Source: Maribacter sp. 4G9 (GTDB lineage Bacteria; Bacteroidota; Bacteroidia; Flavobacteriales; Flavobacteriaceae). From it: 64,000 bases of DNA. Shown here piece by piece: positions 1 through 64,000 of the stretch; positions within the stretch are counted from its first letter, which is position 1, and each line of letters starts with the position of its first letter. The notes under the pieces are model-generated. The model saw only the letters and a list, made by a program, of their open reading frames with translations, made no database searches and was not told the origin of the DNA. The stretch covers positions 1 through 64,000 of the forward strand of contig NZ_MDGL01000173.1 in assembly GCF_002742265.1 (NCBI RefSeq), read 5' to 3'. A program made the translations under genes and the position numbers.

Positions 1-118
1 TGGGGCACCTGTAGCCCCCGTCCCACTTTAGCCAGGCCAGATGCGACAGGCAGCTGTCCGTGTCCGGGAATTTCTCCATAAAGTCGAAAAGGGACATGCT
101 CTTGAATCTTTGCTCCAT
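1..118 (-). CDS. IS1595-family transposase, N-terminus (runs off window)
   Basis: Read leftward from an ATG at 118, the frame is open for 39 codons to the window edge. It has the look of the N-terminus of IS1595/ISXO2-type DDE transposases: a short helix with F-x-D-F-M-E-K-F-P, then Cys23, an L-x-W-L-K-W stretch, and G-G-Y-R-C-P ending in Cys38, which would be the first half of a zinc ribbon. The catalytic domain lies outside the window. Local composition is richer in G+C than the following kilobase, as expected for an acquired element. The IS end and its terminal repeat should lie between 119 and about 170, where the neighbouring gene is cut. Family assignment rests on a short stretch, so it is probable rather than certain. 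Confidence 0.7.
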   Translation of the reverse strand, partial: MEQRFKSMSLFDFMEKFPDTDSCLSHLAWLKWDGGYRCP

Positions 119-169
119 GTTCTTGATGTTTGTTTCCCCGAATTTACTACTTCTATCGTTATTGATTAA

Positions 170-1435
170 GTACCTAAGTCAATTGATTATTTAGAAAATT
201 CAAAGCAGATATACTTAAAAAATACTGGGGGCACTGATTTTGAATGGACTGTGGAAAATGATAACAGTTATCTCTTAATTACACCCGGTTTTGGGTCTTT
301 AGCGGTGGGTGACTCCGTTTTGATAACTTCTGAAGTGGATAGGGCGATGTTGGGTACAGATGTATATGAATCATCGTTTAATTTTAAAAACAATAAGGAT
401 AATATTTTAGAGGTTCCAACAAGTGTAAAGTCATATAAAGAGGAGAAATGGATATTGGACAATGGTCAAATTGTGGATGCCGAATATGATCGAAATAATG
501 ACAAAATAATTGCGGTTTCAGAATTTCCAAACCAAATTCTTAATATTAATCCAGTTTCTCAAGTAATTCAATCATTGGATTTGAACTTACCGCCTACTTG
601 TGTATCTATTAGTCAAGATGGTAATTTAGCCGTAGTTGGTCATGATGGATATATTTCCTATATAAATTTATCATCAATGGAATTGATCCAAATTTACAGT
701 GTCACAACGGACGTATTTGATATTGTTTTGGGACCAAACAATTGGGCATATGCTTTTCCACGTATAGATCAGCATGAACGTATCAGGTGTATTGATTTGT
801 CCACTGGAAATGAGACACAAAACACAGGAAATTCGATTTATGCAGGGACTAGGGCCAAGTTACATCCTAGCGGAAACTATATTTATGGTGCGGATAATGG
901 CATTACTCCATCCGATTTTGAAAAGTATGACATATCTGGAGGCACTGCACATTATCTTTACGATTCTCCATATCACGGTGATTTTGAATTTAGCGGTAAT
1001 ATTTGGATATCGGAATCTGGGGATAAATTGTTTTCTAGAGCCAGGAATGTATTTAACGCTTCAGAGAATCAAACGAATGACATGACCTATAGCGGAAAAT
1101 TATTAGGTGAGCAAGGAAAACGTATTACTACTATGGATTCCCATGCAGACGCAAATGTAATATATGCCATTGTAGACGAAGGGTTATGGGATTGGGATTA
1201 TAAACCTGGTAGTATTGTTAGAAAATACTCAGAAGATTTTTTCAATTTTGAAGGAGAGGTTGAATTGCCAAAATTTTTGGGTATTGATAATAATGGCAAC
1301 AACATCCTCTTTGCATCAAATGGATATTTTGGATTTTTTAACTCATCAGGCACGGAATTTTTTGTAATTGTAAAAGCTGATGAGAAAAATAATTCTGCCG
1401 TTAGGTGGGCAGTTTCAACCATAAAGGTTGATTAA
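170..1435 (+). pseudogene. 5'-truncated BACON-like / beta-propeller surface protein
   Basis: An open frame runs from just after a stop at 167-169 to the TAA at 1433-1435. The only usable start is a GTG at 251 (394 residues), but the protein pattern begins before it: codons from about 176 read as the first strands of a BACON/Ig-like domain (I-Y-L-K-N-T-G-G, then F-E-W-T, then L-L-I-T-P-G-F-G-S-L). The GTG therefore falls in the middle of a domain, and no signal peptide precedes it. The rest is rich in D-G, N-G and aromatic residues in the spacing of a seven-bladed YVTN/WD-like propeller. The break lies beside the transposase start at 1-118, which suggests that insertion removed the 5' end. It could still be expressed from GTG 251, but I read it as a remnant. 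Confidence 0.55.
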
Positions 1436-1474
1436 TCATCAAATGTTACTTTTAACAAAAACTATCCCAGGGAT

Positions 1475-4039
1475 TTAAAGCTTGACGTTTTTTCCCAGGA
1501 GTTGCACCCTTCGAAGGTCATCGGCGGCTTGCCATAACTTGTTTTTAAGGGAAGGGTTTAATTCAGGGTTTTCCTTTAAATAGTCCTGCATGATTTGATA
1601 GGCTTCCGGGCTGGTATGGTTGCCTATGGAATTACTGAGCCAGCGTTTTGGAAAGAAAATATCGCCTGTTTTTTGTATTTCATCCAAAAGGTCTAAACTG
1701 GCCCTAATGTGTTTCAAGGCAAATTCTTGGTGCAGGGGATGATTAATATTATTCAATGCCGATGCGGTCCACGCTTCCTTTGAACGGTTCTTTTCATATT
1801 TTAGGGATTCCATAAAGCTGCTTTTGACCGATGCATCCTGGGAAACGGAGGGTAGCAGGAAGTTGAAGCGTTCCAATTTGTCCGGATTGTCAAGGGCATT
1901 TTTGGCTTGCTCTAAAATTTCGGCCGATTTAGGATGTTCGTAAAGGGCCAGGTGCAAGGCCATTTCGGTAAAGTCATCCTTATTCAGTCGAAGATTGGAT
2001 ATCTCGATTTTTTTGGACCAAATATCGTACAACTGTTGGATGGAAGCTCCCGTGTAGGCCACCATCTGAAAGGTTGAGAACAAGGTTTTTTTATTGTTCG
2101 GGGAAAGGTCCTTTTGCAGCTGGGACCACAAATTATCGGTGAATTTGGATTGCTCCAAGCGCCGTTCTTCTACCGTTAGGTATTTCCAGAATAAGGACCT
2201 CAAATAACCTGATAACAAATTCGATAACAATTCATTCTCTTCCAGATACAATCGGTTTTCATAAAAACTAAGTAGTTCCAAAGGTTCCATAGTCCCGTTC
2301 AAAGTAGTTTCATAGGCATTTATGTACAAGGAACCTCTAGCGACTTCATCGTCTATAATCGTTATGGTCTCAAAAACTTCTGGATGTATAGGAAATACGC
2401 CATATCCCATACCATCCCAATTATAAAAGACCGCCAAGGGTTTTGGAAGTCCGATGGCTTCGGTTACTTTTACGGTGTTTCCGGTAAACTCCAAAGGAAA
2501 TCTTTGAATGGTATCGGCGTAGATTAAGGATATCTCAAAAATCTGGGGCCAAATATGGTCCGATCCATCTTCTGCCATTTGTCTTAATTCCAAAGATGAG
2601 ATGCTACCATTGGGAGTATATGATATGCTATCCTTGAAAATGGGTCTTCCCGACCGGTTCACCCAGACATCGCTCCATTCCAGAAGGTCCATATCCGTTA
2701 GATTGTCCAAAATTTTCACGAGATCGTTCCAATTAGCGTTTGAGTTTTGATAGGTTTTAATGTATTCCTGAATACCTTTTTGAAAGGTTTCCTTGCCCAA
2801 GAGCGCTTCCAATTGGCGCATCATGATAGGGGCTTTGTTATAAATGATACTCCCATACAGGGAACCTGCATTATTTAGGTTTTCCAATTCCTGCCTAATG
2901 GGATTCGTACCTTTTGTGCGGTCTTCGCCGTAAGCGCTTGGATAGTGACCCACCGCAAATGACAGTTCATGGTTTATGGAAGGAAATGCGGGATTCACGA
3001 TTTTGTCCGCCATAAAATTTGCAAACACCTCCTTCATCCAAACGTCATTGAACCAGTCCATCGTAACCAAATCCCCAAACCACATATGGGAAGTTTCATG
3101 GGCGATTAGTTTGGCCCTGCCCAGTTTCCTGTTTTCCGTGGCACTGGCGTCCAGAAAAAGCGAACTTTCCTTGTATTGGATGGCCCCCACATGTTCCATG
3201 CCACCATATTGAAAGCCCGGAATCGTGGCAAAATCAAGTTTTTGAAAGGGGAATGGAAAGTCGGTATAGTTCTCTAGGAATTTTTTTGAGTTATGGTGCA
3301 ATTGAAAAATGGAATCTATGCTGTACTTGATTTTTTCTTCATCGGTTTCCCGATATAGCATCTTCATTGGGAAGTTGGCTATTTCCATTTCTTTGGACTC
3401 GAATTTTCCGGCCACGAAGGAAAAAAGATAGGTGCTCATTTTGTCCGACTCCCCAAACTGATGTTCTGTAAACCCATTGGAAGTAATTTGATCGAGTTCT
3501 GGAGCGGCACAGAGTAATTTCCATGTTTCAGGGGCAGAAATTTTTAGGGTATATGTCGCTTTTAAATTGGGTTGGTCAAAACAAGGGAATAATGTTCGTG
3601 CACGGTCTGGAACCAAGAGTGTGTATAAATAGTCCTCATTTCTGTTTAGGGAAAGTTCTCCCGCCAAAAAATCGATTGCTATGGTGTTTTTGCCCTCAGT
3701 TAAATGAATAGCGGGAATTGCGATATGTTCGTTTTTGTGATTGATTATTATTTGAGTACCGTTGACCAAAATTTTCTTTAAATGGTCCGTTTCTTCCTTG
3801 AAATCCAAATAAAGCGTATCGTTCCCCACAAATTCAAAAGTCAGGTTTTCGTGAGCGGTAATGGGTGTTTTGGTATCATTAGGAATGGTAAAATGGAGAT
3901 CGTATGTCACATCATTAATGGTGTTCGTCCTCTTCTTGGCCAATTGAATGGATACACCCTGTTCTATCTGGTCATTAGCTTTGTTCGTCCGTTTACAGGC
4001 AAATATGAGAACTACAAAAAGCAAAAGGGTATGGCGCAT
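1475..4039 (-). CDS. M1 family metallopeptidase (aminopeptidase N-like lipoprotein)
   Basis: Zinc aminopeptidase of family M1, expected to remove N-terminal residues from peptides outside the cytoplasm. The frame has the zinc motif H-E-T-S-H followed 18 residues later by the third ligand Glu (in K-E-V-F-A-N-F), and the exopeptidase motif G-G-M-E-H in place of the commoner GAMEN. The N-terminal beta domain and long helical C-terminal domain are both present, so the length (about 854 residues) fits the family. I placed the start at 4039 rather than the longer reading to 4087, because M-R-H-T-L-L-L-F-V-V-L-I-F-A-C is a typical lipoprotein signal ending in a lipobox Cys. It faces the DUF819 gene across about 110 bases, with divergent transcription. 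Confidence 0.93.
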   Translation of the reverse strand: MRHTLLLFVVLIFACKRTNKANDQIEQGVSIQLAKKRTNTINDVTYDLHFTIPNDTKTPITAHENLTFEFVGNDTLYLDFKEETDHLKKILVNGTQIIINHKNEHIAIPAIHLTEGKNTIAIDFLAGELSLNRNEDYLYTLLVPDRARTLFPCFDQPNLKATYTLKISAPETWKLLCAAPELDQITSNGFTEHQFGESDKMSTYLFSFVAGKFESKEMEIANFPMKMLYRETDEEKIKYSIDSIFQLHHNSKKFLENYTDFPFPFQKLDFATIPGFQYGGMEHVGAIQYKESSLFLDASATENRKLGRAKLIAHETSHMWFGDLVTMDWFNDVWMKEVFANFMADKIVNPAFPSINHELSFAVGHYPSAYGEDRTKGTNPIRQELENLNNAGSLYGSIIYNKAPIMMRQLEALLGKETFQKGIQEYIKTYQNSNANWNDLVKILDNLTDMDLLEWSDVWVNRSGRPIFKDSISYTPNGSISSLELRQMAEDGSDHIWPQIFEISLIYADTIQRFPLEFTGNTVKVTEAIGLPKPLAVFYNWDGMGYGVFPIHPEVFETITIIDDEVARGSLYINAYETTLNGTMEPLELLSFYENRLYLEENELLSNLLSGYLRSLFWKYLTVEERRLEQSKFTDNLWSQLQKDLSPNNKKTLFSTFQMVAYTGASIQQLYDIWSKKIEISNLRLNKDDFTEMALHLALYEHPKSAEILEQAKNALDNPDKLERFNFLLPSVSQDASVKSSFMESLKYEKNRSKEAWTASALNNINHPLHQEFALKHIRASLDLLDEIQKTGDIFFPKRWLSNSIGNHTSPEAYQIMQDYLKENPELNPSLKNKLWQAADDLRRVQLLGKNVKL

Positions 4040-4150
4040 AGGTTTGGTTTTATGTAGAAAAGTAGCGATTATAATAAGATGGTACAAGTCATTTATGGCA
4101 TTGCTTCAAGAAGAGGTATTTGCCGTATACTTTTTAGTATCTTGTGCGCA

Positions 4151-5284
4151 ATGAGCTTTACAAACCAACCTATATACGTACTAGCTGTACTTTGCTTAAT
4201 GGTGCTACTATCAATATGGGCAGCTAGGACGGCATGGGGCAAGCCTCTTGGTGCGGCACTTTTGGTCATACTTTTCACAGCTGTTCTGGCCAATTTGAAC
4301 CTTATTCCATCGGCATCCAATAGTATACCTTTATATGATGGAATCTTTACCTATTTGGCCCCATTATCTATCTTCTATCTTTTGTTGGGCGCAAATCTTC
4401 GTGAAATAAAAAAAGCCGGAATTCCCATGTTGGCCCTTTATTTATTAGGTTCATTGGCCACGGTATTAGGAATCTTTATGGCGTGGCACCTTATGGGTCC
4501 AGAAAGGGTATTGGGGGAGGATGCCAAGGTAGTGGCGGGCATGTTGACGGGTACATATACAGGGGGCAGTGTAAATTTTAATGCCGTGGCCTTGATTTAT
4601 GGCTTTCAGGAGAAAGGACTATTGTACGCCGGCACCATAGCTGTTGATAATGTGGTGACCGCCGTATGGATCGTGGCCACGATTGCCATGCCCAAATTAT
4701 TAAGGGGATGGATCAAAGACAAAAACCTGAGTACCTCAGGTGGCGAGATAAGTGACCAGCACGAGGAAAAAATGGATATTTCATCGCTGGCACTGGTTTT
4801 GGCCATTGGTCTGGCGGCCTTGTTTCTTTCTGAAACGATTCAGTCTTGGTGGCCCAAAGTACCAAGTATTTTGGTCATTTCAACCTTGGGAATTGTCCTG
4901 GCGCAGTTTTCCTTTATTAAAAAGCTAAATGGGACCCATACCTTGGGGTTATATACGGTATTTCTCTTTTTGGCCGTTATTGGTGCTTATTGTGAGATTG
5001 GTGCAGTGCTCGAGCTTAGGCAAGTAGGGTTGGCCCTTTTGGGCTTCACTTTGGTTGCAGTAGCCTTTCACGGAGTGATTATTATAATCTTGGGAGGACT
5101 TTTCTTCCGGGATTGGGACATGGTGGCCATTGCCAGTCAAGCCAATGTGGGTGGTGGTGCCTCGGCCATTGCCTTAGCGGAAACTTTTGGCCGTAATGAA
5201 TTGATTTTGCCGGCCATTTTAGTGGGCACTTTGGGGAGCGCCCTAGGAACCTATCTTGGTTTTTTTGTGGTTTCCGTGTTATAA
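4151..5284 (+). CDS. DUF819 family membrane protein (YjcL-like)
   Basis: Polytopic inner-membrane protein of about 377 residues and roughly ten hydrophobic segments. The DUF819 signature is clear: L-L-L-G-A-N-L after the second or third helix, and G-T-Y-T-G-G-S-V-N-F near residue 140, repeated in divergent form as N-V-G-G-G-A-S-A near the C-terminus, which suggests an internal inverted repeat as in many secondary transporters. No substrate has been established for the family as far as I know, so none is assigned. I chose the ATG at 4151 (M-S-F-T-N-Q) because the 24 codons in front of it add a non-membrane, basic stretch overlapping the divergent promoter region. The stop lies 4 bases from the convergent thioredoxin-like gene. 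Confidence 0.85.
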   Translation: MSFTNQPIYVLAVLCLMVLLSIWAARTAWGKPLGAALLVILFTAVLANLNLIPSASNSIPLYDGIFTYLAPLSIFYLLLGANLREIKKAGIPMLALYLLGSLATVLGIFMAWHLMGPERVLGEDAKVVAGMLTGTYTGGSVNFNAVALIYGFQEKGLLYAGTIAVDNVVTAVWIVATIAMPKLLRGWIKDKNLSTSGGEISDQHEEKMDISSLALVLAIGLAALFLSETIQSWWPKVPSILVISTLGIVLAQFSFIKKLNGTHTLGLYTVFLFLAVIGAYCEIGAVLELRQVGLALLGFTLVAVAFHGVIIIILGGLFFRDWDMVAIASQANVGGGASAIALAETFGRNELILPAILVGTLGSALGTYLGFFVVSVL

Positions 5285-5288
5285 CCCT

Positions 5289-5819
5289 TTACTTTGCCCC
5301 TGAATAGGTCTTCCAATCCTTTTCTTTATAGATATCATCGCCAAAGTATTTGGCAATGTTCAGAAATGGCTCCGGTTTTTGGTAGCCTGGTACGGGAGAA
5401 AGCATATTAAATTCTTGGTCCAGAAATATAGTCGTAGGATAACTTAATCTTCCCTGCATCAAGGCGGCGGCCAATTCGTGATAGCCATTTCTTCCCGAAG
5501 GCACAAATTTGTAGGTTTTTCCCTTAAAATCGATAGGGTCCTTACCTTCGCCGTCAAGCTTTACCATATAGAAGTTTTCTGTCATGTAGGCAGCTACTTC
5601 CGGATTTTGAAAGGTATCCTTGTCCATTTTTTTGCACCATCCGCACCAATCTGTGTAGACATCAATAAACACTTTCTTGGGATTTTTATCCGTGGCGGCC
5701 AACTCTGCCGCTTCGTTCCAAGTAAGCCATTTGACTTCTTGAGCCGTGACCCCTAATGAAATAAATAAAAAGGATACTAGAAAAAGGTTTTTGATAAGCA
5801 AAACGACGTTAGTACTCAT
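5289..5819 (-). CDS. Secreted thioredoxin-family protein (CGWC)
   Basis: Small periplasmic thioredoxin-like oxidoreductase of 176 residues. An N-terminal signal peptide ends near V-T-A-Q-E (residues 1-27). The redox motif C-G-W-C sits near residue 60 in the context D-V-Y-T-D-W-C-G-W-C-K-K-M, and the cis-proline loop S-Y-P-T-T-I-F follows in the C-terminal half, so the fold looks complete. Such thioredoxin_7/DUF255-like proteins are common in Bacteroidota envelopes and reduce or handle misfolded secreted proteins; a specific partner cannot be read from this context. A TAGCTTTG box lies upstream on the same strand at 5858-5851. The gene is convergent with the DUF819 gene and divergent from nothing close. 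Confidence 0.88.
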   Translation of the reverse strand: MSTNVVLLIKNLFLVSFLFISLGVTAQEVKWLTWNEAAELAATDKNPKKVFIDVYTDWCGWCKKMDKDTFQNPEVAAYMTENFYMVKLDGEGKDPIDFKGKTYKFVPSGRNGYHELAAALMQGRLSYPTTIFLDQEFNMLSPVPGYQKPEPFLNIAKYFGDDIYKEKDWKTYSGAK

Positions 5820-5850
5820 GTTTTAAATGGAGTTAGTCCAACAATTATAC

Positions 5851-5858
5851 CAAAGCTA
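5851..5858 (-). promoter_or_regulatory. Putative -7 box for the thioredoxin-like gene
   Basis: On the minus strand the bases read TAGCTTTG, a full match to the Bacteroidota -7 consensus TAnnTTTG, 31 bases before the ATG at 5819. No good TTG element is visible at the usual -33 distance. Confidence 0.4.
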
Positions 5859-5875
5859 ACGTTTTTTTTGGGTCT

Positions 5876-7114
5876 TTATTTTACTTTTTCCGTTTGCCTT
5901 ACTTCAAATAGGTCTTTTACATCTAACTGATTTTTAATCAAATCGTCAAAGGTTTCCCGTTCCCGTATCAAAATGGCCTTTCCCTTATGCCATAAAACCT
6001 CCGGTGGCCTAAATCTTGAATTATAATTACTGGCCATAGTAAAGCAATAGGCCCCGGCATTTTTAAAACATAGGATATCCCCTTCAGATATTTCATTGAT
6101 CCTTCTATTACTGGCAAACGTATCAGTTTCGCAGATATAGCCAACTACGGAATAATAGCGCTCCCTTCCTTCCGGATTGGAAATGTTTTCAATGGAATGG
6201 GTGGCACCATAGAGCATGGGCCTAATCAAATGGTTAAAGCCTGTATCCACACTTGCGAAAACCGTGGAGGTGGTTTGTTTTACCACGTTTACTTTTGCCA
6301 AAAAGAATCCGGCCTCACTGACCAAAAATTTCCCTGGTTCAAATGCCAAGGTCAATTCCTTCCCGTATTCCTTACAAAAGGCGTTAAATCTGGTGCCCAA
6401 CTTTTTACCGAGTTCCTCCACATTGGTCTCAATGTCCCCTTTTTTATAAGGTACTTTAAAACCGCTTCCAAAATCTATGAAGTCTAAATTTTTAAAATTC
6501 TTGGCCGTTTCAAAAAGTATTTCAGAAGCATATAGAAAGACATCAATATCCAAAATGTCACTTCCCGTGTGCATATGGATACCGTTGATGTTCATTTTTG
6601 TGAGCTCAACAATGCGCAATAAATGTGGTATTTGGTGAATGCTGATACCAAATTTTGAATCAATATGTCCTACGGATATTTTAGAATTGCCCCCCGCCAT
6701 TACGTGCGGATTTATTCGAATACAAACCGGGATGTCAGGATGCTTGCTTCCAAATTGCTCCAGAATGGAGAGATTGTCGATGTTTATCCTAACACCTAAT
6801 TTGGCAGCTTCCTCAATTTCTTCTAACGAAACTCCATTTGGGGTGAATATAATGGACTCCGGTTTGAAACCTGCCAATAGACCTAACTGGACTTCCTGGA
6901 TGGAAACGGTATCCAGGCCACTGCCCAAACTGTTCATCAATTTTAGAATGGTAATATTGGAAAGTGCTTTTGCCGCATAATTCAATTTCAAATTCTTTAC
7001 GGTTCCAAAGGCCTTGGTAAGACGATTGAACTGGGAACTTATTTTTTCGGAATTATACACATAAACGGGGTCTCCGTAGGTTTTGGCGATTTTTAGTAAA
7101 TCCGCATTGTTCAT
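5876..7114 (-). CDS. lysA: Diaminopimelate decarboxylase
   Basis: Pyridoxal-phosphate enzyme that decarboxylates meso-diaminopimelate to L-lysine, the last step of lysine synthesis, in the cytoplasm. The alanine-racemase-like barrel carries the cofactor lysine at about residue 49 (Y-A-A-K-A-L), the H-T-G-S-D-I phosphate-binding area, the glycine-rich G-S-G-F-K-V-P turn, and the C-terminal C-E-T-D-T-F active-site segment with Cys. Length, 412 residues, is normal. The open frame continues upstream, but the added 56 residues are low-quality and overlap the promoter, so I start at the ATG at 7114 (M-N-N-A-D-L-L-K). A well-spaced promoter with an internal inverted repeat lies at 7132-7163. dapD of the same pathway is found at 47 kb. 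Confidence 0.95.
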   Translation of the reverse strand: MNNADLLKIAKTYGDPVYVYNSEKISSQFNRLTKAFGTVKNLKLNYAAKALSNITILKLMNSLGSGLDTVSIQEVQLGLLAGFKPESIIFTPNGVSLEEIEEAAKLGVRINIDNLSILEQFGSKHPDIPVCIRINPHVMAGGNSKISVGHIDSKFGISIHQIPHLLRIVELTKMNINGIHMHTGSDILDIDVFLYASEILFETAKNFKNLDFIDFGSGFKVPYKKGDIETNVEELGKKLGTRFNAFCKEYGKELTLAFEPGKFLVSEAGFFLAKVNVVKQTTSTVFASVDTGFNHLIRPMLYGATHSIENISNPEGRERYYSVVGYICETDTFASNRRINEISEGDILCFKNAGAYCFTMASNYNSRFRPPEVLWHKGKAILIRERETFDDLIKNQLDVKDLFEVRQTEKVK

Positions 7115-7131
7115 AGCGATATGATTTTTGG

Positions 7132-7163
7132 CAAAGCTAGTGGTATCGTGGGATACCCACAAA
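7132..7163 (-). promoter_or_regulatory. lysA promoter with overlapping inverted repeats in the spacer
   Basis: On the minus strand TTTG (7163-7160), a 20-base spacer and TAGCTTTG (7139-7132) match the Bacteroidota promoter layout, ending 17 bases before the lysA ATG. The spacer holds a perfect 6-base inverted repeat, GGTATC/GATACC with a 4-base loop (7142-7157), overlapping a second one, GTGGG/CCCAC with a 3-base loop (7148-7160). A repressor binding either would cover the polymerase site, but no regulator is identified. Confidence 0.55.
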
Positions 7164-7337
7164 TAATTACATGTAAAATTAAATAATACAACAAAATGTG
7201 ACAAATATAACATCAAAAAACATCCATTTCTTGTATTCTTTATACTAGCTTCGTAATTTAGAGTGCATTCCTGTTTTCCCAATTGGAAATATGAAATGAA
7301 AATTCCCCATAGTTAATCGCCTCAAAGACCTATACAC

Positions 7338-7976
7338 ATGAAGCTGCCACTTTTTCCCTTAAAATCAGTGTTCTTTCCTGGGGAGACCGTACCCTTACAC
7401 ATATTTGAGCCCAGATACAAGCAATTGATTCAGGATTGTAGGGAAGAGGCCATTACGTTTGGCATTCCGGTTTTCTTCAATAATAGATTGGAGTATGGAA
7501 CGGAGGTGCAACTTGTAGAAGTGGTAAATACCTACCAAGGAGGGGAGATGGATGTAGTGTGTGTTGCAAGACAAGTATTCAAGGTCATTCTATTCGAACC
7601 TCAAATGGGGGAAAAGTTGTACCCTGGAGGCCATGTGGAATTATTGGAGTACGACTATATCTGCCCTTCCCGGTATAAGGCCGAAGTTGTGAAAAAAATC
7701 CAGGAACTCTATACAATTATGGAACTTCCAAATACACCCGTTGACTTGGCAAAGTACAATAGTTTCGTTTTGGCCCATAAAATAGGCTTATCCTACGAAC
7801 AGGAATTTGAACTGTTGAAAATACCCAAGGAGAAAGAGCGGCTTGCATTTATTCATAACCATTTGGTGACTACTATCAATGTACTTTCGCAAGTGGAAAG
7901 AACCAGAAAAATTATAGAACTCAATGGCCATTTTAAGAATTTTGACCCGTTGGATTTCAAAAATATGGAAACCTGA
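7338..7976 (+). CDS. LON peptidase substrate-binding domain protein
   Basis: Cytoplasmic protein of 212 residues consisting of the Lon N-terminal (LAN/PUA-like) domain alone, without the AAA+ ATPase or Ser-Lys protease parts. The opening L-P-L-F-P-L-K-S-V-F-F-P-G-E-T and H-I-F-E-P-R-Y motif are the hallmark of this domain, and the helical second half (residues 125-205) completes it. Free-standing versions occur widely and their role is not settled; substrate recognition or a regulatory function is inferred only from the domain. The start ATG at 7338 directly begins the conserved strand. It is transcribed divergently from lysA over a 223-base gap. Confidence 0.9.
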   Translation: MKLPLFPLKSVFFPGETVPLHIFEPRYKQLIQDCREEAITFGIPVFFNNRLEYGTEVQLVEVVNTYQGGEMDVVCVARQVFKVILFEPQMGEKLYPGGHVELLEYDYICPSRYKAEVVKKIQELYTIMELPNTPVDLAKYNSFVLAHKIGLSYEQEFELLKIPKEKERLAFIHNHLVTTINVLSQVERTRKIIELNGHFKNFDPLDFKNMET

Positions 7977-8054
7977 TGTAGTGTTGTTTGGAGATATAAG
8001 GAGTGCTATATTCAATTAATCTAGTTTAATTTTCAATTATTACCCTGTCTTTCC

Positions 8055-8062
8055 TATTTTTG
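8055..8062 (+). promoter_or_regulatory. Putative -7 box for sucC
   Basis: TATTTTTG matches TAnnTTTG and lies 24 bases before the sucC start. No clear TTG at -33 is visible, so the assignment rests on the -7 box and its position. Confidence 0.45.
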
Positions 8063-8086
8063 CCCAACAAATAAAACTACCCTAAT

Positions 8087-9280
8087 ATGAACCTTCACGA
8101 GTATCAAGGAAAAGAGATATTATCAAGTTTTGGCGTTCGCATACAAAGAGGAATCGTTGCGCATAGTGCCAAGGAAGCGGTTGACGCGGCGAAACAATTG
8201 ACAGCGGAAACGGGAACAGGTTGGCACGTAATCAAAGCGCAGGTTCACGCCGGTGGTCGTGGAAAAGGTGGTGGTGTCAAATTGGCCAAAAACCTAAAGG
8301 AGGTAGAGGAACTTGCCGGACAGATTATTGGCATGAATCTGGTTACCCCACAGACTTCGGCCGAAGGTAAAAAGGTACACCAAGTTTTGGTAGCTGAGGA
8401 CGTTTACTATCCGGGAGACAGTGAAACCAGTGAGTTTTACATGTCGGTCTTGTTAAACAGAAGTACAGGTAGAAACATGATTATGTACTCTACAGAGGGT
8501 GGAATGGATATAGAGGAAGTAGCGGAAAAGACTCCCCATCTGATCTTTACGGAAGAGATTGACCCTGCAACGGGACTCCTTGGTTTTCAAGCCAGAAAGA
8601 TAGCCTTCAACTTGGGCCTTTCCGGAACCGCCTTTAAGGAGATGACCAAATTTGTATCGGCCTTATATAAAGCCTATGTGCAGAGCGACTCCAGCATGTT
8701 CGAAATCAATCCGGTTTTGAAGACATCGGATGATAAGATTATGGCCGTGGATGCCAAGGTTTCCATCGACGACAATGCTTTATACAGAAGGAAGCAATAT
8801 GCCGAAATGCGGGATTTACGTGAGGAAAACCCAATAGAGGTCGAAGCTAGGGCCGTAGGTCTTAACTACGTGGATTTGGATGGTAATGTTGGATGTATGG
8901 TAAACGGTGCCGGTTTGGCAATGGCTACCATGGATTTGATCAAGATGGCCGGTGGAGAGCCTGCAAACTTTTTGGATGTTGGAGGTACTGCCGATGCAAA
9001 AAGGGTGGAAGAAGCTTTTAGGATTATTTTAAAAGACCCGAACGTAAAGGCCATTTTAATAAATATTTTTGGTGGAATCGTTCGATGCGATAGGGTTGCC
9101 CAAGGCGTCGTGGATGCTTATAAAAATATGGGTGATAGTATAAAAGTGCCAATTATTGTGCGTTTGCAAGGAACCAATGCGGAGTTGGCCAAGGAAATTA
9201 TTGACAATTCCGGTCTGGCGGTTCATTCTGCCGTACAGTTCAAGGAAGCTGCCGATAAGGTAGAGGAAGTGCTGAGATAA
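8087..9280 (+). CDS. sucC: Succinyl-CoA synthetase (ADP-forming), beta subunit
   Basis: Beta subunit of succinyl-CoA ligase, the citric-acid-cycle enzyme that couples succinyl-CoA hydrolysis to nucleoside triphosphate formation; it works as a complex with the alpha subunit SucD. At 397 residues the length is standard. The ATP-grasp domain opens with M-N-L-H-E-Y-Q-G-K-E and includes A-Q-V-H-A-G-G-R-G-K-G-G-G-V-K; the C-terminal CoA-ligase-like domain has N-G-A-G-L-A-M-A-T-M-D and the signature G-G-I-V-R-C-D near residue 325. sucD is not next to it: a strong terminator follows immediately, so in this genome the two subunits are encoded apart, as is frequent in Flavobacteriaceae. Confidence 0.97.
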   Translation: MNLHEYQGKEILSSFGVRIQRGIVAHSAKEAVDAAKQLTAETGTGWHVIKAQVHAGGRGKGGGVKLAKNLKEVEELAGQIIGMNLVTPQTSAEGKKVHQVLVAEDVYYPGDSETSEFYMSVLLNRSTGRNMIMYSTEGGMDIEEVAEKTPHLIFTEEIDPATGLLGFQARKIAFNLGLSGTAFKEMTKFVSALYKAYVQSDSSMFEINPVLKTSDDKIMAVDAKVSIDDNALYRRKQYAEMRDLREENPIEVEARAVGLNYVDLDGNVGCMVNGAGLAMATMDLIKMAGGEPANFLDVGGTADAKRVEEAFRIILKDPNVKAILINIFGGIVRCDRVAQGVVDAYKNMGDSIKVPIIVRLQGTNAELAKEIIDNSGLAVHSAVQFKEAADKVEEVLR

Positions 9281-9304
9281 GTACAACATATCACACGATT
9301 AAAG

Positions 9305-9339
9305 AAAAAGGCAATGTTTTAGTAACATTGCCTTTTTTT
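9305..9339 (+). terminator. Rho-independent terminator of sucC
   Basis: A perfect 9-base stem GGCAATGTT/AACATTGCC (9310-9318 and 9324-9332) with a 5-base loop, flanked by an A run before and seven T after, begins 25 bases past the sucC stop. Confidence 0.92.
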
Positions 9340-9694
9340 ATCCATATCAGCTACATATTGCGAATGTTACAACATATAGGTGGATGGGCCAATAGTATTT
9401 GAAGGCCTTCCAAAATCCTTTGAAGAAAATGTATCCCGTTCCATAGGTATGTACCGGGATGTGGATTACGCCTGTATTAACCAATTGAAATTTAGGTTAA
9501 GACTTTGGTGAACCCGTTTACCGCAAACTTTTCATTGTAACTTTGACGTGTGTTCATAACGGATGATTTTGACTAAAAAAATGTTAAAACAAAGTTTTGT
9601 TGTAACATTCTCATTTTTGAGGCGTCTTTTTAATAAATCATCATCAATCAATTATTAATCGACTTTCAGAAATGGAAGTCAAAAACAACAAGTC
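9340..9694 (+). promoter_or_regulatory. Intergenic region with putative promoter for the small secreted protein
   Basis: This 355-base stretch between sucC and the next gene shows no coding frame. The one recognisable signal is TAACTTTG at 9538-9545, a full TAnnTTTG match about 150 bases before the next start codon; if used it would give an unusually long 5' leader. The leader contains a partial palindrome around 9588-9602 (AACAAAG followed by TTTTGTT) but nothing that matches a riboswitch I know. Confidence 0.35.
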
Positions 9695-10030
9695 ATGAGA
9701 AAATTAAGTTTAGTTTTTGTAGCAGCATTGCTATTCGCAACAGGGAATGTTTTGGCCAACGACACAGAAGGTGTTGAACCGTCAAAAAGTCTTTCAGGTC
9801 AAATTACCAAAATGTTGGAGGACAATTCCTTTTCCGATATGGAGTCCGACTTAACAGCGCAAGTACGGTTCACGTTGAACAGTGATGGAGAAATCGTTGT
9901 GCTGTCGGTTGACACGGATTCCGTTAATTTGGAAAGATTTGTGAAAGGGAGATTGAACTACCAAAAGGTGGATATTTCCAATGTGGAGGAAGGTAAGCTA
10001 TATACTGTTCCTGTTAGGATAGCTTCTTAA
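9695..10030 (+). CDS. Small secreted protein with TonB-C-like fold
   Basis: Exported protein of 111 residues. A clear signal peptide (M-R-K-L-S-L-V-F-V-A-A-L-L-F-A, cleavage after about residue 21) is followed by a domain with the pattern A-Q-V-R-F-T-L-N-S-D-G-E-I-V-V-L and a final V-P-V-R-I. The alternation V-x-F-x-(V/L)-x-x-D-G-x-I resembles the C-terminal domain of TonB and its stand-alone relatives, which are common orphans in Flavobacteriaceae. It has no TonB membrane anchor or proline-rich linker, so it is not an energy transducer itself. Function unknown. It ends in a strong terminator shared with the convergent yehS gene. Confidence 0.75.
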   Translation: MRKLSLVFVAALLFATGNVLANDTEGVEPSKSLSGQITKMLEDNSFSDMESDLTAQVRFTLNSDGEIVVLSVDTDSVNLERFVKGRLNYQKVDISNVEEGKLYTVPVRIAS

Positions 10031-10050
10031 GTGTTTAGAAATGAAATTAA

Positions 10051-10086
10051 AAATCCTGGTTCTATTGGAATCAGGATTTTTTTTTG
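10051..10086 (+). terminator. Terminator between convergent genes
   Basis: AAATCCTG (10051-10058) pairs with CAGGATTT (10072-10079); a G-T wobble and an inner TTC/GAA extend the stem to 12 pairs with a 5-base loop. A run of nine or more T follows on the plus strand. The stem overlaps the TGA stop codon of the minus-strand gene (10071-10073), so it lies at the ends of both transcripts, but only the plus strand has a good T tract. Confidence 0.85.
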
Positions 10087-10433
10087 TTCTTGTATTTTCC
10101 GTGGCTTAAGTTGGGATCTACGTTTTTCAACTGCTTTTTTTTAAAACTCTTGGATTGGTCAAATTTCTTGGTGGACTCCTTTCCCAAAAGGACCTCCCCT
10201 GGATTTTTAGGGTTCTCCCTGGTTCCCCTAAGATGTATTACCAGTCCATTGAGAAAATTCCGTAAAATTTGGTCGCCACATTCCATGTAGTTAGGATGGT
10301 CCTCCTTCCTAAAAAAGGCGCCCAATTCACTTTTTGTAATTTTAAAGTCTACCAGTGCAAGTATTTCCACTATTTCATCATCCCTAAGCTTAAGGGCAAC
10401 CCTTAATTTTTTAAGTACATCGTTATTGGTCAT
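10071..10433 (-). CDS. DUF1456 family protein (YehS-like)
   Basis: Cytoplasmic protein of 120 residues made of the duplicated DUF1456 helical unit: N-N-D-V-L-K-K-L-R-V-A-L at the start and a second copy around C-G-D-Q-I-L-R-N-F-L-N-G-L in the middle. The C-terminal 35 residues are strongly basic and low-complexity (repeated K, ending K-N-K-K-K-S). The Escherichia coli relative is YehS, whose function is not established. I begin at the ATG at 10433 (M-T-N-N-D); nine extra upstream codons are possible but add nothing conserved. The stop codon lies within the terminator stem shared with the convergent gene. Confidence 0.85.
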   Translation of the reverse strand: MTNNDVLKKLRVALKLRDDEIVEILALVDFKITKSELGAFFRKEDHPNYMECGDQILRNFLNGLVIHLRGTRENPKNPGEVLLGKESTKKFDQSKSFKKKQLKNVDPNLSHGKYKNKKKS

Positions 10434-10616
10434 ATTTAAAAATTTGATGCAAGGTATCATTAAAATTCTTTATATATAGTAGTTGGAAGAATTTAGGAGG
10501 CATTGTGGAAATGATGGCCGGTAGTGTTAAATATCTGTTTTTCATGCTATAAACTATACTATTCTGCCAGTTTTGATGTTATCTCCATAAGAAATAAATG
10601 AATAAAGGAAAGTGTT

Positions 10617-11018
10617 GTGAACACCTTAAAGGAAAAGCTGAGTATTCTTTCTGAAATGATTGCGTTTGCAAGGATAGATAATACCTTAAAGCAATCTGAA
10701 TATGATTTTCTTTTTAATGTGGCCCAAAATCTTGATATAAGCAAAAAGGAGTTCGATGCCCTTTTTGAAATGGAAGTGGAACATATTATTCCAAAATCCC
10801 AAGCAGATAGGTTGGTTCAATTCAATAGGCTTATTTTATTGATGAACATTGATAATGAAAACAATCTTAAGGAAATAGAGCGTCTGCACGATATTGGTCT
10901 ACGAATGGGATTGCCACCATCGGCTATTGAACAAGTACTGTCCATAATGCACGAGTACCCCAACAAAATAGTGCCTCCTGAAATCATCATCAATATTTTC
11001 AAGGCCCATTATAACTAG
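10617..11018 (+). CDS. TerB-like helical protein
   Basis: Protein of 133 residues with the all-helical pattern of the TerB/DjlA-like domain: an opening helix with I-L-S-E-M-I-A-F-A-R-I-D, then an acidic turn, and a run ending in E-I-I-I-N-I-F-K. TerB domains occur in tellurite-resistance and stress proteins and in many proteins of unknown role; nothing else of a ter operon is near, so no resistance function is claimed. The start is a GTG at 10617 preceded by AAAGGAAAG, one of the few purine-rich sites of this kind in the window. Its TAG stop shares the palindrome CTAG with the stop of the opposing DUF2254 gene. Confidence 0.65.
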   Translation: MNTLKEKLSILSEMIAFARIDNTLKQSEYDFLFNVAQNLDISKKEFDALFEMEVEHIIPKSQADRLVQFNRLILLMNIDNENNLKEIERLHDIGLRMGLPPSAIEQVLSIMHEYPNKIVPPEIIINIFKAHYN

Positions 11019-12283
11019 GACCAAGAATGAAATCCTTCCCTTAATTGGTCAAGGTCACGTTGGTTTTTTATCAATTTTTCCATATCCCCTTTCAAATTAT
11101 CCGTTTCCAGACGAATGGCGTCACTTTGTTCCGAATTTAAGTTTCTTTCCCCTAACGATGTTAACATATTCAACAGTTTGCCTGTCACCATTATATCGTG
11201 GGAGCAATAGGGCCTATATGTGGCAAGGACGTTGTACAGAACTTCTGCAAAGGTGTTTCTTATTATACGTACTTGGTTATTTCCTTCAACATCGGTTAAA
11301 TACTCATACCCATTGGTTTGCATTAGATACGTGAATAATTCGGTCAGGTAGTCTATGCTGTTCAGGGCCGTTCCGGGGTCGTTGATGCCTGGAGACATGG
11401 CTTTAATCCCAATCTCGGAAATCTGTCTAAACCCATATATATAATTTTCGCCTGTAAGTTCTTCTTTTGAAATGATCAACGTCTTTAGAATCTTGCCTTT
11501 AATTTCTTCCGAAGTTGGTTTGTTCACAAGAATGCCTTCTTGATCTCTCATGATAAATTGCCCCTTACGGATCACCAATGCGATTTTCAGTTCATTTTCA
11601 ATACAGATATCCAATAGGTCATCCTTTAAAATTCCCTGGAAATATCCTGTTGTATCCAATAATAGATATGTCCAATTGTTTGCTTCTGGAAACTCCAATG
11701 ATTTTTTTGTCTCCTCTCTCATTATCTTTAAGAGCCTTTCCTTGGTTTTTGAGTGAATGGAATATAAAATTGTGCCTACCTGTATCGATTGGGATATATT
11801 ATGAATGAAATAGATAAAGGAAGCTAAGCATATGACCGTAAGTATAATCGCTATCAATACGGAAAATCCCGGTGTCTGATAGGAATAATTTGTGGGTTCT
11901 ATGGATACTAGAATGAATATGTTATAAAGAATAACCGCAAGGTAGAGTCCCAATACTATTTGGTGCTTTTCATCGGAGATTATCCCGGGTAATACCCTTG
12001 GGGAGAAATTGCTGGAAGCTTGGTTCAGTAAAATCATAACCATTGAAAAACTGAAAACCATCAGGGAAATCAGTCCACCAATCAAGGTACTTAATAGCGT
12101 TCTGGCGGTTTCCGTGTTGTCAATTACCAGTACGGGGGCAATATCCATTAGATATTCGGAGATGTGTTGTTGTTCCAAATACATTAATACAAATGCGACC
12201 AATATTCCGGCTGTTGAAATAATGGTTGGATAGAAGGCTATTTTGCTTCTCACCCTAAAAAAGATATTCTTGATACGGTTCAT
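11015..12283 (-). CDS. DUF2254 family membrane protein
   Basis: Inner-membrane protein of about 422 residues. The first 160 residues hold four hydrophobic segments, including the conserved S-T-L-I-G-G-L-I-S-L-M-V-F-S-F-S; the rest is a soluble domain with the family signature I-K-A-M-S-P-G-I-N-D-P-G-T-A followed by a helical region. DUF2254 has no assigned biochemical role known to me; the shape suggests a channel-like or sensory membrane protein. The start at 12283 (M-N-R-I-K-N) places basic residues just before the first membrane segment; a longer reading to 12373 or 12385 is possible. Composition is more AT-rich than in sucC or uvrB. Its end is convergent with the TerB-like gene. Confidence 0.85.
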   Translation of the reverse strand: MNRIKNIFFRVRSKIAFYPTIISTAGILVAFVLMYLEQQHISEYLMDIAPVLVIDNTETARTLLSTLIGGLISLMVFSFSMVMILLNQASSNFSPRVLPGIISDEKHQIVLGLYLAVILYNIFILVSIEPTNYSYQTPGFSVLIAIILTVICLASFIYFIHNISQSIQVGTILYSIHSKTKERLLKIMREETKKSLEFPEANNWTYLLLDTTGYFQGILKDDLLDICIENELKIALVIRKGQFIMRDQEGILVNKPTSEEIKGKILKTLIISKEELTGENYIYGFRQISEIGIKAMSPGINDPGTALNSIDYLTELFTYLMQTNGYEYLTDVEGNNQVRIIRNTFAEVLYNVLATYRPYCSHDIMVTGKLLNMLTSLGERNLNSEQSDAIRLETDNLKGDMEKLIKNQRDLDQLREGFHSWS

Positions 12284-12484
12284 TGGATTACGTTGCCATA
12301 AATCTATAGGGTACGATGTCAAATCTTTATTTATAAAACATTTTAAAAGGACTCTAAAAGAAATAAACGACATATTGGCATACAATAGTAATTAAAAAAA
12401 GACATATTGACATATATATTGATGTGGTATGGGATTTGTCTTTTGTTAGGCGAAACAAAGTTTAACCTTAAAAAATATATAGTT

Positions 12485-12910
12485 ATGAGTTTAATTAAAA
12501 GAAATGACGTGTTATTTCCTTCTTTGATGAATGAAATTTTCAAACCTGATTGGTTTGGCGGCATGGAAAATTTCAATAGCGCTGTGCCTGCGGTGAACAT
12601 TAAAGAGCATGAAACAGGTTTTGAACTGGAGTTGGCCGTACCTGGTAGGAAAAAGGAGGATTTCAATATTGAGATCGACGACAGTCTTTTGACAATTTCC
12701 TCAGAGGTGAAGACGGAGAACGAAACCAAGGAAGAAAATTACACACGAAGGGAGTTTGGATATTCTTCTTTCAAAAGGTCGTTTACACTTCCAGAATCCG
12801 TTAACGAGGAAAAGATAGATGCTTCCTATGAAAACGGTATCTTAAAGTTTACGTTGCCTAAGAAGGAAGAGGCATTGCCCAAGCCTAAGCGCATGATAGA
12901 ATTGTCATAA
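12485..12910 (+). CDS. Small heat-shock protein Hsp20
   Basis: ATP-independent chaperone of 141 residues that holds unfolding proteins in soluble complexes. The alpha-crystallin domain spans about residues 35-130: A-V-P-A-V-N-I-K-E at its beginning, L-A-V-P-G-R-K-K-E-D-F, and the classical ending E-N-G-I-L-K-F-T-L-P-K. A short C-terminal tail with R-M-I-E-L-S supplies the I-x-L/V motif used in oligomer assembly. The start at 12485 (M-S-L-I-K-R-N) is the family start; an upstream frame of 26 codons is not conserved-looking. No CIRCE-like inverted repeat is visible in front of it. A strong terminator follows. Confidence 0.95.
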   Translation: MSLIKRNDVLFPSLMNEIFKPDWFGGMENFNSAVPAVNIKEHETGFELELAVPGRKKEDFNIEIDDSLLTISSEVKTENETKEENYTRREFGYSSFKRSFTLPESVNEEKIDASYENGILKFTLPKKEEALPKPKRMIELS

Positions 12911-12967
12911 AGGTATTATGTAATCCTTAAGCGGGTTTCATGATGTTTGGTTGAGTTGGTTAGTTTA

Positions 12968-12998
12968 AAAGTGTCCTGAGCGATCAGGGCACTTTTTT
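12968..12998 (+). terminator. Rho-independent terminator of the hsp20 gene
   Basis: GTGTCCTGA (12971-12979) pairs with TCAGGGCAC (12984-12992) with one G-T wobble and a 4-base loop, flanked by AAA and followed by six T. Confidence 0.9.
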
Positions 12999-13086
12999 AT
13001 TGACCTCATTTATGGGTGTGCATTGCTAAGGTTTTACATGTAAATCTGAACTTCTGGGGTAGTTTGTTTACTTTCCTGAATAGTAT

Positions 13087-14610
13087 TTACTTGAGTTTTT
13101 CGGTAAGAATGGCCAAACAACTCATAATACCTTCCTTGAAATTCCCCAAACGTAAATTCTCGTTGGGTCCGTGGATGGCATTGTCAGGATTCGGAATACG
13201 GATGGATACTGCAGGTATTTCCAAGGTTTTTATAAATGGGGCCATGGGTTGTGAGCCGCCCGTGGTGCGCATATTTACGATGTTGTTACCAAAAACCTTG
13301 TTCAGGGCGCTATTTAGAAACAGGCCAATGGCACTATCCATATCAGTTCGGAACGGTTGCGAGCCCAAACGATAATTGAAAGATGCCAGTTTAGAATAGG
13401 TTGCCCGTTCCTCATTTGAGGGTACGGAACCCACGAGGTGATACCCAAAATTTTCAATATGTTTCTTTAAAAGTTCTACCTGTCGTTCTCCTGGAGTCTC
13501 TGGAACCAGGCGCATATCGATTTCAATGATTACTTCGGATGGAATGATGGTCCGAACTTCTTTTTCCACCCATGCCGACTTTATACCCCTGATATTCAAG
13601 GATGGATATTGCAAAGCTTCTTGATAGGTGGGCGCTACTTCATCCTGTACGGCAATACCTAGGTTTACCAAGGTACTGTCAAGATTTTCCGGTATCGCGG
13701 CCAAACTTCTCTTGTCGCTTTCCGTAAGTTGAACGCCGTTATAAAATCCAGGTATCGTAACCTTGCCGTGTTCATCCTTCATACTGGCAATGAGTCGGGA
13801 TGCCTCAAAGACGGGATTGGGTGCGAAGTTTCCATACTGGCCGCTATGCAATCCGTATTTTGGGCCGAAAATTTTTATAGTGGCAGTAGCAATGCCCCTT
13901 GCACCATAGGTCAAAGTTGGTAAGTTGGATAAATGACGTGTGCCATCCATGATGAACAACATTTCAGCATCCAGCAGTTCCCTATTTTTTGTAACCGCTT
14001 TTGGTAGGTCCGGTGATCCCAATTCTTCCTGAAAATCCATTATGACCTTGATGTTATATTCAGGTTTTATTTTTTTCGATTGAAGAATTTGCAATGCTGA
14101 AATTAGGGTCATGGCCGGACCTTTGGAGTCGGATGAGGAACGTGCAAAAATGCGCCAATCTGGATCAATGGTTACGTTCAATTTATTGAAGTCGATTACC
14201 TCCCAATTACTACCTTTTTTTTCCTTCAAAACCGGGATAAACGGGTTGGGTTGAAACCACTTTGTGGTATCGACAGGTTGACCATCGATCTGCAAATAGA
14301 ACAAGACGGACTTTCTATTTTTGTGATAAACTTTTTCGGCGAATAGGAGGGGGGCGCCATCCGTTTTGATAGTTTGAGTTTTAAACTTTAATGAAGAAAA
14401 AACACTATCACACCAAGCTAAGTTTGTAGCTATTTGTTCTGGGTAATTGCCATCGTTTGGAAGTGTTAAAAATTGTCGTAAATTGAAAGCCGATTCAACA
14501 AATTTTTCATCGGTCATTGCTTCAATTTTTTCGGCCGAAATTATTTGTGACCAACTTTTTTGTTGGAGGGATAAACAGGTCCAAATCGCTATAAAAAACC
14601 ACTTTTTCAT
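13087..14610 (-). CDS. Secreted M20 family peptidase/dipeptidase
   Basis: Exported metallopeptidase of 507 residues with a signal peptide ending near S-W-S-Q (residue 22). M20 features are present: R-S-S-S-D-S-K-G-P with the bridging Asp at about 161, the catalytic pair in D-F-Q-E-E-L-G-S (Glu195/196), and H-G-P-N-E near the C-terminus. The usual first motif H-x-D-x-Q-P is changed: the sequence reads L-Q-I-D-G-Q-P, so the metal-binding His is Gln107. I have the impression that a subgroup of Bacteroidota M20 proteins shares this change, but the effect on zinc binding is unknown. The dimerisation domain (about 235-370) is intact. It is transcribed alone on this strand, with uvrB behind it. Confidence 0.88.
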   Translation of the reverse strand: MKKWFFIAIWTCLSLQQKSWSQIISAEKIEAMTDEKFVESAFNLRQFLTLPNDGNYPEQIATNLAWCDSVFSSLKFKTQTIKTDGAPLLFAEKVYHKNRKSVLFYLQIDGQPVDTTKWFQPNPFIPVLKEKKGSNWEVIDFNKLNVTIDPDWRIFARSSSDSKGPAMTLISALQILQSKKIKPEYNIKVIMDFQEELGSPDLPKAVTKNRELLDAEMLFIMDGTRHLSNLPTLTYGARGIATATIKIFGPKYGLHSGQYGNFAPNPVFEASRLIASMKDEHGKVTIPGFYNGVQLTESDKRSLAAIPENLDSTLVNLGIAVQDEVAPTYQEALQYPSLNIRGIKSAWVEKEVRTIIPSEVIIEIDMRLVPETPGERQVELLKKHIENFGYHLVGSVPSNEERATYSKLASFNYRLGSQPFRTDMDSAIGLFLNSALNKVFGNNIVNMRTTGGSQPMAPFIKTLEIPAVSIRIPNPDNAIHGPNENLRLGNFKEGIMSCLAILTEKLK

Positions 14611-14744
14611 TTTAAATCATCGGGAATAAATAGTTTTAGTTTCGTCTAAAAATAGTTGTATGATATTATTATTCAGCATATTATTTGTAATTATATGAAT
14701 TATCGATTTAGATAAATAAAAAAAGGCGATTTCTAGGATAAATT

Positions 14745-16736
14745 TTAGGTTTCCTGTTTCTGAAGTGCCTTTATTTCATCCCTGAGTTTGGCCGCCTGCA
14801 TAAAATCCAACTCCTTGGCCGCCCTCTCCATAGCCTTTCTTTTTTCCCTGATAAGCTTGTCCAATTGATCTTTTGTAAGGTATTCCATGTCGGGTTCGGC
14901 CGCCCTCAATTCCTCCTTTTGATAATGATAGGTGGAGACCGAATTTTTAGAAAGTACACTGTCCAAGTTTTTGTTCAGGGCGGTGGGTGTAATATTATTT
15001 TCTGTATTGTAATTAATCTGTTTTTCGCGCCTGTAATTTGTTTCGTCTATGGTCCTTTGCATGCTATCCGTAATCTTATCGGCATACATAATTGCCTTTC
15101 CATTCAGGTTTCTGGCTGCCCTACCAACGGTTTGGGTCAGCGACCTATTATTTCGCAAAAAGCCCTCTTTGTCGGCATCCAAAATTGCCACCAAGGAAAC
15201 CTCGGGTAGGTCTAATCCTTCCCTAAGTAAATTGACACCTATCAGCACATCAAAAATACCCTTTCGAAGGTCCTGCATGATCTCCACGCGTTCCAAAGTA
15301 TCCACATCACTATGGATGTATCTGCACCGTACACTAATACGGTCAAGATACTTGGCAAGTTCCTCTGCCATTCTCTTCGTCAAGGTCGTGACCAATATCC
15401 TTTCATCCTTCTCCACACGTTGGTGTATTTCCTCCACCAAATCATCTATTTGGTTTAGACTGGGACGTACTTCTATTATGGGGTCGAGCAAACCTGTTGG
15501 CCGTATGACCTGTTCCACGTACACTCCTTGGCTCAATTGCAGTTCGTAATCTGCAGGGGTGGCACTTACATAAATGACCTGGTTTTGTAGCGCTTCAAAT
15601 TCTTCAAATTTTAAGGGCCTATTGTCCATAGCTGCAGGTAAACGGAAACCGTAGTCGACCAAATTTACTTTTCTGGAGCGATCGCCTCCGTACATAGCAT
15701 GAACCTGCGGTACGGTCACATGGCTTTCATCGATGACCATTAAATAGTCATTGGGAAAATAATCCAACAGGCAGAAAGGTCTGGTTCCTGGTTCCCGACC
15801 ATCCAGATATCTCGAATAGTTTTCTATACCGGAACAGTATCCCAATTCCCTGATCATTTCTAAATCAAAATTGGTGCGCTCCTCCAATCTTTTGGCCTCA
15901 AGAGGTTTTCCTATTTCCCTGAAATACTCGATTTGCTTTACCAAATCATCCTGAATTTTATGAATGGCGTTTTGAAGGACATCCTGGGAAGTTACGAACA
16001 TATTCGCAGGGTAAATGTTCAGGTTTTCATAGACTTCCAGAACATTATTGTTAAACGGGTCAAAGGCTTCTATCTCCTCGATTTCGTCCCCAAAAAAATG
16101 AATTCTAAAGGCATGGTCTGCATAACTAGGGAAAACATCCACTACATCCCCTTTGACCCTAAAGTTCCCGTTTCTAAAATCTGCCGTGGTCCGGGAATAT
16201 AGGCTTTGCACCAATTGGTGCAGAAACTTGGTTCTGGAGATAACCTGGTCCTTTTGAATCGATATGACATTTTTTTGGAATTCGATGGGGTTTCCAATTC
16301 CATATAGGCATGAAACTGAGGCAACTACCAATACGTCCCTTCTTCCCGACAAGAGGGAAGAGGTAGCACTGAGTCTCAACTTTTCAATGTCCTCGTTAAT
16401 GGATAGGTCCTTTTCAATGTAAACGCCACTGTTTGGAATGTAGGCTTCCGGTTGGTAGTAATCATAATAGGATACGAAATACTCTATGGCATTTTTTGGA
16501 AAAAATTGCTTGAACTCGGAATATAGCTGTGCCGCCAAGGTTTTGTTGTGGGCCAACACCAATGTGGGCCTTTGAACTTCCTCAATGACATTCGCAATAG
16601 TAAACGTCTTACCTGAACCGGTTACACCCAACAGGGTCTGATACTTTTCACCTTGCCTGATCCCGTTGGAAAGTTGTTTTATTGCATTGGGCTGATCTCC
16701 AGTGGGACTGAATTCCGATACTACATTGAATTTCAT
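14745..16736 (-). CDS. uvrB: Excinuclease ABC subunit B
   Basis: Damage-recognition helicase of nucleotide-excision repair, which is loaded by UvrA and recruits UvrC. At 663 residues it has the whole family layout: Walker A G-V-T-G-S-G-K-T (about 37-44), the beta-hairpin region with Y-Y-D-Y-Y-Q-P-E-A-Y, the Walker B segment V-I-D-E-S-H-V-T, the helicase motif V-G-R-A-A-R-N near residue 545, and a C-terminal UVR domain (A-A-K-E-L-D-F-M-Q-A-A-K-L-R-D-E) that contacts UvrC. The ATG at 16736 begins the conserved sequence. No LexA-type operator is apparent upstream. Confidence 0.98.
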   Translation of the reverse strand: MKFNVVSEFSPTGDQPNAIKQLSNGIRQGEKYQTLLGVTGSGKTFTIANVIEEVQRPTLVLAHNKTLAAQLYSEFKQFFPKNAIEYFVSYYDYYQPEAYIPNSGVYIEKDLSINEDIEKLRLSATSSLLSGRRDVLVVASVSCLYGIGNPIEFQKNVISIQKDQVISRTKFLHQLVQSLYSRTTADFRNGNFRVKGDVVDVFPSYADHAFRIHFFGDEIEEIEAFDPFNNNVLEVYENLNIYPANMFVTSQDVLQNAIHKIQDDLVKQIEYFREIGKPLEAKRLEERTNFDLEMIRELGYCSGIENYSRYLDGREPGTRPFCLLDYFPNDYLMVIDESHVTVPQVHAMYGGDRSRKVNLVDYGFRLPAAMDNRPLKFEEFEALQNQVIYVSATPADYELQLSQGVYVEQVIRPTGLLDPIIEVRPSLNQIDDLVEEIHQRVEKDERILVTTLTKRMAEELAKYLDRISVRCRYIHSDVDTLERVEIMQDLRKGIFDVLIGVNLLREGLDLPEVSLVAILDADKEGFLRNNRSLTQTVGRAARNLNGKAIMYADKITDSMQRTIDETNYRREKQINYNTENNITPTALNKNLDSVLSKNSVSTYHYQKEELRAAEPDMEYLTKDQLDKLIREKRKAMERAAKELDFMQAAKLRDEIKALQKQET

Positions 16737-16927
16737 CTGCTGCTATTTATCGTTCTTTAAAAGGTCAGATGTAATATGCCAAAAATCATCTAGGCAGGCT
16801 TTAAGATTTTTTATGGCTCATTTCATAGTATAAAAGTACGAAAGACTACGGCTATTGTTAATGTTGCGGACACATTTCTTATCAAAAAAAAGATTTTTTG
16901 GAGTTGAGTAATAGTTAAGATATCCAA

Positions 16928-18358
16928 TCAACGTTTGAGCGTGAAGTGCCCTCTTATCTCTTTATTTGTAAATGAAATTGCCCTGAACCAATAATCCGAA
17001 GCGGGCATTTGCCTCCCATTGAATGTGCCGTTCCAGCCTGTGGATTTTGGGTCGATCTGTGCCAGAAAATTACCGAAGCGATCAAAAATATGAATCACCT
17101 CATAAGGTATTTCATCAGAATTCTCTGATTGCCTATACTGCCAAAAATCGTTGGTTCCGTCCCCATTAGGTGTGAAAAAGGCAGGAAAATCCTGTGGTGA
17201 CAATTCTTTTTCTATAGATCTTTCCGCAATTCCGCAGCCATTAATATCCCTAACGTAGACGGTTCTTTCCCCAGGTTCAACATTCATGAAGACCGGACTA
17301 TTTTGAAAAGTGGAATCCGTACCATCCAGTGAATACTCGAAATTTCCGGCACCTTCCGTTCTAATATCCAAGGTCAATCCAGAATTTTGCCGGGTAATCA
17401 ACACGTTCGAAATTATAGGAGGTTGCGAATAGACGACCTCAAAATTTTTCGAAACGGGACATTCTATGGTTGCCCCAAATTGATTTAGGGTATTATACAA
17501 TTCCAAGCGGTAATCCCCTACTTGCTCGTATCTGAGTTGCGATGTTTCTGAAACTATAGTTTCGGACCCATCCGAATCGATAAAAATCCAACGATATCCC
17601 CTAGCACGATCGGGAGCTGTTATAAGGCCAAAATCCTCATTTTCACAAAGTGCTATTTTATCAGGAATGGAAATAGTAGGAAAATCCGAATCCTGACAAC
17701 TTACCGTGGGTGTCCCCGTGGTGAAACTTTCCTCTATACATCCCGTGGCCGCGCCATTTTCATTTAAAGGAACGATTAAAACATAATATTCCTGATCCAA
17801 TTCAAGGTCATCCCTAAAACCGTATACCAGTCTATTTCCAGTCAATTCATTATTGACCATATCGTAATTGCCAGGAGAGGTGCCAACGGAAATTCTGTAG
17901 TCCGTTGCACCAGGAGCATATTCCCATTGAAGGTTTGTATTCACCCTAACTTCTGTTTCATTATTTTGTGGGTTGAATAGTCTCGTGCATTGGGGTGGAT
18001 CCGTAACCCTTTCTGTAGTAAATACTCTTAACGGGCAAACTCTTATGGGAGCATCCGGAAGAAATAAACTTATGGTAACATAAATTACGGTGTTAGATGG
18101 TAGGCCCACTTCAGGTTGATAAAAATTATTGAGCCCGGAGGATCTTCTGTTTATAATTTCTCCACCTCCGGGAGTGGTTCCTAATGATACCAAGTACCCT
18201 ATGATACCATCGACCGCCGTCCATTGGATTAGATTGTCAACGGGAACGTCTATATCTCCATCCAATGGGGAAATTAGGGTAGGGCATTGTTGGGCATTGA
18301 CATGCATCTGGCAAAAAAACCACAATGCTAAAAGTAAAAATGTAGGTTTTACGCCCAT
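16928..18358 (-). CDS. T9SS type B sorting domain surface protein (two Ig/Fn3-like repeats)
   Basis: Secreted protein of 476 residues. Residues 1-22 form a signal peptide. Two repeats of about 95 residues follow, each starting C-P/C-T-x-L-x-x-P-x-(N/D)-x-(E/D) and containing I-x-W-x-x-x-x-G-x-x-x-Y-x-(V/I)-S-x-G-T-x-P-G, an Ig/fibronectin-III-like unit. After a middle region comes the type B (gliding-motility-associated) sorting domain, about 395-476: F-F-T-P-N-G-D-G-T-N-D-F-W, F-D-R-F-G-N, and a closing W-F-R-A ... G-H-F-T-L-K-R. This domain sends the protein through the outer membrane by the type IX secretion system. It starts 5 bases after the stop of its paralogue at 18364-20133 and is probably co-transcribed with it. 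Confidence 0.9.
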   Translation of the reverse strand: MGVKPTFLLLALWFFCQMHVNAQQCPTLISPLDGDIDVPVDNLIQWTAVDGIIGYLVSLGTTPGGGEIINRRSSGLNNFYQPEVGLPSNTVIYVTISLFLPDAPIRVCPLRVFTTERVTDPPQCTRLFNPQNNETEVRVNTNLQWEYAPGATDYRISVGTSPGNYDMVNNELTGNRLVYGFRDDLELDQEYYVLIVPLNENGAATGCIEESFTTGTPTVSCQDSDFPTISIPDKIALCENEDFGLITAPDRARGYRWIFIDSDGSETIVSETSQLRYEQVGDYRLELYNTLNQFGATIECPVSKNFEVVYSQPPIISNVLITRQNSGLTLDIRTEGAGNFEYSLDGTDSTFQNSPVFMNVEPGERTVYVRDINGCGIAERSIEKELSPQDFPAFFTPNGDGTNDFWQYRQSENSDEIPYEVIHIFDRFGNFLAQIDPKSTGWNGTFNGRQMPASDYWFRAISFTNKEIRGHFTLKR

Positions 18359-18363
18359 AAAAT

Positions 18364-20133
18364 CTACCTTTTTAATATAAAATAGCCTTTTACCTCTTTG
18401 TTGCCTTCAAACTGAGCCTTAAACCAATAATTGGATTCAGGAAGAGCTTTGCCGTTCAACCTACCATCCCAGCCCAATGAATCAGGATGTAATTGTGCCA
18501 GAAGGTTGCCGTATCTGTTGTAAATATATATACTCATTAGGCGGTCATCACCCGGTTTGGTTTTGACCCTATACTGCCAAAAATCATTGGTTCCATCCCC
18601 ATTTGGTGTGAAGAATTTTGGAAAGCCTTCAACGGTCAAATCTTGTTGTATTGTTTTCTCGGTTACGCCACAGCCGTTTATATCCCGAACATAAACAGTA
18701 TGGGTTCCAGGGGTAATTCCGCTGAAGTTATTGGAAGCTTGATAGGCACCTTCTGGATTATCCAGGGCAAATTCATAGTTTCCATTACCTTCCACTATGA
18801 CCTCAAAATTCAAACCATCAAACACCTCCGTTACCCGAACGTTTTCAATGGTTGCAATAGAGGATTCTTCTACCCTAAATATTTTTGACGTTGAACATTC
18901 AATCGCACCGGAAGAACCATCAATTACATTATATATTTCATGGATATAATCGCCGGCTTGATCAATTGAAACGTCCCTCTCGATTGAAATCAGGTCTTCG
19001 TTTCCGTTTAAATCTATTCTATACCATCGATATCCGTCGGCCTCATCGGTAGCTGATACAATAGTATCGCTGTCGTTTCGGCAAATTCCTATCGTATCCG
19101 GAAAAGTAATCTCAGGGTTTAAAACAATCAATTCATTTGTTATAGGGTGAAAGTAGGGCCCACACCCCAGTAAGGTAGAAAAAGTTTCCTGGGAGCAACC
19201 AATCGCTTCACCCGCATCATTGAAAGGTACTATTTTGATAAAAAAAGTTCGGTTGGGCTCAAAATCGATAACCATTGTGGACGTCCTGAAAAATGCGGCA
19301 TTGTTCAATATATCGGTCTCAAATGGATTAGTACCTATAGAGACTCGATACCCAGTCGCATTGGGTACTTCATTCCATTCCAAGATAGGACTTAAGGGTA
19401 CATTTCTTTCGCCGTTAAATGGAGTAATTAGATTGGTGCAAACAGGCAAGACTGCCTCGCGGGCTGTCGTAAAAACAAATGTAGTGCAATCCAATGCCGC
19501 ATCAATCCTATTGTAAGGTGCTATGGTTACATAAATAGTTGTCTCTGTAGGTAGGTCGCTAGTTGGGTTATAGCTAAGAGTATTTCCAAGATCGGTAGTT
19601 GGAACAAGCTCGTTTCCATTTGGTGTCGTTCCCATCGTGAAGAGATACCCAGTGGCACCAGGAGCATAGGCCCAAGAAATATTAGTGGCGGTATTTACAT
19701 CTATAGCATTGTTCGTAGGATTGGAAAGGAAAGTACAACCAGGTGCTTCGGATAGTGCAGCAGTTGTAAAACTTTGGCTTTCGCACGTAATATTGGCTTG
19801 GTTGAAGAAGAACAGGGTTATGGTGACAAAGACTTGTGTATTCTCGGGTAAACCAGTGGGAGGGGTATATCGATTGGACGATCCAACGTTTAGTTCGTCC
19901 AAAATGTCCCTGCCTCCTTGGGTAGTCCCTAGGGAAATGATATACCCGGGTACACCCTCAATAGTCTTCCAAGATATGGATGCTGTTGTGGCGACCTGAT
20001 TTTCTCCGTTAAGCGGGCCTACCAATGCCGGACACTCCTGCGCCAAAATACTGGAATTAGAAAATAACATCAACATTATAAATATCGGCATAGCCAATAC
20101 GTTACATATTGATGAACCCTTTTTCATTTTCAT
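18364..20133 (-). CDS. T9SS type B sorting domain surface protein (three Ig/Fn3-like repeats)
   Basis: Paralogue of the downstream protein, 589 residues, with one more repeat. After a signal peptide (about 1-31, ending I-L-A-Q) come three Ig/Fn3-like units with the shared pattern P-x-N-G-x-x-x-V, I-S-W/L-E-W and G-T-x-x-x-G/N, then the region with F-P-D-T-I-G-I-C-R-N-D, and the type B sorting domain from about residue 505: F-F-T-P-N-G-D-G-T-N-D-F-W, Y-N-R-Y-G-N, and an ending G-Y-F-I-L-K-R. It should be carried across the outer membrane by the type IX system and attached to the cell surface or released. Substrate or partner unknown. No PorP/SprF-like partner gene, often linked to type B proteins, is adjacent. 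Confidence 0.9.
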   Translation of the reverse strand: MKMKKGSSICNVLAMPIFIMLMLFSNSSILAQECPALVGPLNGENQVATTASISWKTIEGVPGYIISLGTTQGGRDILDELNVGSSNRYTPPTGLPENTQVFVTITLFFFNQANITCESQSFTTAALSEAPGCTFLSNPTNNAIDVNTATNISWAYAPGATGYLFTMGTTPNGNELVPTTDLGNTLSYNPTSDLPTETTIYVTIAPYNRIDAALDCTTFVFTTAREAVLPVCTNLITPFNGERNVPLSPILEWNEVPNATGYRVSIGTNPFETDILNNAAFFRTSTMVIDFEPNRTFFIKIVPFNDAGEAIGCSQETFSTLLGCGPYFHPITNELIVLNPEITFPDTIGICRNDSDTIVSATDEADGYRWYRIDLNGNEDLISIERDVSIDQAGDYIHEIYNVIDGSSGAIECSTSKIFRVEESSIATIENVRVTEVFDGLNFEVIVEGNGNYEFALDNPEGAYQASNNFSGITPGTHTVYVRDINGCGVTEKTIQQDLTVEGFPKFFTPNGDGTNDFWQYRVKTKPGDDRLMSIYIYNRYGNLLAQLHPDSLGWDGRLNGKALPESNYWFKAQFEGNKEVKGYFILKR

Positions 20134-20227
20134 AGCTTGTTTGCAAACAATACAATATACTACAAATTGAAAATTTTAAGGCCTGAAAACATGTTAAATA
20201 GGGTAAAACATCGATGTTCTACCTATT

Positions 20228-21061
20228 TTATAGATCACGTTTTTTTAGCAATATAAAGGACGAATAAATGAAAATTGCGGTCCAAGTGATAACAATTAAA
20301 AATTCCCACCAGTGAACGTGGTAATTAAGATTGATATGCTCACCAACTTGATCTGCTACCGTCTGAACGGCTTCCAGCCGGGTAAAGGGCTCCTTGATAA
20401 GATTAAACATGGATTGCAAGGGGAAAAAGCGCATGATGACCTCTGCAGTTTCCCGCCCAAATAGTTTCCATTGCATGAGACCTGCGGCAATACCTTCAAA
20501 AATTTGCCACAAAATCAAAAACCCCAACGCAAAGGCAGAACGTTTTACTAGGATTCCCAGAAAAAGACAGAATGAGAAGAAGCCCATCAGTTTAAAAAAG
20601 AAGGCGGCCAAAAATTCCAAATCTGAAAATATGATGGACAGTTCGTCATAATCAGAATAAACAAGTCCCAAAATCAAGGAAACAATGAACACAAAGAGCG
20701 TAGAGGCGGCGGAAAATGAAACTACAGTTAAGAATTTGGATAGTATGAACTCTTTCTTTGAAAGTCCGTCGATCAAATTCTGTTTAATAGTCTTATTACT
20801 GTATTCGTTGGACATCATGGAGACAATGACAATGGCCAAAAATAGCTTGAAAAAGGCTGTAACAAAAGTGTTGAAATGCCATATATAGGGAAAATTGAAG
20901 ATGCCAATTTCGGCCAAATGGAATTTAACCGGACCAATATCAAACTTTATTGCGGCAACTAGCGCTATAGAGGTTAGAATGAAAAAATAGGAAATAATCA
21001 ACACCTTGCTGGCCCTATTGTTCCAAAGTTTTATGAATTCTATCTGCAAAAGTCGTATCAT
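20228..21061 (-). CDS. ABC-2 type transporter permease
   Basis: Membrane subunit of an ABC transporter, 277 residues with about six hydrophobic segments and a large loop after the first. The N-terminal M-I-R-L-L-Q-I-E-F-I-K-L-W-N-N-R is typical of ABC-2 permeases, as is N-E-Y-S-N-K-T-I-K-Q-N-L-I-D-G-L-S-K, the coupling-helix segment that contacts the ATPase. The ATPase gene lies 9 bases upstream, so the two form an operon. Exported substrate cannot be read from the sequence; such gene pairs often export lipids, peptides or antibiotics. It is embedded between surface-protein genes. Confidence 0.88.
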   Translation of the reverse strand: MIRLLQIEFIKLWNNRASKVLIISYFFILTSIALVAAIKFDIGPVKFHLAEIGIFNFPYIWHFNTFVTAFFKLFLAIVIVSMMSNEYSNKTIKQNLIDGLSKKEFILSKFLTVVSFSAASTLFVFIVSLILGLVYSDYDELSIIFSDLEFLAAFFFKLMGFFSFCLFLGILVKRSAFALGFLILWQIFEGIAAGLMQWKLFGRETAEVIMRFFPLQSMFNLIKEPFTRLEAVQTVADQVGEHINLNYHVHWWEFLIVITWTAIFIYSSFILLKKRDL

Positions 21062-21070
21062 GTTTTTGGC

Positions 21071-21973
21071 TTAGTTTGATTGATTTTTGGTCAAGGTCAG
21101 GAATTGCTCCTCAAGGCTTTCCTTTCTTTTTACAAGGTGCGATAGCACAATCCCTTCTTTGTAGAGTGCTTCATTTAGGGATTTTGCATCCATTTCCTCT
21201 TTTAAAAAGGCCGTTATCAAGCCATTCTCATGCTTTATTTCACCGAATTTTTTGTGGAATTCTAATGCTACGGCCAGTTTTTCCATGTTGTCCGATTTTA
21301 GTTCAAAGAACCCATAAGTGGCCATCATGCCATCGACCAGGCCAGAATATAACTTTTCCCCTTTTCTGAGTATGATCACATGGCTGCAGACTTTTTCGAC
21401 CTCGTCCAATAAATGGGAAGCCAGAAGAATGGTGGTTCCTTCAGAGGCTATTTTTTTTATGATTTCCCGGATTTGGTGAATACCTTGGGGATCTAAACCA
21501 TTTGTAGGTTCGTCCAAGATTAAAATTTCAGGATCATTGAGTAGGGCAGAGGCAATGGCCAAACGTTGTTTCATACCTAAGGAATAGGTACTGAACTTAC
21601 TGTTCCTCCGATCTAAAAGGCCTACCAATTCAAGCTTTTCATCAATTTTGCCCGTGTCAACCTCTTTAATCTTACATACCAATTTCAGGTTTTGGACGGC
21701 CGTCATGTACGGATAGAAATTGGGCCGTTCGATTATCGCCCCTACTTTTTTCAAGGCCTCATGAGTAGAAGTGTTACCATCAAACCAATAAAAATCGCCG
21801 CTCGTTTTGTTCACTACGTTTAGGACAATACCCAAAGTGGTGGATTTTCCACTTCCGTTGGGGCCTAGAATACCATAAACATTGCCTTTTTCAATTGAAA
21901 AGGACAAATCTTTTACGGCGGTCAAATAACCAAATTTCTTGGTAAGATTGTTAACAGTAAGTATAGTGCTCAA
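21071..21973 (-). CDS. ABC transporter ATP-binding protein
   Basis: ATPase subunit of 300 residues pairing with the permease 9 bases downstream. Walker A is G-P-N-G-S-G-K-S (about 38-44), the signature is Y-S-L-G-M-K-Q-R, Walker B is I-L-I-L-D-E-P-T-N-G-L-D-P, and the switch His lies in L-L-A-S-H-L-L-D-E-V. The last 80 residues form the extension usual in ABC-2 (DrrA/CcmA-like) ATPases. The start codon appears to be TTG at 21973, since no ATG precedes the first strand (S-T-I-L-T-V-N-N-L). Together the pair is expected to move a substrate out of the cytoplasm using ATP. Confidence 0.92.
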   Translation of the reverse strand: MSTILTVNNLTKKFGYLTAVKDLSFSIEKGNVYGILGPNGSGKSTTLGIVLNVVNKTSGDFYWFDGNTSTHEALKKVGAIIERPNFYPYMTAVQNLKLVCKIKEVDTGKIDEKLELVGLLDRRNSKFSTYSLGMKQRLAIASALLNDPEILILDEPTNGLDPQGIHQIREIIKKIASEGTTILLASHLLDEVEKVCSHVIILRKGEKLYSGLVDGMMATYGFFELKSDNMEKLAVALEFHKKFGEIKHENGLITAFLKEEMDAKSLNEALYKEGIVLSHLVKRKESLEEQFLTLTKNQSN

Positions 21974-22042
21974 AGCAAGTAGTGTTTTTTGATTGATTGT
22001 ACTTACTTGACGAGCCAGTATAAGATTTGTTACAATAAAAGC

Positions 22043-25000
22043 CTAATTCTTGTTGACCCTAATGGTTATTCTTCGATTGGTGATGATGGTCCTTGGGCCT
22101 ACTGTTAGTGTTGCAGGGGCAGAGACCGTATTTCCGCATACAAAGGTGTCGCTGGTAATGAGGACCCGGTACTGATATCCGTTCTTGTCTACTTCCGGGG
22201 TTATGACGGTCAGGGTGTTTGTTGTTGTTCCGCTATAATCGGGTCCATCGCTAATATCCATAAAGGTGGTGCCCCCATCAGTGCTTACCTGCCATTGGTG
22301 GGTGTCACCGTTATCTGTTATTGAAAAGGTGTCGTTGGTATTTACAAAGGTTTTGGAATCCAAGGGCTCAACGCTTATGACAGGCACTGCCCCTGTTTCC
22401 TGAAATTCAAATGTACCATTGGTATCCACATCGGCAGGGGTAGGGTAGGCCGCGGCAATAACTGTTCCGTCAGGGTTTACGGCAGGTACCCCAGAACCGT
22501 AGACCATGTCATCGCCGCCATCGGCATTGGAGTCGTTATAGGCCTCATTGGAGTCGGAGCAGCTGTCATTGTCCGCATCAAGATCAAGATGGTCCGGGAA
22601 AGCATCGGCATCGCTTCCACAGGAGGAAGGGTATAATATTGAAAAGGGAATGTTCTGTTTTGCTATGGATGGACCTTGATATTGCACGATGAGATTATCA
22701 CCCCCAGTGCGTTCGAAAAACACGATTTCCAGCCAATGAAATCCAGCCGCAAGCGAAATAGTTCCGGATTCCTCGTTCATGGCATGAAGGCCGTCATTGT
22801 CAACCACTTCAAGGGCATCAATAAACAGCTTTGAACCATCATCTGAATTTGTAAAAAAGGTATAGCTGCCGCCCGTGGCGATTTCAATATAACCGGTATA
22901 CCGAACCGAATACGTTTCGCCATCCCCAGGCGTATGGGTGGCCGCCAGACCGGATACATCGATGTTGGTTGCCACTCCGGTTGCAAGTGCCCCAGAAGTA
23001 GGAATATTATCTACCGTATTGCCTGCTGGCGACACATTGTAAAATTCATAATCCAAGCCTCCTGAGCAACTATTGAGTTCCGTAGCGTCATAAATTCCAT
23101 CGTTGTCATCGTCTTCATCCGAAATATCGACAATGCCATCATCGTCAAAATCGTTATGGATAATGACGGATACGTTTGGATTGTCCGAAGTGATATTGTT
23201 ATCGGTTTGATCCTGACTGTTGGTGACCGAATTGGTGACCGAGACCGCAGGAACAATCGAATTGTTTGCATGCGCTACCACTGTAATGGTCATCGTTTCC
23301 AACTGACCACTGTTCAAAGTGCCAACGTTCCAATTGGGAGCTGTCCAACTGCCTTGCGATGCAGTGGTCGAAAGAATGGAAAGTCCGGATGGTATAGGGT
23401 CTGAAACAACAAGATTGGTAGCCGGGTCAATACCCAGATTTTCGACCGTTATGGTAAAGGTTACATTATTCCCTTCCGATATGGTCGTAACATCCGCAGT
23501 TTTATTGAGCACAATATCGGGGTTACAATAATAAACCGCTATGGAATTCGAGTCATAACTACAAGGACCTCTGGTGACCCTTAAGTAATAATCTCCCGCC
23601 GTGGTTGCCGTATAAGACGATGACGTGGCACCAGGAATCAAAGCCCCATCGCTATACCATTGGTAGGCATCAAAGACTTCGCCCGATGCAATTTCCAATA
23701 TGGCACCTGGAAGGCAACTGTTGCCCGTAATTTGTAGATCGATATTCGGGACCGTATCAAATCCCGAATAATATCCGGCCAGACCCCTTGCTCCATTGAA
23801 ACCAAAAAAACCAACGGCTATGGGTCCGGTGGATTGTACGCTAACATTACCCGTTAGACTGGGAAGGTAAAAGGTTTTCCAATCTGTAGTGCCGGCAACA
23901 GGTGAGGAGGCAGGAAGTGTTACAACACCTCCACCATCGGTTACTGTGATGTTGGCATCCGGCGTGGTCGTAGCGGCAATGATGGTCACTCCGCCCGTAA
24001 TTGCCACTCCCGCCGCATCCGTAATGCTGGGAATGTTGTCCATCGTATCGGGCAGAAGACAATTTACCGGGGCCACAAAATTCAGGCCTTGGGTATACGC
24101 TGCTGTTGAGCCACCAACACATTGGTAAGCATAGACATCTTTTGAGGTTTCTATATACATGTTCGCCCCTACGGAGTTTGAAGAATAGTTGCTACTCGGT
24201 ACTTCTATAAAATCACCCTCATTCAACGTAGCGATTGGTGTAGGGGACCCATTGACGAATACTTGGGTGTTGTTCTCCGTTGCAATGATCAATGGAAACT
24301 CCGTCCATCCGTTACTATTACCATTTCCCCGAACAAAAATATATTCCTTGCCCAATCGGTTTTCGGGTACGGGTTGGTCTATACCCGCATCCCTGTTACT
24401 ATTGCCTACTTGTCTACCATAATTCAGGGAGCCGTTGCTAATGACGATATCCTTATCGGCAACGATGGAAGCTCCGATCCATCCCCTTTCATGTGCCAAG
24501 GTAGGAGAGTTTCCGATATAGGTTTCATAGACGAAGGACTCATTTGCATCCAAGGTAATCGTGTGGGAGTTTGCCGTAATTCCGGCTCTATTGTTGCCCA
24601 CCCGAAATTCACAGTTGGGGTCATAACCCGAAAGGGTAATGGTTGTATTATCTTCAGTGGCCATAATCCCCAAGGTGTTCGATTTGGAAACATGGCTGCC
24701 CAGATTGGGTACACCGCCCCACTTAAAATTGGTTCCCATAGCTACCCGACCCTTCGAGGTCAAGGAGGCCGCTTGGGAACCAGACCGACCCCGATAGTTT
24801 ACATAAAAATTTTGCCCACCGGTAGACTCAAATCGAAGTCCGCTATTGGTCAATACCACTCCGGTACTGTTATTGGTCACCAAAGTGATATCATTATCAC
24901 CATTGGGAAGGTTATAGATAGCAGGTGCCACATTGGAAATACTAAACGAATTAATGGGAACGGGATTCGTACCCCGATATACATTTACGGTAAACGCTGT

Positions 25001-25159
25001 AGTTTCCGGTGTTGAAAGGTAAACGGCCTGTTGTTGAATGGCCCCATTATTCTGTCCTTGCCGTAAAGGTGGTAAATAATGTAGGTCGCTCAATTGGGCA
25101 TGTGAATATCCTACAACTAAAAAAAGTACTAATAAAAGTATCTTCTTTGAAGGGTACAC
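22043..25159 (-). CDS. Large cell-surface protein: IgGFc-binding-like head, DUF11, TSP3, PA14
   Basis: Secreted protein of about 1038 residues. In order: signal peptide ending S-H-A-Q; an IgGFc-binding-like head of about 430 residues (from [10 protein letters not shown], with [10 protein letters not shown] and [10 protein letters not shown]); an Ig-like unit with Y-Q-W-Y-S-D-G; a DUF11 domain; an acidic D-x-D-x-D-G calcium-type repeat; a PA14 domain ([17 protein letters not shown]); another calcium-type repeat; an Ig-like unit; and a short tail [13 protein letters not shown]. The head to the first calcium repeat parallels the giant protein at 25344-37784, but there is no type B sorting domain. 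No ATG is available; I prefer GTG 25159, just before K-K-I-L-L-L-V, over TTG 25192. Confidence 0.85.
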
Positions 25160-25290
25160 GTTCTTTATTTTTAGTAAACCATTGAACTGCAAATAAAAAA
25201 GGAATGTGTAGGGAAGGCAAGAGTTTGTTGTGAATAGGCCATTTCTTGTGGTATTTCATCGATCAAGTCAATGAAAAAGGCCTTTTGGTA

Positions 25291-25324
25291 ATAAAGAGCC
25301 CGTGACACAATTGCACGGGCTCTT
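25291..25324 (-). terminator. Terminator of the giant adhesin gene
   Basis: AAGAGCCCGTG (25294-25304) and CACGGGCTCTT (25314-25324) form a perfect 11-base stem with a 9-base loop, 20 bases past the stop of the minus-strand gene ending at 25344. The trailing minus-strand bases (TTTATT) give a modest T tract, so release may be partial. Confidence 0.7.
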
Positions 25325-25343
25325 CAAAAAAGGTAAAGTGCGG

Positions 25344-28300
25344 TTAACGATATAGGGTAAAATGCCCTATAAACTCTCTTTTATCTTCTTCACCGTTCAA
25401 TTTAAGAATATACCAGTAGTCACCTGTTGGTAAATCGGTATCCTGATAAAGTCCGTCCCAGCCATTATCACCTGCCAAGATATATACCTCGCGACCGTAC
25501 CTATCAAAGATCTTGATGAAGATATCAGGATATTGTTCGATATTTTTGGGAATCCATGTATCATTTTCCCCATCTCCGTCAGGAGTAAAGAAGTTGGGTA
25601 TTTCGATATCAATGAACTCCATGTAAATGGTGGCTAACGCCTCACATCCGTAGGCATCAACTACTGTTACCGTATAGGTATCCGTACGGGTAATGAATAT
25701 GGTATTGTCCTGCCCGTTGTTCCTATCGCCAAAATAGAAGGTGTAATCACCACTTCCGCCAGAGGCGACCGCAGTAATCTCATTAAGATTGTTCTGTTCC
25801 AAGGTCAGCTCCAAGGGTTCAAAACTCTGCACTTCAAATTCAATGGTATTGGTACAACCATTTGCATGAACCAATAGGATATAATGGTTTCCAGGGGCCA
25901 AATTGGCAAAATCAGGTTCTAACATATAATCATTGGGGTCCATGGAGTCCAAAGCATACAGAACATCCCCGGCCACACTTGGGTCTTCCAATACCAACTC
26001 GATTCGGTTATCCGGAGTATCCCCGGAACATTCGTATATAATCTCTGCCGTGGCATTGAGGTTGGCACCGTTCTCAACAGTTATGGTCTGGTTGGTTGTA
26101 CATCCATTGGCATCCCTTACAAAGACGATATACGTACCTCCTGCCAAGTTTTCAAAGAGCAGACGGTCTTGTACGAAATCCGCATCCTCATTGGAATTAA
26201 GGGCCGTACTATAAGGTGCCGTACCTCCGGTTGCCGTTATTTCAATTGTACCGTCTTCATCTCCAGCACATACTTCTGGCGTACTGGTAGCTTCCATTTG
26301 GAGAGGTTCAGGAGCGATCAGTTCAAATTGGATAACTTCAAAACAGCCATTATCATCCTGTACAATCACCGAATACGAACCTTCTTCCAGTTCATCAAAA
26401 GTGTTTTGATCGTCAAATTGGTTCAGGTTGGGTGAAATAGCAAATTGATAATTACCCGTTCCCCCTTGAACATCCAAGGTAATGGCGCCATCATTGGCAT
26501 CTGCACAACTAATATCCGTTATATTAGGAGTTACCACAAGAGGAGCGGGTTCATCGATTTGTACCCCTTGGGATACGATCTCACAATCCCCACTTTGTAC
26601 CCTTACGTAGTAGGTTCCCATAGGAAGGTCTGCAAAAGTACCGTTGTTCTGGTTAGGCCTTACCTCATCGGTGGTGGCTGCATCCCTGAAAAGGGCAAAT
26701 TGATAATTTCCTAGTCCGCCATCGGCATCGGCCATAATCAAGGCGGTAGCCTCACCGCTACAATTAATGAATGCTGCGGATGGGTCAACGTTTACAGTTA
26801 ACGGAGGAACATCTTCCACGCCCACGGAATTGGATAGGATGGATATACAACTGTTACTGTCCATAATGTAATACCGATAATTTCCAGCGGATACATTGGA
26901 GAACAAATGCGTATCTGAAGTAATGGTCTCGTTCATTGGGTTGAAGGAAACGCCATCGATACTCCACTGATAGGGAGCCGTTCCGCCCGAAGCTACCAAT
27001 AAAAGTTCCGCACCGTTCTGGCAGGTCATGGGCTGGTTTGTGACCAATAGTGCCTCTACGTCCGTAGGTTCAATGATGTCTTCATTGAAGGTAGCGGTAC
27101 ATCCCATATTATCGGTTACCAATACACTATAGAAACCAGCGCCCAAATTGTTGAACGTTGGATTCGTTTGCGAAACCGAAGTACTCAACAAGGTAGTTCT
27201 CGCCGCATCTGCATAATTATTTAGTACATAACGATAATTGGTCGTAACGTTTCTTGGGCTCAAGGTTACCATAATAGAGGCATTTGTGTCGCCTTCACAG
27301 ACCAAGGCCGTACTTGACGTGCTACCGGTTATTGGATCAGGTACTACCAGACTAAAGCTATTGGTACCAGTTAGCTGGTTACAACCCAATGCATCGGTCA
27401 CAGTGACCGTATAATTTCCTGCGCTCAGTCCTTGGAATACATGACTAAATACGTTGTTCTGGGACACCGGAGTACCCAAAGCAGGCGTAAGCGTTATGGT
27501 ATACGGACCTTGTCCGCCGGCAGGCGTTATGGCCGCGGCACCTTGATCGTTGGAACAACCTACATCGGTCAGGACAATCGGATTCAATGTTATCGGCGCA
27601 GTTGGCGTATTGATCGTAAACGACCTTTCTTGGAAACATTCTGGAAATGCATCTTGGGTCACTCTCACTATATAGTTTCCAGCAGCTACCAGAATCCCCG
27701 AAACAGTACCGGAACCTGTAAGGGTACCTGCATCGTCCGTTCTAGTTGTTGGGCTTCCATCCGTATTGAAAACTTCCCAACTATAATTTCCCGTATATGT
27801 GGCATCGGCCACGTTGAGGTCTATGCTTCCATCATCTCCAAAGCAAACCACATTGCTTATATTGGCGATAGTAATGTCAAAAGTATTGGGTGCCGCAACG
27901 GTATGGGATACCATAACCTCACAGCCCGTATTGACATTTAATACGCCGAAAGTATACGTACCAGAGGCCAAATCAAGGAATGCATTACTTGCCTGATAGG
28001 CGCTGGAAGGCAACTGCCTGAATTGATAGTTGGCCGGGTCGGTCGCGAAGCTTGTCACGCTGCTAATGATATCTATTGAAATGTCCTCTCCGGCATTCGT
28101 ACAACTAATAGGACTGTCCACATGAACGGTCGGTATGCCCATCAAATCGAACGGTGCTATGGTAGCCGTACTAGTTCCTACACATCCTTGATCATCATAT
28201 ACATTGATTGTATACACACCTCCGGCAATATCGGTTTCAATATAGGAAGGGCTTGTTCCGGACTGAACCGTTACTGGGACCTCAACGGCAACCGTATTTG

Positions 28301-31300
28301 GGTCGTCCTCTTCTATAAATTCGTAGCGTACGTAGTTGCTGCTACCACCAGATACTCCACTAATGGATATGGAAGCATTGTCAACAGAATTGCCGCTAGT
28401 ACAACCGAATTCCACCACACTAGGCGCAGGTACTGCTATGGTCGCCGGTTCCCCAATTGGGATGACCACACTATCCACGGAACAGTTGTTCGTGGCAGGA
28501 TTACCCGTCACAGTAACCACATAACCGCTTGCAGTGGCTGGTGCTAGACCCGTGAAGGTTGCCGAATTGCCCGTCGTACTCGATGGTAAAATACTTTCTG
28601 CAGCGCCATCCATAGCCGTAATTTCAAAACTGTAAGGCGCTGCCGCACCATTCGAAGTGCTAATGGTAATGCTGCCATCACTCGCACCAAAACAGCTCAC
28701 ATCGTTTGCAATGATCGACGGATTGATTACCGGTACGACCCTGTTAGGAACACTGATGGTAAAGGTTCTATTGCAGCTCGCGCTATTAGGTGTGGTCGTA
28801 TCGTAAATGGTAATTGTATAATCCCCTGGCATAGGAGCTTGATAATCAAAGGTAGTTCCAGGAACCGAACCTTGAGGTACTGCAGGGGCACCGGCCGTAT
28901 TGCTGATGCTATACTCATAGCTACCAGAACCGTTCAAAATTTCAATACCGATTATGGCATCTGGTATCGCGGTACAATCCAACAATTTAGTTAAGGTTGC
29001 ATCTGCCGATAACACCGGATTTACCGTGAAATTACTCTCTACGTTCATACATCCGTTTCCGTCCATAACATATACGTCATAGGCACCCGGTATCACATTG
29101 GTAAACACACCTCCGTTATTTTCAAAGGTCGTGGGTGCCGGATTGCCATTGGGCACCATCGCATAGCGAAGGTTACCAGCAGCTGAAGTTCCAACGGCGT
29201 TCACCGTAATTGGCGAAACGCAGTTGTCTTGGGTAACACTAAGTGTTGGGTTGGGCGTCAAACTTAAAGTAACCGTATTGGTAACAAAGGAACAGCCGTA
29301 TTGGTCAAATAAGGTTACCGTATAATTCCCAGCTGGGGAATTCACAGGAATTTCCACTGGATTGTCCAACGTGCCCGTCAAGGCCGTAAACCCGGCCGGA
29401 CCGGTAATATCGTAGGAGTAGGGAGCCCCACCGCCTCCGGTGATTCCGGTAATCGAAATGAGTCCGGGTAGGTTACAAGAAATATCCCTAGTGGCTGTAG
29501 CTGTCGCTGACAACGGTGCCAATTCCGGCACGTAAGCGTTCTCACTCGCGCCCCTACAGGCATCCACATTGCTTGCGTCCACTTGGATGACATCGATATA
29601 ATATTCACCTTCGGCAAGTGGTACGGTAGTGGTTATTGTGCTGTTATAAGGTACAATACCACCACTGGTTTCAATAGGTGTAGTATTACCGAGTTCAAAT
29701 ATTTCCCATCGCATGTTTGGATAGGATGTCGTTGGATTCAAGTTAAAAGTGATGCTGCCATTTGCGGCACTATCACAACTGGGTTGTATGTCCGTGGTGA
29801 CATCAATGGGCAGATTGATGCCCGGAATCTCGTTTACGTTCACGTTACTTTGCCTGATACAACCTGCTCCGTCCCGTACGTAGAACACATAGGTCCTACC
29901 AGGAACCAGTAAAGGTACTCCGGGGTATTGTGGTGTTACTGGGTCGATGTTTGCAAAGGTATGGGCGGTACCACTAGGTAAGGGTGCCGTCCATACGGCC
30001 GGATTGGCCGCAAATGTATTGAAGTTTGCCGGGTCATCCGTAAAGGTATATTCATAACCAGGAATTGGATTTCCTTCGCTGCCCTCAACGGTTACCTGTA
30101 AGTCGTTACATCCTATAATGATGGCTGATAAGGTGATATCCAAATCATCTAGCGGGAATGGAATAATATAACGGTCAAAATCCATTTGACAAACTGTTCC
30201 ACTTGCCAGGGTAACCCTAATGGAAGGGAAAACCTCCGTACCGGAAGCATAGCCTCGCAATTCATTGGAGGCCTGCCATGAAGTTCCACCATCGGCACTA
30301 TATTCTACCGTTCCTGTGGGAGTAACTACATTATCGAACTCAAATCCGTATTCCAACGGATCGGGGTCGTTACAGGCCGCGGGTAATATCGGTATAATAT
30401 CTGCGGTAATTTCCACGGCATTGTTGATAGTTACCATAGAAGAGACCACCGTACAACCATTAGTGTCATTAATAGTGACCTGATAATCACCCGTTCCAAT
30501 GCCACTGTAGGTTAATGAAAGTGCAGAAATATTAGAACTGTTTCTGCCATAGTCGATTCCGTCAGCAGGTGTTAGGTCCATTAAGGTATAGGTGTAAGGG
30601 CCTGTACCACCCGTTATGTTTATATCTATCGCTCCCAATCCATTGAAACATTCTGGATCCGTTGGAACGGCACTAACCGATATTGTAGCGACCGGGGTGA
30701 AAATGATATCTTCCTGAACTGTCGTACATATGGCCGGAGCACCATTGTTGTCCTGAATGTATACGTCATACCCTGCTGGGTTTGCAATGGCCATGGCCTC
30801 CGTAACCGTTAGGGTGTTCACAGCACTGTACAATCCTGCCGGACTGGTATTTGCCGGTACGAAGGCATATAATAGCGTACCGTTTCCACCTGTGGCATTG
30901 GCTGTAATCAACCCGTCGCCACATGCACTAAGTGGTGTGATATCCACATCAAGCTCCAACTGCGGACTGATGACCACCGTTTGGGTGTTGGGAGTCGTTG
31001 GGCAACCCAATTGGTCCATCACCTCAATGTCATAACTACCCGCGGATAGTCCGGAGAAGGTATAAGAAGTTGCTGAAGCTGGCGTTGGCGTAATCCATGG
31101 TCCACCGTTGATCCTGAATTCATAATCACCATTCCCTGCCGTAACATCCACTAAAATAGAACCGTCGTTAGTACCGGAATAGCAAGCTGTTGGCGTGGTT
31201 GTAAACAGGATGGCCGCAGGAGGGGTTACAGTTATTGCACTTGTCACTGTCAATAACACTTCGCAGGCATTCGTATCCCGAACCCGAACTAGATAATCTC

Positions 31301-34300
31301 CATCTGGCACATTGGTAAATTGTGTATTGGTTTGATAAGGAGCTATCACTGTTCCTGCGGTGTTCTCCAATTGGTACTCGTAACTTGGGTTTCCACCCGA
31401 TGCCGAAGCCTCCAACGTAGCCCCTGTATTAAAGCAGGTATAATCCGAAATTTGGCTTAAAGAAGGTACAATGGCCGATGGTTCCGTCATAATAATCGGG
31501 AAGGAAACGGAACAGGCCGTATCGTCCAATTTTCGAACTTGCACCGTGTAATTTCCATCCGATAAAGATGGGGTAGTGGTTACGGGGGAAGTCAAGGAAC
31601 TTGTCCAGGTTGTACCGTCAAATGAATATTCGAAACCTATTCCGCTGGTAAAGTTGTCCACTTCAAAACGTATGAATCCATCCGCCGAACCGTTACAGGT
31701 AGGATCGGTAGTAGCCAATAGCTGCGCTTCAAAAGCCTGGTTTGCCTCTACGACTACGGTCAAATCTTGACTGGTAGGACAAACGGAAGGTACTTGGAAA
31801 GCTGTAATGTCATCCAAAATAAGGTCGTTACCATCATTACTGTTCACATTGTTCCTGAAGACGATATCAATATCGGTATTGGCGCCTGGGTTGAAGGTAA
31901 TGGTACGTTCGTGCCAGTCCGTATTATTGGTATTTTTTGGAATTTCAGGAACTACTTCGCTATGGATGACCGTACCGGTATTGTCCAATATTTCTATCAA
32001 TACCTCTGGGTTGTTGCCCGCGCCACCCAAGTTCATGAGGTTGTAGGCCCAGAAATTCAAGGTAATTTCCTCATTGGGCAATACTTCGATATCCCTTTTG
32101 GCCCAAAGAATGGAATTCAGTACGGGGCTACCCGTATCGGAGAAGGTAGAGATGTCAATGGCCAAGAAGCGCCCATCGGTCAAACCTGTGTGATCTTGCG
32201 GACTGGTCAAAGTAGTCAAAGGATTGGTCACAAAATTCGTAACCGTATATTCACCGTTTACCAATATTCCTGCAGGTCCTCGGTTACATGGGGTCAAGGA
32301 ACCGTTTTGTGGCTCAAAGCAATAATCCGGACCAATTTCACCGATCTGGGTGCTAGGCCCTGCCCCGAAGTTTTCAAAGAACAAGGTCGTCTGATCGGGT
32401 GTACTACTGCTTGAATAATCAACGGTAACGGTCTGTGTACCCGCCGCTACACTAGCAAAAACATTGCTATCCGCGGGGGTGTTCAAAGTTCCGTTTAGGG
32501 TGTAGGTATAGTCAAAATCGGTCGTGTTCGATGTATTGATTGTTATGGTTCCCAATCCATCACAATCATAATCCACTGTATAGGAAAGGTTGGGGTCCGC
32601 CGCCGGTGCCGGTACCGTTAGGTCCATATCATAGCTACAGCCTAAATTGTCACGTACGACCAATTGATAGGTGCCGGGCAATAGGTTTCGCTCGTTCAAT
32701 GCCCCAAAATTGCTGCCGCCATCGAAACTATATTCATAAGGTGCCTCCCCGCCACTGGCGTTTAAAATCTTGACCAAGGCACCGCTTGGGTTGCACGAAG
32801 CATCCTCTACAATGGCCGCCGAGGCGGTCAAACGGAAGGGTTGGTCGATTTCATATTCCAAGGTTTCAATACACCTAGACGTTGGGGTGCCGCTTGAATC
32901 CATGACCGAAATAATATAGAAGCCGGCTGATAGGTTAACAAATGTATTTTGTGTTTGGAAGGTTACGCCATCCAAACTGTATTGATAGGGTGCCGTTCCT
33001 CCTGTGGCCGAAACGGTCAAGGTGGAAGTTGACGAATCCGAACAAATGATATCCGTGTGGGACGCCGATAAGGACGGAGTACCCAAAAATTCGATTTCTA
33101 CAGAATTGGAAATGGCATAACAGCCGCTGTCATCAAATACGATGAATTCATAGATCCCCGCATCCGAAGCATCCGAAAAAGTAAAGTTGTTGGCCGTATA
33201 AAGGTCCGTCACTAGAATATTCAGCATATTTGGCGGACTTGGGTACAGATCCGTACCATCCTTGCTCCATATGGCCATAAAATAGTCGGGACTGGGTTGA
33301 CCACCGTTTGGGGTAAGCGTAATTACACCAGGGTTACAGGTAATGTTGTCCGTGGTAACCGCGGTCAAGGTAAGTTCGGGTATTTCCGGTACCGTGATGT
33401 TCTGGGTATCCGTGCAACCATCGTCCGTAGTGGTAATAACGATATAATTACCTGCATTTACACTAGTAAATGAATAGGTGTTATCGGGAGAAATCAACTG
33501 ACTGTCTATGAAAGTTCCCAAGCCACCGTTACTTCCATCGTCCAATCGAAGTTCATAGCTATAATTGGGTAGTACGTTCAAGGCTTGGATGTTAATGGCA
33601 CCGGGTTCCCCACATTCTGCCGCAACCGTAGTAATGTTCACCTGAAAGTCACGTTCCAAAATACCTATGTCCTCGGTAGTGAATATACAGGCACCGTCCA
33701 ATGGATTTCCGGTCATAGCATCTAACTGTGTTACCTCTACATAATAGGAACCACTGTTAGTTAGGTCAAAACTTGGTCCATTGTTGGCCGAAAAAGGAAC
33801 TACGACGGAATCATTCGAGGCATCCACCAATTGAAAGCCATATCCCGATCCAACATTGGTAATACGTATATTTCCTGGAGTACTGCAAAGAATATCTTCT
33901 GCAGTATAATCAAGGTCCAATGTGTTTTTGAAAACATTAAAATAAAAGCGACTAAAGCATCCGTTCAAATAGTTGATAACGACTCGGTACTCACCACTAT
34001 CGGTAACAGTAAAGTTGTCCTGTACGGCCATATCCGTCCAAGTACAGGTTCCGTTCTTATTGGCACAGTCGTCACCGGTTGAAGAACAACTGCCCTCGTC
34101 CAATTTCTGCCAAACGATGCTTTGGGCATCGGAGATTCCCAATTGCAGGGTAGCTTCGTCATTTTCGCCACATAAAAATATTTTAGGAAGCAGGTCCCCA
34201 TCAACGGAACAGGTTACGATTTCCCCTTGGATATCGTTATCCGGATTGGGATCCGCGTTGACCATATTAAAATAGTCTATTATGGGGTTGGTCTGGGTAG

Positions 34301-37300
34301 TCCCAAAACGTTCCACGGTAATCAGTTCTACCAAGTCCACACAACCTGAAGCACCGGATTTTTCAACAATGTAGTTTCCTATATCGGTTACCAAAAGGGT
34401 GCTTGGGTTATTGTCCGGATCACCGTCATTGATAGTAGGTTCCCCAGCATCTATTTGTCCGTTGCCATTGGCATCGATTGCCCATGTATAGGTAGCGAAC
34501 CCAGTACCTGCAGTTAAGATGGCAAAATCACCACATAGCTGAACGGTACGTGCCACGTTACAATTTGCCAAATCGCTCAAAATGTCATTGGTAGCAACTT
34601 GTGGAGGGACGTCACAAGAGGAGGTTGAATTGGCTCCTCCCTCATCCGTAAAGGTGGCGGGATTCAAAGTACCTTGGTAGGTAGAATAGGCTTCATTGAC
34701 CAAGGTTCCCGAGCAGGCATCTATAAAATCTGAACAGTTACCCGATAGGGTCACCATAATTCGAATAGTGTATTCCGGGTCTCCTACTTCCACTAGATTA
34801 TCGGGCACCTGAAATACAATTTCATTGGTCACCGGGTCGTGATTGGAGGTGACCCCAGGAGCATCCGAAGTATTGATGCCATCCAAGGCAACATTGGCAG
34901 GAAGTATATTTCGTATGGAATAGTTGGTGGCATCGTCATCGCCTGTATTTTGAAAACGGAGTACGTATTGGAACGATTGGCCAAGATTGATGGACTGTCC
35001 TGTCAAAGAAGCACCGCCCAAGTTTTCAGAAGTGTTGCCCAGTAAAATTTCTGGAGCGAAAACCTGAACATAGGACGCTGCATTTACCGTACCATTTGAC
35101 GGGTTTACGACCGGAACTCCCGTGCCATATTCGCCACCATCGCCACCATCGGCATTTCCATCCTTATAAAATTCATTGGCATCGCTACAGCCATCGCCAT
35201 CACTATCCAAATCCAATTGATCGGGAATTCCATCACTATCTGTGTCACAACCGGCGGTCAAAACGACACCTCTCATATTGGTAGGTCCAACTACCTGTTG
35301 ACCAACGTTGAATGTATTGCTTCCGGAAGGGTTCCAGGAAACGGGTGCCGGTGGCGTATCCAGTACCATAGGTTCCAGCGGTCCGTTGGAGCTTCTAGCC
35401 CCGAAAATCTGAAATTGTCCTGCCTGATCTATGATAATCCGTATGGTTGCATTGCCATTGGTGCCGTTAACTGTCCAAATATTTGGATTCCCGGATTGCC
35501 CATAGGTTGTTCCATCCATAAAACGGGCAAAATTACCGGCGGCCCCAAGTTGGAATTGTATTTCACCGGCTACGTCAATCCCATTCACGTTCAAATTGAA
35601 TGAATTGTCCACGCTGAAAACATCCAGCACCAAATAGTTGTCTACACTAACCAATGGGCTTGTGTGGCCATTACCATTGGCAATGTTGAAGGCCAGGGTA
35701 TCACATTCGTCCTCGTCATAAATACCATCATTGTCGTCATCAAGATCCGTAATATCTTTTACACCGTCATTATCGGAGTCGTTGTGTACTGTAATAAGGG
35801 CGGTAGGGCTGTCAGGTGTGGTATTGGTGTCCGTTTGATCTTGGGTGTTGGTAACGGTATTGATAAGGCCAAGAAGGGGTAGTGTGTCAATTTCATCGGC
35901 ACGTACCGTAAGTTCCAATTGTGCGACTTGTCCACCGTTCAAGGTGCCAATGTTCCAAGTGTTGCCACTCCATGTCCCATGAATCGTAAAGGCATTTTCC
36001 AAGGTGAGTCCGGCGGGAATATTGTCCGTAATTTGAAGGTTCGTTAGCGGTCCCACGCCATTATTTCTAACCCGTACGGTAAAGATGGCCGTTTCCCCTT
36101 CCATAATTTCATCATTGTCCACTGTTTTGGTAAGGACCACATCTGGATCGCAATAAAGTGCCTGGATGGTATTACTATCATAGGTACAGGGACCTTTGGT
36201 ACCCCTTACGAAGAAATCTCCAGCTCCCATTGGAGCATAGCTAGGACCATTTGCTCCTGGAATAGGCAGTCCGTCTTCATACCATTGGTAGGCATCAAAA
36301 TTACTGGTAGCTTCAAAGATTTCAGAACCAACAAAACAACCTGTTCCTCCCCTAATTTCTAGGGTAACCTCTGGCACTGTATCGAAGCCTGAAAAATAAC
36401 CTGCTACCCCTCTGGCACCATTAAAGCCAAAAAACCCAACGGCCATTGGTCCAGTGGATTGCACACTCACGTTACCGTTCAAATTGGGAACATAAAAAGT
36501 TTTCCATTCGGTAGACCCGGCAACCGGATTGGATGGAGGTAGGGTTACAGGACCATTGCCATCCGTTACCTGAATATTCGCATCTGGGGTATTTACCGCT
36601 GCTATAATGGTCATACCTCCAGTAACGGTCTCACCGGCCATATCCCTAATGTCAGGAATGTTGTCCATAACATCAGGCAGCAAACAGTTCACCGGAGCTA
36701 CGAAGTTCAATCCTTGGGTGTATACTTGGCTGGCTCCTGCCATACATTGATAGGCATATACGTTTTTGGAGGCCTGTACGAACATATTGGCTCCCACCGT
36801 GTTCGATGAAAAATTATTACTTGGAATTTCAATAAAGTCTCCATTGTTCAACGTTGCGATAGGTGCTGCGTTACCATTGACAAAGATTTGCGTATTGTCC
36901 TCCGTAGCAATAAGGAGGGGAAACTCCGTCCACCCATTTGTATTACCGTTACCCCGGACAAACACGTAATCCTTTCCCAAACGGTTTTCGGGAACGGGCT
37001 GATCGATACCGGCATCGCGATTCGCTTGCCCTACCTGACGGCCAAAATTTATGGATCCATTACTGATGACGATATCCTTATCAGATTCTATAGAAGCGCC
37101 CAACCATCCTTGTTGTTGTGCGAGTGAAGGCGGGTTGACATTTCCAACATAGTTTTCAAATACAAAGGATTCGTTGGCATTTAAGACTATTGTGTATGTA
37201 TCTGCGGTAATGGCATTAGCATTATTTCCTATACGAAAAGTACAATTGGGGTCATAGCCAAAGAGCCGCACGGTGGTGTTATCTTCTGTAGCCATAATAC

Positions 37301-37784
37301 CCAGGGTATTGGATTTTGAAGGGTGTCTACCCCCTAAGTTTGGTACACCGCCCCATTTGAAACGGGTACCTATTGCTTGCCTACCTTTAGCCGTTAATGA
37401 AGCAGCCTGGGCAGATGAATTTCCACGATAGTTTACATAAAAACGATTTCCGCTAGGGGATTCAAAACGTAACCCGCTGTTAGTTAAAACCACACCTGTA
37501 TTGGCATTGTTCACCAAGGTTATGTTATTGTCTCCGTCAGCCAAAGTCCAAGTGGCAGGACTAACGTTTGAAATATTGAAAGTAGCTATAGGAGTTGGGT
37601 TCGTGCCCCTGTAGGCATTAACGGTAAATGTAGTAGGTTCAGGGGTTGAGAGATAAATGGCCTGTTCCTGTATACCTTGGTTGTTTTGTCCTTGTTTTAA
37701 TGGTGGTAAGTAGTGTAGGTCGCTCAATTGGGCGTTGCCTGTTACCCCTATGACAAGTAATAAAACAAGTAGTATTCTTTGCAT
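25344..37784 (-). CDS. Giant SprB-repeat adhesin with T9SS type B sorting domain
   Basis: Secreted protein of 4146 residues, the largest gene of the window. Residues 1-18 are a signal peptide. The head (about 19-480) is IgGFc-binding-like, followed by an Ig-like unit, a DUF11 domain (about 570-690), an acidic D-x-D-x-D-G repeat, a region with a second such repeat (about 860-900) and a second DUF11-like domain. From about 1250 to 4050 I count some 28 SprB-like modules of 80-110 residues, each with C-x-G/N-x-x-D/N-G-x-I, G-G-x-x-P-Y-x-Y/F-S and a D-x-x-G-C ending; one is interrupted by a jelly-roll-like domain (about 1795-2000). The type B sorting domain ends it (F-F-T-P-D-G-D-G-E-N-D-T-W, F-D-R-Y-G-R-E). 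Likely a filamentous surface adhesin; SprB itself is the gliding adhesin of Flavobacterium johnsoniae, but that role is not shown here. Confidence 0.93.
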   Translation of the reverse strand: MQRILLVLLLVIGVTGNAQLSDLHYLPPLKQGQNNQGIQEQAIYLSTPEPTTFTVNAYRGTNPTPIATFNISNVSPATWTLADGDNNITLVNNANTGVVLTNSGLRFESPSGNRFYVNYRGNSSAQAASLTAKGRQAIGTRFKWGGVPNLGGRHPSKSNTLGIMATEDNTTVRLFGYDPNCTFRIGNNANAITADTYTIVLNANESFVFENYVGNVNPPSLAQQQGWLGASIESDKDIVISNGSINFGRQVGQANRDAGIDQPVPENRLGKDYVFVRGNGNTNGWTEFPLLIATEDNTQIFVNGNAAPIATLNNGDFIEIPSNNFSSNTVGANMFVQASKNVYAYQCMAGASQVYTQGLNFVAPVNCLLPDVMDNIPDIRDMAGETVTGGMTIIAAVNTPDANIQVTDGNGPVTLPPSNPVAGSTEWKTFYVPNLNGNVSVQSTGPMAVGFFGFNGARGVAGYFSGFDTVPEVTLEIRGGTGCFVGSEIFEATSNFDAYQWYEDGLPIPGANGPSYAPMGAGDFFVRGTKGPCTYDSNTIQALYCDPDVVLTKTVDNDEIMEGETAIFTVRVRNNGVGPLTNLQITDNIPAGLTLENAFTIHGTWSGNTWNIGTLNGGQVAQLELTVRADEIDTLPLLGLINTVTNTQDQTDTNTTPDSPTALITVHNDSDNDGVKDITDLDDDNDGIYDEDECDTLAFNIANGNGHTSPLVSVDNYLVLDVFSVDNSFNLNVNGIDVAGEIQFQLGAAGNFARFMDGTTYGQSGNPNIWTVNGTNGNATIRIIIDQAGQFQIFGARSSNGPLEPMVLDTPPAPVSWNPSGSNTFNVGQQVVGPTNMRGVVLTAGCDTDSDGIPDQLDLDSDGDGCSDANEFYKDGNADGGDGGEYGTGVPVVNPSNGTVNAASYVQVFAPEILLGNTSENLGGASLTGQSINLGQSFQYVLRFQNTGDDDATNYSIRNILPANVALDGINTSDAPGVTSNHDPVTNEIVFQVPDNLVEVGDPEYTIRIMVTLSGNCSDFIDACSGTLVNEAYSTYQGTLNPATFTDEGGANSTSSCDVPPQVATNDILSDLANCNVARTVQLCGDFAILTAGTGFATYTWAIDANGNGQIDAGEPTINDGDPDNNPSTLLVTDIGNYIVEKSGASGCVDLVELITVERFGTTQTNPIIDYFNMVNADPNPDNDIQGEIVTCSVDGDLLPKIFLCGENDEATLQLGISDAQSIVWQKLDEGSCSSTGDDCANKNGTCTWTDMAVQDNFTVTDSGEYRVVINYLNGCFSRFYFNVFKNTLDLDYTAEDILCSTPGNIRITNVGSGYGFQLVDASNDSVVVPFSANNGPSFDLTNSGSYYVEVTQLDAMTGNPLDGACIFTTEDIGILERDFQVNITTVAAECGEPGAINIQALNVLPNYSYELRLDDGSNGGLGTFIDSQLISPDNTYSFTSVNAGNYIVITTTDDGCTDTQNITVPEIPELTLTAVTTDNITCNPGVITLTPNGGQPSPDYFMAIWSKDGTDLYPSPPNMLNILVTDLYTANNFTFSDASDAGIYEFIVFDDSGCYAISNSVEIEFLGTPSLSASHTDIICSDSSTSTLTVSATGGTAPYQYSLDGVTFQTQNTFVNLSAGFYIISVMDSSGTPTSRCIETLEYEIDQPFRLTASAAIVEDASCNPSGALVKILNASGGEAPYEYSFDGGSNFGALNERNLLPGTYQLVVRDNLGCSYDMDLTVPAPAADPNLSYTVDYDCDGLGTITINTSNTTDFDYTYTLNGTLNTPADSNVFASVAAGTQTVTVDYSSSSTPDQTTLFFENFGAGPSTQIGEIGPDYCFEPQNGSLTPCNRGPAGILVNGEYTVTNFVTNPLTTLTSPQDHTGLTDGRFLAIDISTFSDTGSPVLNSILWAKRDIEVLPNEEITLNFWAYNLMNLGGAGNNPEVLIEILDNTGTVIHSEVVPEIPKNTNNTDWHERTITFNPGANTDIDIVFRNNVNSNDGNDLILDDITAFQVPSVCPTSQDLTVVVEANQAFEAQLLATTDPTCNGSADGFIRFEVDNFTSGIGFEYSFDGTTWTSSLTSPVTTTPSLSDGNYTVQVRKLDDTACSVSFPIIMTEPSAIVPSLSQISDYTCFNTGATLEASASGGNPSYEYQLENTAGTVIAPYQTNTQFTNVPDGDYLVRVRDTNACEVLLTVTSAITVTPPAAILFTTTPTACYSGTNDGSILVDVTAGNGDYEFRINGGPWITPTPASATSYTFSGLSAGSYDIEVMDQLGCPTTPNTQTVVISPQLELDVDITPLSACGDGLITANATGGNGTLLYAFVPANTSPAGLYSAVNTLTVTEAMAIANPAGYDVYIQDNNGAPAICTTVQEDIIFTPVATISVSAVPTDPECFNGLGAIDINITGGTGPYTYTLMDLTPADGIDYGRNSSNISALSLTYSGIGTGDYQVTINDTNGCTVVSSMVTINNAVEITADIIPILPAACNDPDPLEYGFEFDNVVTPTGTVEYSADGGTSWQASNELRGYASGTEVFPSIRVTLASGTVCQMDFDRYIIPFPLDDLDITLSAIIIGCNDLQVTVEGSEGNPIPGYEYTFTDDPANFNTFAANPAVWTAPLPSGTAHTFANIDPVTPQYPGVPLLVPGRTYVFYVRDGAGCIRQSNVNVNEIPGINLPIDVTTDIQPSCDSAANGSITFNLNPTTSYPNMRWEIFELGNTTPIETSGGIVPYNSTITTTVPLAEGEYYIDVIQVDASNVDACRGASENAYVPELAPLSATATATRDISCNLPGLISITGITGGGGAPYSYDITGPAGFTALTGTLDNPVEIPVNSPAGNYTVTLFDQYGCSFVTNTVTLSLTPNPTLSVTQDNCVSPITVNAVGTSAAGNLRYAMVPNGNPAPTTFENNGGVFTNVIPGAYDVYVMDGNGCMNVESNFTVNPVLSADATLTKLLDCTAIPDAIIGIEILNGSGSYEYSISNTAGAPAVPQGSVPGTTFDYQAPMPGDYTITIYDTTTPNSASCNRTFTISVPNRVVPVINPSIIANDVSCFGASDGSITISTSNGAAAPYSFEITAMDGAAESILPSSTTGNSATFTGLAPATASGYVVTVTGNPATNNCSVDSVVIPIGEPATIAVPAPSVVEFGCTSGNSVDNASISISGVSGGSSNYVRYEFIEEDDPNTVAVEVPVTVQSGTSPSYIETDIAGGVYTINVYDDQGCVGTSTATIAPFDLMGIPTVHVDSPISCTNAGEDISIDIISSVTSFATDPANYQFRQLPSSAYQASNAFLDLASGTYTFGVLNVNTGCEVMVSHTVAAPNTFDITIANISNVVCFGDDGSIDLNVADATYTGNYSWEVFNTDGSPTTRTDDAGTLTGSGTVSGILVAAGNYIVRVTQDAFPECFQERSFTINTPTAPITLNPIVLTDVGCSNDQGAAAITPAGGQGPYTITLTPALGTPVSQNNVFSHVFQGLSAGNYTVTVTDALGCNQLTGTNSFSLVVPDPITGSTSSTALVCEGDTNASIMVTLSPRNVTTNYRYVLNNYADAARTTLLSTSVSQTNPTFNNLGAGFYSVLVTDNMGCTATFNEDIIEPTDVEALLVTNQPMTCQNGAELLLVASGGTAPYQWSIDGVSFNPMNETITSDTHLFSNVSAGNYRYYIMDSNSCISILSNSVGVEDVPPLTVNVDPSAAFINCSGEATALIMADADGGLGNYQFALFRDAATTDEVRPNQNNGTFADLPMGTYYVRVQSGDCEIVSQGVQIDEPAPLVVTPNITDISCADANDGAITLDVQGGTGNYQFAISPNLNQFDDQNTFDELEEGSYSVIVQDDNGCFEVIQFELIAPEPLQMEATSTPEVCAGDEDGTIEITATGGTAPYSTALNSNEDADFVQDRLLFENLAGGTYIVFVRDANGCTTNQTITVENGANLNATAEIIYECSGDTPDNRIELVLEDPSVAGDVLYALDSMDPNDYMLEPDFANLAPGNHYILLVHANGCTNTIEFEVQSFEPLELTLEQNNLNEITAVASGGSGDYTFYFGDRNNGQDNTIFITRTDTYTVTVVDAYGCEALATIYMEFIDIEIPNFFTPDGDGENDTWIPKNIEQYPDIFIKIFDRYGREVYILAGDNGWDGLYQDTDLPTGDYWYILKLNGEEDKREFIGHFTLYR

Positions 37785-37998
37785 TTTTATAAAAAAAGTG
37801 AGTTATAATCCTCAAAAAAACCCCATTCACAGGTTTTGCGCAATGTATTGTTGCCAATGCAATACTTTTTGTGGTATCCACAAGCTTAAGCGTAGTATGA
37901 TTATTAGTAAACCCAATGAGTTCAACTGTTTATCGATAAAAGGAGTCGTTTAACTTAGTGCTTCGATTGTTGTATCTTTAATATTGAATTGAAGTACC

Positions 37999-39078
37999 AT
38001 GGAAGAAAAATTAATGTCAAAAAAAAAGCCCGCCTATCCCGTAAGCGAGGCCTTGGATGGTTACCTTAAACATTATAATCGTAAAAGTGAAATTCCAATT
38101 TTCTATGATGATTTACTCCGGTTTTCAGGGTCAGTGGTGGTGTATGACAACAATGATGAGGATACCCTTTGGATCAGGGTGTATTATTCAGAATTTGATA
38201 GAAAGGAAATAGACGACAGCCTTAAAAAGGTATATTCGATACTTCATTCCGATGGTAGCAATAACATCCATCAATATCTCAATGTAGACGCCGTAGACTT
38301 TTGCACTTTTGGGAATTCCAAACCTTTTCGCATCAAAATCAGGAATATCCTGAATGATAATTTTACCTATTTCTATATAAAACGTACCGATGCCTCACGT
38401 ATCTACGGGCTGGAATTGGAGCATATGCTATCCCCATACAACCTCAATTTTTTGGTGTATAAGGATACCTTGATCGAGGAGCATATAGCCGGGATCCCCG
38501 GTGACGAGTTCATTAAGAACATGCTGCCCAAGTGTTCCGAACCGGAAAAGGCCCAATTGGCGAAGGAATTTGTAAAATTCAACGAGCGATGTATGATTCG
38601 GCTTTTAGGGGACATGCGCTCCTACAATTATGTGATCGTACCCACCCATGATTTTGATCATGTGGTCTATAAGATTCGCGCCATAGATTTTGACCAACAA
38701 TGTTTTGAAGGAAAGTTAAAAGTATACCGACCCCAATTCTTTAAGGAAAATTATCAAATGGTGGAAATGGTACGACAAAAACTTCTTAGGAATTCCGTTG
38801 ACCAATACAAATTGGAGGAGCGTTCCATGGTGGCTAAACGCATATTGAGTTCTGGAAACCGAATCAAAAAACTAAGAGCCATCTGTAAGGAAGATACCAT
38901 TTCAACAGATGAAAATATCACACTTTTAAAAGAACAAATAGGGACCTTAACTTCCGATGCCAATTTCGGTAAATGCAAAACCATGGGCGAAGTACTGGAC
39001 CTCGCCCTCAATTTTGTACGTCGTAATTATGAGGATGTTAGTATGAAACAGATCATTGAGCAGAATATTAAAATATAG
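37999..39078 (+). CDS. Conserved protein of unknown function with kinase-like residue pattern
   Basis: Cytoplasmic protein of 359 residues, not a family I can name. The central part has, in the right order and spacing, the elements of a protein-kinase/aminoglycoside-kinase fold: F-Y-I-K (Lys128) as the beta-3 lysine, L-E-L-E-H (Glu139 or 141) in the next helix, a hinge-like I-E-E-H-I-A-G-I-P-G (160-168), then G-D-M-R-S-Y-N (Asp205 and Asn210, a D-x4-N catalytic loop) and I-D-F-D (230-232) in the place of D-F-G. A glycine-rich loop is not evident. The C-terminal 100 residues are helical and basic. This is an inference from motifs only. The ATG at 37999 is used; M-S-K-K-K at 38014 is an alternative. 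It stands alone, opposite the NA37 gene. Confidence 0.6.
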   Translation: MEEKLMSKKKPAYPVSEALDGYLKHYNRKSEIPIFYDDLLRFSGSVVVYDNNDEDTLWIRVYYSEFDRKEIDDSLKKVYSILHSDGSNNIHQYLNVDAVDFCTFGNSKPFRIKIRNILNDNFTYFYIKRTDASRIYGLELEHMLSPYNLNFLVYKDTLIEEHIAGIPGDEFIKNMLPKCSEPEKAQLAKEFVKFNERCMIRLLGDMRSYNYVIVPTHDFDHVVYKIRAIDFDQQCFEGKLKVYRPQFFKENYQMVEMVRQKLLRNSVDQYKLEERSMVAKRILSSGNRIKKLRAICKEDTISTDENITLLKEQIGTLTSDANFGKCKTMGEVLDLALNFVRRNYEDVSMKQIIEQNIKI

Positions 39079-39171
39079 TTATTAGTTCGTAGTTGTTAGT
39101 TTTTAGGTAAGGATACCAAAAAAGTTTGGCGGAAGGCATGTAGCTATATGAATTTAAGATGTTTATATTTA

Positions 39172-39203
39172 CAACCATCAACCATCAACCATCAACCATC
39201 AAC
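39172..39203. repeat. 7-base tandem repeat CAACCAT
   Basis: Four exact copies of CAACCAT plus a partial fifth run head to tail. The TGA stop codon of the minus-strand NA37 gene (39201-39199) lies inside the repeat, so copy-number change could alter what follows it. A related AT-rich TTAGTT-type run is seen just before, near 39079-39110, and another near 40310-40322. Confidence 0.85.
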
Positions 39204-40257
39204 TCTTCTGTTCCTTGTTAAAATATACTAGATAATAATACATTTGGCGTTCTTCGTCCCAACCTTTTTCCACAAATTTTTCTGCAGACTCCGGATTTAT
39301 AAAGTCCAGTTTGATCTGGATGTTGGTGTCAAGATTGATGACGTTTTTAATTTTTCTTCGGGCATCAGAAACAGCCTTGTTCGCAATATCGAAACTGGAA
39401 ACATCCTCAATGCTGTATTTTGGACCTTTCTCTACCTTATAGTGTTTGAATTCTGGAATCAAGTCTGGGTTTTCCATTACCTCGTTTAGGAAATTGGTTT
39501 CCTCAAAGGTGTCGTTTTTCGCAAAATGGTTTACTGCACGATTCATGAACAGGACTTCCTGCTGCTTGTCCTCGGCGGGCAATACCACGTCTTTCGCAAA
39601 GTTCTGACAGAATTTTAGATAGTTCTTTGTTTTGAAATTGTCATCGGAAAGGGGCTCTACACTTAGGAAATTTTCGAGCCAATATTTGGTGTCGTATTTA
39701 TTGCTATCCACTGATAATACCTTGTAACCACCTTCCTTATTGACATTGAGAATTAAACAACCCTTGTCCAATTTATTGATGTTGATACCCTGCTGAACGA
39801 TAATGTCCAAATTGTTTTCATTCTCCTTAAACTGGAGGAAGTCATGTTTCAACTCGCTTTTGAAAATGCCAATGGCATCTATTTTTTCATTGTCCAAATG
39901 AACCCCGGTCAAATAGGCTACATACACCTCACCACTTTTAATATGGGGATGGTTGGACTGTTCAAATAATAAGGTGGCGATTTTTTTTGAGGCCGAATGT
40001 GAGTTTGACGGGTCATCGAAAACGGTATTGGCCAATTTGTACAATTCGTTGAATTCCACATCCACTTCATTGGAAAGTTTAAAATAGTTCTCCTCTTTTT
40101 CCCGGAACGGTTTAAAAAAGTATTCTTTTAGAAGTCCTGTAGTTTCATCGTTCAGTGCAAAAGGTTCAGCTGACAAGAAAATTCCTTCACCTTTATTTTT
40201 ATTTCCTACCCTATGGATGGAAATGTGTTCGATCTGGGTGGCATATAAGTTGATCAT
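39199..40257 (-). CDS. Nucleoid-associated protein (NA37/YejK family)
   Basis: Protein of 352 residues matching the NA37 family, whose E. coli member YejK (NdpA) binds to the nucleoid. Recognisable parts are the opening I-N-L-Y-A-T-Q-I-E-H-I-S-I-H-R-V-G-N-K, a middle stretch K-S-G-E-V-Y-V-A-Y, and a C-terminal acidic/basic mix with D-F-I-N-P-E-S-A-E-K-F. The chromosome-related role comes from the family, not from anything here. It is followed downstream by the pRiA4b-like gene's promoter region only on the other side; upstream lies the gene at 40322-40819 on the same strand with a 64-base gap. The stop codon is embedded in a CAACCAT repeat. Confidence 0.85.
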   Translation of the reverse strand: MINLYATQIEHISIHRVGNKNKGEGIFLSAEPFALNDETTGLLKEYFFKPFREKEENYFKLSNEVDVEFNELYKLANTVFDDPSNSHSASKKIATLLFEQSNHPHIKSGEVYVAYLTGVHLDNEKIDAIGIFKSELKHDFLQFKENENNLDIIVQQGININKLDKGCLILNVNKEGGYKVLSVDSNKYDTKYWLENFLSVEPLSDDNFKTKNYLKFCQNFAKDVVLPAEDKQQEVLFMNRAVNHFAKNDTFEETNFLNEVMENPDLIPEFKHYKVEKGPKYSIEDVSSFDIANKAVSDARRKIKNVINLDTNIQIKLDFINPESAEKFVEKGWDEERQMYYYLVYFNKEQKS

Positions 40258-40321
40258 GAAAATTTATGGTTTAAATGGATTGCTTTGGGGTAAAATGTTA
40301 TTTACTTCAACTAACAACTAA

Positions 40322-40819
40322 CTAATTCCAATTTTCATCAAAATCCAGGTCGTCATAGTTTTCAAAGGTATCGTCAAAATCGAAGGCACTATTTTCGGAT
40401 TCGAACTTTCTTTCAGGAGGAGATTCCGGTAGTTCCCCAAAGCTGAACAATACATTGGGGTAGGGATGTCCATCTACTTTTTCCACAATATCTGCCAACT
40501 CCACAAAAAAGGTCCACATATTCAAAAAGTCGTATACATAGATCATTTTTGGGCTATCCTCGGTCAGTACATCTTCCAAAAAAGTTTCGTTCATCAGACG
40601 TACATCGGAGCCAGTTTCGCTCATATCGAACAAGGCAATTTCTTCGTCCTGTTTCCAATTTTCGTCGCAGGTATAGAAAGAGGCCATTTCGTTCCCCAAA
40701 AAACCAAAAGCCTGGGTCAGGGCATTATGAAATTCCTCTAAAGTATTGTGGGCTTCGATTTCCAGATCCCTGAAGATATCTTCTTCAGCATCTAGTATTA
40801 TTCTAATTTTATAGACCAT
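40322..40819 (-). CDS. Plasmid pRiA4b ORF-3-like (IS1096 passenger TnpR-like) protein
   Basis: Protein of 165 residues with the pattern of the pRiA4b ORF-3-like family: M-V-Y-K-I-R-I-I-L-D, an aromatic L-T-Q-A-F-G-F, and a central M-I-Y-V-Y-D-F-L-N-M-W-T-F strand pair. Although often annotated as a transposon passenger protein, family members are widespread chromosomal genes and no transposase is near, so it should not be taken as evidence of a mobile element. The final third is very acidic (F-D-F-D-D-T-F-E-N-Y-D-D-L-D-F-D). A TAACTTTG box lies 21 bases upstream, inside the end of the heme A synthase gene. Confidence 0.85.
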   Translation of the reverse strand: MVYKIRIILDAEEDIFRDLEIEAHNTLEEFHNALTQAFGFLGNEMASFYTCDENWKQDEEIALFDMSETGSDVRLMNETFLEDVLTEDSPKMIYVYDFLNMWTFFVELADIVEKVDGHPYPNVLFSFGELPESPPERKFESENSAFDFDDTFENYDDLDFDENWN

Positions 40820-40840
40820 TCCTTAATTTTTGTGGGAGGG

Positions 40841-40848
40841 CAAAGTTA
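40841..40848 (-). promoter_or_regulatory. Putative -7 box overlapping the 3' end of the heme A synthase gene
   Basis: Minus-strand TAACTTTG is a full TAnnTTTG match, 21 bases before the ATG at 40819 and touching the stop codon of the gene upstream, so the pRiA4b-like gene probably has its own promoter. Confidence 0.45.
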
Positions 40849-41880
40849 CAAAGAATTGGGACTTGATTTAGGCTTTAAAGCATCTAAAACCAAATAGAAC
40901 TGTACCCCGAACAAAATGGAGGCTACCACGAGATGCAGCGGTTGACTTGCAAAGGGAAAATCCAAATAATACATGGCCATTCCAGAGAACGCCTCGACCA
41001 CCAAAAGAAAAAGAATCCAGACAATTTTCATATGGCCCAAATTCATAGAAAAGATTCTATAGGCCAAGAAGGCATTAACGAGTATTACGATGATGGAAAA
41101 GCTACGATGTACATAAAACACCAAGGTTGGGTCTTCCAACCAAAATCCCTTGGCGTTATCTCCCACCATCTCAATTTGATGGTCCACGAACTGCCTTACT
41201 TGTGTGCCAAGAATTATTTGAACGATGGTCAAAATCAACGCAAAACAAGCTAAAACAAGGGTTGTTTTGTCAAAAATGATTCTCTTGTCCTCATTGTTTA
41301 CCCTAAAAATGATATATAGCAGCATTGCCACAATGAGCAAGGCCATCAGCATATGCAAGGTTATTTTTACAGGTTCCAAGACGGAATAGACCACAGTAGC
41401 CCCCAACCAGGCCTGAAATCCCATGCCAAATACTACCAGCCATGAGAGGATTGTAACTCTTTTTTGCTTTTTCCAATAGGTGATGGAACTAAATGCCAAC
41501 ACCAGGGTCGCCAGACCTGCCAAGGCGCCCAAAAGTCTGTTGATATATTCTATCCAAGTATGCCAAGGGTTAAAAATGGCATAATCATGTTTTGTATACA
41601 AGTTCCAATTTTCTTCATTAAATGAATTTGCTGAGGTAAAATCCCTGGCGGCTACCCGTAGGGTTTCATCTTTTATGATTACCTGACTTTTTTCATAGGA
41701 ACGTTCCGGTTGCCATTCAAGTTCAGAGGCTTCAGTAGGGGGTATGTAGTAACCAAAACATTTTGGCCAATCCGGACATCCCATACCGCTTCCGGTCATA
41801 CGTACGACCGCACCGGCTACAATGACCAAATACACCAATATCAAGGTCAATTTCGCAAGTTTTCTGAAAGAGGCTTTCAT
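40846..41880 (-). CDS. ctaA: Heme A synthase (CtaA/Cox15)
   Basis: Integral membrane enzyme that oxidises the C8 methyl group of heme O to give heme A for cytochrome oxidase. The 344 residues form about eight membrane helices. Diagnostic motifs are G-S-G-M-G-C-P-D-W-P-K-C-F-G near residue 30, E-Y-I-N-R-L-L-G-A (the E-x-x-x-R heme-proximal motif), and later V-H-R-S-F and P-L-H-L-V-V supplying histidines. A long extracytoplasmic loop follows the first helix. The heme O synthase gene ctaB is not nearby. A TAATTTTG box sits 14 bases in front of the ATG. The presence of this gene implies an aerobic heme-copper oxidase of the aa3 type. Confidence 0.93.
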   Translation of the reverse strand: MKASFRKLAKLTLILVYLVIVAGAVVRMTGSGMGCPDWPKCFGYYIPPTEASELEWQPERSYEKSQVIIKDETLRVAARDFTSANSFNEENWNLYTKHDYAIFNPWHTWIEYINRLLGALAGLATLVLAFSSITYWKKQKRVTILSWLVVFGMGFQAWLGATVVYSVLEPVKITLHMLMALLIVAMLLYIIFRVNNEDKRIIFDKTTLVLACFALILTIVQIILGTQVRQFVDHQIEMVGDNAKGFWLEDPTLVFYVHRSFSIIVILVNAFLAYRIFSMNLGHMKIVWILFLLVVEAFSGMAMYYLDFPFASQPLHLVVASILFGVQFYLVLDALKPKSSPNSL

Positions 41881-41894
41881 TTGAATTCTTTTAT

Positions 41895-41902
41895 CAAAAT
41901 TA
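41895..41902 (-). promoter_or_regulatory. Putative -7 box for the heme A synthase gene
   Basis: Minus-strand TAATTTTG matches TAnnTTTG, 14 bases before the start codon at 41880, which would leave only a few leader bases. Confidence 0.4.
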
Positions 41903-41980
41903 CCACTCTTTTGGAAAAGACATTGGGTATTTTGGTAAATAACGCGAACTGTTATTAAGTACTTTCGGTTACTTTGCGAT

Positions 41981-43399
41981 TTAATCGGCTAAATTCAATC
42001 CAATGGATTTTCCCTTTTTGATCATAAAGGCTTTGGCAGCTTCATATTCGTTTGGTATTTCCCCTTCCAAAATGGCCTCTTTAATGGCCTCCTTTATTAT
42101 TCCAATTTCTTTTGAGGGTTTAAGGTCAAAGGTCGTCATGATTTCTTCCCCCGAAACCGGAGGTTGGAAGTTTCGGATACGATCCCGTTCCTCAACTTCC
42201 TTTATTTTTTCCCGCACCAGTTTAAAATTGTTCCTATACTTTCGCTGCTTTTTTGGGTTTTTTGTGGTGATATCCGCTTCGCACAAGGTCATAAGGTCCT
42301 CTACATGCTCACCGGCATCGAAAACCAATCTTCGCACGGCGGAATCCGTCACATGTTCCTCCGCCAGAATAATGGGGCGTGAGCTCATCATGACCAATTT
42401 TTGTACGAATTTCATTTTGTCGTTCAATGGCATCCGAAGCCTTTTAAATAGCTTGTACACCATTTTGGAACCTAGGAATTCATGGCCATGGAAGGTCCAT
42501 CCAATTTTTTTGTGAAAACGTTTGGTAGGGGCCTTTCCAATATCATGGAGCAGCGCTGCCCAACGCAACCAAAGGTCATCGGTTTCCATGGAAATATTGT
42601 CTACGACCTCCAAAGTATGCCAAAAGTTATCCTTGTGTCTTTGTCCTTCTATTTCTTCGATGCCCTGTAACGCCGTCAATTCGGGCATGATGATTTCCAG
42701 CAGGCCGGTTGTATGAAGGAGGGAAAAGCCCTTTGATGGTATTGGGCAAAGCATAATTTTGTTCAGTTCCTCTACGATGCGTTCCTTGGATATTATCTTG
42801 ATCCGTTCCTTGTTTCGGGTGATGGCTTCCAAGGATGTAGCTTCAATCCTAAAATCCAGTTGAGTCGCAAAGCGTATGGCCCGCATCATTCTCAAAGGGT
42901 CATCGGAATAGGTAATGTCCGGATCCAATGGAGTCCGTATCAGTTTGTTTTCCAAGTCCTCGAGCCCATTAAAGGGGTCTATAAGTGTACCATAATCGGT
43001 TTTGTTCAGCGAAATGGCCAAAGCGTTGATGGTGAAATCCCTTCGCTTTTGATCCTCTTCCAGGGTGCCGTCCTCCACAACCGGTTTCCTACTGTCCCTA
43101 TGATAACTTTCCTTTCTTGCTCCTACGAATTCAAGTTCCAGTTCGCCATATTTCACCATGGCGGTGCCAAAATTTTTAAAAACGGAAACCTGTGGTTTTT
43201 TTGGAAGTTTGGAAGCTAGCTCCGTAGCCAGTGCTATGCCACTTCCTACGGCGACAACATCGATATCTTTTGGCGTCTTTCTATTTAAAAGGTAGTCCCT
43301 AACAAAACCTCCAATGACGTAGGTGTCCAGATTTAGTTCGTCTGCGGTCTCACCAATAATTTCGAAAATGGGTTGGCTCAAGGCCTTTTTATAGTCCAT
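41981..43399 (-). CDS. cca: CCA tRNA nucleotidyltransferase with HD domain
   Basis: Class II nucleotidyltransferase that adds or repairs the 3' CCA end of tRNAs. The head domain carries G-G-F-V-R-D, the metal-binding D-I-D-V-V, and R-R-D-F-T-I-N-A-L; the neck has [15 protein letters not shown]-terminal HD phosphohydrolase domain is present (H-D-I-G-K-A-P-T), as in E. coli-type enzymes, followed by a helical tail. At 472 residues the length fits. Some relatives are A-adding or poly(A) polymerases, but no second copy is seen in the window. The Sua5/TsaC-type gene 16 bases upstream also acts on tRNA, so the two form a small tRNA-maturation group. Confidence 0.93.
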
Positions 43400-43415
43400 T
43401 AGATTTTCACCGGCA

Positions 43416-43979
43416 TTATTCCCTAATCACTTTCACCAGTCCATCCATGCCCAGTTTGATTATTGAAGTTGGAACTGCATTCTGATTTTCAGGCTTCAAA
43501 TTTACCACATAGTCCACACCTGATAAAATGGCCGCGTCAATTTCTTTGAAATTGATTGGTGTCTTTTGGCCCGCAAGATTGGCCGATGTCGCTACAATGG
43601 GTTTTTTATACTTGCCAATGAGATATTGACAAAACTTATCCGAAGCGACTCTAATGGCCAAGGTGTTGTCCTTGGCCATCACATTGGAAGCAATTCCTTT
43701 GGGGTTGTCATAAACTATGGTGGTCGGTCTCGAGGCCAAGTCCATGATGTCATATGCCAAATCAGGAACCTGTTCCACATGCCTTTCCAACATGGCATCA
43801 TTGGAAACAAGACAGATGAGTCCTTTGGAATCGATTCGTTTTAGGTCTAGTACCTTTTTTACGGCCCTTTCGTTGGTCGCATCGCAACCAATGGCCCAAA
43901 CAGTATCCGTGGGGTAGAGGATGAGTCCCCCATTTTGAAGCACTTCAGTGGCTTGGTTTATTTCAAGGGTGAAATCCAT
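43416..43979 (-). CDS. Sua5/YrdC family L-threonylcarbamoyladenylate synthase
   Basis: Enzyme that makes threonylcarbamoyl-AMP from threonine, bicarbonate and ATP, the first step in forming the t6A base of ANN-decoding tRNAs. The 187 residues cover the single YrdC-like domain: [12 protein letters not shown] near residue 20, [12 protein letters not shown], the A-I-R-V-A-S segment, and [11 protein letters not shown]. There is no C-terminal Sua5 domain, so it is the short TsaC form. It lies 16 bases ahead of cca and 3 bases behind a glycosyltransferase on the same strand, so all three may share a transcript. Confidence 0.9.
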
Positions 43980-43982
43980 TCT

Positions 43983-45065
43983 TTAAGCCTGTTCGATTAA
44001 ATTCAAATATTTTTTTAATTGATATGAATATTGCCACTTCTCATGTGTGTAAATATTTTTTGTTTCTAGGGTCTTATCCACAATACTTTTAAAAAGCATT
44101 GCCAAGCTATCTGAATCTTCATAGAAGTATGAGTTTTCATTTAAATCTGGCATTACATTCATTTCTTTGGGGGTTATTAATGGTTTTTTGTAGGCAAATG
44201 CCAAATTATAGGCCCCTGTTATCTTGTATTTCAAATAGTTTTGCTCCGTATTGGAAACCGGCGCCATGATGTAATCCGAAGCTTGGATGTAATCTTGAAA
44301 CAAATCATTTTCAATAAAGTGATCAAATGTCATTATGTAAGGTTCTAACTTCAGTTCCTTAACTTGTTTTTCAAAATAGGGTACATCGGTACTTTTCGGG
44401 TTCATTTTTCCCAAAATGATAATTTTTAAGTTGGATTGGTTTATTTCAAGTTTGGAAAGAGCTTGCAATACTATATCGTAGTTTCTCCTTTTGTAGTTGA
44501 GCTCGCCAGGAATACATATCCAAATTTCCTTTTTTTTATCCGACGCGTATGTACTTTGGTACTCCGGAAAATAAATAGGATAATACGGGAAAAGGCGAAT
44601 AGTTTTGTCGTCTAGCTCCATGGAATTCACCAAAAAGTCATTTAAAACGTAATAATCTTGCATTCGTTTGCTGATCATTCTTTGGGAAAAGCTACCGTTC
44701 AATTTTTTTAGGTTATGAATACTCCCCAGACATTTTATTTTTTTTGGCAGAAGTCTTATGAGTGCAATGGTTTCCTTATTGCTGCTTGCCGTATTAAAAA
44801 TAATTATATCGAAAGCATTTCTAACGATGTACTTATAAGTCAAGAACCAATTGTAGATCCTTTTCATAATCGTTGATGCGCCTCTGGGGTCCAGAAATTT
44901 TATTTTACAGGAATCTATTCCATATAGTTCGATGTTTTTTTTGAATTTCGGATGTATGATTAAATGCACATCGTAGTTAGCATCCTTTAGAAATCTAATT
45001 TGGCTATATAAACATTCTTCATGATAGGAGGTTAGCTCTATCAGGGCTATTTTCTTTTTGAGCAT
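43983..45065 (-). CDS. Glycosyltransferase, GT4-like
   Basis: Predicted cytoplasmic GT-B-fold glycosyltransferase of 360 residues. The C-terminal half has the GT4-like pattern: a strand I-W-I-C-I-P-G-E-L, then K-I-I-I-L-G-K, a segment Y-I-M-T-F-D-H-F-I ... L-F-Q-D-Y-I-Q-A-S-D-Y-I-M-A-P, and Y-K-I-T-G-A-Y-N-L-A-F-A-Y-K-K-P in the donor-binding area. Donor and acceptor are unknown. The gene is strikingly AT-rich beside its tRNA-gene neighbours, as is common for transferred surface-polysaccharide genes. It ends 3 bases before the Sua5-type gene on the same strand and is divergent from the GT2 gene at 45123, with both promoters packed in a 57-base gap. Confidence 0.75.
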   Translation of the reverse strand: MLKKKIALIELTSYHEECLYSQIRFLKDANYDVHLIIHPKFKKNIELYGIDSCKIKFLDPRGASTIMKRIYNWFLTYKYIVRNAFDIIIFNTASSNKETIALIRLLPKKIKCLGSIHNLKKLNGSFSQRMISKRMQDYYVLNDFLVNSMELDDKTIRLFPYYPIYFPEYQSTYASDKKKEIWICIPGELNYKRRNYDIVLQALSKLEINQSNLKIIILGKMNPKSTDVPYFEKQVKELKLEPYIMTFDHFIENDLFQDYIQASDYIMAPVSNTEQNYLKYKITGAYNLAFAYKKPLITPKEMNVMPDLNENSYFYEDSDSLAMLFKSIVDKTLETKNIYTHEKWQYSYQLKKYLNLIEQA

Positions 45066-45085
45066 GTTTATCTTCTATTAATTTT

Positions 45086-45115
45086 CAAAGATACAGGAAG
45101 ACTTTTATATTTTTG
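45086..45115. promoter_or_regulatory. Back-to-back promoters between two glycosyltransferase genes
   Basis: On the minus strand TATCTTTG (45093-45086) lies 20 bases before the GT4-like gene's ATG; on the plus strand TATTTTTG (45108-45115) lies 7 bases before the GT2 gene's ATG at 45123. Both match TAnnTTTG. With the boxes only 14 bases apart, polymerase bound at one promoter would block the other, which would make expression of the two genes mutually exclusive at any moment. No -33 element is clear on either side. Confidence 0.5.
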
Positions 45116-45122
45116 CCAAACT

Positions 45123-45953
45123 ATGACCAATACAGCAGAGGACTTAAAAATAAGCGTAATAGTAAGTACCTACAATGCCGAGGAATGGCTTAAGAAGGTA
45201 TTGTGGGGTTTCAATCAGCAAACGTTTAAAAACTTTGAGGTGGTCATTGCCGATGACGGTTCCAAACCTGCAACAAAGGAATTGTTGGACGAAATGGCCA
45301 AAGAGGTTTTCTTCCCTATTGTCCATATATGGCAGGAAGACGATGGTTTTCAAAAGTCGAGAATCCTCAATAAAGCGGTGGTAGCTTGTCGCACGGAATA
45401 CATTATAATGACAGACGGTGACTGCATTCCTAGGGAAGATTTTGTGCACGTACACTACATTAACAAGGAGCCTGGTTATTTTATTTCTGGCGGATATTAT
45501 ATGCTTCCAATGAACATCTCCAAATTGATAAGTTTGGAGGATATAGAAAACCAACGATGTTTTGATATCCATTGGCTCAAGGAAAAGGGTATCCCCAAGA
45601 CCTTTAAAAACAACAAATTAACGGCCAGTGGCCTTATTTCCCAGGTGTTGAATTGGGTCACTCCAACGAATGCCAGTTGGAACGGTCATAATTCATCTGG
45701 GTGGAAGCATGATATATTGAATGTAAATGGCTTCGACGAGCGAATGCAATATGGGGGACAGGATAGGGAGTTGGGGGAACGACTTTTTAACTTTGGTATC
45801 AAGTCCAAACAATTGAGATACAGTGCCGTCTGCGTTCATCTAGACCATAAACGGGGATATAAGACCCCTGAATCGATAGCAAAGAATGTAGGAATAAGAA
45901 GAAAAACGAAAAAGGAAAAGAGGGTTTGGACCTTTTATGGCATTACCAAGTAG
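45123..45953 (+). CDS. Glycosyltransferase family 2 protein
   Basis: GT-A-fold sugar transferase of 276 residues. It begins with I-S-V-I-V-S-T-Y-N-A-E-E-W-L and V-V-I-A-D-D-G-S, has the metal-binding D-G-D-C-I-P near residue 100, and a late motif G-G-Q-D-R-E-L-G-E-R-L characteristic of the galactosyltransferase-type C-terminal domain fused to GT2 enzymes. The likely role is adding a hexose in envelope polysaccharide or lipopolysaccharide synthesis, donor unknown. The -7 box ends only 7 bases before the ATG, so the transcript may have almost no leader. The 3' end overlaps the opposing GT2 gene by 19 bases. Confidence 0.88.
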   Translation: MTNTAEDLKISVIVSTYNAEEWLKKVLWGFNQQTFKNFEVVIADDGSKPATKELLDEMAKEVFFPIVHIWQEDDGFQKSRILNKAVVACRTEYIIMTDGDCIPREDFVHVHYINKEPGYFISGGYYMLPMNISKLISLEDIENQRCFDIHWLKEKGIPKTFKNNKLTASGLISQVLNWVTPTNASWNGHNSSGWKHDILNVNGFDERMQYGGQDRELGERLFNFGIKSKQLRYSAVCVHLDHKRGYKTPESIAKNVGIRRKTKKEKRVWTFYGITK

Positions 45954-46729
45954 TAGGCCAATTCGTTTTTTTGTTCCAAACGTTTTAGTTCCCGGAACCT
46001 TTCCAATACGCCAAGAGCGTTCAGGTAGCATATTGCATATCCTTTTTTACCGTCTAAAAATCCAAGCCTTAGGATGTAATGGTTAAAGAATTTCCAACCG
46101 GTTTTTAAATACATGGCCGCATAATTGAATTTTCGTTCGCGATAAAAACATTCAATGGCCTTTAATCTACCATAATTCAACATTTTGGACTTGTAGTCCT
46201 CGTAATTTTTATAGCAATAATGGATAAGCTTTTCTGTCAGTATACCAGAAGTTCCTTCAACGTCCAAGGTTTCATGAACGATTCTTCTATCTGAAAATTT
46301 AGCTTTGCTTTTTCTAAAGAGTCGGTAATTCTTGTCGGTCTGCCATCCGCTGAACCTCAATTTCTCATTTTGGAACATGAACTGTCTGTAAAACCAATAG
46401 GCTACTATTTCGCTTTCCTTGGAAACTGTCTCCAAAATTTCACGCTTCAAGGGAGCGGGTACAACTTCATCGGCATCCAAAAATAAGACCCAATCATTAG
46501 TTGCCTGTTTTAAAGCAAATGATTTTTGTGCCGTAAAGTTTTCAAAGGGGTTTTGAATGACCTTCGCCTTGGGATGATTTAAAAGATATTCATAGGTACC
46601 ATCCGTACTAAAGGAATCCACCACAATGATTTCGTCAGCAAAGGAAACGGATTCCAAACACTTTTCAATGTATCCTATTTCATTGAAGGTGATGATCAAG
46701 GCTGAAATTTTTTCTCTATTATTCATCAT
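45935..46729 (-). CDS. Glycosyltransferase family 2 protein (WaaE/KdtX-like)
   Basis: GT-A-fold transferase of 264 residues. The opening I-S-A-L-I-I-T-F-N-E-I-G-Y-I and D-E-I-I-V-V-D-S-F-S-T-D-G-T, then the D-x-D motif in F-L-D-A-D-E-V-V-P, match the WaaE/KdtX group that adds glucose to the lipopolysaccharide inner core. The C-terminal part with R-I-V-H-E-T and basic/aromatic helices fits too. Relatives also act on other envelope glycans, so the acceptor is uncertain. It is convergent with the GT2 gene at 45123-45953, overlapping its coding end by 19 bases. A minus-strand TACCTTTG box is seen at 46774-46767, 37 bases before the start. Confidence 0.88.
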   Translation of the reverse strand: MMNNREKISALIITFNEIGYIEKCLESVSFADEIIVVDSFSTDGTYEYLLNHPKAKVIQNPFENFTAQKSFALKQATNDWVLFLDADEVVPAPLKREILETVSKESEIVAYWFYRQFMFQNEKLRFSGWQTDKNYRLFRKSKAKFSDRRIVHETLDVEGTSGILTEKLIHYCYKNYEDYKSKMLNYGRLKAIECFYRERKFNYAAMYLKTGWKFFNHYILRLGFLDGKKGYAICYLNALGVLERFRELKRLEQKNELAYYLVMP

Positions 46730-46766
46730 AATTACCGAATAAGTAGGGTCGATAGCATTGGGCTAA

Positions 46767-46774
46767 CAAAGGTA
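46767..46774 (-). promoter_or_regulatory. Putative -7 box for the WaaE-like gene
   Basis: Minus-strand TACCTTTG matches TAnnTTTG 37 bases before the ATG at 46729; a TTG lies 16 bases further upstream (46793-46791), slightly closer than usual. Confidence 0.45.
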
Positions 46775-46942
46775 TAACAAAAAAAAAAGGCAAAAATTGT
46801 AATCCTGGGTAAAATTCTTACAAAATGCTTCATAGGCCTTTTATTAAAAGGAGATGATAAAAGCTGTTTTGGGTTGCGTAATAATGAGCAATTAAACGGA
46901 ATCCTTCAAAAATCTCCCCCAATTTTAAATGTCTGACAAATG

Positions 46943-46986
46943 AAAAGGCCGAGATTTCCGAAATTATGAATTCGAAAATTTCAGCC
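46943..46986 (-). terminator. Terminator of dapD
   Basis: A long imperfect palindrome (46947-46986) begins with GGCCGAGATTT and ends with AAATTTCAGCC; with G-T pairs it gives a stem of about 17 pairs around a short AT-rich loop. On the minus strand it is followed by TTTTC and starts 24 bases past the dapD stop at 47010. Confidence 0.75.
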
Positions 46987-47009
46987 TCCGTAATCACATC
47001 CAGAATGCC

Positions 47010-47825
47010 TTACACCGCTACATCATACTCCCTTAGGGCATCGTTCAAGGAAGTCTTTTTGTTGGTACTTTCCTTACGTCTGCCAATGATTAAGGCGCAG
47101 GGAACCTGATATTCCCCTGCCGGGAATTTTTTGGTATAACTGCCTGGAATCACCACGGACCGAGGCGGTACAAATCCCTTGTTCTCCAAGGGCTTTTCCC
47201 CAGTTACATCGATTATTTTAGTAGAGGCCGTAAGTACAACATTAGCACCCAGAACAGCTTCCTTGCCAACCCGAACCCCTTCAACCACAATACACCTAGA
47301 TCCAATAAAGGCATTGTCCTCTATGATTACAGGGGATGCCTGCAAAGGTTCCAAAACCCCTCCAATACCAACTCCACCACTTAGGTGTACATTTTTACCT
47401 ATTTGCGCACAACTGCCTACCGTTGCCCACGTATCCACCATCGTTCCTTCGTCTACGTAAGCGCCAATATTCACGTAACTGGGCATTAAAATTGTGCCAG
47501 GGGAGATATATGCACCGTGTCTTGCAACGGCATTGGGAACCACTCGTATTCCTTTTTCCTTATAGCCTCGTTTAAGGGGCATTTTATCGTGATATTCAAA
47601 AATTCCAGCTTCCAAAGTTTCCATCTTTTGGATGGGGAAATAAAGTACTACGGCCTTTTTGACCCATTCGTTTATTTGCCAGTCATCGCCGGTAGGTTCG
47701 GCGCAGCGTAATTTTCCGGCGTCGATTAGGTCAATGACTTCCCTAATGGCACTCTGCGTGTCCATTTCTTTCAAGAGTTCCCTATTTTCCCATGCTTTTT
47801 CTATGGTATCCCGTAATTCTTTCAT
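47010..47825 (-). CDS. dapD: 2,3,4,5-tetrahydropyridine-2,6-dicarboxylate N-succinyltransferase
   Basis: Cytoplasmic enzyme that transfers succinate from succinyl-CoA to tetrahydrodipicolinate, committing the pathway to the succinylase route of diaminopimelate and lysine synthesis. The 271 residues show the N-terminal helical domain, then the left-handed beta-helix of hexapeptide repeats (G-A-Y-V-D-E-G-T-M-V-D-T-W-A-T-V-G, I-G-K-N-V-H-L-S-G-G-V-G-I-G-G) and the conserved F-I-G-S-R-C-I-V-V-E-G-V. The ATG at 47825 gives the standard length. lysA at 5.9-7.1 kb performs the last step of the same pathway. A TATATTTG box lies 17 bases upstream and a strong hairpin terminator follows. Confidence 0.96.
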   Translation of the reverse strand: MKELRDTIEKAWENRELLKEMDTQSAIREVIDLIDAGKLRCAEPTGDDWQINEWVKKAVVLYFPIQKMETLEAGIFEYHDKMPLKRGYKEKGIRVVPNAVARHGAYISPGTILMPSYVNIGAYVDEGTMVDTWATVGSCAQIGKNVHLSGGVGIGGVLEPLQASPVIIEDNAFIGSRCIVVEGVRVGKEAVLGANVVLTASTKIIDVTGEKPLENKGFVPPRSVVIPGSYTKKFPAGEYQVPCALIIGRRKESTNKKTSLNDALREYDVAV

Positions 47826-47842
47826 CTGTATTAAAATTTTGT

Positions 47843-47850
47843 CAAATATA
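47843..47850 (-). promoter_or_regulatory. Putative -7 box for dapD
   Basis: Minus-strand TATATTTG matches TAnnTTTG, 17 bases before the dapD start. The intergenic gap of 100 bases to ruvX carries promoters in both directions. Confidence 0.45.
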
Positions 47851-47904
47851 AGTGGATAGCCAGGAATTAGCTATCGGTTCATCCTCATATAACAAATTAT
47901 CCTT

Positions 47905-47912
47905 TATTTTTG
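47905..47912 (+). promoter_or_regulatory. Putative -7 box for ruvX-def
   Basis: TATTTTTG matches TAnnTTTG, 13 bases before the TTG start at 47926, so the leader would be only a few bases long. Confidence 0.45.
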
Positions 47913-47925
47913 CCAAAAATTAAAA

Positions 47926-48336
47926 TTGGGAAGGATTCTTGCGTTGGACTATGGGCAAAAAAGAACGGGTGTTGCCGTAACCGATGAGCTGCGAATTATT
48001 GCGTCTGGGCTTACCACGCTTGCAACAAAGGATATCATACCATTTTTGACCCAATATCTTAAGGACGAGATGGTTGATGTACTAGTTGTAGGAGAGCCCA
48101 AACAAATGAACAACCAGCCATCGGAATCTGAGGTGTACATCAAACCATTTTTGACAAAGCTATTCGAAGCCTTTCCAGATGTAAAAATTGAACGACAGGA
48201 TGAGCGGTTTACCTCAAAAATTGCGTTTCAGAGTATGTTGGATAGTGGGTTGAAAAAAAAGCAGCGCAGGAACAAGGGTTTGATTGATGAAATCAGCGCC
48301 ACGCTCATTTTACAGGATTACTTAAAGCGATTATAA
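47926..48336 (+). CDS. ruvX: Holliday junction resolvase-like protein RuvX (YqgF)
   Basis: RNase H-fold protein of 136 residues, the YqgF/RuvX family, associated with 16S rRNA 5'-end processing and proposed as a Holliday-junction resolvase. The motifs are D-Y-G-Q-K-R-T-G at the start (catalytic Asp), the middle V-G-E-P-K-Q-M, D-E-R-F-T-S, and the final acidic D-E-I-S-A-T-L-I-L-Q. The start must be TTG at 47926 to keep the family N-terminus G-R-I-L-A-L-D-Y-G, since no ATG is in frame nearby. The stop codon is immediately followed by the ATG of def, so the two are translationally linked. Confidence 0.9.
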   Translation: MGRILALDYGQKRTGVAVTDELRIIASGLTTLATKDIIPFLTQYLKDEMVDVLVVGEPKQMNNQPSESEVYIKPFLTKLFEAFPDVKIERQDERFTSKIAFQSMLDSGLKKKQRRNKGLIDEISATLILQDYLKRL

Positions 48337-48927
48337 ATGATATTACCAATTGTAGCCTATGGAGACCCGGTCTTGAGAAAAGTAGGAGAGGAAATAGACC
48401 AAGATTACCCGAAACTAAAGGAACTTATTTCCAATATGTGGGAGACCATGTACAATGCCAGTGGGGTAGGTTTGGCCGCCCCCCAAATAGGTTTGCCCAT
48501 TCGTTTGTTCGTGGTGGATACGACGCCATTTTCTGACGATGAGGATCTTTCCCCAGACGAACAAAAGCTGCTAAACGGCTTCAAAAAGGTATTTATTAAT
48601 GCCCACATTGAGGAAGAGAGTGGTACCGATTGGCCTTTTAATGAAGGCTGCCTTAGTATCCCCGATGTTCGAGAGGACGTCAATAGAAAGGAGCGCATAC
48701 GGATTACTTATGTTGATGAGAATTTCAAGGAACATGTGGAAACCTACGACGGGCTATTGGCCAGGGTCATTCAGCATGAGTATGACCACATTGAAGGTAT
48801 TCTGTTTACGGATAAGCTATCCTCCTTAAAGAAACGATTGTTAAAGGGCAGATTGGCCAATATATCTAAGGGAAAGATCAGCGTGGATTATAGAATGCGT
48901 TTCCCCAACGTAAAAAAAGCAAGATAA
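48337..48927 (+). CDS. def: Peptide deformylase
   Basis: Metalloenzyme that removes the N-formyl group from new proteins. All three signature motifs are present in the 196 residues: G-V-G-L-A-A-P-Q-I-G, E-G-C-L-S-I-P with the metal-binding Cys, and Q-H-E-Y-D-H with the catalytic Glu and two His ligands. An insertion of about 12 residues follows the first motif (around D-E-D-L-S-P-D-E-Q), as is usual in Bacteroidota deformylases. The ATG directly abuts the stop of ruvX with no gap. The order ruvX-def followed by a DUF5606 gene is a typical flavobacterial arrangement. Confidence 0.97.
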   Translation: MILPIVAYGDPVLRKVGEEIDQDYPKLKELISNMWETMYNASGVGLAAPQIGLPIRLFVVDTTPFSDDEDLSPDEQKLLNGFKKVFINAHIEEESGTDWPFNEGCLSIPDVREDVNRKERIRITYVDENFKEHVETYDGLLARVIQHEYDHIEGILFTDKLSSLKKRLLKGRLANISKGKISVDYRMRFPNVKKAR

Positions 48928-48991
48928 AGAGATTTTTTAATCATAAGAAAAGTGGCATCTTTGCCCAATCAAAAAATAAAAAATAGTGCAT

Positions 48992-49441
48992 ATGGGTTTG
49001 GAGAAAATTTTGTCGGTTGCCGGTAAACCTGGATTGTATAAATTGATTACACAGACAAGGACAGGCTTTGTGGCCGAGTCCCTGTTGGACGGAAGGAAAA
49101 TCAGTGTAGGTTTGCGCAGCAATGTCAGTGTACTTTCTGAAATAGCCATTTACACCCTAGACGAGGAACTGCCTTTACGAGAGGTTTTTATAAAAATCCA
49201 GGAAAAGGAAAAAGGTGAAAAAACCTCGGTTAGCCATAAGGATGAAAAGATAAAGCTGGAGGAATATTTTTTCGAGGTATTGCCAAATTATGATGAGGAT
49301 AGGGTGTATACCAGTGATATCAAGAAGATTATTCAGTGGTACAATATTTTGGTAGCAAACGATTTGGCCGATTTCTCCAAAGAAGCGCAAAAAGAGTCTG
49401 AAGAAAAAGAGGAAGCTGAAGAAAAGGAGGAAAAGGAGTAA
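48992..49441 (+). CDS. DUF5606 family protein
   Basis: Protein of 149 residues belonging to a flavobacterial orphan family I know as DUF5606. The conserved start is G-L-E-K-I-L-S-V-A-G-K-P-G-L-Y-K-L-I, then T-G-F-V-A-E-S-L-L-D-G-R-K, an SH3-like beta fold, and a helical middle with W-Y-N-I-L-V. The last 25 residues are almost pure Glu and Lys (E-E-K-E-E-A-E-E-K-E-E) and are probably disordered. No function known. The ATG at 48992 is preferred over a GTG two codons earlier because it begins the conserved part. It lies 65 bases behind def and ends before a strong terminator. Confidence 0.85.
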   Translation: MGLEKILSVAGKPGLYKLITQTRTGFVAESLLDGRKISVGLRSNVSVLSEIAIYTLDEELPLREVFIKIQEKEKGEKTSVSHKDEKIKLEEYFFEVLPNYDEDRVYTSDIKKIIQWYNILVANDLADFSKEAQKESEEKEEAEEKEEKE

Positions 49442-49462
49442 ACATATTTGTAAGATAAATAT

Positions 49463-49491
49463 AAAAAAGGCCCTGATTCAGGGCCTTTTTT
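49463..49491 (+). terminator. Rho-independent terminator of the ruvX-def-DUF5606 group
   Basis: GGCCCTG (49469-49475) and CAGGGCC (49479-49485) pair around ATT, with six A before and six T after, making it usable in both directions. Confidence 0.92.
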
Positions 49492-49557
49492 CATGGGAAT
49501 TCGAAATCAAAGAATGCTTTTCAATATTCAAAGAATGCTGATTGTACGCCAAAAAAA

Positions 49558-49613
49558 GCTCCCCACCCTGGTCAGGGAGGGTTGTTTCGCTTTAGCGGAA
49601 CGGGGAGGGTCGG
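49558..49613. repeat. REP-like palindromic element, copy 1
   Basis: Begins GCTCCCC and ends GGGGAGGGTCGG. Inside are two hairpins: an outer C-rich/G-rich pair around a CTGGTCAG centre and an inner GTTTCGC-TTTA-GCGGAAC with one G-T pair. The final GGGGAGGG can also pair with the initial C-rich arm, so two alternative folds are possible. Confidence 0.85.
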
Positions 49614-49866
49614 TTTTTTTGTTTCCGATACTTTTTCCATCGCCGAAAAAGTATCCATAAAGGCTAGGCTGATTTTCGGATACTTGAAATCCAAGCAGTC
49701 CTTGACCCGCATCGCCCAGGCCGTTTCCGATTGCATGGGAATACTTTTTGGGCGATTTCCTTTTGGCCAATTCCAAGTTCTTTTGGATTTACTACGCATC
49801 CCAAAATAGGCCGGCTTATTCTAAATATCATTTTATGTTACCTCGTATTTTTTAACACCCAAATTA

Positions 49867-49920
49867 GCTCCCCTCCCTGATTAGGGAGGGGTGGTTCGCT
49901 TTAGCGGAACGGAGAGGGTT
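49867..49920. repeat. REP-like palindromic element, copy 2
   Basis: Same layout and orientation as the other two copies, with the first hairpin centred on CTGATTAG and the second reading GGTTCGC-TTTA-GCGGAAC; the closing arm is GGAGAGGG. Confidence 0.85.
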
Positions 49921-50034
49921 GTGATTGGGTTCAGTAGTTTTTCCCTTCATTTTCTTTGTGTCTCCAAAGAAAACGAAGCAAAAGAAAGGAGACTTTCCAG
50001 CAGGAATTTTTACTTTGTAAAACCCATCTCGAAA

Positions 50035-50073
50035 CTCGGCCGTTCCGTTTTACGGAACAGGTTCCGTCCCGAG
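50035..50073. repeat. Nested palindrome unlike the three REP-like copies
   Basis: CTCGG (50035-50039) and CCGAG (50069-50073) enclose a perfect GTTCCGT/ACGGAAC hairpin (50042-50058). It may be a second intergenic repeat family, but only one copy is in the window. Confidence 0.55.
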
Positions 50074-50177
50074 CTTTCTCGATGTATTCTTCTGGAAAGG
50101 AAACCACACGTTCAATTTTAAGTTTTAAAATTTCCTTTTCTAAAGTTAGTTGTGATCATCTGCTTTACTCAAAAAAA

Positions 50178-50234
50178 GCTCCCCTCCCTGGTCAGGGAGG
50201 GGTGTTTCGCTTTAGCGAAACGGGGAGGGTCGGG
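50178..50234. repeat. REP-like palindromic element, copy 3
   Basis: The most symmetric copy: CCCCTCCCT/AGGGAGGGG with a 4-base loop (50181-50202), then a perfect GTTTCGC-TTTA-GCGAAAC (50204-50221), then GGGGAGGG, which competes for pairing with the first arm. Confidence 0.88.
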
Positions 50235-50286
50235 ATTTCGTTACGCTAAAATTCCAACTCCCTTTTTTATATGAATTAAAAATCCC

Positions 50287-51903
50287 TTAATCCTTTTCAA
50301 TGGTCTCGTAGGTGAACTTACTTTTTTTCCAATCGATTAACGGGGATGGGTAGTAGTTCACATTGTTCCGTTCCAAAAATGGGGCTTGGTCACCCAAACG
50401 GACTTTATAATCTTCCCAATCCCGATTTTCAGGAAGGCTCCAAGCCAGTTCAGAATACCCTATGACACGTGGAAAAGCCAGATATTCCAATTCTTCTATA
50501 TTGCTGATGGTTTCTGACCAAAGAGGTGCTTCGGTTCCCAATATGTTTTCTTTGGGAATACCGTAATCTTCCGGCGTCCATTGATAGGCCGTATCAACTG
50601 GAATATAGGCCGCCCAGTGAAGACCTAGGTCGGTCAAAGTATCGTATTTCATATCCAGATAGGCCTTATTCGCAGGAGACACGATGACTTTCATATTTTT
50701 TGCTACTGCTTTCTTTGCATTTTCTTCACTGGCCCACCATTGGGCAATGGCGTTGGAATCGATATCGGCATTGGCGATTTCATCCCAGCCTATCATGCGC
50801 TTGCCATGTTTTTGTACAATTTTTTCAACCTTGTTCACAAAATGGATATAGTCGTTTTTCTTTGTCACATGGCTTTCGTCACCACCCATGTGGAAATAGG
50901 GGCCAGGGGTCATGGCGGATATTTCTCGAACCACATCGTCAATAAAGGCATAGACCGTATCCTTTCGGGTATCAAAGGTGCTAAAGCCCACTTGCATGCC
51001 CGTATACAACTTTGGAGTCTTTCCATTTCCATTTAGGATGGGATAGGAAACCGAGGCCGAATTCGTGTGCCCGGGCATATCCACTTCAGGGATTATGGTC
51101 ATATAACGCTCCTGTGCATAACGTATAATTTCCTTGTACTCTTCCTGGGTATAGAAACCTCCGGATTCACCGCCCACTTCCGTACTACCGCCAATTTCCG
51201 TGAGTTTTGGCCAGGAATTTATCTCTATGCGCCAGCCTTGATCGTCCGTGAGGTGTAGGTGCATCATATTGATTTTGTAATAGGCCAACAGGTCGATATA
51301 TTTTTTAACGTCCTCCACGCTAAAGAAATGTCGGGCTACGTCCAACATGGCACCGCGATATCCAAAATTGGGATTGTCCGTTATTTTCCCCGATGGAATG
51401 GGCCAAATTTTTTGTGCCGCCAAGGTATCGTTACTCGTATTGGGCACCAATTGGCGAAGGGTCTGTATTCCTCGAAACGCACCTTCCGCAGTATTGGCAT
51501 TGATAATGATGGAATCCTGATTGATATACAGTTGATATGCCTCGGGTGCGTTCAGTTCCAAGCTATCCGATTGGTTGATGTAAATGATCCGTTCCACCGT
51601 GTTGGCATTTTCCCCGTTCACGGGTACGTCCAAGTCGATATGCTCCTTTATTTTTTCCGCCAAAAACTCGCCAACCTTGTCAAAACCCGTGGCATTTTTT
51701 GACGTGTAAATGGCCGTGAACTGGTCCAACGCGAAGGCCGAATTGGTGGCGATGGTCTTTACCGGTTTTGGAATGAGGCTCACGGCGGCCAGATCCGTTT
51801 CGGGCATTTTGATGCGTGGTTTTTCCGGCTCGTTTTGGCAGGCCAAAATGACCATTCCCAAGGCCAGGAAAAAAAGACTTCTAATAAAAAACGTTTTTAT
51901 CAT
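50287..51903 (-). CDS. Beta-N-acetylhexosaminidase, GH20 lipoprotein
   Basis: Glycoside hydrolase family 20 enzyme that releases terminal N-acetylglucosamine or N-acetylgalactosamine by substrate-assisted catalysis. The 538 residues start with a lipoprotein signal (L-A-L-G-M-V-I-L-A-C, Cys22), then the GH20b domain (about 40-170) and the catalytic barrel with H-L-H-L-T-D-D-Q-G-W-R and the catalytic pair Asp342-Glu343 in H-M-G-G-D-E-S-H. It should sit in the outer membrane or periplasm and trim chitin-derived, glycoprotein or peptidoglycan fragments. It lies 9 bases after the SGNH hydrolase gene on the same strand and is the last gene of the catabolic run. Confidence 0.94.
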   Translation of the reverse strand: MIKTFFIRSLFFLALGMVILACQNEPEKPRIKMPETDLAAVSLIPKPVKTIATNSAFALDQFTAIYTSKNATGFDKVGEFLAEKIKEHIDLDVPVNGENANTVERIIYINQSDSLELNAPEAYQLYINQDSIIINANTAEGAFRGIQTLRQLVPNTSNDTLAAQKIWPIPSGKITDNPNFGYRGAMLDVARHFFSVEDVKKYIDLLAYYKINMMHLHLTDDQGWRIEINSWPKLTEIGGSTEVGGESGGFYTQEEYKEIIRYAQERYMTIIPEVDMPGHTNSASVSYPILNGNGKTPKLYTGMQVGFSTFDTRKDTVYAFIDDVVREISAMTPGPYFHMGGDESHVTKKNDYIHFVNKVEKIVQKHGKRMIGWDEIANADIDSNAIAQWWASEENAKKAVAKNMKVIVSPANKAYLDMKYDTLTDLGLHWAAYIPVDTAYQWTPEDYGIPKENILGTEAPLWSETISNIEELEYLAFPRVIGYSELAWSLPENRDWEDYKVRLGDQAPFLERNNVNYYPSPLIDWKKSKFTYETIEKD

Positions 51904-51912
51904 TGTTTTGGT

Positions 51913-52581
51913 TTAGGGGTTATTTACTAAATTTTGCATGGCATTGAACCAAATATCATAACCTTCTTGGTTCATGTGAAGGCCGTCTGATACAAAGATA
52001 TCCTTTTTGACTTCTTTGCCATTTAGCATGGGATTCCAAACATCCACGAAAAGTAAGGCTTCGTCTTTTTTGCTGAGCCTTTTAAACTTTCTGTTGAGCC
52101 TTCTGTATTTTCCTCTCAAGTTCCAGCGGCTAATACTTGGTTTGGCAGAAATGAGTACAATTTTCACGTCTGGGTTCTGAGCTTTGAGTTTGGCGATAAT
52201 GGTCTTCGTAGTACCGATAATTTCCCTAGGTCTTTTTTTTGCCGAAATATCATTGTCTCCTTCGTAAATAAAAACTTTGGAGGGATTGTACCGTAGTACC
52301 AAGGTATCCAAATAATAGAGCAAGTCCGACGCCTGGGAACCGCCAAAACCGGCATTTAAGACCTGATGCTCTGGAAAGGCCGCTTGCAAATTGTCCCATT
52401 TTCGTATGCTGGAACTGCCCGTAAAAACAATGGTTTCCCTGTTTTGGTCCCAAAGGGAATCGTTTTTTTGGGTCAACGCCTTTACTTCCTCCGCAAAGGC
52501 AGGTTTTTCTTGGGCGGAAAGCCAAAATGTAGTGCTCAGGAAAAGGAGGGCGAGGAGCGTTGTTATTTTGGTTTGGTGCAT
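51913..52581 (-). CDS. SGNH/GDSL-type esterase or acetylhydrolase
   Basis: Secreted hydrolase of about 222 residues with the four SGNH blocks: F-T-G-S-S-S-I-R (nucleophile Ser), N-A-G-F-G-G-S (Gly), E-G-D-N-D-I-S (Asn), and S-D-G-L-H-M-N-Q-E-G-Y (Asp and His). A signal peptide (ending F-W-L-S-A-Q) follows the ATG at 52581; a longer reading to 52620 would put a charged stretch in front of it. Relatives remove acetyl groups from sugars or phospholipids. Placement directly before a GH20 gene suggests de-esterification of the same glycan, which is an inference. It is separated from the restriction gene upstream by about 100 bases. Confidence 0.9.
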   Translation of the reverse strand: MHQTKITTLLALLFLSTTFWLSAQEKPAFAEEVKALTQKNDSLWDQNRETIVFTGSSSIRKWDNLQAAFPEHQVLNAGFGGSQASDLLYYLDTLVLRYNPSKVFIYEGDNDISAKKRPREIIGTTKTIIAKLKAQNPDVKIVLISAKPSISRWNLRGKYRRLNRKFKRLSKKDEALLFVDVWNPMLNGKEVKKDIFVSDGLHMNQEGYDIWFNAMQNLVNNP

Positions 52582-52679
52582 TTTGGTTTTTACTGTTAGT
52601 GTCCTAAAAAGAAATGACAATTAGTATATGGTTAGCAAGACAAAGAAGAATACATTTAGGTTTGCCACTTTATAATCTG

Positions 52680-53432
52680 TCATTTCCTTTCAATCGTAAC
52701 CCATGATTTGTCGAATCCGATTGCTTGCAGGATTTTTTCCTTATCAAGAGTTTCGGGTTGTTTAATTTTCAAAATCAATGTTTCTTCTGGAACTTTTTCT
52801 ATAACAGTGAACTGTGAGCCGTGAGGTTGCCATACGAATTGCTTGTGACGTGTTCCTTTTAAAAAGCCTTCCAAATTCCCTCTTTTGTTCCATTCAAAGT
52901 TAAATAGTTCGGCATCAAAACGAATTGTATCAAATTCAAATACAGCAACTTGGGAAAGGTCATTTGACTTAACCAACACCACGGTTCGTAAATGCTTGTA
53001 TTTTTCTCTAACTGCAGAAACTCTTTCATTCCATATTTCTAACACTTGTTCGCCAATTTCGTTAGGGTCAGCAGATGTATCAATTGTTACCCCATATGAG
53101 TAGACAGGTGAGTTTCTACCTGAAATAAGCCTTACTTGTTTTAAATCTTTGAAATCTTTTAGTCCAGATTTTACTGTCTTAGCCCCCCAAGCAGTATTTC
53201 CCATCACAACATCATCTAAACCAACGTTTGAAGGTTTCCATTCAGCACCTAAGCACAGAGCGAAAATTTGTTCCCATTCATTTCCTTGTAAATCAGCTCT
53301 TCCCTTACTTGCCAGAAGATAAACTATTTCTTGCCCAAGTATGTAAGGAAATTCAGAATTGAATTTATTAAGAGGATAAGCTGAAATGGATTTGCTAACA
53401 GTCCTTAATTTGGGATATTTTCTTTTAGCCAT
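52680..53432 (-). CDS. Putative type II restriction endonuclease
   Basis: Protein of 250 residues encoded directly after a cytosine-5 methyltransferase gene, with which it overlaps by one base (TAATG). I do not recognise a named family. Its middle contains D-D-V-V followed by W-G-A-K-T-V-K, which resembles a PD-(D/E)xK nuclease core with Ala at the usual acidic position, and the earlier E-W-E-Q-I-F-A-L could supply the N-terminal Glu. Context makes it the partner nuclease: same strand, coupled translation, and a composition more AT-rich than the flanking catabolic genes. Its recognition sequence cannot be predicted here. Confidence 0.75.
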   Translation of the reverse strand: MAKRKYPKLRTVSKSISAYPLNKFNSEFPYILGQEIVYLLASKGRADLQGNEWEQIFALCLGAEWKPSNVGLDDVVMGNTAWGAKTVKSGLKDFKDLKQVRLISGRNSPVYSYGVTIDTSADPNEIGEQVLEIWNERVSAVREKYKHLRTVVLVKSNDLSQVAVFEFDTIRFDAELFNFEWNKRGNLEGFLKGTRHKQFVWQPHGSQFTVIEKVPEETLILKIKQPETLDKEKILQAIGFDKSWVTIERK

Positions 53433-54412
53433 TAACTTGCATTATATTTTAGCTCGTATTCTCTCAAAACTAATGTTTGATCCATAGTAGTAGCAATATA
53501 TGGTAACAACTTTTGACAAACGGCTCTTATCATGTTTACAGGGACGGCATTTCCAGCCTGTTTTTTGGCTTGAGCATCGCTAACAACGATTTTGTACCAA
53601 TCAGGAAAACCTTGTAATCTAAACATTTCACGAGGAGTTAATCTTCTTTCCCCATTAACTAAAAGATAGTTGTGAGAGGCTCCTGAACGTAATGCGCATG
53701 AATAAGGATAGGAACAAATATTACCTGATTTGTTTTCGTGCCAAATTGATGGGTAATATGATGAGGTGTGCCTTTCCTTTCTTTTACTTCTTATGTAATC
53801 AGAAGCGAAATATTTTTTATCTACCTTTTTCTCTAAAATTTTGTTCAGAGATTTATATGGCTTCTCAGGGCTAGGAAAAGTAAAGAGAATGGGCTCCTTG
53901 TGTCCAACAATTACAACTCTCTCACGTTTTTGAGGAAGGCCGAAATCCAATGCATTTAAAACACTGTATTGAACATGATATCCAAGGTCTTGAAGTGATT
54001 TTATAATTACTTTGAGAGTTTTTCCTTTATCATGGCCCACAAGCTGTTTTACATTTTCTAGTACGAAAGCTTTTGGTTCTTTTTCCTTTAGAATTCGGGC
54101 AATATCAAAAAACAAGGTTCCTCTGGTGTCATTTAGTCCTTTCATTCGGCCTATAATACTAAATGGCTGACAAGGGAAACCTGCAAAAAGTATATCATGG
54201 TCGGGGATATCCTTTTCGTCAATTTTAGTTATATCTCCCGCTGGCCTTTCTCCAAAGTTAGATTCATAACTTTCTTGTGCAAACTGATCTATATCAGATG
54301 AGAATACGCATTCCGCTTTAATTTCGTTTTCATCACAGGCCTCCTCAAATGCAACTCGAAAACCTCCTATTCCACAAAAAAGGTCAATAAATCTTAGTCT
54401 TTCTCTATACAT
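53432..54412 (-). CDS. DNA (cytosine-5-)-methyltransferase
   Basis: Modification enzyme of a type II system, 326 residues with all main m5C motifs in order: I D-L-F-C-G-I-G-G-F (10-18), IV G-F-P-C-Q-P-F-S with catalytic Cys81, VI L-E-N-V (118-121), VIII Q-K-R-E-R (161-165), IX R-L-T-P-R-E-M-F-R-L-Q-G-F-P, and X Q-A-G-N-A-V-P. The target-recognition region lies at about 185-255. It methylates host sites to protect them from the nuclease encoded next. The pair sits in a run of catabolic genes with different base composition, which suggests horizontal arrival. It is too ordinary in layout to be an orphan regulatory methylase. Confidence 0.95.
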   Translation of the reverse strand: MYRERLRFIDLFCGIGGFRVAFEEACDENEIKAECVFSSDIDQFAQESYESNFGERPAGDITKIDEKDIPDHDILFAGFPCQPFSIIGRMKGLNDTRGTLFFDIARILKEKEPKAFVLENVKQLVGHDKGKTLKVIIKSLQDLGYHVQYSVLNALDFGLPQKRERVVIVGHKEPILFTFPSPEKPYKSLNKILEKKVDKKYFASDYIRSKRKERHTSSYYPSIWHENKSGNICSYPYSCALRSGASHNYLLVNGERRLTPREMFRLQGFPDWYKIVVSDAQAKKQAGNAVPVNMIRAVCQKLLPYIATTMDQTLVLREYELKYNAS

Positions 54413-54537
54413 AGGGTAAAGTTAAAAATATGATATCAAAGTTTATCTCCTATAGTTTTTTTTAATCAACAAAGGAATGTTAATCAAAGATGACCTTACG
54501 CTTTTAAAAATAATGGACTTGTTTATGAGCTTTTCCA

Positions 54538-55398
54538 TTATTCACCAATCTCCACCTCCCACCAATCATAAAAACGCTGGATCCAATCATCGGAAGGGAG
54601 TTTTTGTTGTTTCATGCCAAATCCGTGTCCGCCCTTGGAATACATATGCAGCCCTACGGTCTTGTTTTTCTTGAGCCAGGAGGAATAGAGTTCAATACTT
54701 CCCGCGGCGAGTCCCAAGGGGTCGTCCGTGGCACAGATGACCAGCATGGGTGGAGCGTCTTGTGGCACTTCCTGAACGGGTTGGGCCGTGGTCCAGGGAT
54801 AGACCGAAACCAAAAAATCGGGTTTATTTTTTTCGTTGTAGTTGTACGCCACGCCCATGGTTACGGCACCTCCGGCGGAAAAGCCCATAAAACCAATTTT
54901 ATGGGGGTCTAGCTTATATTTCTGGGCATTGGTCCGCACGTATTCAATGGCGGACAGTCCGTCCTGTATTGACAAGGGAAGAACTGGTGCAACCCGTTGC
55001 ATGATCCGTTGGGGATTGGTGGCTCCCTCCATACTAATTTCCTGTACCCCATCCTCCCCGGTGGGAACTAATCGGTATTTCAATAGAAAGGCCGTAATGC
55101 CTCTTTCGGCAAGCCATCTTGCGACATCGTTTCCTTCGCTATTGATACTCAAGGCATACAATCCTCCACCTGGAGCTACGATAACGCTGGTTCCGTTGGG
55201 ATTTTCCGGAGCAAATACCTCCATGGTAGGGGTAGACACGTTTGTGACTACTTGGGTTTGCCAGATTTCGGAAAAATATTCCTTTTCGTTCCCTTCCCAT
55301 TGAACGGTCGTGGTGGTTTCGTGGGGCACTTCAATAATTTGCTGCGCAAAAAGGCCGCTAGAGAAACAAAGGAATAAAGCTTTAAATATGATTTTCAT
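54538..55398 (-). CDS. Secreted alpha/beta hydrolase (acetyl-xylan esterase/lipase-like)
   Basis: Exported esterase of 286 residues. After a signal peptide ending S-G-L-F-A-Q (about residue 19) the alpha/beta-hydrolase fold shows the oxyanion loop P-G-G-G-L-Y, the nucleophile elbow G-F-S-A-G-G, the acid in A-T-D-D-P-L, and the final His in G-G-H-G-F-G. The oxyanion loop and G-x-S-A-G-G elbow place it with carbohydrate-ester esterases of the BD-FAE/acetyl-esterase type. A role in removing acetyl or similar groups from polysaccharide fits its neighbours but is inferred. Its gene lies 10 bases after the aquaporin gene on the same strand. Confidence 0.88.
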   Translation of the reverse strand: MKIIFKALFLCFSSGLFAQQIIEVPHETTTTVQWEGNEKEYFSEIWQTQVVTNVSTPTMEVFAPENPNGTSVIVAPGGGLYALSINSEGNDVARWLAERGITAFLLKYRLVPTGEDGVQEISMEGATNPQRIMQRVAPVLPLSIQDGLSAIEYVRTNAQKYKLDPHKIGFMGFSAGGAVTMGVAYNYNEKNKPDFLVSVYPWTTAQPVQEVPQDAPPMLVICATDDPLGLAAGSIELYSSWLKKNKTVGLHMYSKGGHGFGMKQQKLPSDDWIQRFYDWWEVEIGE

Positions 55399-55408
55399 TT
55401 TTTCAATT

Positions 55409-56131
55409 TTAATTTAGTAATAAAAACACGCCCGCCGCCACAAGAGCACCAATAACGGGTCCTACAACAGGGACCCAAGCATAGCTCCAATCGCTGTCCC
55501 CTTTGTTTTTTAAGGGTAAAATAGCGTGCATGATCCTGGGTCCCAAGTCACGGGCCGGATTGATGGCATAGCCCGTGGGACCGCCCAATCCAAACCCGAT
55601 ACCCATAACCAAAAGGGCTACGGGAAGGGCGTCCAATGAACCTAAGGAAATAGGCTCATTGGCCAGTGCACCACCAGCAATATAGAAGACCCCAAAAACG
55701 AGGGCGAAGGTTCCAATCGCTTCCGAAACTACATTCCAACCATAGCTTCGTATGGCGGGAGCGGTACTAAAAGTCGCTAAAATAGCACCAGGGTCTTCGG
55801 TTTGGTCATATTGTTTTTTATAGGTCAGCCACACCAAAAAATTGCCGACCATGGCCCCAAAAATTTGTGCAATAATATAACCGGGTACCAAAGTCCAAGA
55901 GAATTTTCCGGCAGCGGCAAGGCCAATGGTCACTGCGGGATTCAAATGGGCCCCGCTCACATCCGCCGAGATAAATACCCCAATGAAGACGGCAATTCCC
56001 CAAGCCAGGGAGATGCCTACCCAGCCACTATCGGCACCTTTGGTGCCTTTTAAAACCAGGTTTGCCACGACTCCATTGCCAATAAGAATAAGCATTCCGG
56101 TTCCAATAAATTCAAAAATATACGCTGTCAT
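55409..56131 (-). CDS. MIP family channel (aquaglyceroporin-like)
   Basis: Inner-membrane channel of 240 residues with six transmembrane helices and two half-helix loops bearing N-P-A: G-A-H-L-N-P-A-V-T-I-G and Y-A-I-N-P-A-R-D-L-G-P-R. The Asp after the second N-P-A-R and the overall loop lengths favour the glycerol-facilitator type over a strict water channel, so uptake of glycerol or another small polyol is likely. It stands in a run of enzymes for sugars and lactones, consistent with uptake of a small neutral product. Upstream is a repeat element and a terminator, which suggests it begins its own transcript. Confidence 0.93.
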   Translation of the reverse strand: MTAYIFEFIGTGMLILIGNGVVANLVLKGTKGADSGWVGISLAWGIAVFIGVFISADVSGAHLNPAVTIGLAAAGKFSWTLVPGYIIAQIFGAMVGNFLVWLTYKKQYDQTEDPGAILATFSTAPAIRSYGWNVVSEAIGTFALVFGVFYIAGGALANEPISLGSLDALPVALLVMGIGFGLGGPTGYAINPARDLGPRIMHAILPLKNKGDSDWSYAWVPVVGPVIGALVAAGVFLLLN

Positions 56132-56164
56132 AATGGGTTGGTTTTTATTGGCACCGCCAAAGGG

Positions 56165-56240
56165 TTTAATACCCCGAGGCTTGCCTCGAAATTAAAAGTT
56201 CGTTTTCAAAGAATTCCTCGTGAGCTTGCCCCGAGGTAGG
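56165..56240. repeat. Palindromic intergenic element upstream of the aquaporin gene
   Basis: Contains CGAGGC-TT-GCCTCG (56175-56188) and, about 40 bases on, a second CCTCG ... CGAGG hairpin (about 56216-56236), separated by an AT-rich spacer. The CCCCGAGG core occurs in both, so the two hairpins look like a duplicated unit. It may be a dispersed flavobacterial repeat; only this copy is in the window. Confidence 0.6.
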
Positions 56241-56310
56241 TTACTTTAAAAATTCATAGTACATTTTTATAAAAATCGTCACTTCGAGTTAATTTTTAGA
56301 TTGAATTGAG

Positions 56311-56339
56311 AAAAATTTGCCCGCCCTCCTTTCGGGCAA
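56311..56339 (-). terminator. Terminator downstream of the DUF1569 gene
   Basis: On the minus strand TTGCCCG (56339-56333), a 9-base loop and CGGGCAA (56323-56317) are followed by ATTTTT. It lies about 100 bases past the original DUF1569 stop and separates that transcript from the aquaporin gene. Confidence 0.75.
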
Positions 56340-56439
56340 GTATCGAGAAGCAGTTTTTTTTTGGACATGCGGTTCTCGATACGATTTTTCGTGCCTCAAA
56401 ATACAAATTTGGTTAGAGGGATTAAAATTACTATATGTT

Positions 56440-56897
56440 CTACACGCCAAACTGCCGCAAGTGATGGTCCAGATGTTTTGAAAAAAGGGTATTCCATTCC
56501 GTTTGGTCAAGGTTCCAAAAGCAAAGGATTCCTTACCGTCAAAATGATTGGCTCCCAACTCTTGGGTCTTTTTGAGATATCCGATTAGCAGGTCCTTTTC
56601 GTTTGCGAAATCCCGCTCATCGCTTATTTTAAAAACCGGGGAAGTGGGACCGTTTTTTTTATACGGTTTTGGGCCCACAACGGCATTCTTTGCTAGCAAC
56701 TTGATTAGGAACTTTTTGAATCCTTTGGGTTTCGGGTGTTTGTCCGTATACGTAGTTTCATAGGCAACATTACAGTGCGCCAACATTTGGGACACGTTCA
56801 TTTTGCCCCACTGGGGTAGGGTTTCCGGGGTGAGCTTATTGACACGTGCTATGGTTTCCTCACATTCCTGCTTGTCGAATAGATTTTTCCAGGTCAT
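56440..56897 (-). pseudogene. DUF1569 (DinB-like) protein gene with a 3' frameshift
   Basis: The first 130 residues are a normal DUF1569/DinB-type four-helix protein (M-N-V-S-Q-M-L-A-H-C near residue 35, F-A-F-G-T-L-T-K near 125). After the codons for T-L-T-K the frame runs on into low-quality sequence to 56289. In the next frame the expected ending appears at once: E-W-N-T-L-F-S-K-H-L-D-H-H-L-R-Q-F-G-V, then TAG at 56442-56440. One base is therefore missing near 56501-56505, where a run of three T (plus strand) would need a fourth. The intact protein would have about 152 residues. It may be a real mutation or a sequencing error in a homopolymer. The read-through form loses the H-x-x-H-H metal-site end. 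Confidence 0.85.
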
Positions 56898-56909
56898 TTT
56901 GATTTTGCT

Positions 56910-57794
56910 TTAATTAATGCCTTTTACGTTCATTTTTAAGGTGTAAACGGCGTCCATGGCCGTAATAAAGAGTATGTCCCTTTCAGGGCCTCCAAAAGTG
57001 ACATTGGCAGTCCAGTTTTCGGGGACCTTAATATGTTTTATTTGTTTGCCATCTTTGTTGAATACGGTTACCCCATTGCCGGTTAGATATAGGTTGCCCT
57101 TTTTGTCCAAGGTCATACCGTCCGACCCCATCTCACAGAATAGCCTACGCTCAGAAAGGCTTCCGTCTTTATTGATTTTAAAGACATACGTTTTTTTATC
57201 GCCCGGATCGGCGATAAACAATTTTTTGCCATTTTTGGTCCCTATGATTCCATTGGGCATAACCAAGTCTTCCTCTACTATAGTCAGTGTATTACTTCCA
57301 GGCGCTAGATAGTATACACGTCTTTTCTCTACCTCTGGAGTTCTATCTTTCCACCAATCCCTTTTGTACAGAGGGTCCGTTATATACATTCCCCCTTTTG
57401 GGTCTACCCATACATCATTGGGTCCTCCCAGAAATTTCCCTTCAAATTTTTCTACAAGTACCGTAATATTCTTTTCCGGATCAATTTTCCATAATTGGTT
57501 TTTTTCATCTGCACAGGATATCAAATTTCCTTGGTGATCAAAATAGAGTCCGTTAGACCTTCCACTGGGGTGCATCCAATCGGAAACCGTATTGGTCTTG
57601 GCGTCCCATTTCACGATACGGTCATTGGGCTGATCCGTAAAAAAAATATTTCCCTCGTCATCAACAGCCGGACCCTCGGTAAATTTGAATTCTTCAGATA
57701 CCAAAGTAAGTGAAGCACCCGATTCTACAATATCTTGGGCGTTAGCGCAGGAGTTCAAAAGAAGTAAAGCAAAAAGTACATTTATGGTTTTCAT
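56910..57794 (-). CDS. SMP-30/gluconolactonase family lactonase-like protein
   Basis: Exported six-bladed beta-propeller hydrolase of 294 residues. A signal peptide or lipoprotein signal with Cys at about 16 (L-L-L-L-N-S-C-A-N-A) precedes the domain. Blade motifs include F-T-E-G-P-A-V-D (metal-binding Glu), S-N-G-L-Y-F-D, G-G-P-N-D-V-W-V-D, V-M-P-N-G-I-I and G-S-D-G-M-T-L-D, which supply the Glu-Asn-Asp metal site of SMP-30 enzymes. The expected reaction is opening of a sugar lactone to the acid. It lies between the amidohydrolase and DUF1569 genes with gaps of 34 and 12 bases on the same strand. Confidence 0.92.
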   Translation of the reverse strand: MKTINVLFALLLLNSCANAQDIVESGASLTLVSEEFKFTEGPAVDDEGNIFFTDQPNDRIVKWDAKTNTVSDWMHPSGRSNGLYFDHQGNLISCADEKNQLWKIDPEKNITVLVEKFEGKFLGGPNDVWVDPKGGMYITDPLYKRDWWKDRTPEVEKRRVYYLAPGSNTLTIVEEDLVMPNGIIGTKNGKKLFIADPGDKKTYVFKINKDGSLSERRLFCEMGSDGMTLDKKGNLYLTGNGVTVFNKDGKQIKHIKVPENWTANVTFGGPERDILFITAMDAVYTLKMNVKGIN

Positions 57795-57828
57795 CGATTA
57801 GTCAATAATTATTTTATTTGTTTTAAGT

Positions 57829-59481
57829 TTACTTAGTGGCTCCCGGACCTTTTACGAACCTTCCCGAAAAGGTACCTGTATGTTCCCCATCCTTCAGTAC
57901 GTGTCCGCCGTTGACGAATACGTGCATCATCCCCGTAGCATATTGGTGGGGTTCTTCAAAAGTAGCGTTCGCTTTGATGGTATTGGGGTCGAACACGACA
58001 ACATCGGCGAAATAACCTTCTTTTAAAGCACCTCTTTTTTTCAATTTTAAATTGGTGGCGGGCAGGGTCGTCAACTTATAAATAGCCTCTTCCAAAGGAA
58101 TTACTTTTTCGTCGCGTACGAAATGGCCTAATAATCGGGCAAAGGAACCATAGGCCCGTGGGTGTGTACTTTGCTCGAGAAATACGCCTTCATTGGTATA
58201 AGAACCTGCATCGGAACAAATACTCATGTAGGGAAGTTTCAATTTCTTTTTCACGTTTTCTTCGGACATGGAGAAATAGACCACTTGAATCCGACTGTCG
58301 TCCTCATAGATAAGATCTACCAAGGTTTCGTTGGCCGATTTTTGGCGTTCTTGCGCAACCTCTGCTAATGTCTTTCCAATAAGATTACGAAGTTCCTTAT
58401 TTCTAAAACCGACCAATAGAATGTTTTCGGGTGGCACGTGAAAGTCGATCTCGTCCATCATTTTTTTTCGGGTGATCGGATTTTCCATCAACGCAATGGT
58501 GGACTTGTGACCCCCTTCCTTGGCCCACGCGGGCAAAACCACGTTGAGTCCCGTAGAACTGGCGTTGTACATGTACATATCCGTAGTAATGGCCAGGCCG
58601 TTTTCCCTAGCGGTGTTAACCATGGTGATCGCACTGTCCAACAAATGCCAATTCGCATTTCCCGATGCCTTAAAGTGATAAATTTCCGCAGGGAGCTTTG
58701 CTTCTCGTGATATGGTAATCAATTCATCTACCGCTTCCAATAGTCCACCTTCCTCATCCCTGATGTGGGAGATGTACATACCATTATATTCCGAAACAAC
58801 CTTGGCCAATTCAATGATTTCATCGGTTTGTGCATGTCCGCTAGGAACATAAATCAAGGAGGTGGAGAGCCCCACGGCACCTTCTTCCATTCCTTGGCGC
58901 AGGAGCTTTTTCATGGTTTCCATTTCTTCGGGCGTAGGAGGTCTTTTTTCTATGCCGATGGTATATTCCCGTAAGGTAGCATTCCCAACAAAGGAAGCCA
59001 CATTGGTGGATATTCCCTTTTCTTCCAAATAGTTTAAATATTCCCCAAGGGATGTCCACGGGATATCGTATTGGATATCGCCCTGGCCTTCCTTCATGTC
59101 TTTTTTCATTTCCTCGCTCAAAGGTCCCATGGATGAACCCTCGCCAAGCACCTCCAAGGTCACCCCTTGTCGTATGTCTCCTTGGGAACGTCCGTCTTCC
59201 AATAAGGCCACGTTCGCCCAACTTAACATGTTGATGAAGCCCGGCGCGACCGAAAGCCCGGTAGCGTCGATTTCAGCTTTGCCCACTGCATTTTCAAGGG
59301 AGCCTATGGCCGCAATGGTATCGGCATTGATGGCGATGTCACCGGTAAAGGATGTCTTACCGGAGCCATCCAAAATCTGTCCATTCCGTATTACGACATC
59401 ATAGGTTGTTTTTTCCTGATGTTCACAGGCCGTACAGAGTGCCAGTAAAACCGATACTAGGAGAAGGAAGGGTCTTGTCAT
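57829..59481 (-). CDS. D-aminoacylase-like amidohydrolase lacking the HxH motif
   Basis: Exported lipoprotein-type amidohydrolase of 550 residues related to N-acyl-D-amino-acid deacylases. Later motifs are present: S-H-I-R-D-E-E-G-G and I-Y-H-F-K-A-S-G carry the two histidines that bind the main zinc, and the C-terminal G-A-L-K-E-G-Y-F-A-D-V-V-V-F-D is typical. The first motif is altered: instead of P-G-F-I-D-x-H-x-H the sequence reads P-G-F-I-N-M-L-S-W (Leu86, Trp88), and the metal-ligand Cys region reads G-E-G-S-S with Glu114. This may be a distinct subfamily with a mononuclear or changed metal site. The gene abuts the isomerase gene upstream with no bases between them, so the two are co-transcribed. 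Confidence 0.88.
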   Translation of the reverse strand: MTRPFLLLVSVLLALCTACEHQEKTTYDVVIRNGQILDGSGKTSFTGDIAINADTIAAIGSLENAVGKAEIDATGLSVAPGFINMLSWANVALLEDGRSQGDIRQGVTLEVLGEGSSMGPLSEEMKKDMKEGQGDIQYDIPWTSLGEYLNYLEEKGISTNVASFVGNATLREYTIGIEKRPPTPEEMETMKKLLRQGMEEGAVGLSTSLIYVPSGHAQTDEIIELAKVVSEYNGMYISHIRDEEGGLLEAVDELITISREAKLPAEIYHFKASGNANWHLLDSAITMVNTARENGLAITTDMYMYNASSTGLNVVLPAWAKEGGHKSTIALMENPITRKKMMDEIDFHVPPENILLVGFRNKELRNLIGKTLAEVAQERQKSANETLVDLIYEDDSRIQVVYFSMSEENVKKKLKLPYMSICSDAGSYTNEGVFLEQSTHPRAYGSFARLLGHFVRDEKVIPLEEAIYKLTTLPATNLKLKKRGALKEGYFADVVVFDPNTIKANATFEEPHQYATGMMHVFVNGGHVLKDGEHTGTFSGRFVKGPGATK

Positions 59482-60312
59482 TTAGAGGTTGTTTAGAAAA
59501 TCCATATTGTGCTGCATGCTTTCCAAAGGGGTACTGGCATATTCCTCTTGTTCTATCAAGATATGTTTGACACCGGAGGTTACCCTATTATTCATCATTG
59601 CTTTGATGTCCAATCCCCCTTTGCCAAACTCCGTACTTTCCTTATGTTTCATATCCATATCCTTTAGATGCCAAAGTGGGAACCGCCCGGGATATTTTTT
59701 GAAATAGTCCAAGGGATCCTTGCCGGCTACGATCACCCAGCCCAAATCGAGCTCCATGTATACCAATTCCGGTTCGGTATGGTCCATGAGCACATCGTAC
59801 AGCACTTGGCCCTGATCCGATTCAAATTCATATTCATGGTTGTGGTAGCCAAATTTGATGCCCAATTTTTGACAGGCTTCCCCGGCTTTGTTGAATTCCT
59901 CCGCTACCTTTTTGTAATTATCCAAGGTTTGCCCATCAGAAGGCATGGACGAGCATATCAGGTAGTCCTGACCGGATGCAACGGCCTCCTCCATGGTCCT
60001 TTCAAAATCCTTGTCCAAACGAACATGCCCGCTTACCAATGTCATGCCCAAATCCTCGCAGGCCTGTTTCATGCTTTTTGGTGTTAAGCCATAATAATGT
60101 CCTTTACTACTCTTGGCCGACTCAATTTCCTTGATCCCAATAGCGGCTATTTGCTCAAGGGTTCCCAAGGGGTCCTTGGCCATTTCGTCCCTAAAACTAT
60201 ATAGTTGTACCCCGAATCTTTGATTGGTTTCAAAGGCAAAACTAAAGGATGGCAAAAGCATGGTACCAGCGGAAAATAGTGACGAACGGACTAAAAAATT
60301 TCTTCTTTTCAT
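59482..60312 (-). CDS. Sugar phosphate isomerase/epimerase family protein (Tat-type signal)
   Basis: TIM-barrel protein of the xylose-isomerase-like/AP-endonuclease-2 family, 276 residues. It begins M-K-R-R-N-F-L-V-R-S-S-L, a twin-arginine-like signal, so the folded protein is probably exported to the periplasm. The barrel has F-G-V-Q-L-Y-S-F-R at strand one, G-H-V-R-L, F-G-Y-H-N-H-E-Y-E-F near residue 150, E-L-D-L-G-W, and W-H-L-K-D-M-D, which together give the Glu-Asp-His-Glu metal site. Substrate unknown. It is the first gene of the minus-strand run and is joined directly to the amidohydrolase gene. Confidence 0.92.
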   Translation of the reverse strand: MKRRNFLVRSSLFSAGTMLLPSFSFAFETNQRFGVQLYSFRDEMAKDPLGTLEQIAAIGIKEIESAKSSKGHYYGLTPKSMKQACEDLGMTLVSGHVRLDKDFERTMEEAVASGQDYLICSSMPSDGQTLDNYKKVAEEFNKAGEACQKLGIKFGYHNHEYEFESDQGQVLYDVLMDHTEPELVYMELDLGWVIVAGKDPLDYFKKYPGRFPLWHLKDMDMKHKESTEFGKGGLDIKAMMNNRVTSGVKHILIEQEEYASTPLESMQHNMDFLNNL

Positions 60313-60406
60313 TAATCTGGTTAGTGGTTTAATTTGAATTCCGATGTAATCATCGTAGTCTCCTAAGGTAATAAAATTAACAACATCCCCTATGTGGAGA
60401 GATTCG

Positions 60407-60414
60407 TACTTTTG
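60407..60414 (+). promoter_or_regulatory. Putative -7 box for mazG
   Basis: TACTTTTG matches TAnnTTTG, 14 bases before the mazG ATG at 60429, giving a very short leader. Confidence 0.45.
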
Positions 60415-60428
60415 CGAAAACGAATGGA

Positions 60429-61205
60429 ATGAATACTAGGGAAGAACAATTAAAGGCACTTGATCGTTTGCTAACCATTATGGAAGAGCTACGTGAACAA
60501 TGCCCATGGGACAGGAAGCAGACCATGGAGAGCCTCAGACATTTGACTATTGAGGAAACCTATGAATTGGGCGATGCCATCCTGGATGATAATTTGAATG
60601 AAATAAAGGGCGAGCTTGGCGATTTGCTGTTACATATTGTTTTCTATGCCAACATAGGATCGGAAAAGGGGAGTTTTGATATTGCCGATGTAGCTAATGG
60701 TATTTGTGAGAAGCTGATCAACAGGCATCCGCATATTTATGGGGATGTAACCGTGGAGAATGAGGAAGAGGTAAAACAAAATTGGGAGAAAATAAAGCTA
60801 AAAGAAGGTAAGAAAAGCGTTTTACAGGGCGTTCCAAGAAGTCTGCCCGCGATGGTAAAGGCCAATAGGATTCAGGATAAGGTAGCCGGAGTAGGGTTTG
60901 ATTGGGAGCAACCGGAACAGGTGTTTGAAAAACTACAGGAAGAATTGGGAGAGCTTCATGAGGAAGTTTCGCAAGGAAACAAAGATCGGATAGAATCGGA
61001 ATTTGGCGATGTACTTTTCTCCATGATCAATTATGCCCGGTTTTTGGGAATAAATCCGGAGAATGCCCTGGAACGAACCAATAAAAAATTTTCCAAACGA
61101 TTTCAATTTTTGGAAGAGGAGGCGGAAAAAACGGGAAATTCCCTGAAAGATATGAGCTTGGCAGAGATGGATATCTATTGGAACAAGGCCAAGGAAATGG
61201 ATTAG
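60429..61205 (+). CDS. mazG: Nucleoside triphosphate pyrophosphohydrolase MazG
   Basis: House-cleaning enzyme of 258 residues that hydrolyses NTPs and dNTPs to monophosphates and pyrophosphate, limiting damaged nucleotides and affecting the alarmone pool. Two all-alpha MazG units are present: the first with L-R-E-Q-C-P-W-D-R-K-Q-T, E-E-T-Y-E-L and G-E-L-G-D-L-L-L-H-I-V; the second with F-E-K-L-Q-E-E-L-G-E-L and E-F-G-D-V-L-F-S-M-I-N. The spaced E-E-x-x-E and E-x-x-D residues bind the metal ions. The length is that of E. coli MazG. The next plus-strand gene, a MATE exporter, starts 58 bases on from its own promoter box. Confidence 0.95.
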   Translation: MNTREEQLKALDRLLTIMEELREQCPWDRKQTMESLRHLTIEETYELGDAILDDNLNEIKGELGDLLLHIVFYANIGSEKGSFDIADVANGICEKLINRHPHIYGDVTVENEEEVKQNWEKIKLKEGKKSVLQGVPRSLPAMVKANRIQDKVAGVGFDWEQPEQVFEKLQEELGELHEEVSQGNKDRIESEFGDVLFSMINYARFLGINPENALERTNKKFSKRFQFLEEEAEKTGNSLKDMSLAEMDIYWNKAKEMD

Positions 61206-61236
61206 GGTAAATCCCGTAAAATTATTTATATAAAAG

Positions 61237-61244
61237 TATCTTTG
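61237..61244 (+). promoter_or_regulatory. Putative -7 box for the MATE gene
   Basis: TATCTTTG matches TAnnTTTG, 19 bases before the GTG start at 61264. Confidence 0.45.
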
Positions 61245-61263
61245 AGCTTCTAAATTTCCGCTC

Positions 61264-62634
61264 GTGTTCACCAATTACACCAAAGAATTCGCATACAACA
61301 TAAAGCTCTCCGTGCCCGTAATTTTGGGGATGTTGGGACATACCTTTGTTCAGTTTGCCGATAATATTATGGTGGGCCAACTGGGCACTGCGGAACTGGC
61401 CGCCGTATCCTTAGGTAATAGTTTTGTGTTCATTGCCATGTCACTGGGAATCGGGTTTTCAACCGCCATTACACCGTTGGTCGCGGAGGCTGATGGGGCC
61501 GGGAATAAAGAAAATGCCAAGAGTGCATTAAAACACGGACTGGTACTCTGTACCATTTTGGGATTCTCTTTATTTTTTCTCATCCTTTTGGCAAAGCCGT
61601 TAATGTATTTAATGAAACAGCCCAAAGAGGTAGTTGAACTGGCCATGCCCTATTTGGATTTGGTAGCCTTTTCATTGGTGCCTCTTATTGTTTTTCAGGC
61701 ATTTAAGCAGTTTTCGGAAGGATTGTCCCAGACAAGGTATCCCATGTATGCCACGGTCATAGCCAATGTGGTTAACATTACGCTCAATTATTTGTTGATT
61801 TTTGGTTCCTTCGAATTTCCCAAACTGGGTATCGTAGGTGCGGCATGGGGTACATTGATTGCAAGGGTGGTCATGGTTTTTTATTTATGGATGCTTCTTA
61901 AGAACAAGAAAAAGTTTCACGACTATGTTACCGGTTTCAATTTTAGAAATATAGAAAGGCGTGTTATTAAAAAAATAGTTTCCCTGGGATTTCCATCGGC
62001 TTTACAAATGTTTTTTGAGGTAGCCATTTTTACAGCCGCTATTTGGCTAAGTGGGGTACTGGGGAAGAATCCACAAGCTGCCAATCAGATTGCCTTAAAC
62101 TTGAGCAGTATGACCTTTATGTTCGGCATGGGTCTTGGTGTTGCCGCCATGATACGTGTGGGCAATCAGAAGGGTCTTAAGGATTACAGGGAATTACGAA
62201 GGATTGCCCAATCTATATTTTTTCTGACCTTCCTCTTGGAGATTGTATTTGCCGCTTTGTTCCTGGTGGGGCGGGATTGGTTTCCTACCCTTTACTTGGA
62301 CGTGGATGGCCTGCTTAATTTCACGGACAATACTGAAGTGATCATCTTGGCTTCCCAGCTGTTATTGGTCGCGGCCTTCTTTCAGATATCGGATGGTATT
62401 CAGGTAGTCGTTTTAGGAGCTTTGCGAGGTTTACAGGATGTTAAGATTCCTACCTTCATTACGTTTGTGGCGTATTGGTTGATCGGGTTTCCCATTTCCT
62501 ATTACCTGGGTTTGCATACCTCCTTGGAGAGCGTGGGGATTTGGGTGGGGCTTTTGACCGGACTTACGGCGTCTGCGATTATGTTGTATATTCGGTTTAA
62601 TTATTTGACCCATAAATTGATTCGCACTGCATAA
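61264..62634 (+). CDS. MATE family efflux transporter
   Basis: Multidrug and toxic compound extrusion protein of 456 residues with about twelve membrane helices in two similar halves. The family pattern is visible in the first half (V-P-V-I-L-G-M-L-G-H, then D-N-I-M-V-G-Q-L-G-T-A-E-L-A-A-V-S) and the equivalent position of the second half (L-G-F-P-S-A-L-Q-M-F). It exports cationic drugs or metabolites in exchange for Na+ or H+; the substrate is not predictable. The start is a GTG at 61264, since the first helix follows directly and no ATG is closer. Confidence 0.94.
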   Translation: MFTNYTKEFAYNIKLSVPVILGMLGHTFVQFADNIMVGQLGTAELAAVSLGNSFVFIAMSLGIGFSTAITPLVAEADGAGNKENAKSALKHGLVLCTILGFSLFFLILLAKPLMYLMKQPKEVVELAMPYLDLVAFSLVPLIVFQAFKQFSEGLSQTRYPMYATVIANVVNITLNYLLIFGSFEFPKLGIVGAAWGTLIARVVMVFYLWMLLKNKKKFHDYVTGFNFRNIERRVIKKIVSLGFPSALQMFFEVAIFTAAIWLSGVLGKNPQAANQIALNLSSMTFMFGMGLGVAAMIRVGNQKGLKDYRELRRIAQSIFFLTFLLEIVFAALFLVGRDWFPTLYLDVDGLLNFTDNTEVIILASQLLLVAAFFQISDGIQVVVLGALRGLQDVKIPTFITFVAYWLIGFPISYYLGLHTSLESVGIWVGLLTGLTASAIMLYIRFNYLTHKLIRTA

Positions 62635-62639
62635 CTTTG
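62632..62639 (+). promoter_or_regulatory. Putative -7 box at the end of the MATE gene
   Basis: TAACTTTG overlaps the MATE stop codon and lies 38 bases before the small acidic protein's ATG; a TTTG 24 bases upstream (62604-62607) could act as the -33 element, slightly far. Confidence 0.45.
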
Positions 62640-62677
62640 TAAACACACATGTATCATAATCAAGTAATAGCATAACC

Positions 62678-62905
62678 ATGGAATTACCCAAGTTTATATT
62701 AGGCGACAATACGGATTATCCTAACGCCATATATGTTATCCATACCGATTATCCGAGGTTCATCATTAACCTTGAGGACGATGAGGTGGAATGGTTGGAG
62801 GAATTTTCAAAGGAAGATGAAACAGAGTTGGAGTCCGAAGCCGAAAACCTAATCGAGGCCGCTTCGGCCTTTTATGACAGGGAAGTTTCCAGATACGAAG
62901 AATAG
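62678..62905 (+). CDS. Small acidic conserved protein
   Basis: Protein of 75 residues with a strongly acidic second half (E-D-D-E-V-E-W-L-E-E-F and E-D-E-T-E-L-E-S-E-A-E). The first half, P-K-F-I-L-G-D-N-T-D-Y-P-N-A-I-Y-V-I-H-T-D-Y-P-R-F, looks like a short beta sheet. I do not recognise a named family, but similar small proteins beside PAP2 genes occur in Flavobacteriaceae. It has an ATG preceded by an A-rich stretch and reads in frame up to one base before the PAP2 start codon, so it is likely translated with it. Function unknown. Confidence 0.7.
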   Translation: MELPKFILGDNTDYPNAIYVIHTDYPRFIINLEDDEVEWLEEFSKEDETELESEAENLIEAASAFYDREVSRYEE

Positions 62906-62906
62906 A

Positions 62907-63476
62907 ATGCTTGATCAGCTACTTCAGTTTGATAAGGATATATTTATCTACTTAAATGGTTTGGGCAGCCCCTCATGGGATACCTTTTGGCAGTTTATTT
63001 CCAATAAATTCAGTGCCATTCCCCTTTATCTTTTCCTTTTAATTCTTTCCTATACAAAATTTGGTTTTAAAGGAACGTTGGTGTTGGTGATATCGGTCGG
63101 GTTGCTGATTACGGTATCCGACCAACTGAGCAACTTTTTTAAATACGGTGTGGCCAGGTTACGGCCCTGCCATGATCCGGAAGTGAGTTCCCTCATGCGT
63201 TTGGTAAAGAGCTATTGCGGAGGAAAATACGGATACTATTCGGCGCACGCCTCCAATTCATTTGCCTTGGCCATTTTCTTTGGTTATATGTTGCGTTCCC
63301 AAATCAGGTATATAGGTTTGGCTCTTGTTTTCTGGGCCTTTTTGGTGGCCTATAGTAGAGTGTATATTGGTGTGCATTTTCCTTTGGATGTAATGACCGG
63401 TGCCCTGATCGGAAGTTTCTTGGGATGGTTGTTTGCAAAGTTATTTATATTTGCACATCGGAAATTCTCTTTATGA
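62907..63476 (+). CDS. PAP2 superfamily lipid phosphatase
   Basis: Membrane-bound phosphatase of 189 residues with about five helices. The three PAP2 signatures are K-Y-G-V-A-R-L-R-P, Y-S-A-H-A-S-N-S (catalytic His in the S-A-H variant of P-S-G-H) and S-R-V-Y-I-G-V-H-F-P-L-D. Such enzymes dephosphorylate undecaprenyl diphosphate or lipid A-type substrates on the periplasmic face. The ATG at 62907 starts the usual N-terminus L-L-Q-F-D-K-D-I-F-I-Y-L-N; a longer frame to 62874 overlaps the previous gene. The stop overlaps the start of the GT39 gene (ATGA), so the two are translationally coupled. Confidence 0.93.
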   Translation: MLDQLLQFDKDIFIYLNGLGSPSWDTFWQFISNKFSAIPLYLFLLILSYTKFGFKGTLVLVISVGLLITVSDQLSNFFKYGVARLRPCHDPEVSSLMRLVKSYCGGKYGYYSAHASNSFALAIFFGYMLRSQIRYIGLALVFWAFLVAYSRVYIGVHFPLDVMTGALIGSFLGWLFAKLFIFAHRKFSL

Positions 63477-64000
63477 TATCCAACCTAAGGTATTGGTTTT
63501 TAGTGGTTCTCATTGTTTTGGTTTATATCGCCGGAAGCTTTGTGACCCTTTTTGAGAACGATTCCGCCCAATTCGCCGTCATGGCCATGCGCATGGTCAA
63601 TGAGAACGATTTCATCAACTTGTTTAAGGGCCCCAACGAGTACTTGGACAAGCCGCATATGCATTACTGGCTGGCTGCGCTTTCCTATAAGATTTTTGGT
63701 ATTCACGATTGGGCATACCGGATTCCCGGTATTTTGGCAACCCTCTTGGGCGCCTATAGCTGTTACGGACTAGGAAAATTACTCTATAACGTTCATACAG
63801 GTAAATTGGCAGCGCTTATTTTCATGACCGCCCAGACCATTGTTTTGGGAGCCATCGATGTACGTACCGATGCCGTATTGACCGGATTCACTGTTTTCGC
63901 CATTTGGCAATTGGCAGTGTACATAGAAAAAGGAACTTTACTGTCCGTTTTATTAGGAGGCTTTGGTGCGGGAATGGCCTTTTCTACAAAGGGCCAAATT
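63473..64000 (+). CDS. Glycosyltransferase family 39 (ArnT/PMT-like), partial
   Basis: The first 176 codons of an integral membrane glycosyltransferase that runs off the window. The start ATG overlaps the PAP2 stop (ATGA). The opening helix is followed by F-E-N-D-S-A-Q-F-A (an acidic pair in the first external loop, the catalytic position in PMT/ArnT enzymes), then Y-L-D-K-P-H-M-H-Y-W-L-A-A-L, a variant of the D-K-P-P-L motif, and several more helices. These enzymes use a lipid-linked sugar to modify lipid A or proteins on the periplasmic side. Coupling with PAP2 fits shared use of a polyprenyl carrier. The C-terminus is not visible. Confidence 0.88.
   Translation, partial: MISNLRYWFLVVLIVLVYIAGSFVTLFENDSAQFAVMAMRMVNENDFINLFKGPNEYLDKPHMHYWLAALSYKIFGIHDWAYRIPGILATLLGAYSCYGLGKLLYNVHTGKLAALIFMTAQTIVLGAIDVRTDAVLTGFTVFAIWQLAVYIEKGTLLSVLLGGFGAGMAFSTKGQI

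Follow-up and report, generated by a model that had tools for sequence, protein, structure and literature searches.

What could direct a large surface protein to its place, or hold it there, when it ends in a short basic peptide and not in a T9SS sorting domain? The question is raised by one gene in the window (the whole 64,000-nucleotide stretch of Maribacter sp. 4G9 DNA analysed). Its product, here the window protein, runs from a Sec signal through an IgGFc_binding domain, a DUF11 domain, calcium-type repeats, a PA14 domain, a second set of such repeats and an Ig-like unit to a C-terminal tail (Table 1). The open reading frame, its end and the tail were as described in an earlier note made from the letters alone. 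Of the domains named there, the Ig-like unit and DUF11 held, the "head" proved to be the IgGFc_binding domain, PA14 had been missed, and the calcium-type repeats are visible by eye only, Pfam listing none there; two further Pfam matches, SH3_10 and 2OG-FeII_Oxy, fall under their cut-offs. The GTG start at 25157-25159 and the signal cleavage site were judged by eye; an automatic ORF call began at an earlier TTG at 25192 (ORF 22043-25192), and the GTG is the more probable start. The absence of a T9SS sorting domain was borne out, with no NCBIfam match to one at E ≤ 1, TIGR04131 (type B) and TIGR04183 (type A) included. A normal sorting domain hidden behind a 3' frameshift, a danger that the earlier note had raised, was ruled out: the next gene begins 69 bases past the stop, so there is no room for a hidden domain.

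Table 1. Positions of the window protein, its parts and neighbouring or related genes (window coordinates unless a locus is named).
Feature	Position	Strand	Remarks
Tail-bearing surface protein (window protein)	22043..25159	minus	~1040 residues, GTG start
Sec signal peptide	25097..25159	minus	typical Sec signal; cleavage before Q, by eye
IgGFc_binding domain	23801..24769	minus	Pfam E 9.1e-43; residues 142-464
DUF11 domain	23180..23518	minus	Pfam E 4.2e-21
PA14 domain	22646..22933	minus	Pfam E 1.5e-13; residues 754-849
Last Ig-like unit	22097..22378	minus	folded with confidence by AlphaFold2
C-terminal tail, 18 residues	22046..22099	minus	directly before stop codon 22043-22045
Conserved 15-residue part of tail	22046-22090	minus	within the tail
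ABC ATPase gene	21071-21973		next gene, begins 69 bases past window protein stop
Adhesin, 4146 aa	25344..37784	minus	upstream of window protein; ends in type B CTD
Type B T9SS sorting domain of adhesin	25347..25607	minus	TIGR04131, residues 4060-4146, E 2.3e-24
Type B CTD protein near tail gene	16928-18358		TIGR04131 E 1.4e-30
Type B CTD protein near tail gene	18364-20133		TIGR04131 E 3.1e-29
Fibre-like giant, L301	to 8915
Fibre-like giant, L302	7724-14764
Fibre-like giant, L303	5712-14288
Fibre-like giant, L304	6422-18331
Fibre-like giant, L305	9200-9796
Fibre-like giant, L138

To see how the tail relates to the domain before it, the last 150 residues of the protein were modelled with AlphaFold2 (137 alignment rows). 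The Ig core reached a pLDDT of ~97 and the tail was a coil falling to 68; the best Foldseek matches of the modelled Ig domain were Robo and titin Ig domains and the like. Two ideas, a tail integrated into the Ig fold and a type A CTD in disguise, were rejected because the model shows an ordinary Ig domain with the tail lying outside it. As modelled, the tail is most likely an exposed peptide and not part of a folded CTD.

The earlier note tentatively suggested that other flavobacterial proteins have similar endings, and would have been refuted by a tail that occurs nowhere else. The suggestion was borne out: the same ending was found on 145 distinct proteins in the DNA examined. A degenerate-DNA pattern for NRRITx[YSFI]RV fitted three places in the Maribacter genome and none for a reversed control pattern; all three end a protein, and the Ig domains that precede them differ while the tail is nearly invariant. 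The recurrence of the tail is not chance. A profile of the Ig domain plus tail matched many genera, and 19 of 20 regions taken from its matches carried the tail, the exception being L053. With a 20-column profile of the tail only, built from 32 peptides, five C-terminal copies were obtained in the Maribacter genome at E ≤ 2.3e-5, and one further match (E 0.9) is not a tail. The five tails are a considerable number next to the type A CTDs, of which only eight pass the cut-off in this 4.6 Mb genome. One tail gene of this genome is apparently split by a frameshift or an assembly error (L140 on C189; a 918-aa ORF at 2851-5607, then a 341-aa tail ORF at 5636-6661).

The tail-only profile found the tail in 71 of 397 genomes and 46 of 237 genera of the Flavobacteriaceae, with 172 tail matches in the family genome table, including a few remnants or very short frames. 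In a draw across the phylum, 7 of 395 genomes had the tail, all of the window's family. In a draw across the order, 13 of 376 genomes matched; 12 are of that family, and the one match outside it, weak and partial (E 0.003, model positions 3-14, 76-aa frame), was taken as chance. Across these 395 and 376 genomes convincing tail matches are confined to one family, a result that reaches only as far as the two draws extend beyond it. A pattern search of a named collection, in which 336 stretches fitted and 43 were confirmed (a few records bearing no genus), placed the tail in Maribacter, Croceivirga, Cellulophaga, Croceitalea, Allomuricauda, Flagellimonas, Robiginitalea, Pareuzebyella, Pricia, Arenibacter, Eudoraea, Aquimarina, Zobellia, Pseudozobellia and one Flavobacterium sp. 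The strings ITNRRIT, TNRRITY, NRRITYRV and TNRKITYR were not found in the searchable literature, from which subscription journals are mostly missing, and topic searches of titles and abstract starts gave, among the papers listed, nothing on such a tail, which is not proof of absence. Judged from these sequences, the tail is probably a real, widespread and, as far as the literature search reaches, undescribed C-terminal signal. A decayed tail remnant was also seen downstream of an intact tail gene (L108, ~6846-6905, minus strand), as though gene replacement had taken place in the array; a second, putative remnant lies in a 50-aa frame (G638:C22:108533-108592).

We asked which features of the tail are conserved. 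The consensus of the last ~15 residues is T-[VI]-I-T-N-R-[RK]-I-T-[YHIVF]-R-V-[NK]-[KP]-N at a free C-terminus. The core residues were loosely required by the search expression and hence are no independent evidence of conservation; the strict form ITNR[RK]ITxRV fits 115 of the 145 tail proteins. Conservation extends to sites that the search did not require, namely the preceding T/S (138/145) and V/I (135/145), the Y/H/I/V/F site and the final N-K-N. Exactly three residues follow the core in 137 of the 145 distinct proteins (two in 6, four in 1, five in 1), and this near-fixed distance from the core valine to the end suggests, by its conservation, that a receptor reads the free carboxy end. Internal copies of the tail were absent from every ORF of at least 60 aa in the loci examined, which had been chosen for tails. 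Across the 145 proteins the core sites use the full set of synonymous codons for I, T, R and V; therefore selection acts on the peptide. The codon usage bears on a reading in which the ending is conserved for some other reason: because it caps the last domain structurally, marks a recombination seam or is constrained at the level of DNA or RNA. Tail genes in tandem, and the decayed remnant downstream of one of them, would accord with such a reading. It nevertheless appears very improbable and is already largely refuted, by the codons, by the unrelated domains that the tail follows and by the unpacked state predicted for it in the one model made.

The proteins that carry the tail are diverse. 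Among 16 whole tail proteins the Pfam domains over cut-off were IgGFc, DUF11, PA14, Big_9, cadherin-like, PKD, HYR_4C, Calx-beta and beta-helix; a C-type lectin domain was borderline (22.7 bits against a cut-off of 22.6 in one protein, under it in others), and TSP3 stayed under its cut-off. The C-terminal 150 residues of 137 tail proteins matched mostly Ig and DUF11-like families in Pfam. Some intracellular families (SH3_10, WWE_4, 2OG-FeII_Oxy, DnaJ and others) were matched weakly in Pfam and NCBIfam; these matches were taken as chance. The diversity of domains rules out a tail bound to one protein family, and no common part other than the tail was noticed among its bearers in a search that was not exhaustive. 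The N-terminus lay within the available DNA for 124 of the 137 proteins and was Sec-like in 117 of these, as called by a home-made hydropathy rule and not by SignalP; no lipobox was found among the 124. Two of the seven that failed the rule are signal-like just below its limit (L046, L127), and five look like broken or partial frames. When the last 150 residues of the 137 proteins were compared with NCBIfam at E ≤ 1, no T9SS domain (TIGR04131, TIGR04183) was among the matches listed, which cover 25 of 52 families, namely every family with at least two members matched and singletons down to E 0.0059. Similarly, no T9SS domain was among the Pfam matches listed (25 of 37 families), and five further tail proteins matched no NCBIfam family at E ≤ 0.01. 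The sequence checks that the earlier note had proposed came out in its favour: the bearers have signal peptides at the rate given, no known CTD appeared among the matches listed for the 137 proteins or, at E ≤ 0.01, on the five others, and no cytoplasmic bearer turned up.

The lectin-like family allows endings to be compared on related proteins. A profile of the lectin-like body, made without the tail, gave 63 matches in 59 of 199 family genomes. Twelve of these proteins end in the tail and 44 in a CTD, never in both; the remaining 7 are cut by contig ends. All 44 CTD-ending proteins match TIGR04131, which on the tail lectins was not among the matches listed (7 proteins) or gave none at E ≤ 0.01 (the other 5). 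In five of the 12 lectin tails, one or two positions differ from the core consensus. Genome G108 has both endings of the lectin, in two tail copies and one type B copy; two other genomes (G102 and G120) have a type B lectin and carry tails elsewhere. A tree was built from the 56 complete lectin domains, leaving out the 7 contig-cut proteins; in it the 12 tail rows form one side of a branch (SH-aLRT 95), so they represent one change of ending kept since, not twelve. The stretch between lectin domain and tail varies in this clade from only a few residues up to HYR and Ig domains together, with the tail always last. A second case of the swap, on alignment, is that of the window protein and the upstream adhesin: they are identical at 516 of 910 aligned positions (57%) and have the head in common, as the earlier note had seen, and the adhesin ends in a type B domain. 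On tree and alignment together, the swap events number about two (the lectin family, and the window protein with the adhesin), not 56. The Big_9 family was rejected as a further case: the search of the 199 genomes with the Big_9 body gave 5 full-length relatives (among them the protein of G572, L125), every one of which belongs to a tail genome and ends in a tail, diverged in one case, so that no swap is seen there.

The tail resembles the type B CTD (TIGR04131) in its C-terminal position, in the kinds of surface proteins that bear it and in genes that often lie beside porP/sprF, and it is an alternative ending within the same protein family. It differs in size and structure. The type B model has 85 positions, and functional work deals with 150-235 residues (PMC12618676), whereas the tail has ~15 residues, shows no folded domain in the model and has no detectable profile similarity to the type B CTD (hhalign probability 0.13%, a comparison to which the 22 columns give little power). 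The swap also bears on the possibility that the tail is an extreme short form of a type A CTD, a basic strand like motif E that PorV would recognise and the PorU sortase would cut off. The tail is, like type A CTDs (TIGR04183, PorV/PorU route), C-terminal and basic near its end. Motif E of type A is itself basic and its end is needed, and export can be achieved with very little, the 22 C-terminal residues of HBP35 being enough for GFP, according to PMC10202324; the short CTDs of Prevotella intermedia have only 40-55 residues with three predicted strands, as given in PMC11969387, and the tail is shorter still. We consider this reading improbable. The short CTDs described in the latter source keep motif B and mostly the G-x-Y motif D, neither of which is seen in the tail consensus; the tail is modelled as an unpacked coil after an ordinary Ig domain; TIGR04183 was not among the matches listed for the 137 tail proteins; and the partner in the swap is type B, not type A. 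By the sorting-domain models, the tail is not a member of type A or B.

We then considered the genes around the tail genes for a candidate reader. A common order of transcription, found in many genera, is a type B adhesin, porP/sprF, a TPR-PD40-OmpA gene like porE and one to four tail genes, followed by a fibre-like giant and a second type B adhesin with its own porP; most type B ends in these loci were judged by eye, and one was scored (TIGR04131 E 4.8e-12). The 317-aa neighbour protein is PorP_SprF (E 1.1e-90). The 644-aa TPR-PD40-OmpA neighbour matches CHU_0125_OmpA (NF053607, E 1e-119) and PorE (NF052230, E 3.4e-91), both below the cut-offs. In a comparison of 61 loci, many of them cut by contig ends, the porE-like kind was present at 33 and PorP at 25, the tail-less L053 being counted among both the 61 and the 25. 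Many tail genes stand alone, with no porP in the DNA examined, and several lie outside the fibre locus. In the window itself the order is type B adhesin, tail gene, ABC ATPase and permease (20228-25192), which is kept in other genera (L103, L136, L137; adhesin ends judged by eye).

A PorP subfamily, at 541 bits or more against at most 509 for the rest, occurs in 25 of the 31 tail genomes and in 3 of the 168 others; this bit limit was chosen once the gap had been seen, the profile was built from tail operons, the statistics ignore kinship, and genomes not positive in the 397-genome draw were counted as tail-less among the 199, on the assumption that all 199 belong to that draw. Two of the three exceptions (G077, G565) have porP and a porE-like gene and no tail or fibre genes in the downstream stretch; in the third (G135), type B genes, judged by eye, with their own porP stand where others have tails. 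With 6 of the 31 tail genomes lacking it and 3 tail-less genomes having it, the subfamily was rejected as a strict partner of the tail. SprA, the one T9SS part sought, and sought in tail genomes and controls only, was over the cut-off in 71 of 71 tail genomes against 0 of 14 control genomes. To our knowledge SprA is near universal in this family; therefore the 71/71 discriminates little.

The fibre-like giant beside the tail genes has a head like TTVTLQDQCNCEVLSG and a conserved C-terminus of its own, ending YN[STA]LINVVFVV[KR]; when the final 200 residues of the L302 copy were compared with NCBIfam, no family matched at E ≤ 0.01. From its sequence the giant may carry yet another signal. Its position also enters a further reading of the tail, as a docking tag and not an export signal: the protein would leave by other information, and the tail would then bind a surface acceptor (PorP, the giant or LPS). 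Tail genes do stand in tandem beside the giant and the PorP/PorE-like pair, and a basic tail, exposed as the model predicts, would suit a docking peptide. Against this, the lectin-family tail occupies the place of the type B CTD, an export signal, no other common part was noticed in the non-exhaustive search of the bearers, and several tail genes are found away from the fibre locus. On balance docking as the sole function seems unlikely.

We therefore favour, with some confidence, a short linear sorting signal that would replace the type B CTD, send its bearers out by the T9SS and probably be read by a PorP/SprF carrier. The parts of this proposal differ in strength. That the tail is a sorting or anchoring signal of some kind, as the earlier note had thought it could be, is very likely; its recurrence, the Sec-like N-termini and the alternation with type B (12 vs 44) support this, all of it comparative. 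Tail proteins rather probably take the T9SS route, on which the tail would probably work like a T9SS CTD, and a PorP/SprF-type carrier is a tentative candidate for the reader. The protein would cross the inner membrane by Sec, a crossing assumed from the signal peptide that is seen. In the periplasm the exposed tail would be recognised in place of a folded CTD, by an outer-membrane carrier of the PorP/SprF kind, for example the one encoded upstream of many tail genes, and the receptor would read the free carboxy end. The SprA translocon of the T9SS would take the protein out, and it would be held on the surface. T9SS export and surface holding are proposed because the tail swaps with type B CTDs and SprA is present.

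Published work on type B substrates is compatible with such a carrier. The substrates tested in PMC12618676 rely on cognate PorP/SprF carriers, and three orphan substrates share a single carrier there, in keeping with tail genes that are scattered over the genome; a complex of PorE, PorP and type B cargo is reported in PMC9143113. The T9SS is not the sole way out, since a CTD-less enzyme found outside the cells of another Bacteroidota is ascribed to outer-membrane vesicles in PMC6247017. In its broadest form the idea is more speculative: some 15 residues at a free C-terminus, not folded into a domain, could be a new class of T9SS secretion and anchoring signal, read by a dedicated PorP/SprF subfamily able to serve many clients genome-wide.

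A ChiA-type (type C) model, which NCBIfam should include, was not among the families listed for the window protein or the 137 tail proteins. Types A and B are the only ones named in the available text of PMC10994853; the type C CTD of ChiA, of ~100 residues (PMC10202324), is a third class of C-terminal T9SS signal, and the list of such signals is thus known to be open. The flavobacterial tail may also be compared with tags outside the T9SS. PEP-CTERM, GlyGly-CTERM and LPXTG are short C-terminal tags that recur on unrelated surface proteins of the same genomes, and they have a transmembrane helix and a processing enzyme. The flavobacterial tail is likewise short and recurring, but has no hydrophobic helix.

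Should the tail be sufficient, no shorter natural T9SS signal would be known to us, and it would offer a handle on cargo recognition by the translocon and its carriers, which is hard to obtain with folded CTDs, whose length is roughly 40 to 235 residues. A further use could be as a handy tag for protein display on harmless marine bacteria. Because tail proteins match no T9SS sorting-domain model tried, the predicted secretomes of marine flavobacteria, among them Maribacter, Zobellia, Cellulophaga, Aquimarina and Arenibacter, would be undercounted.
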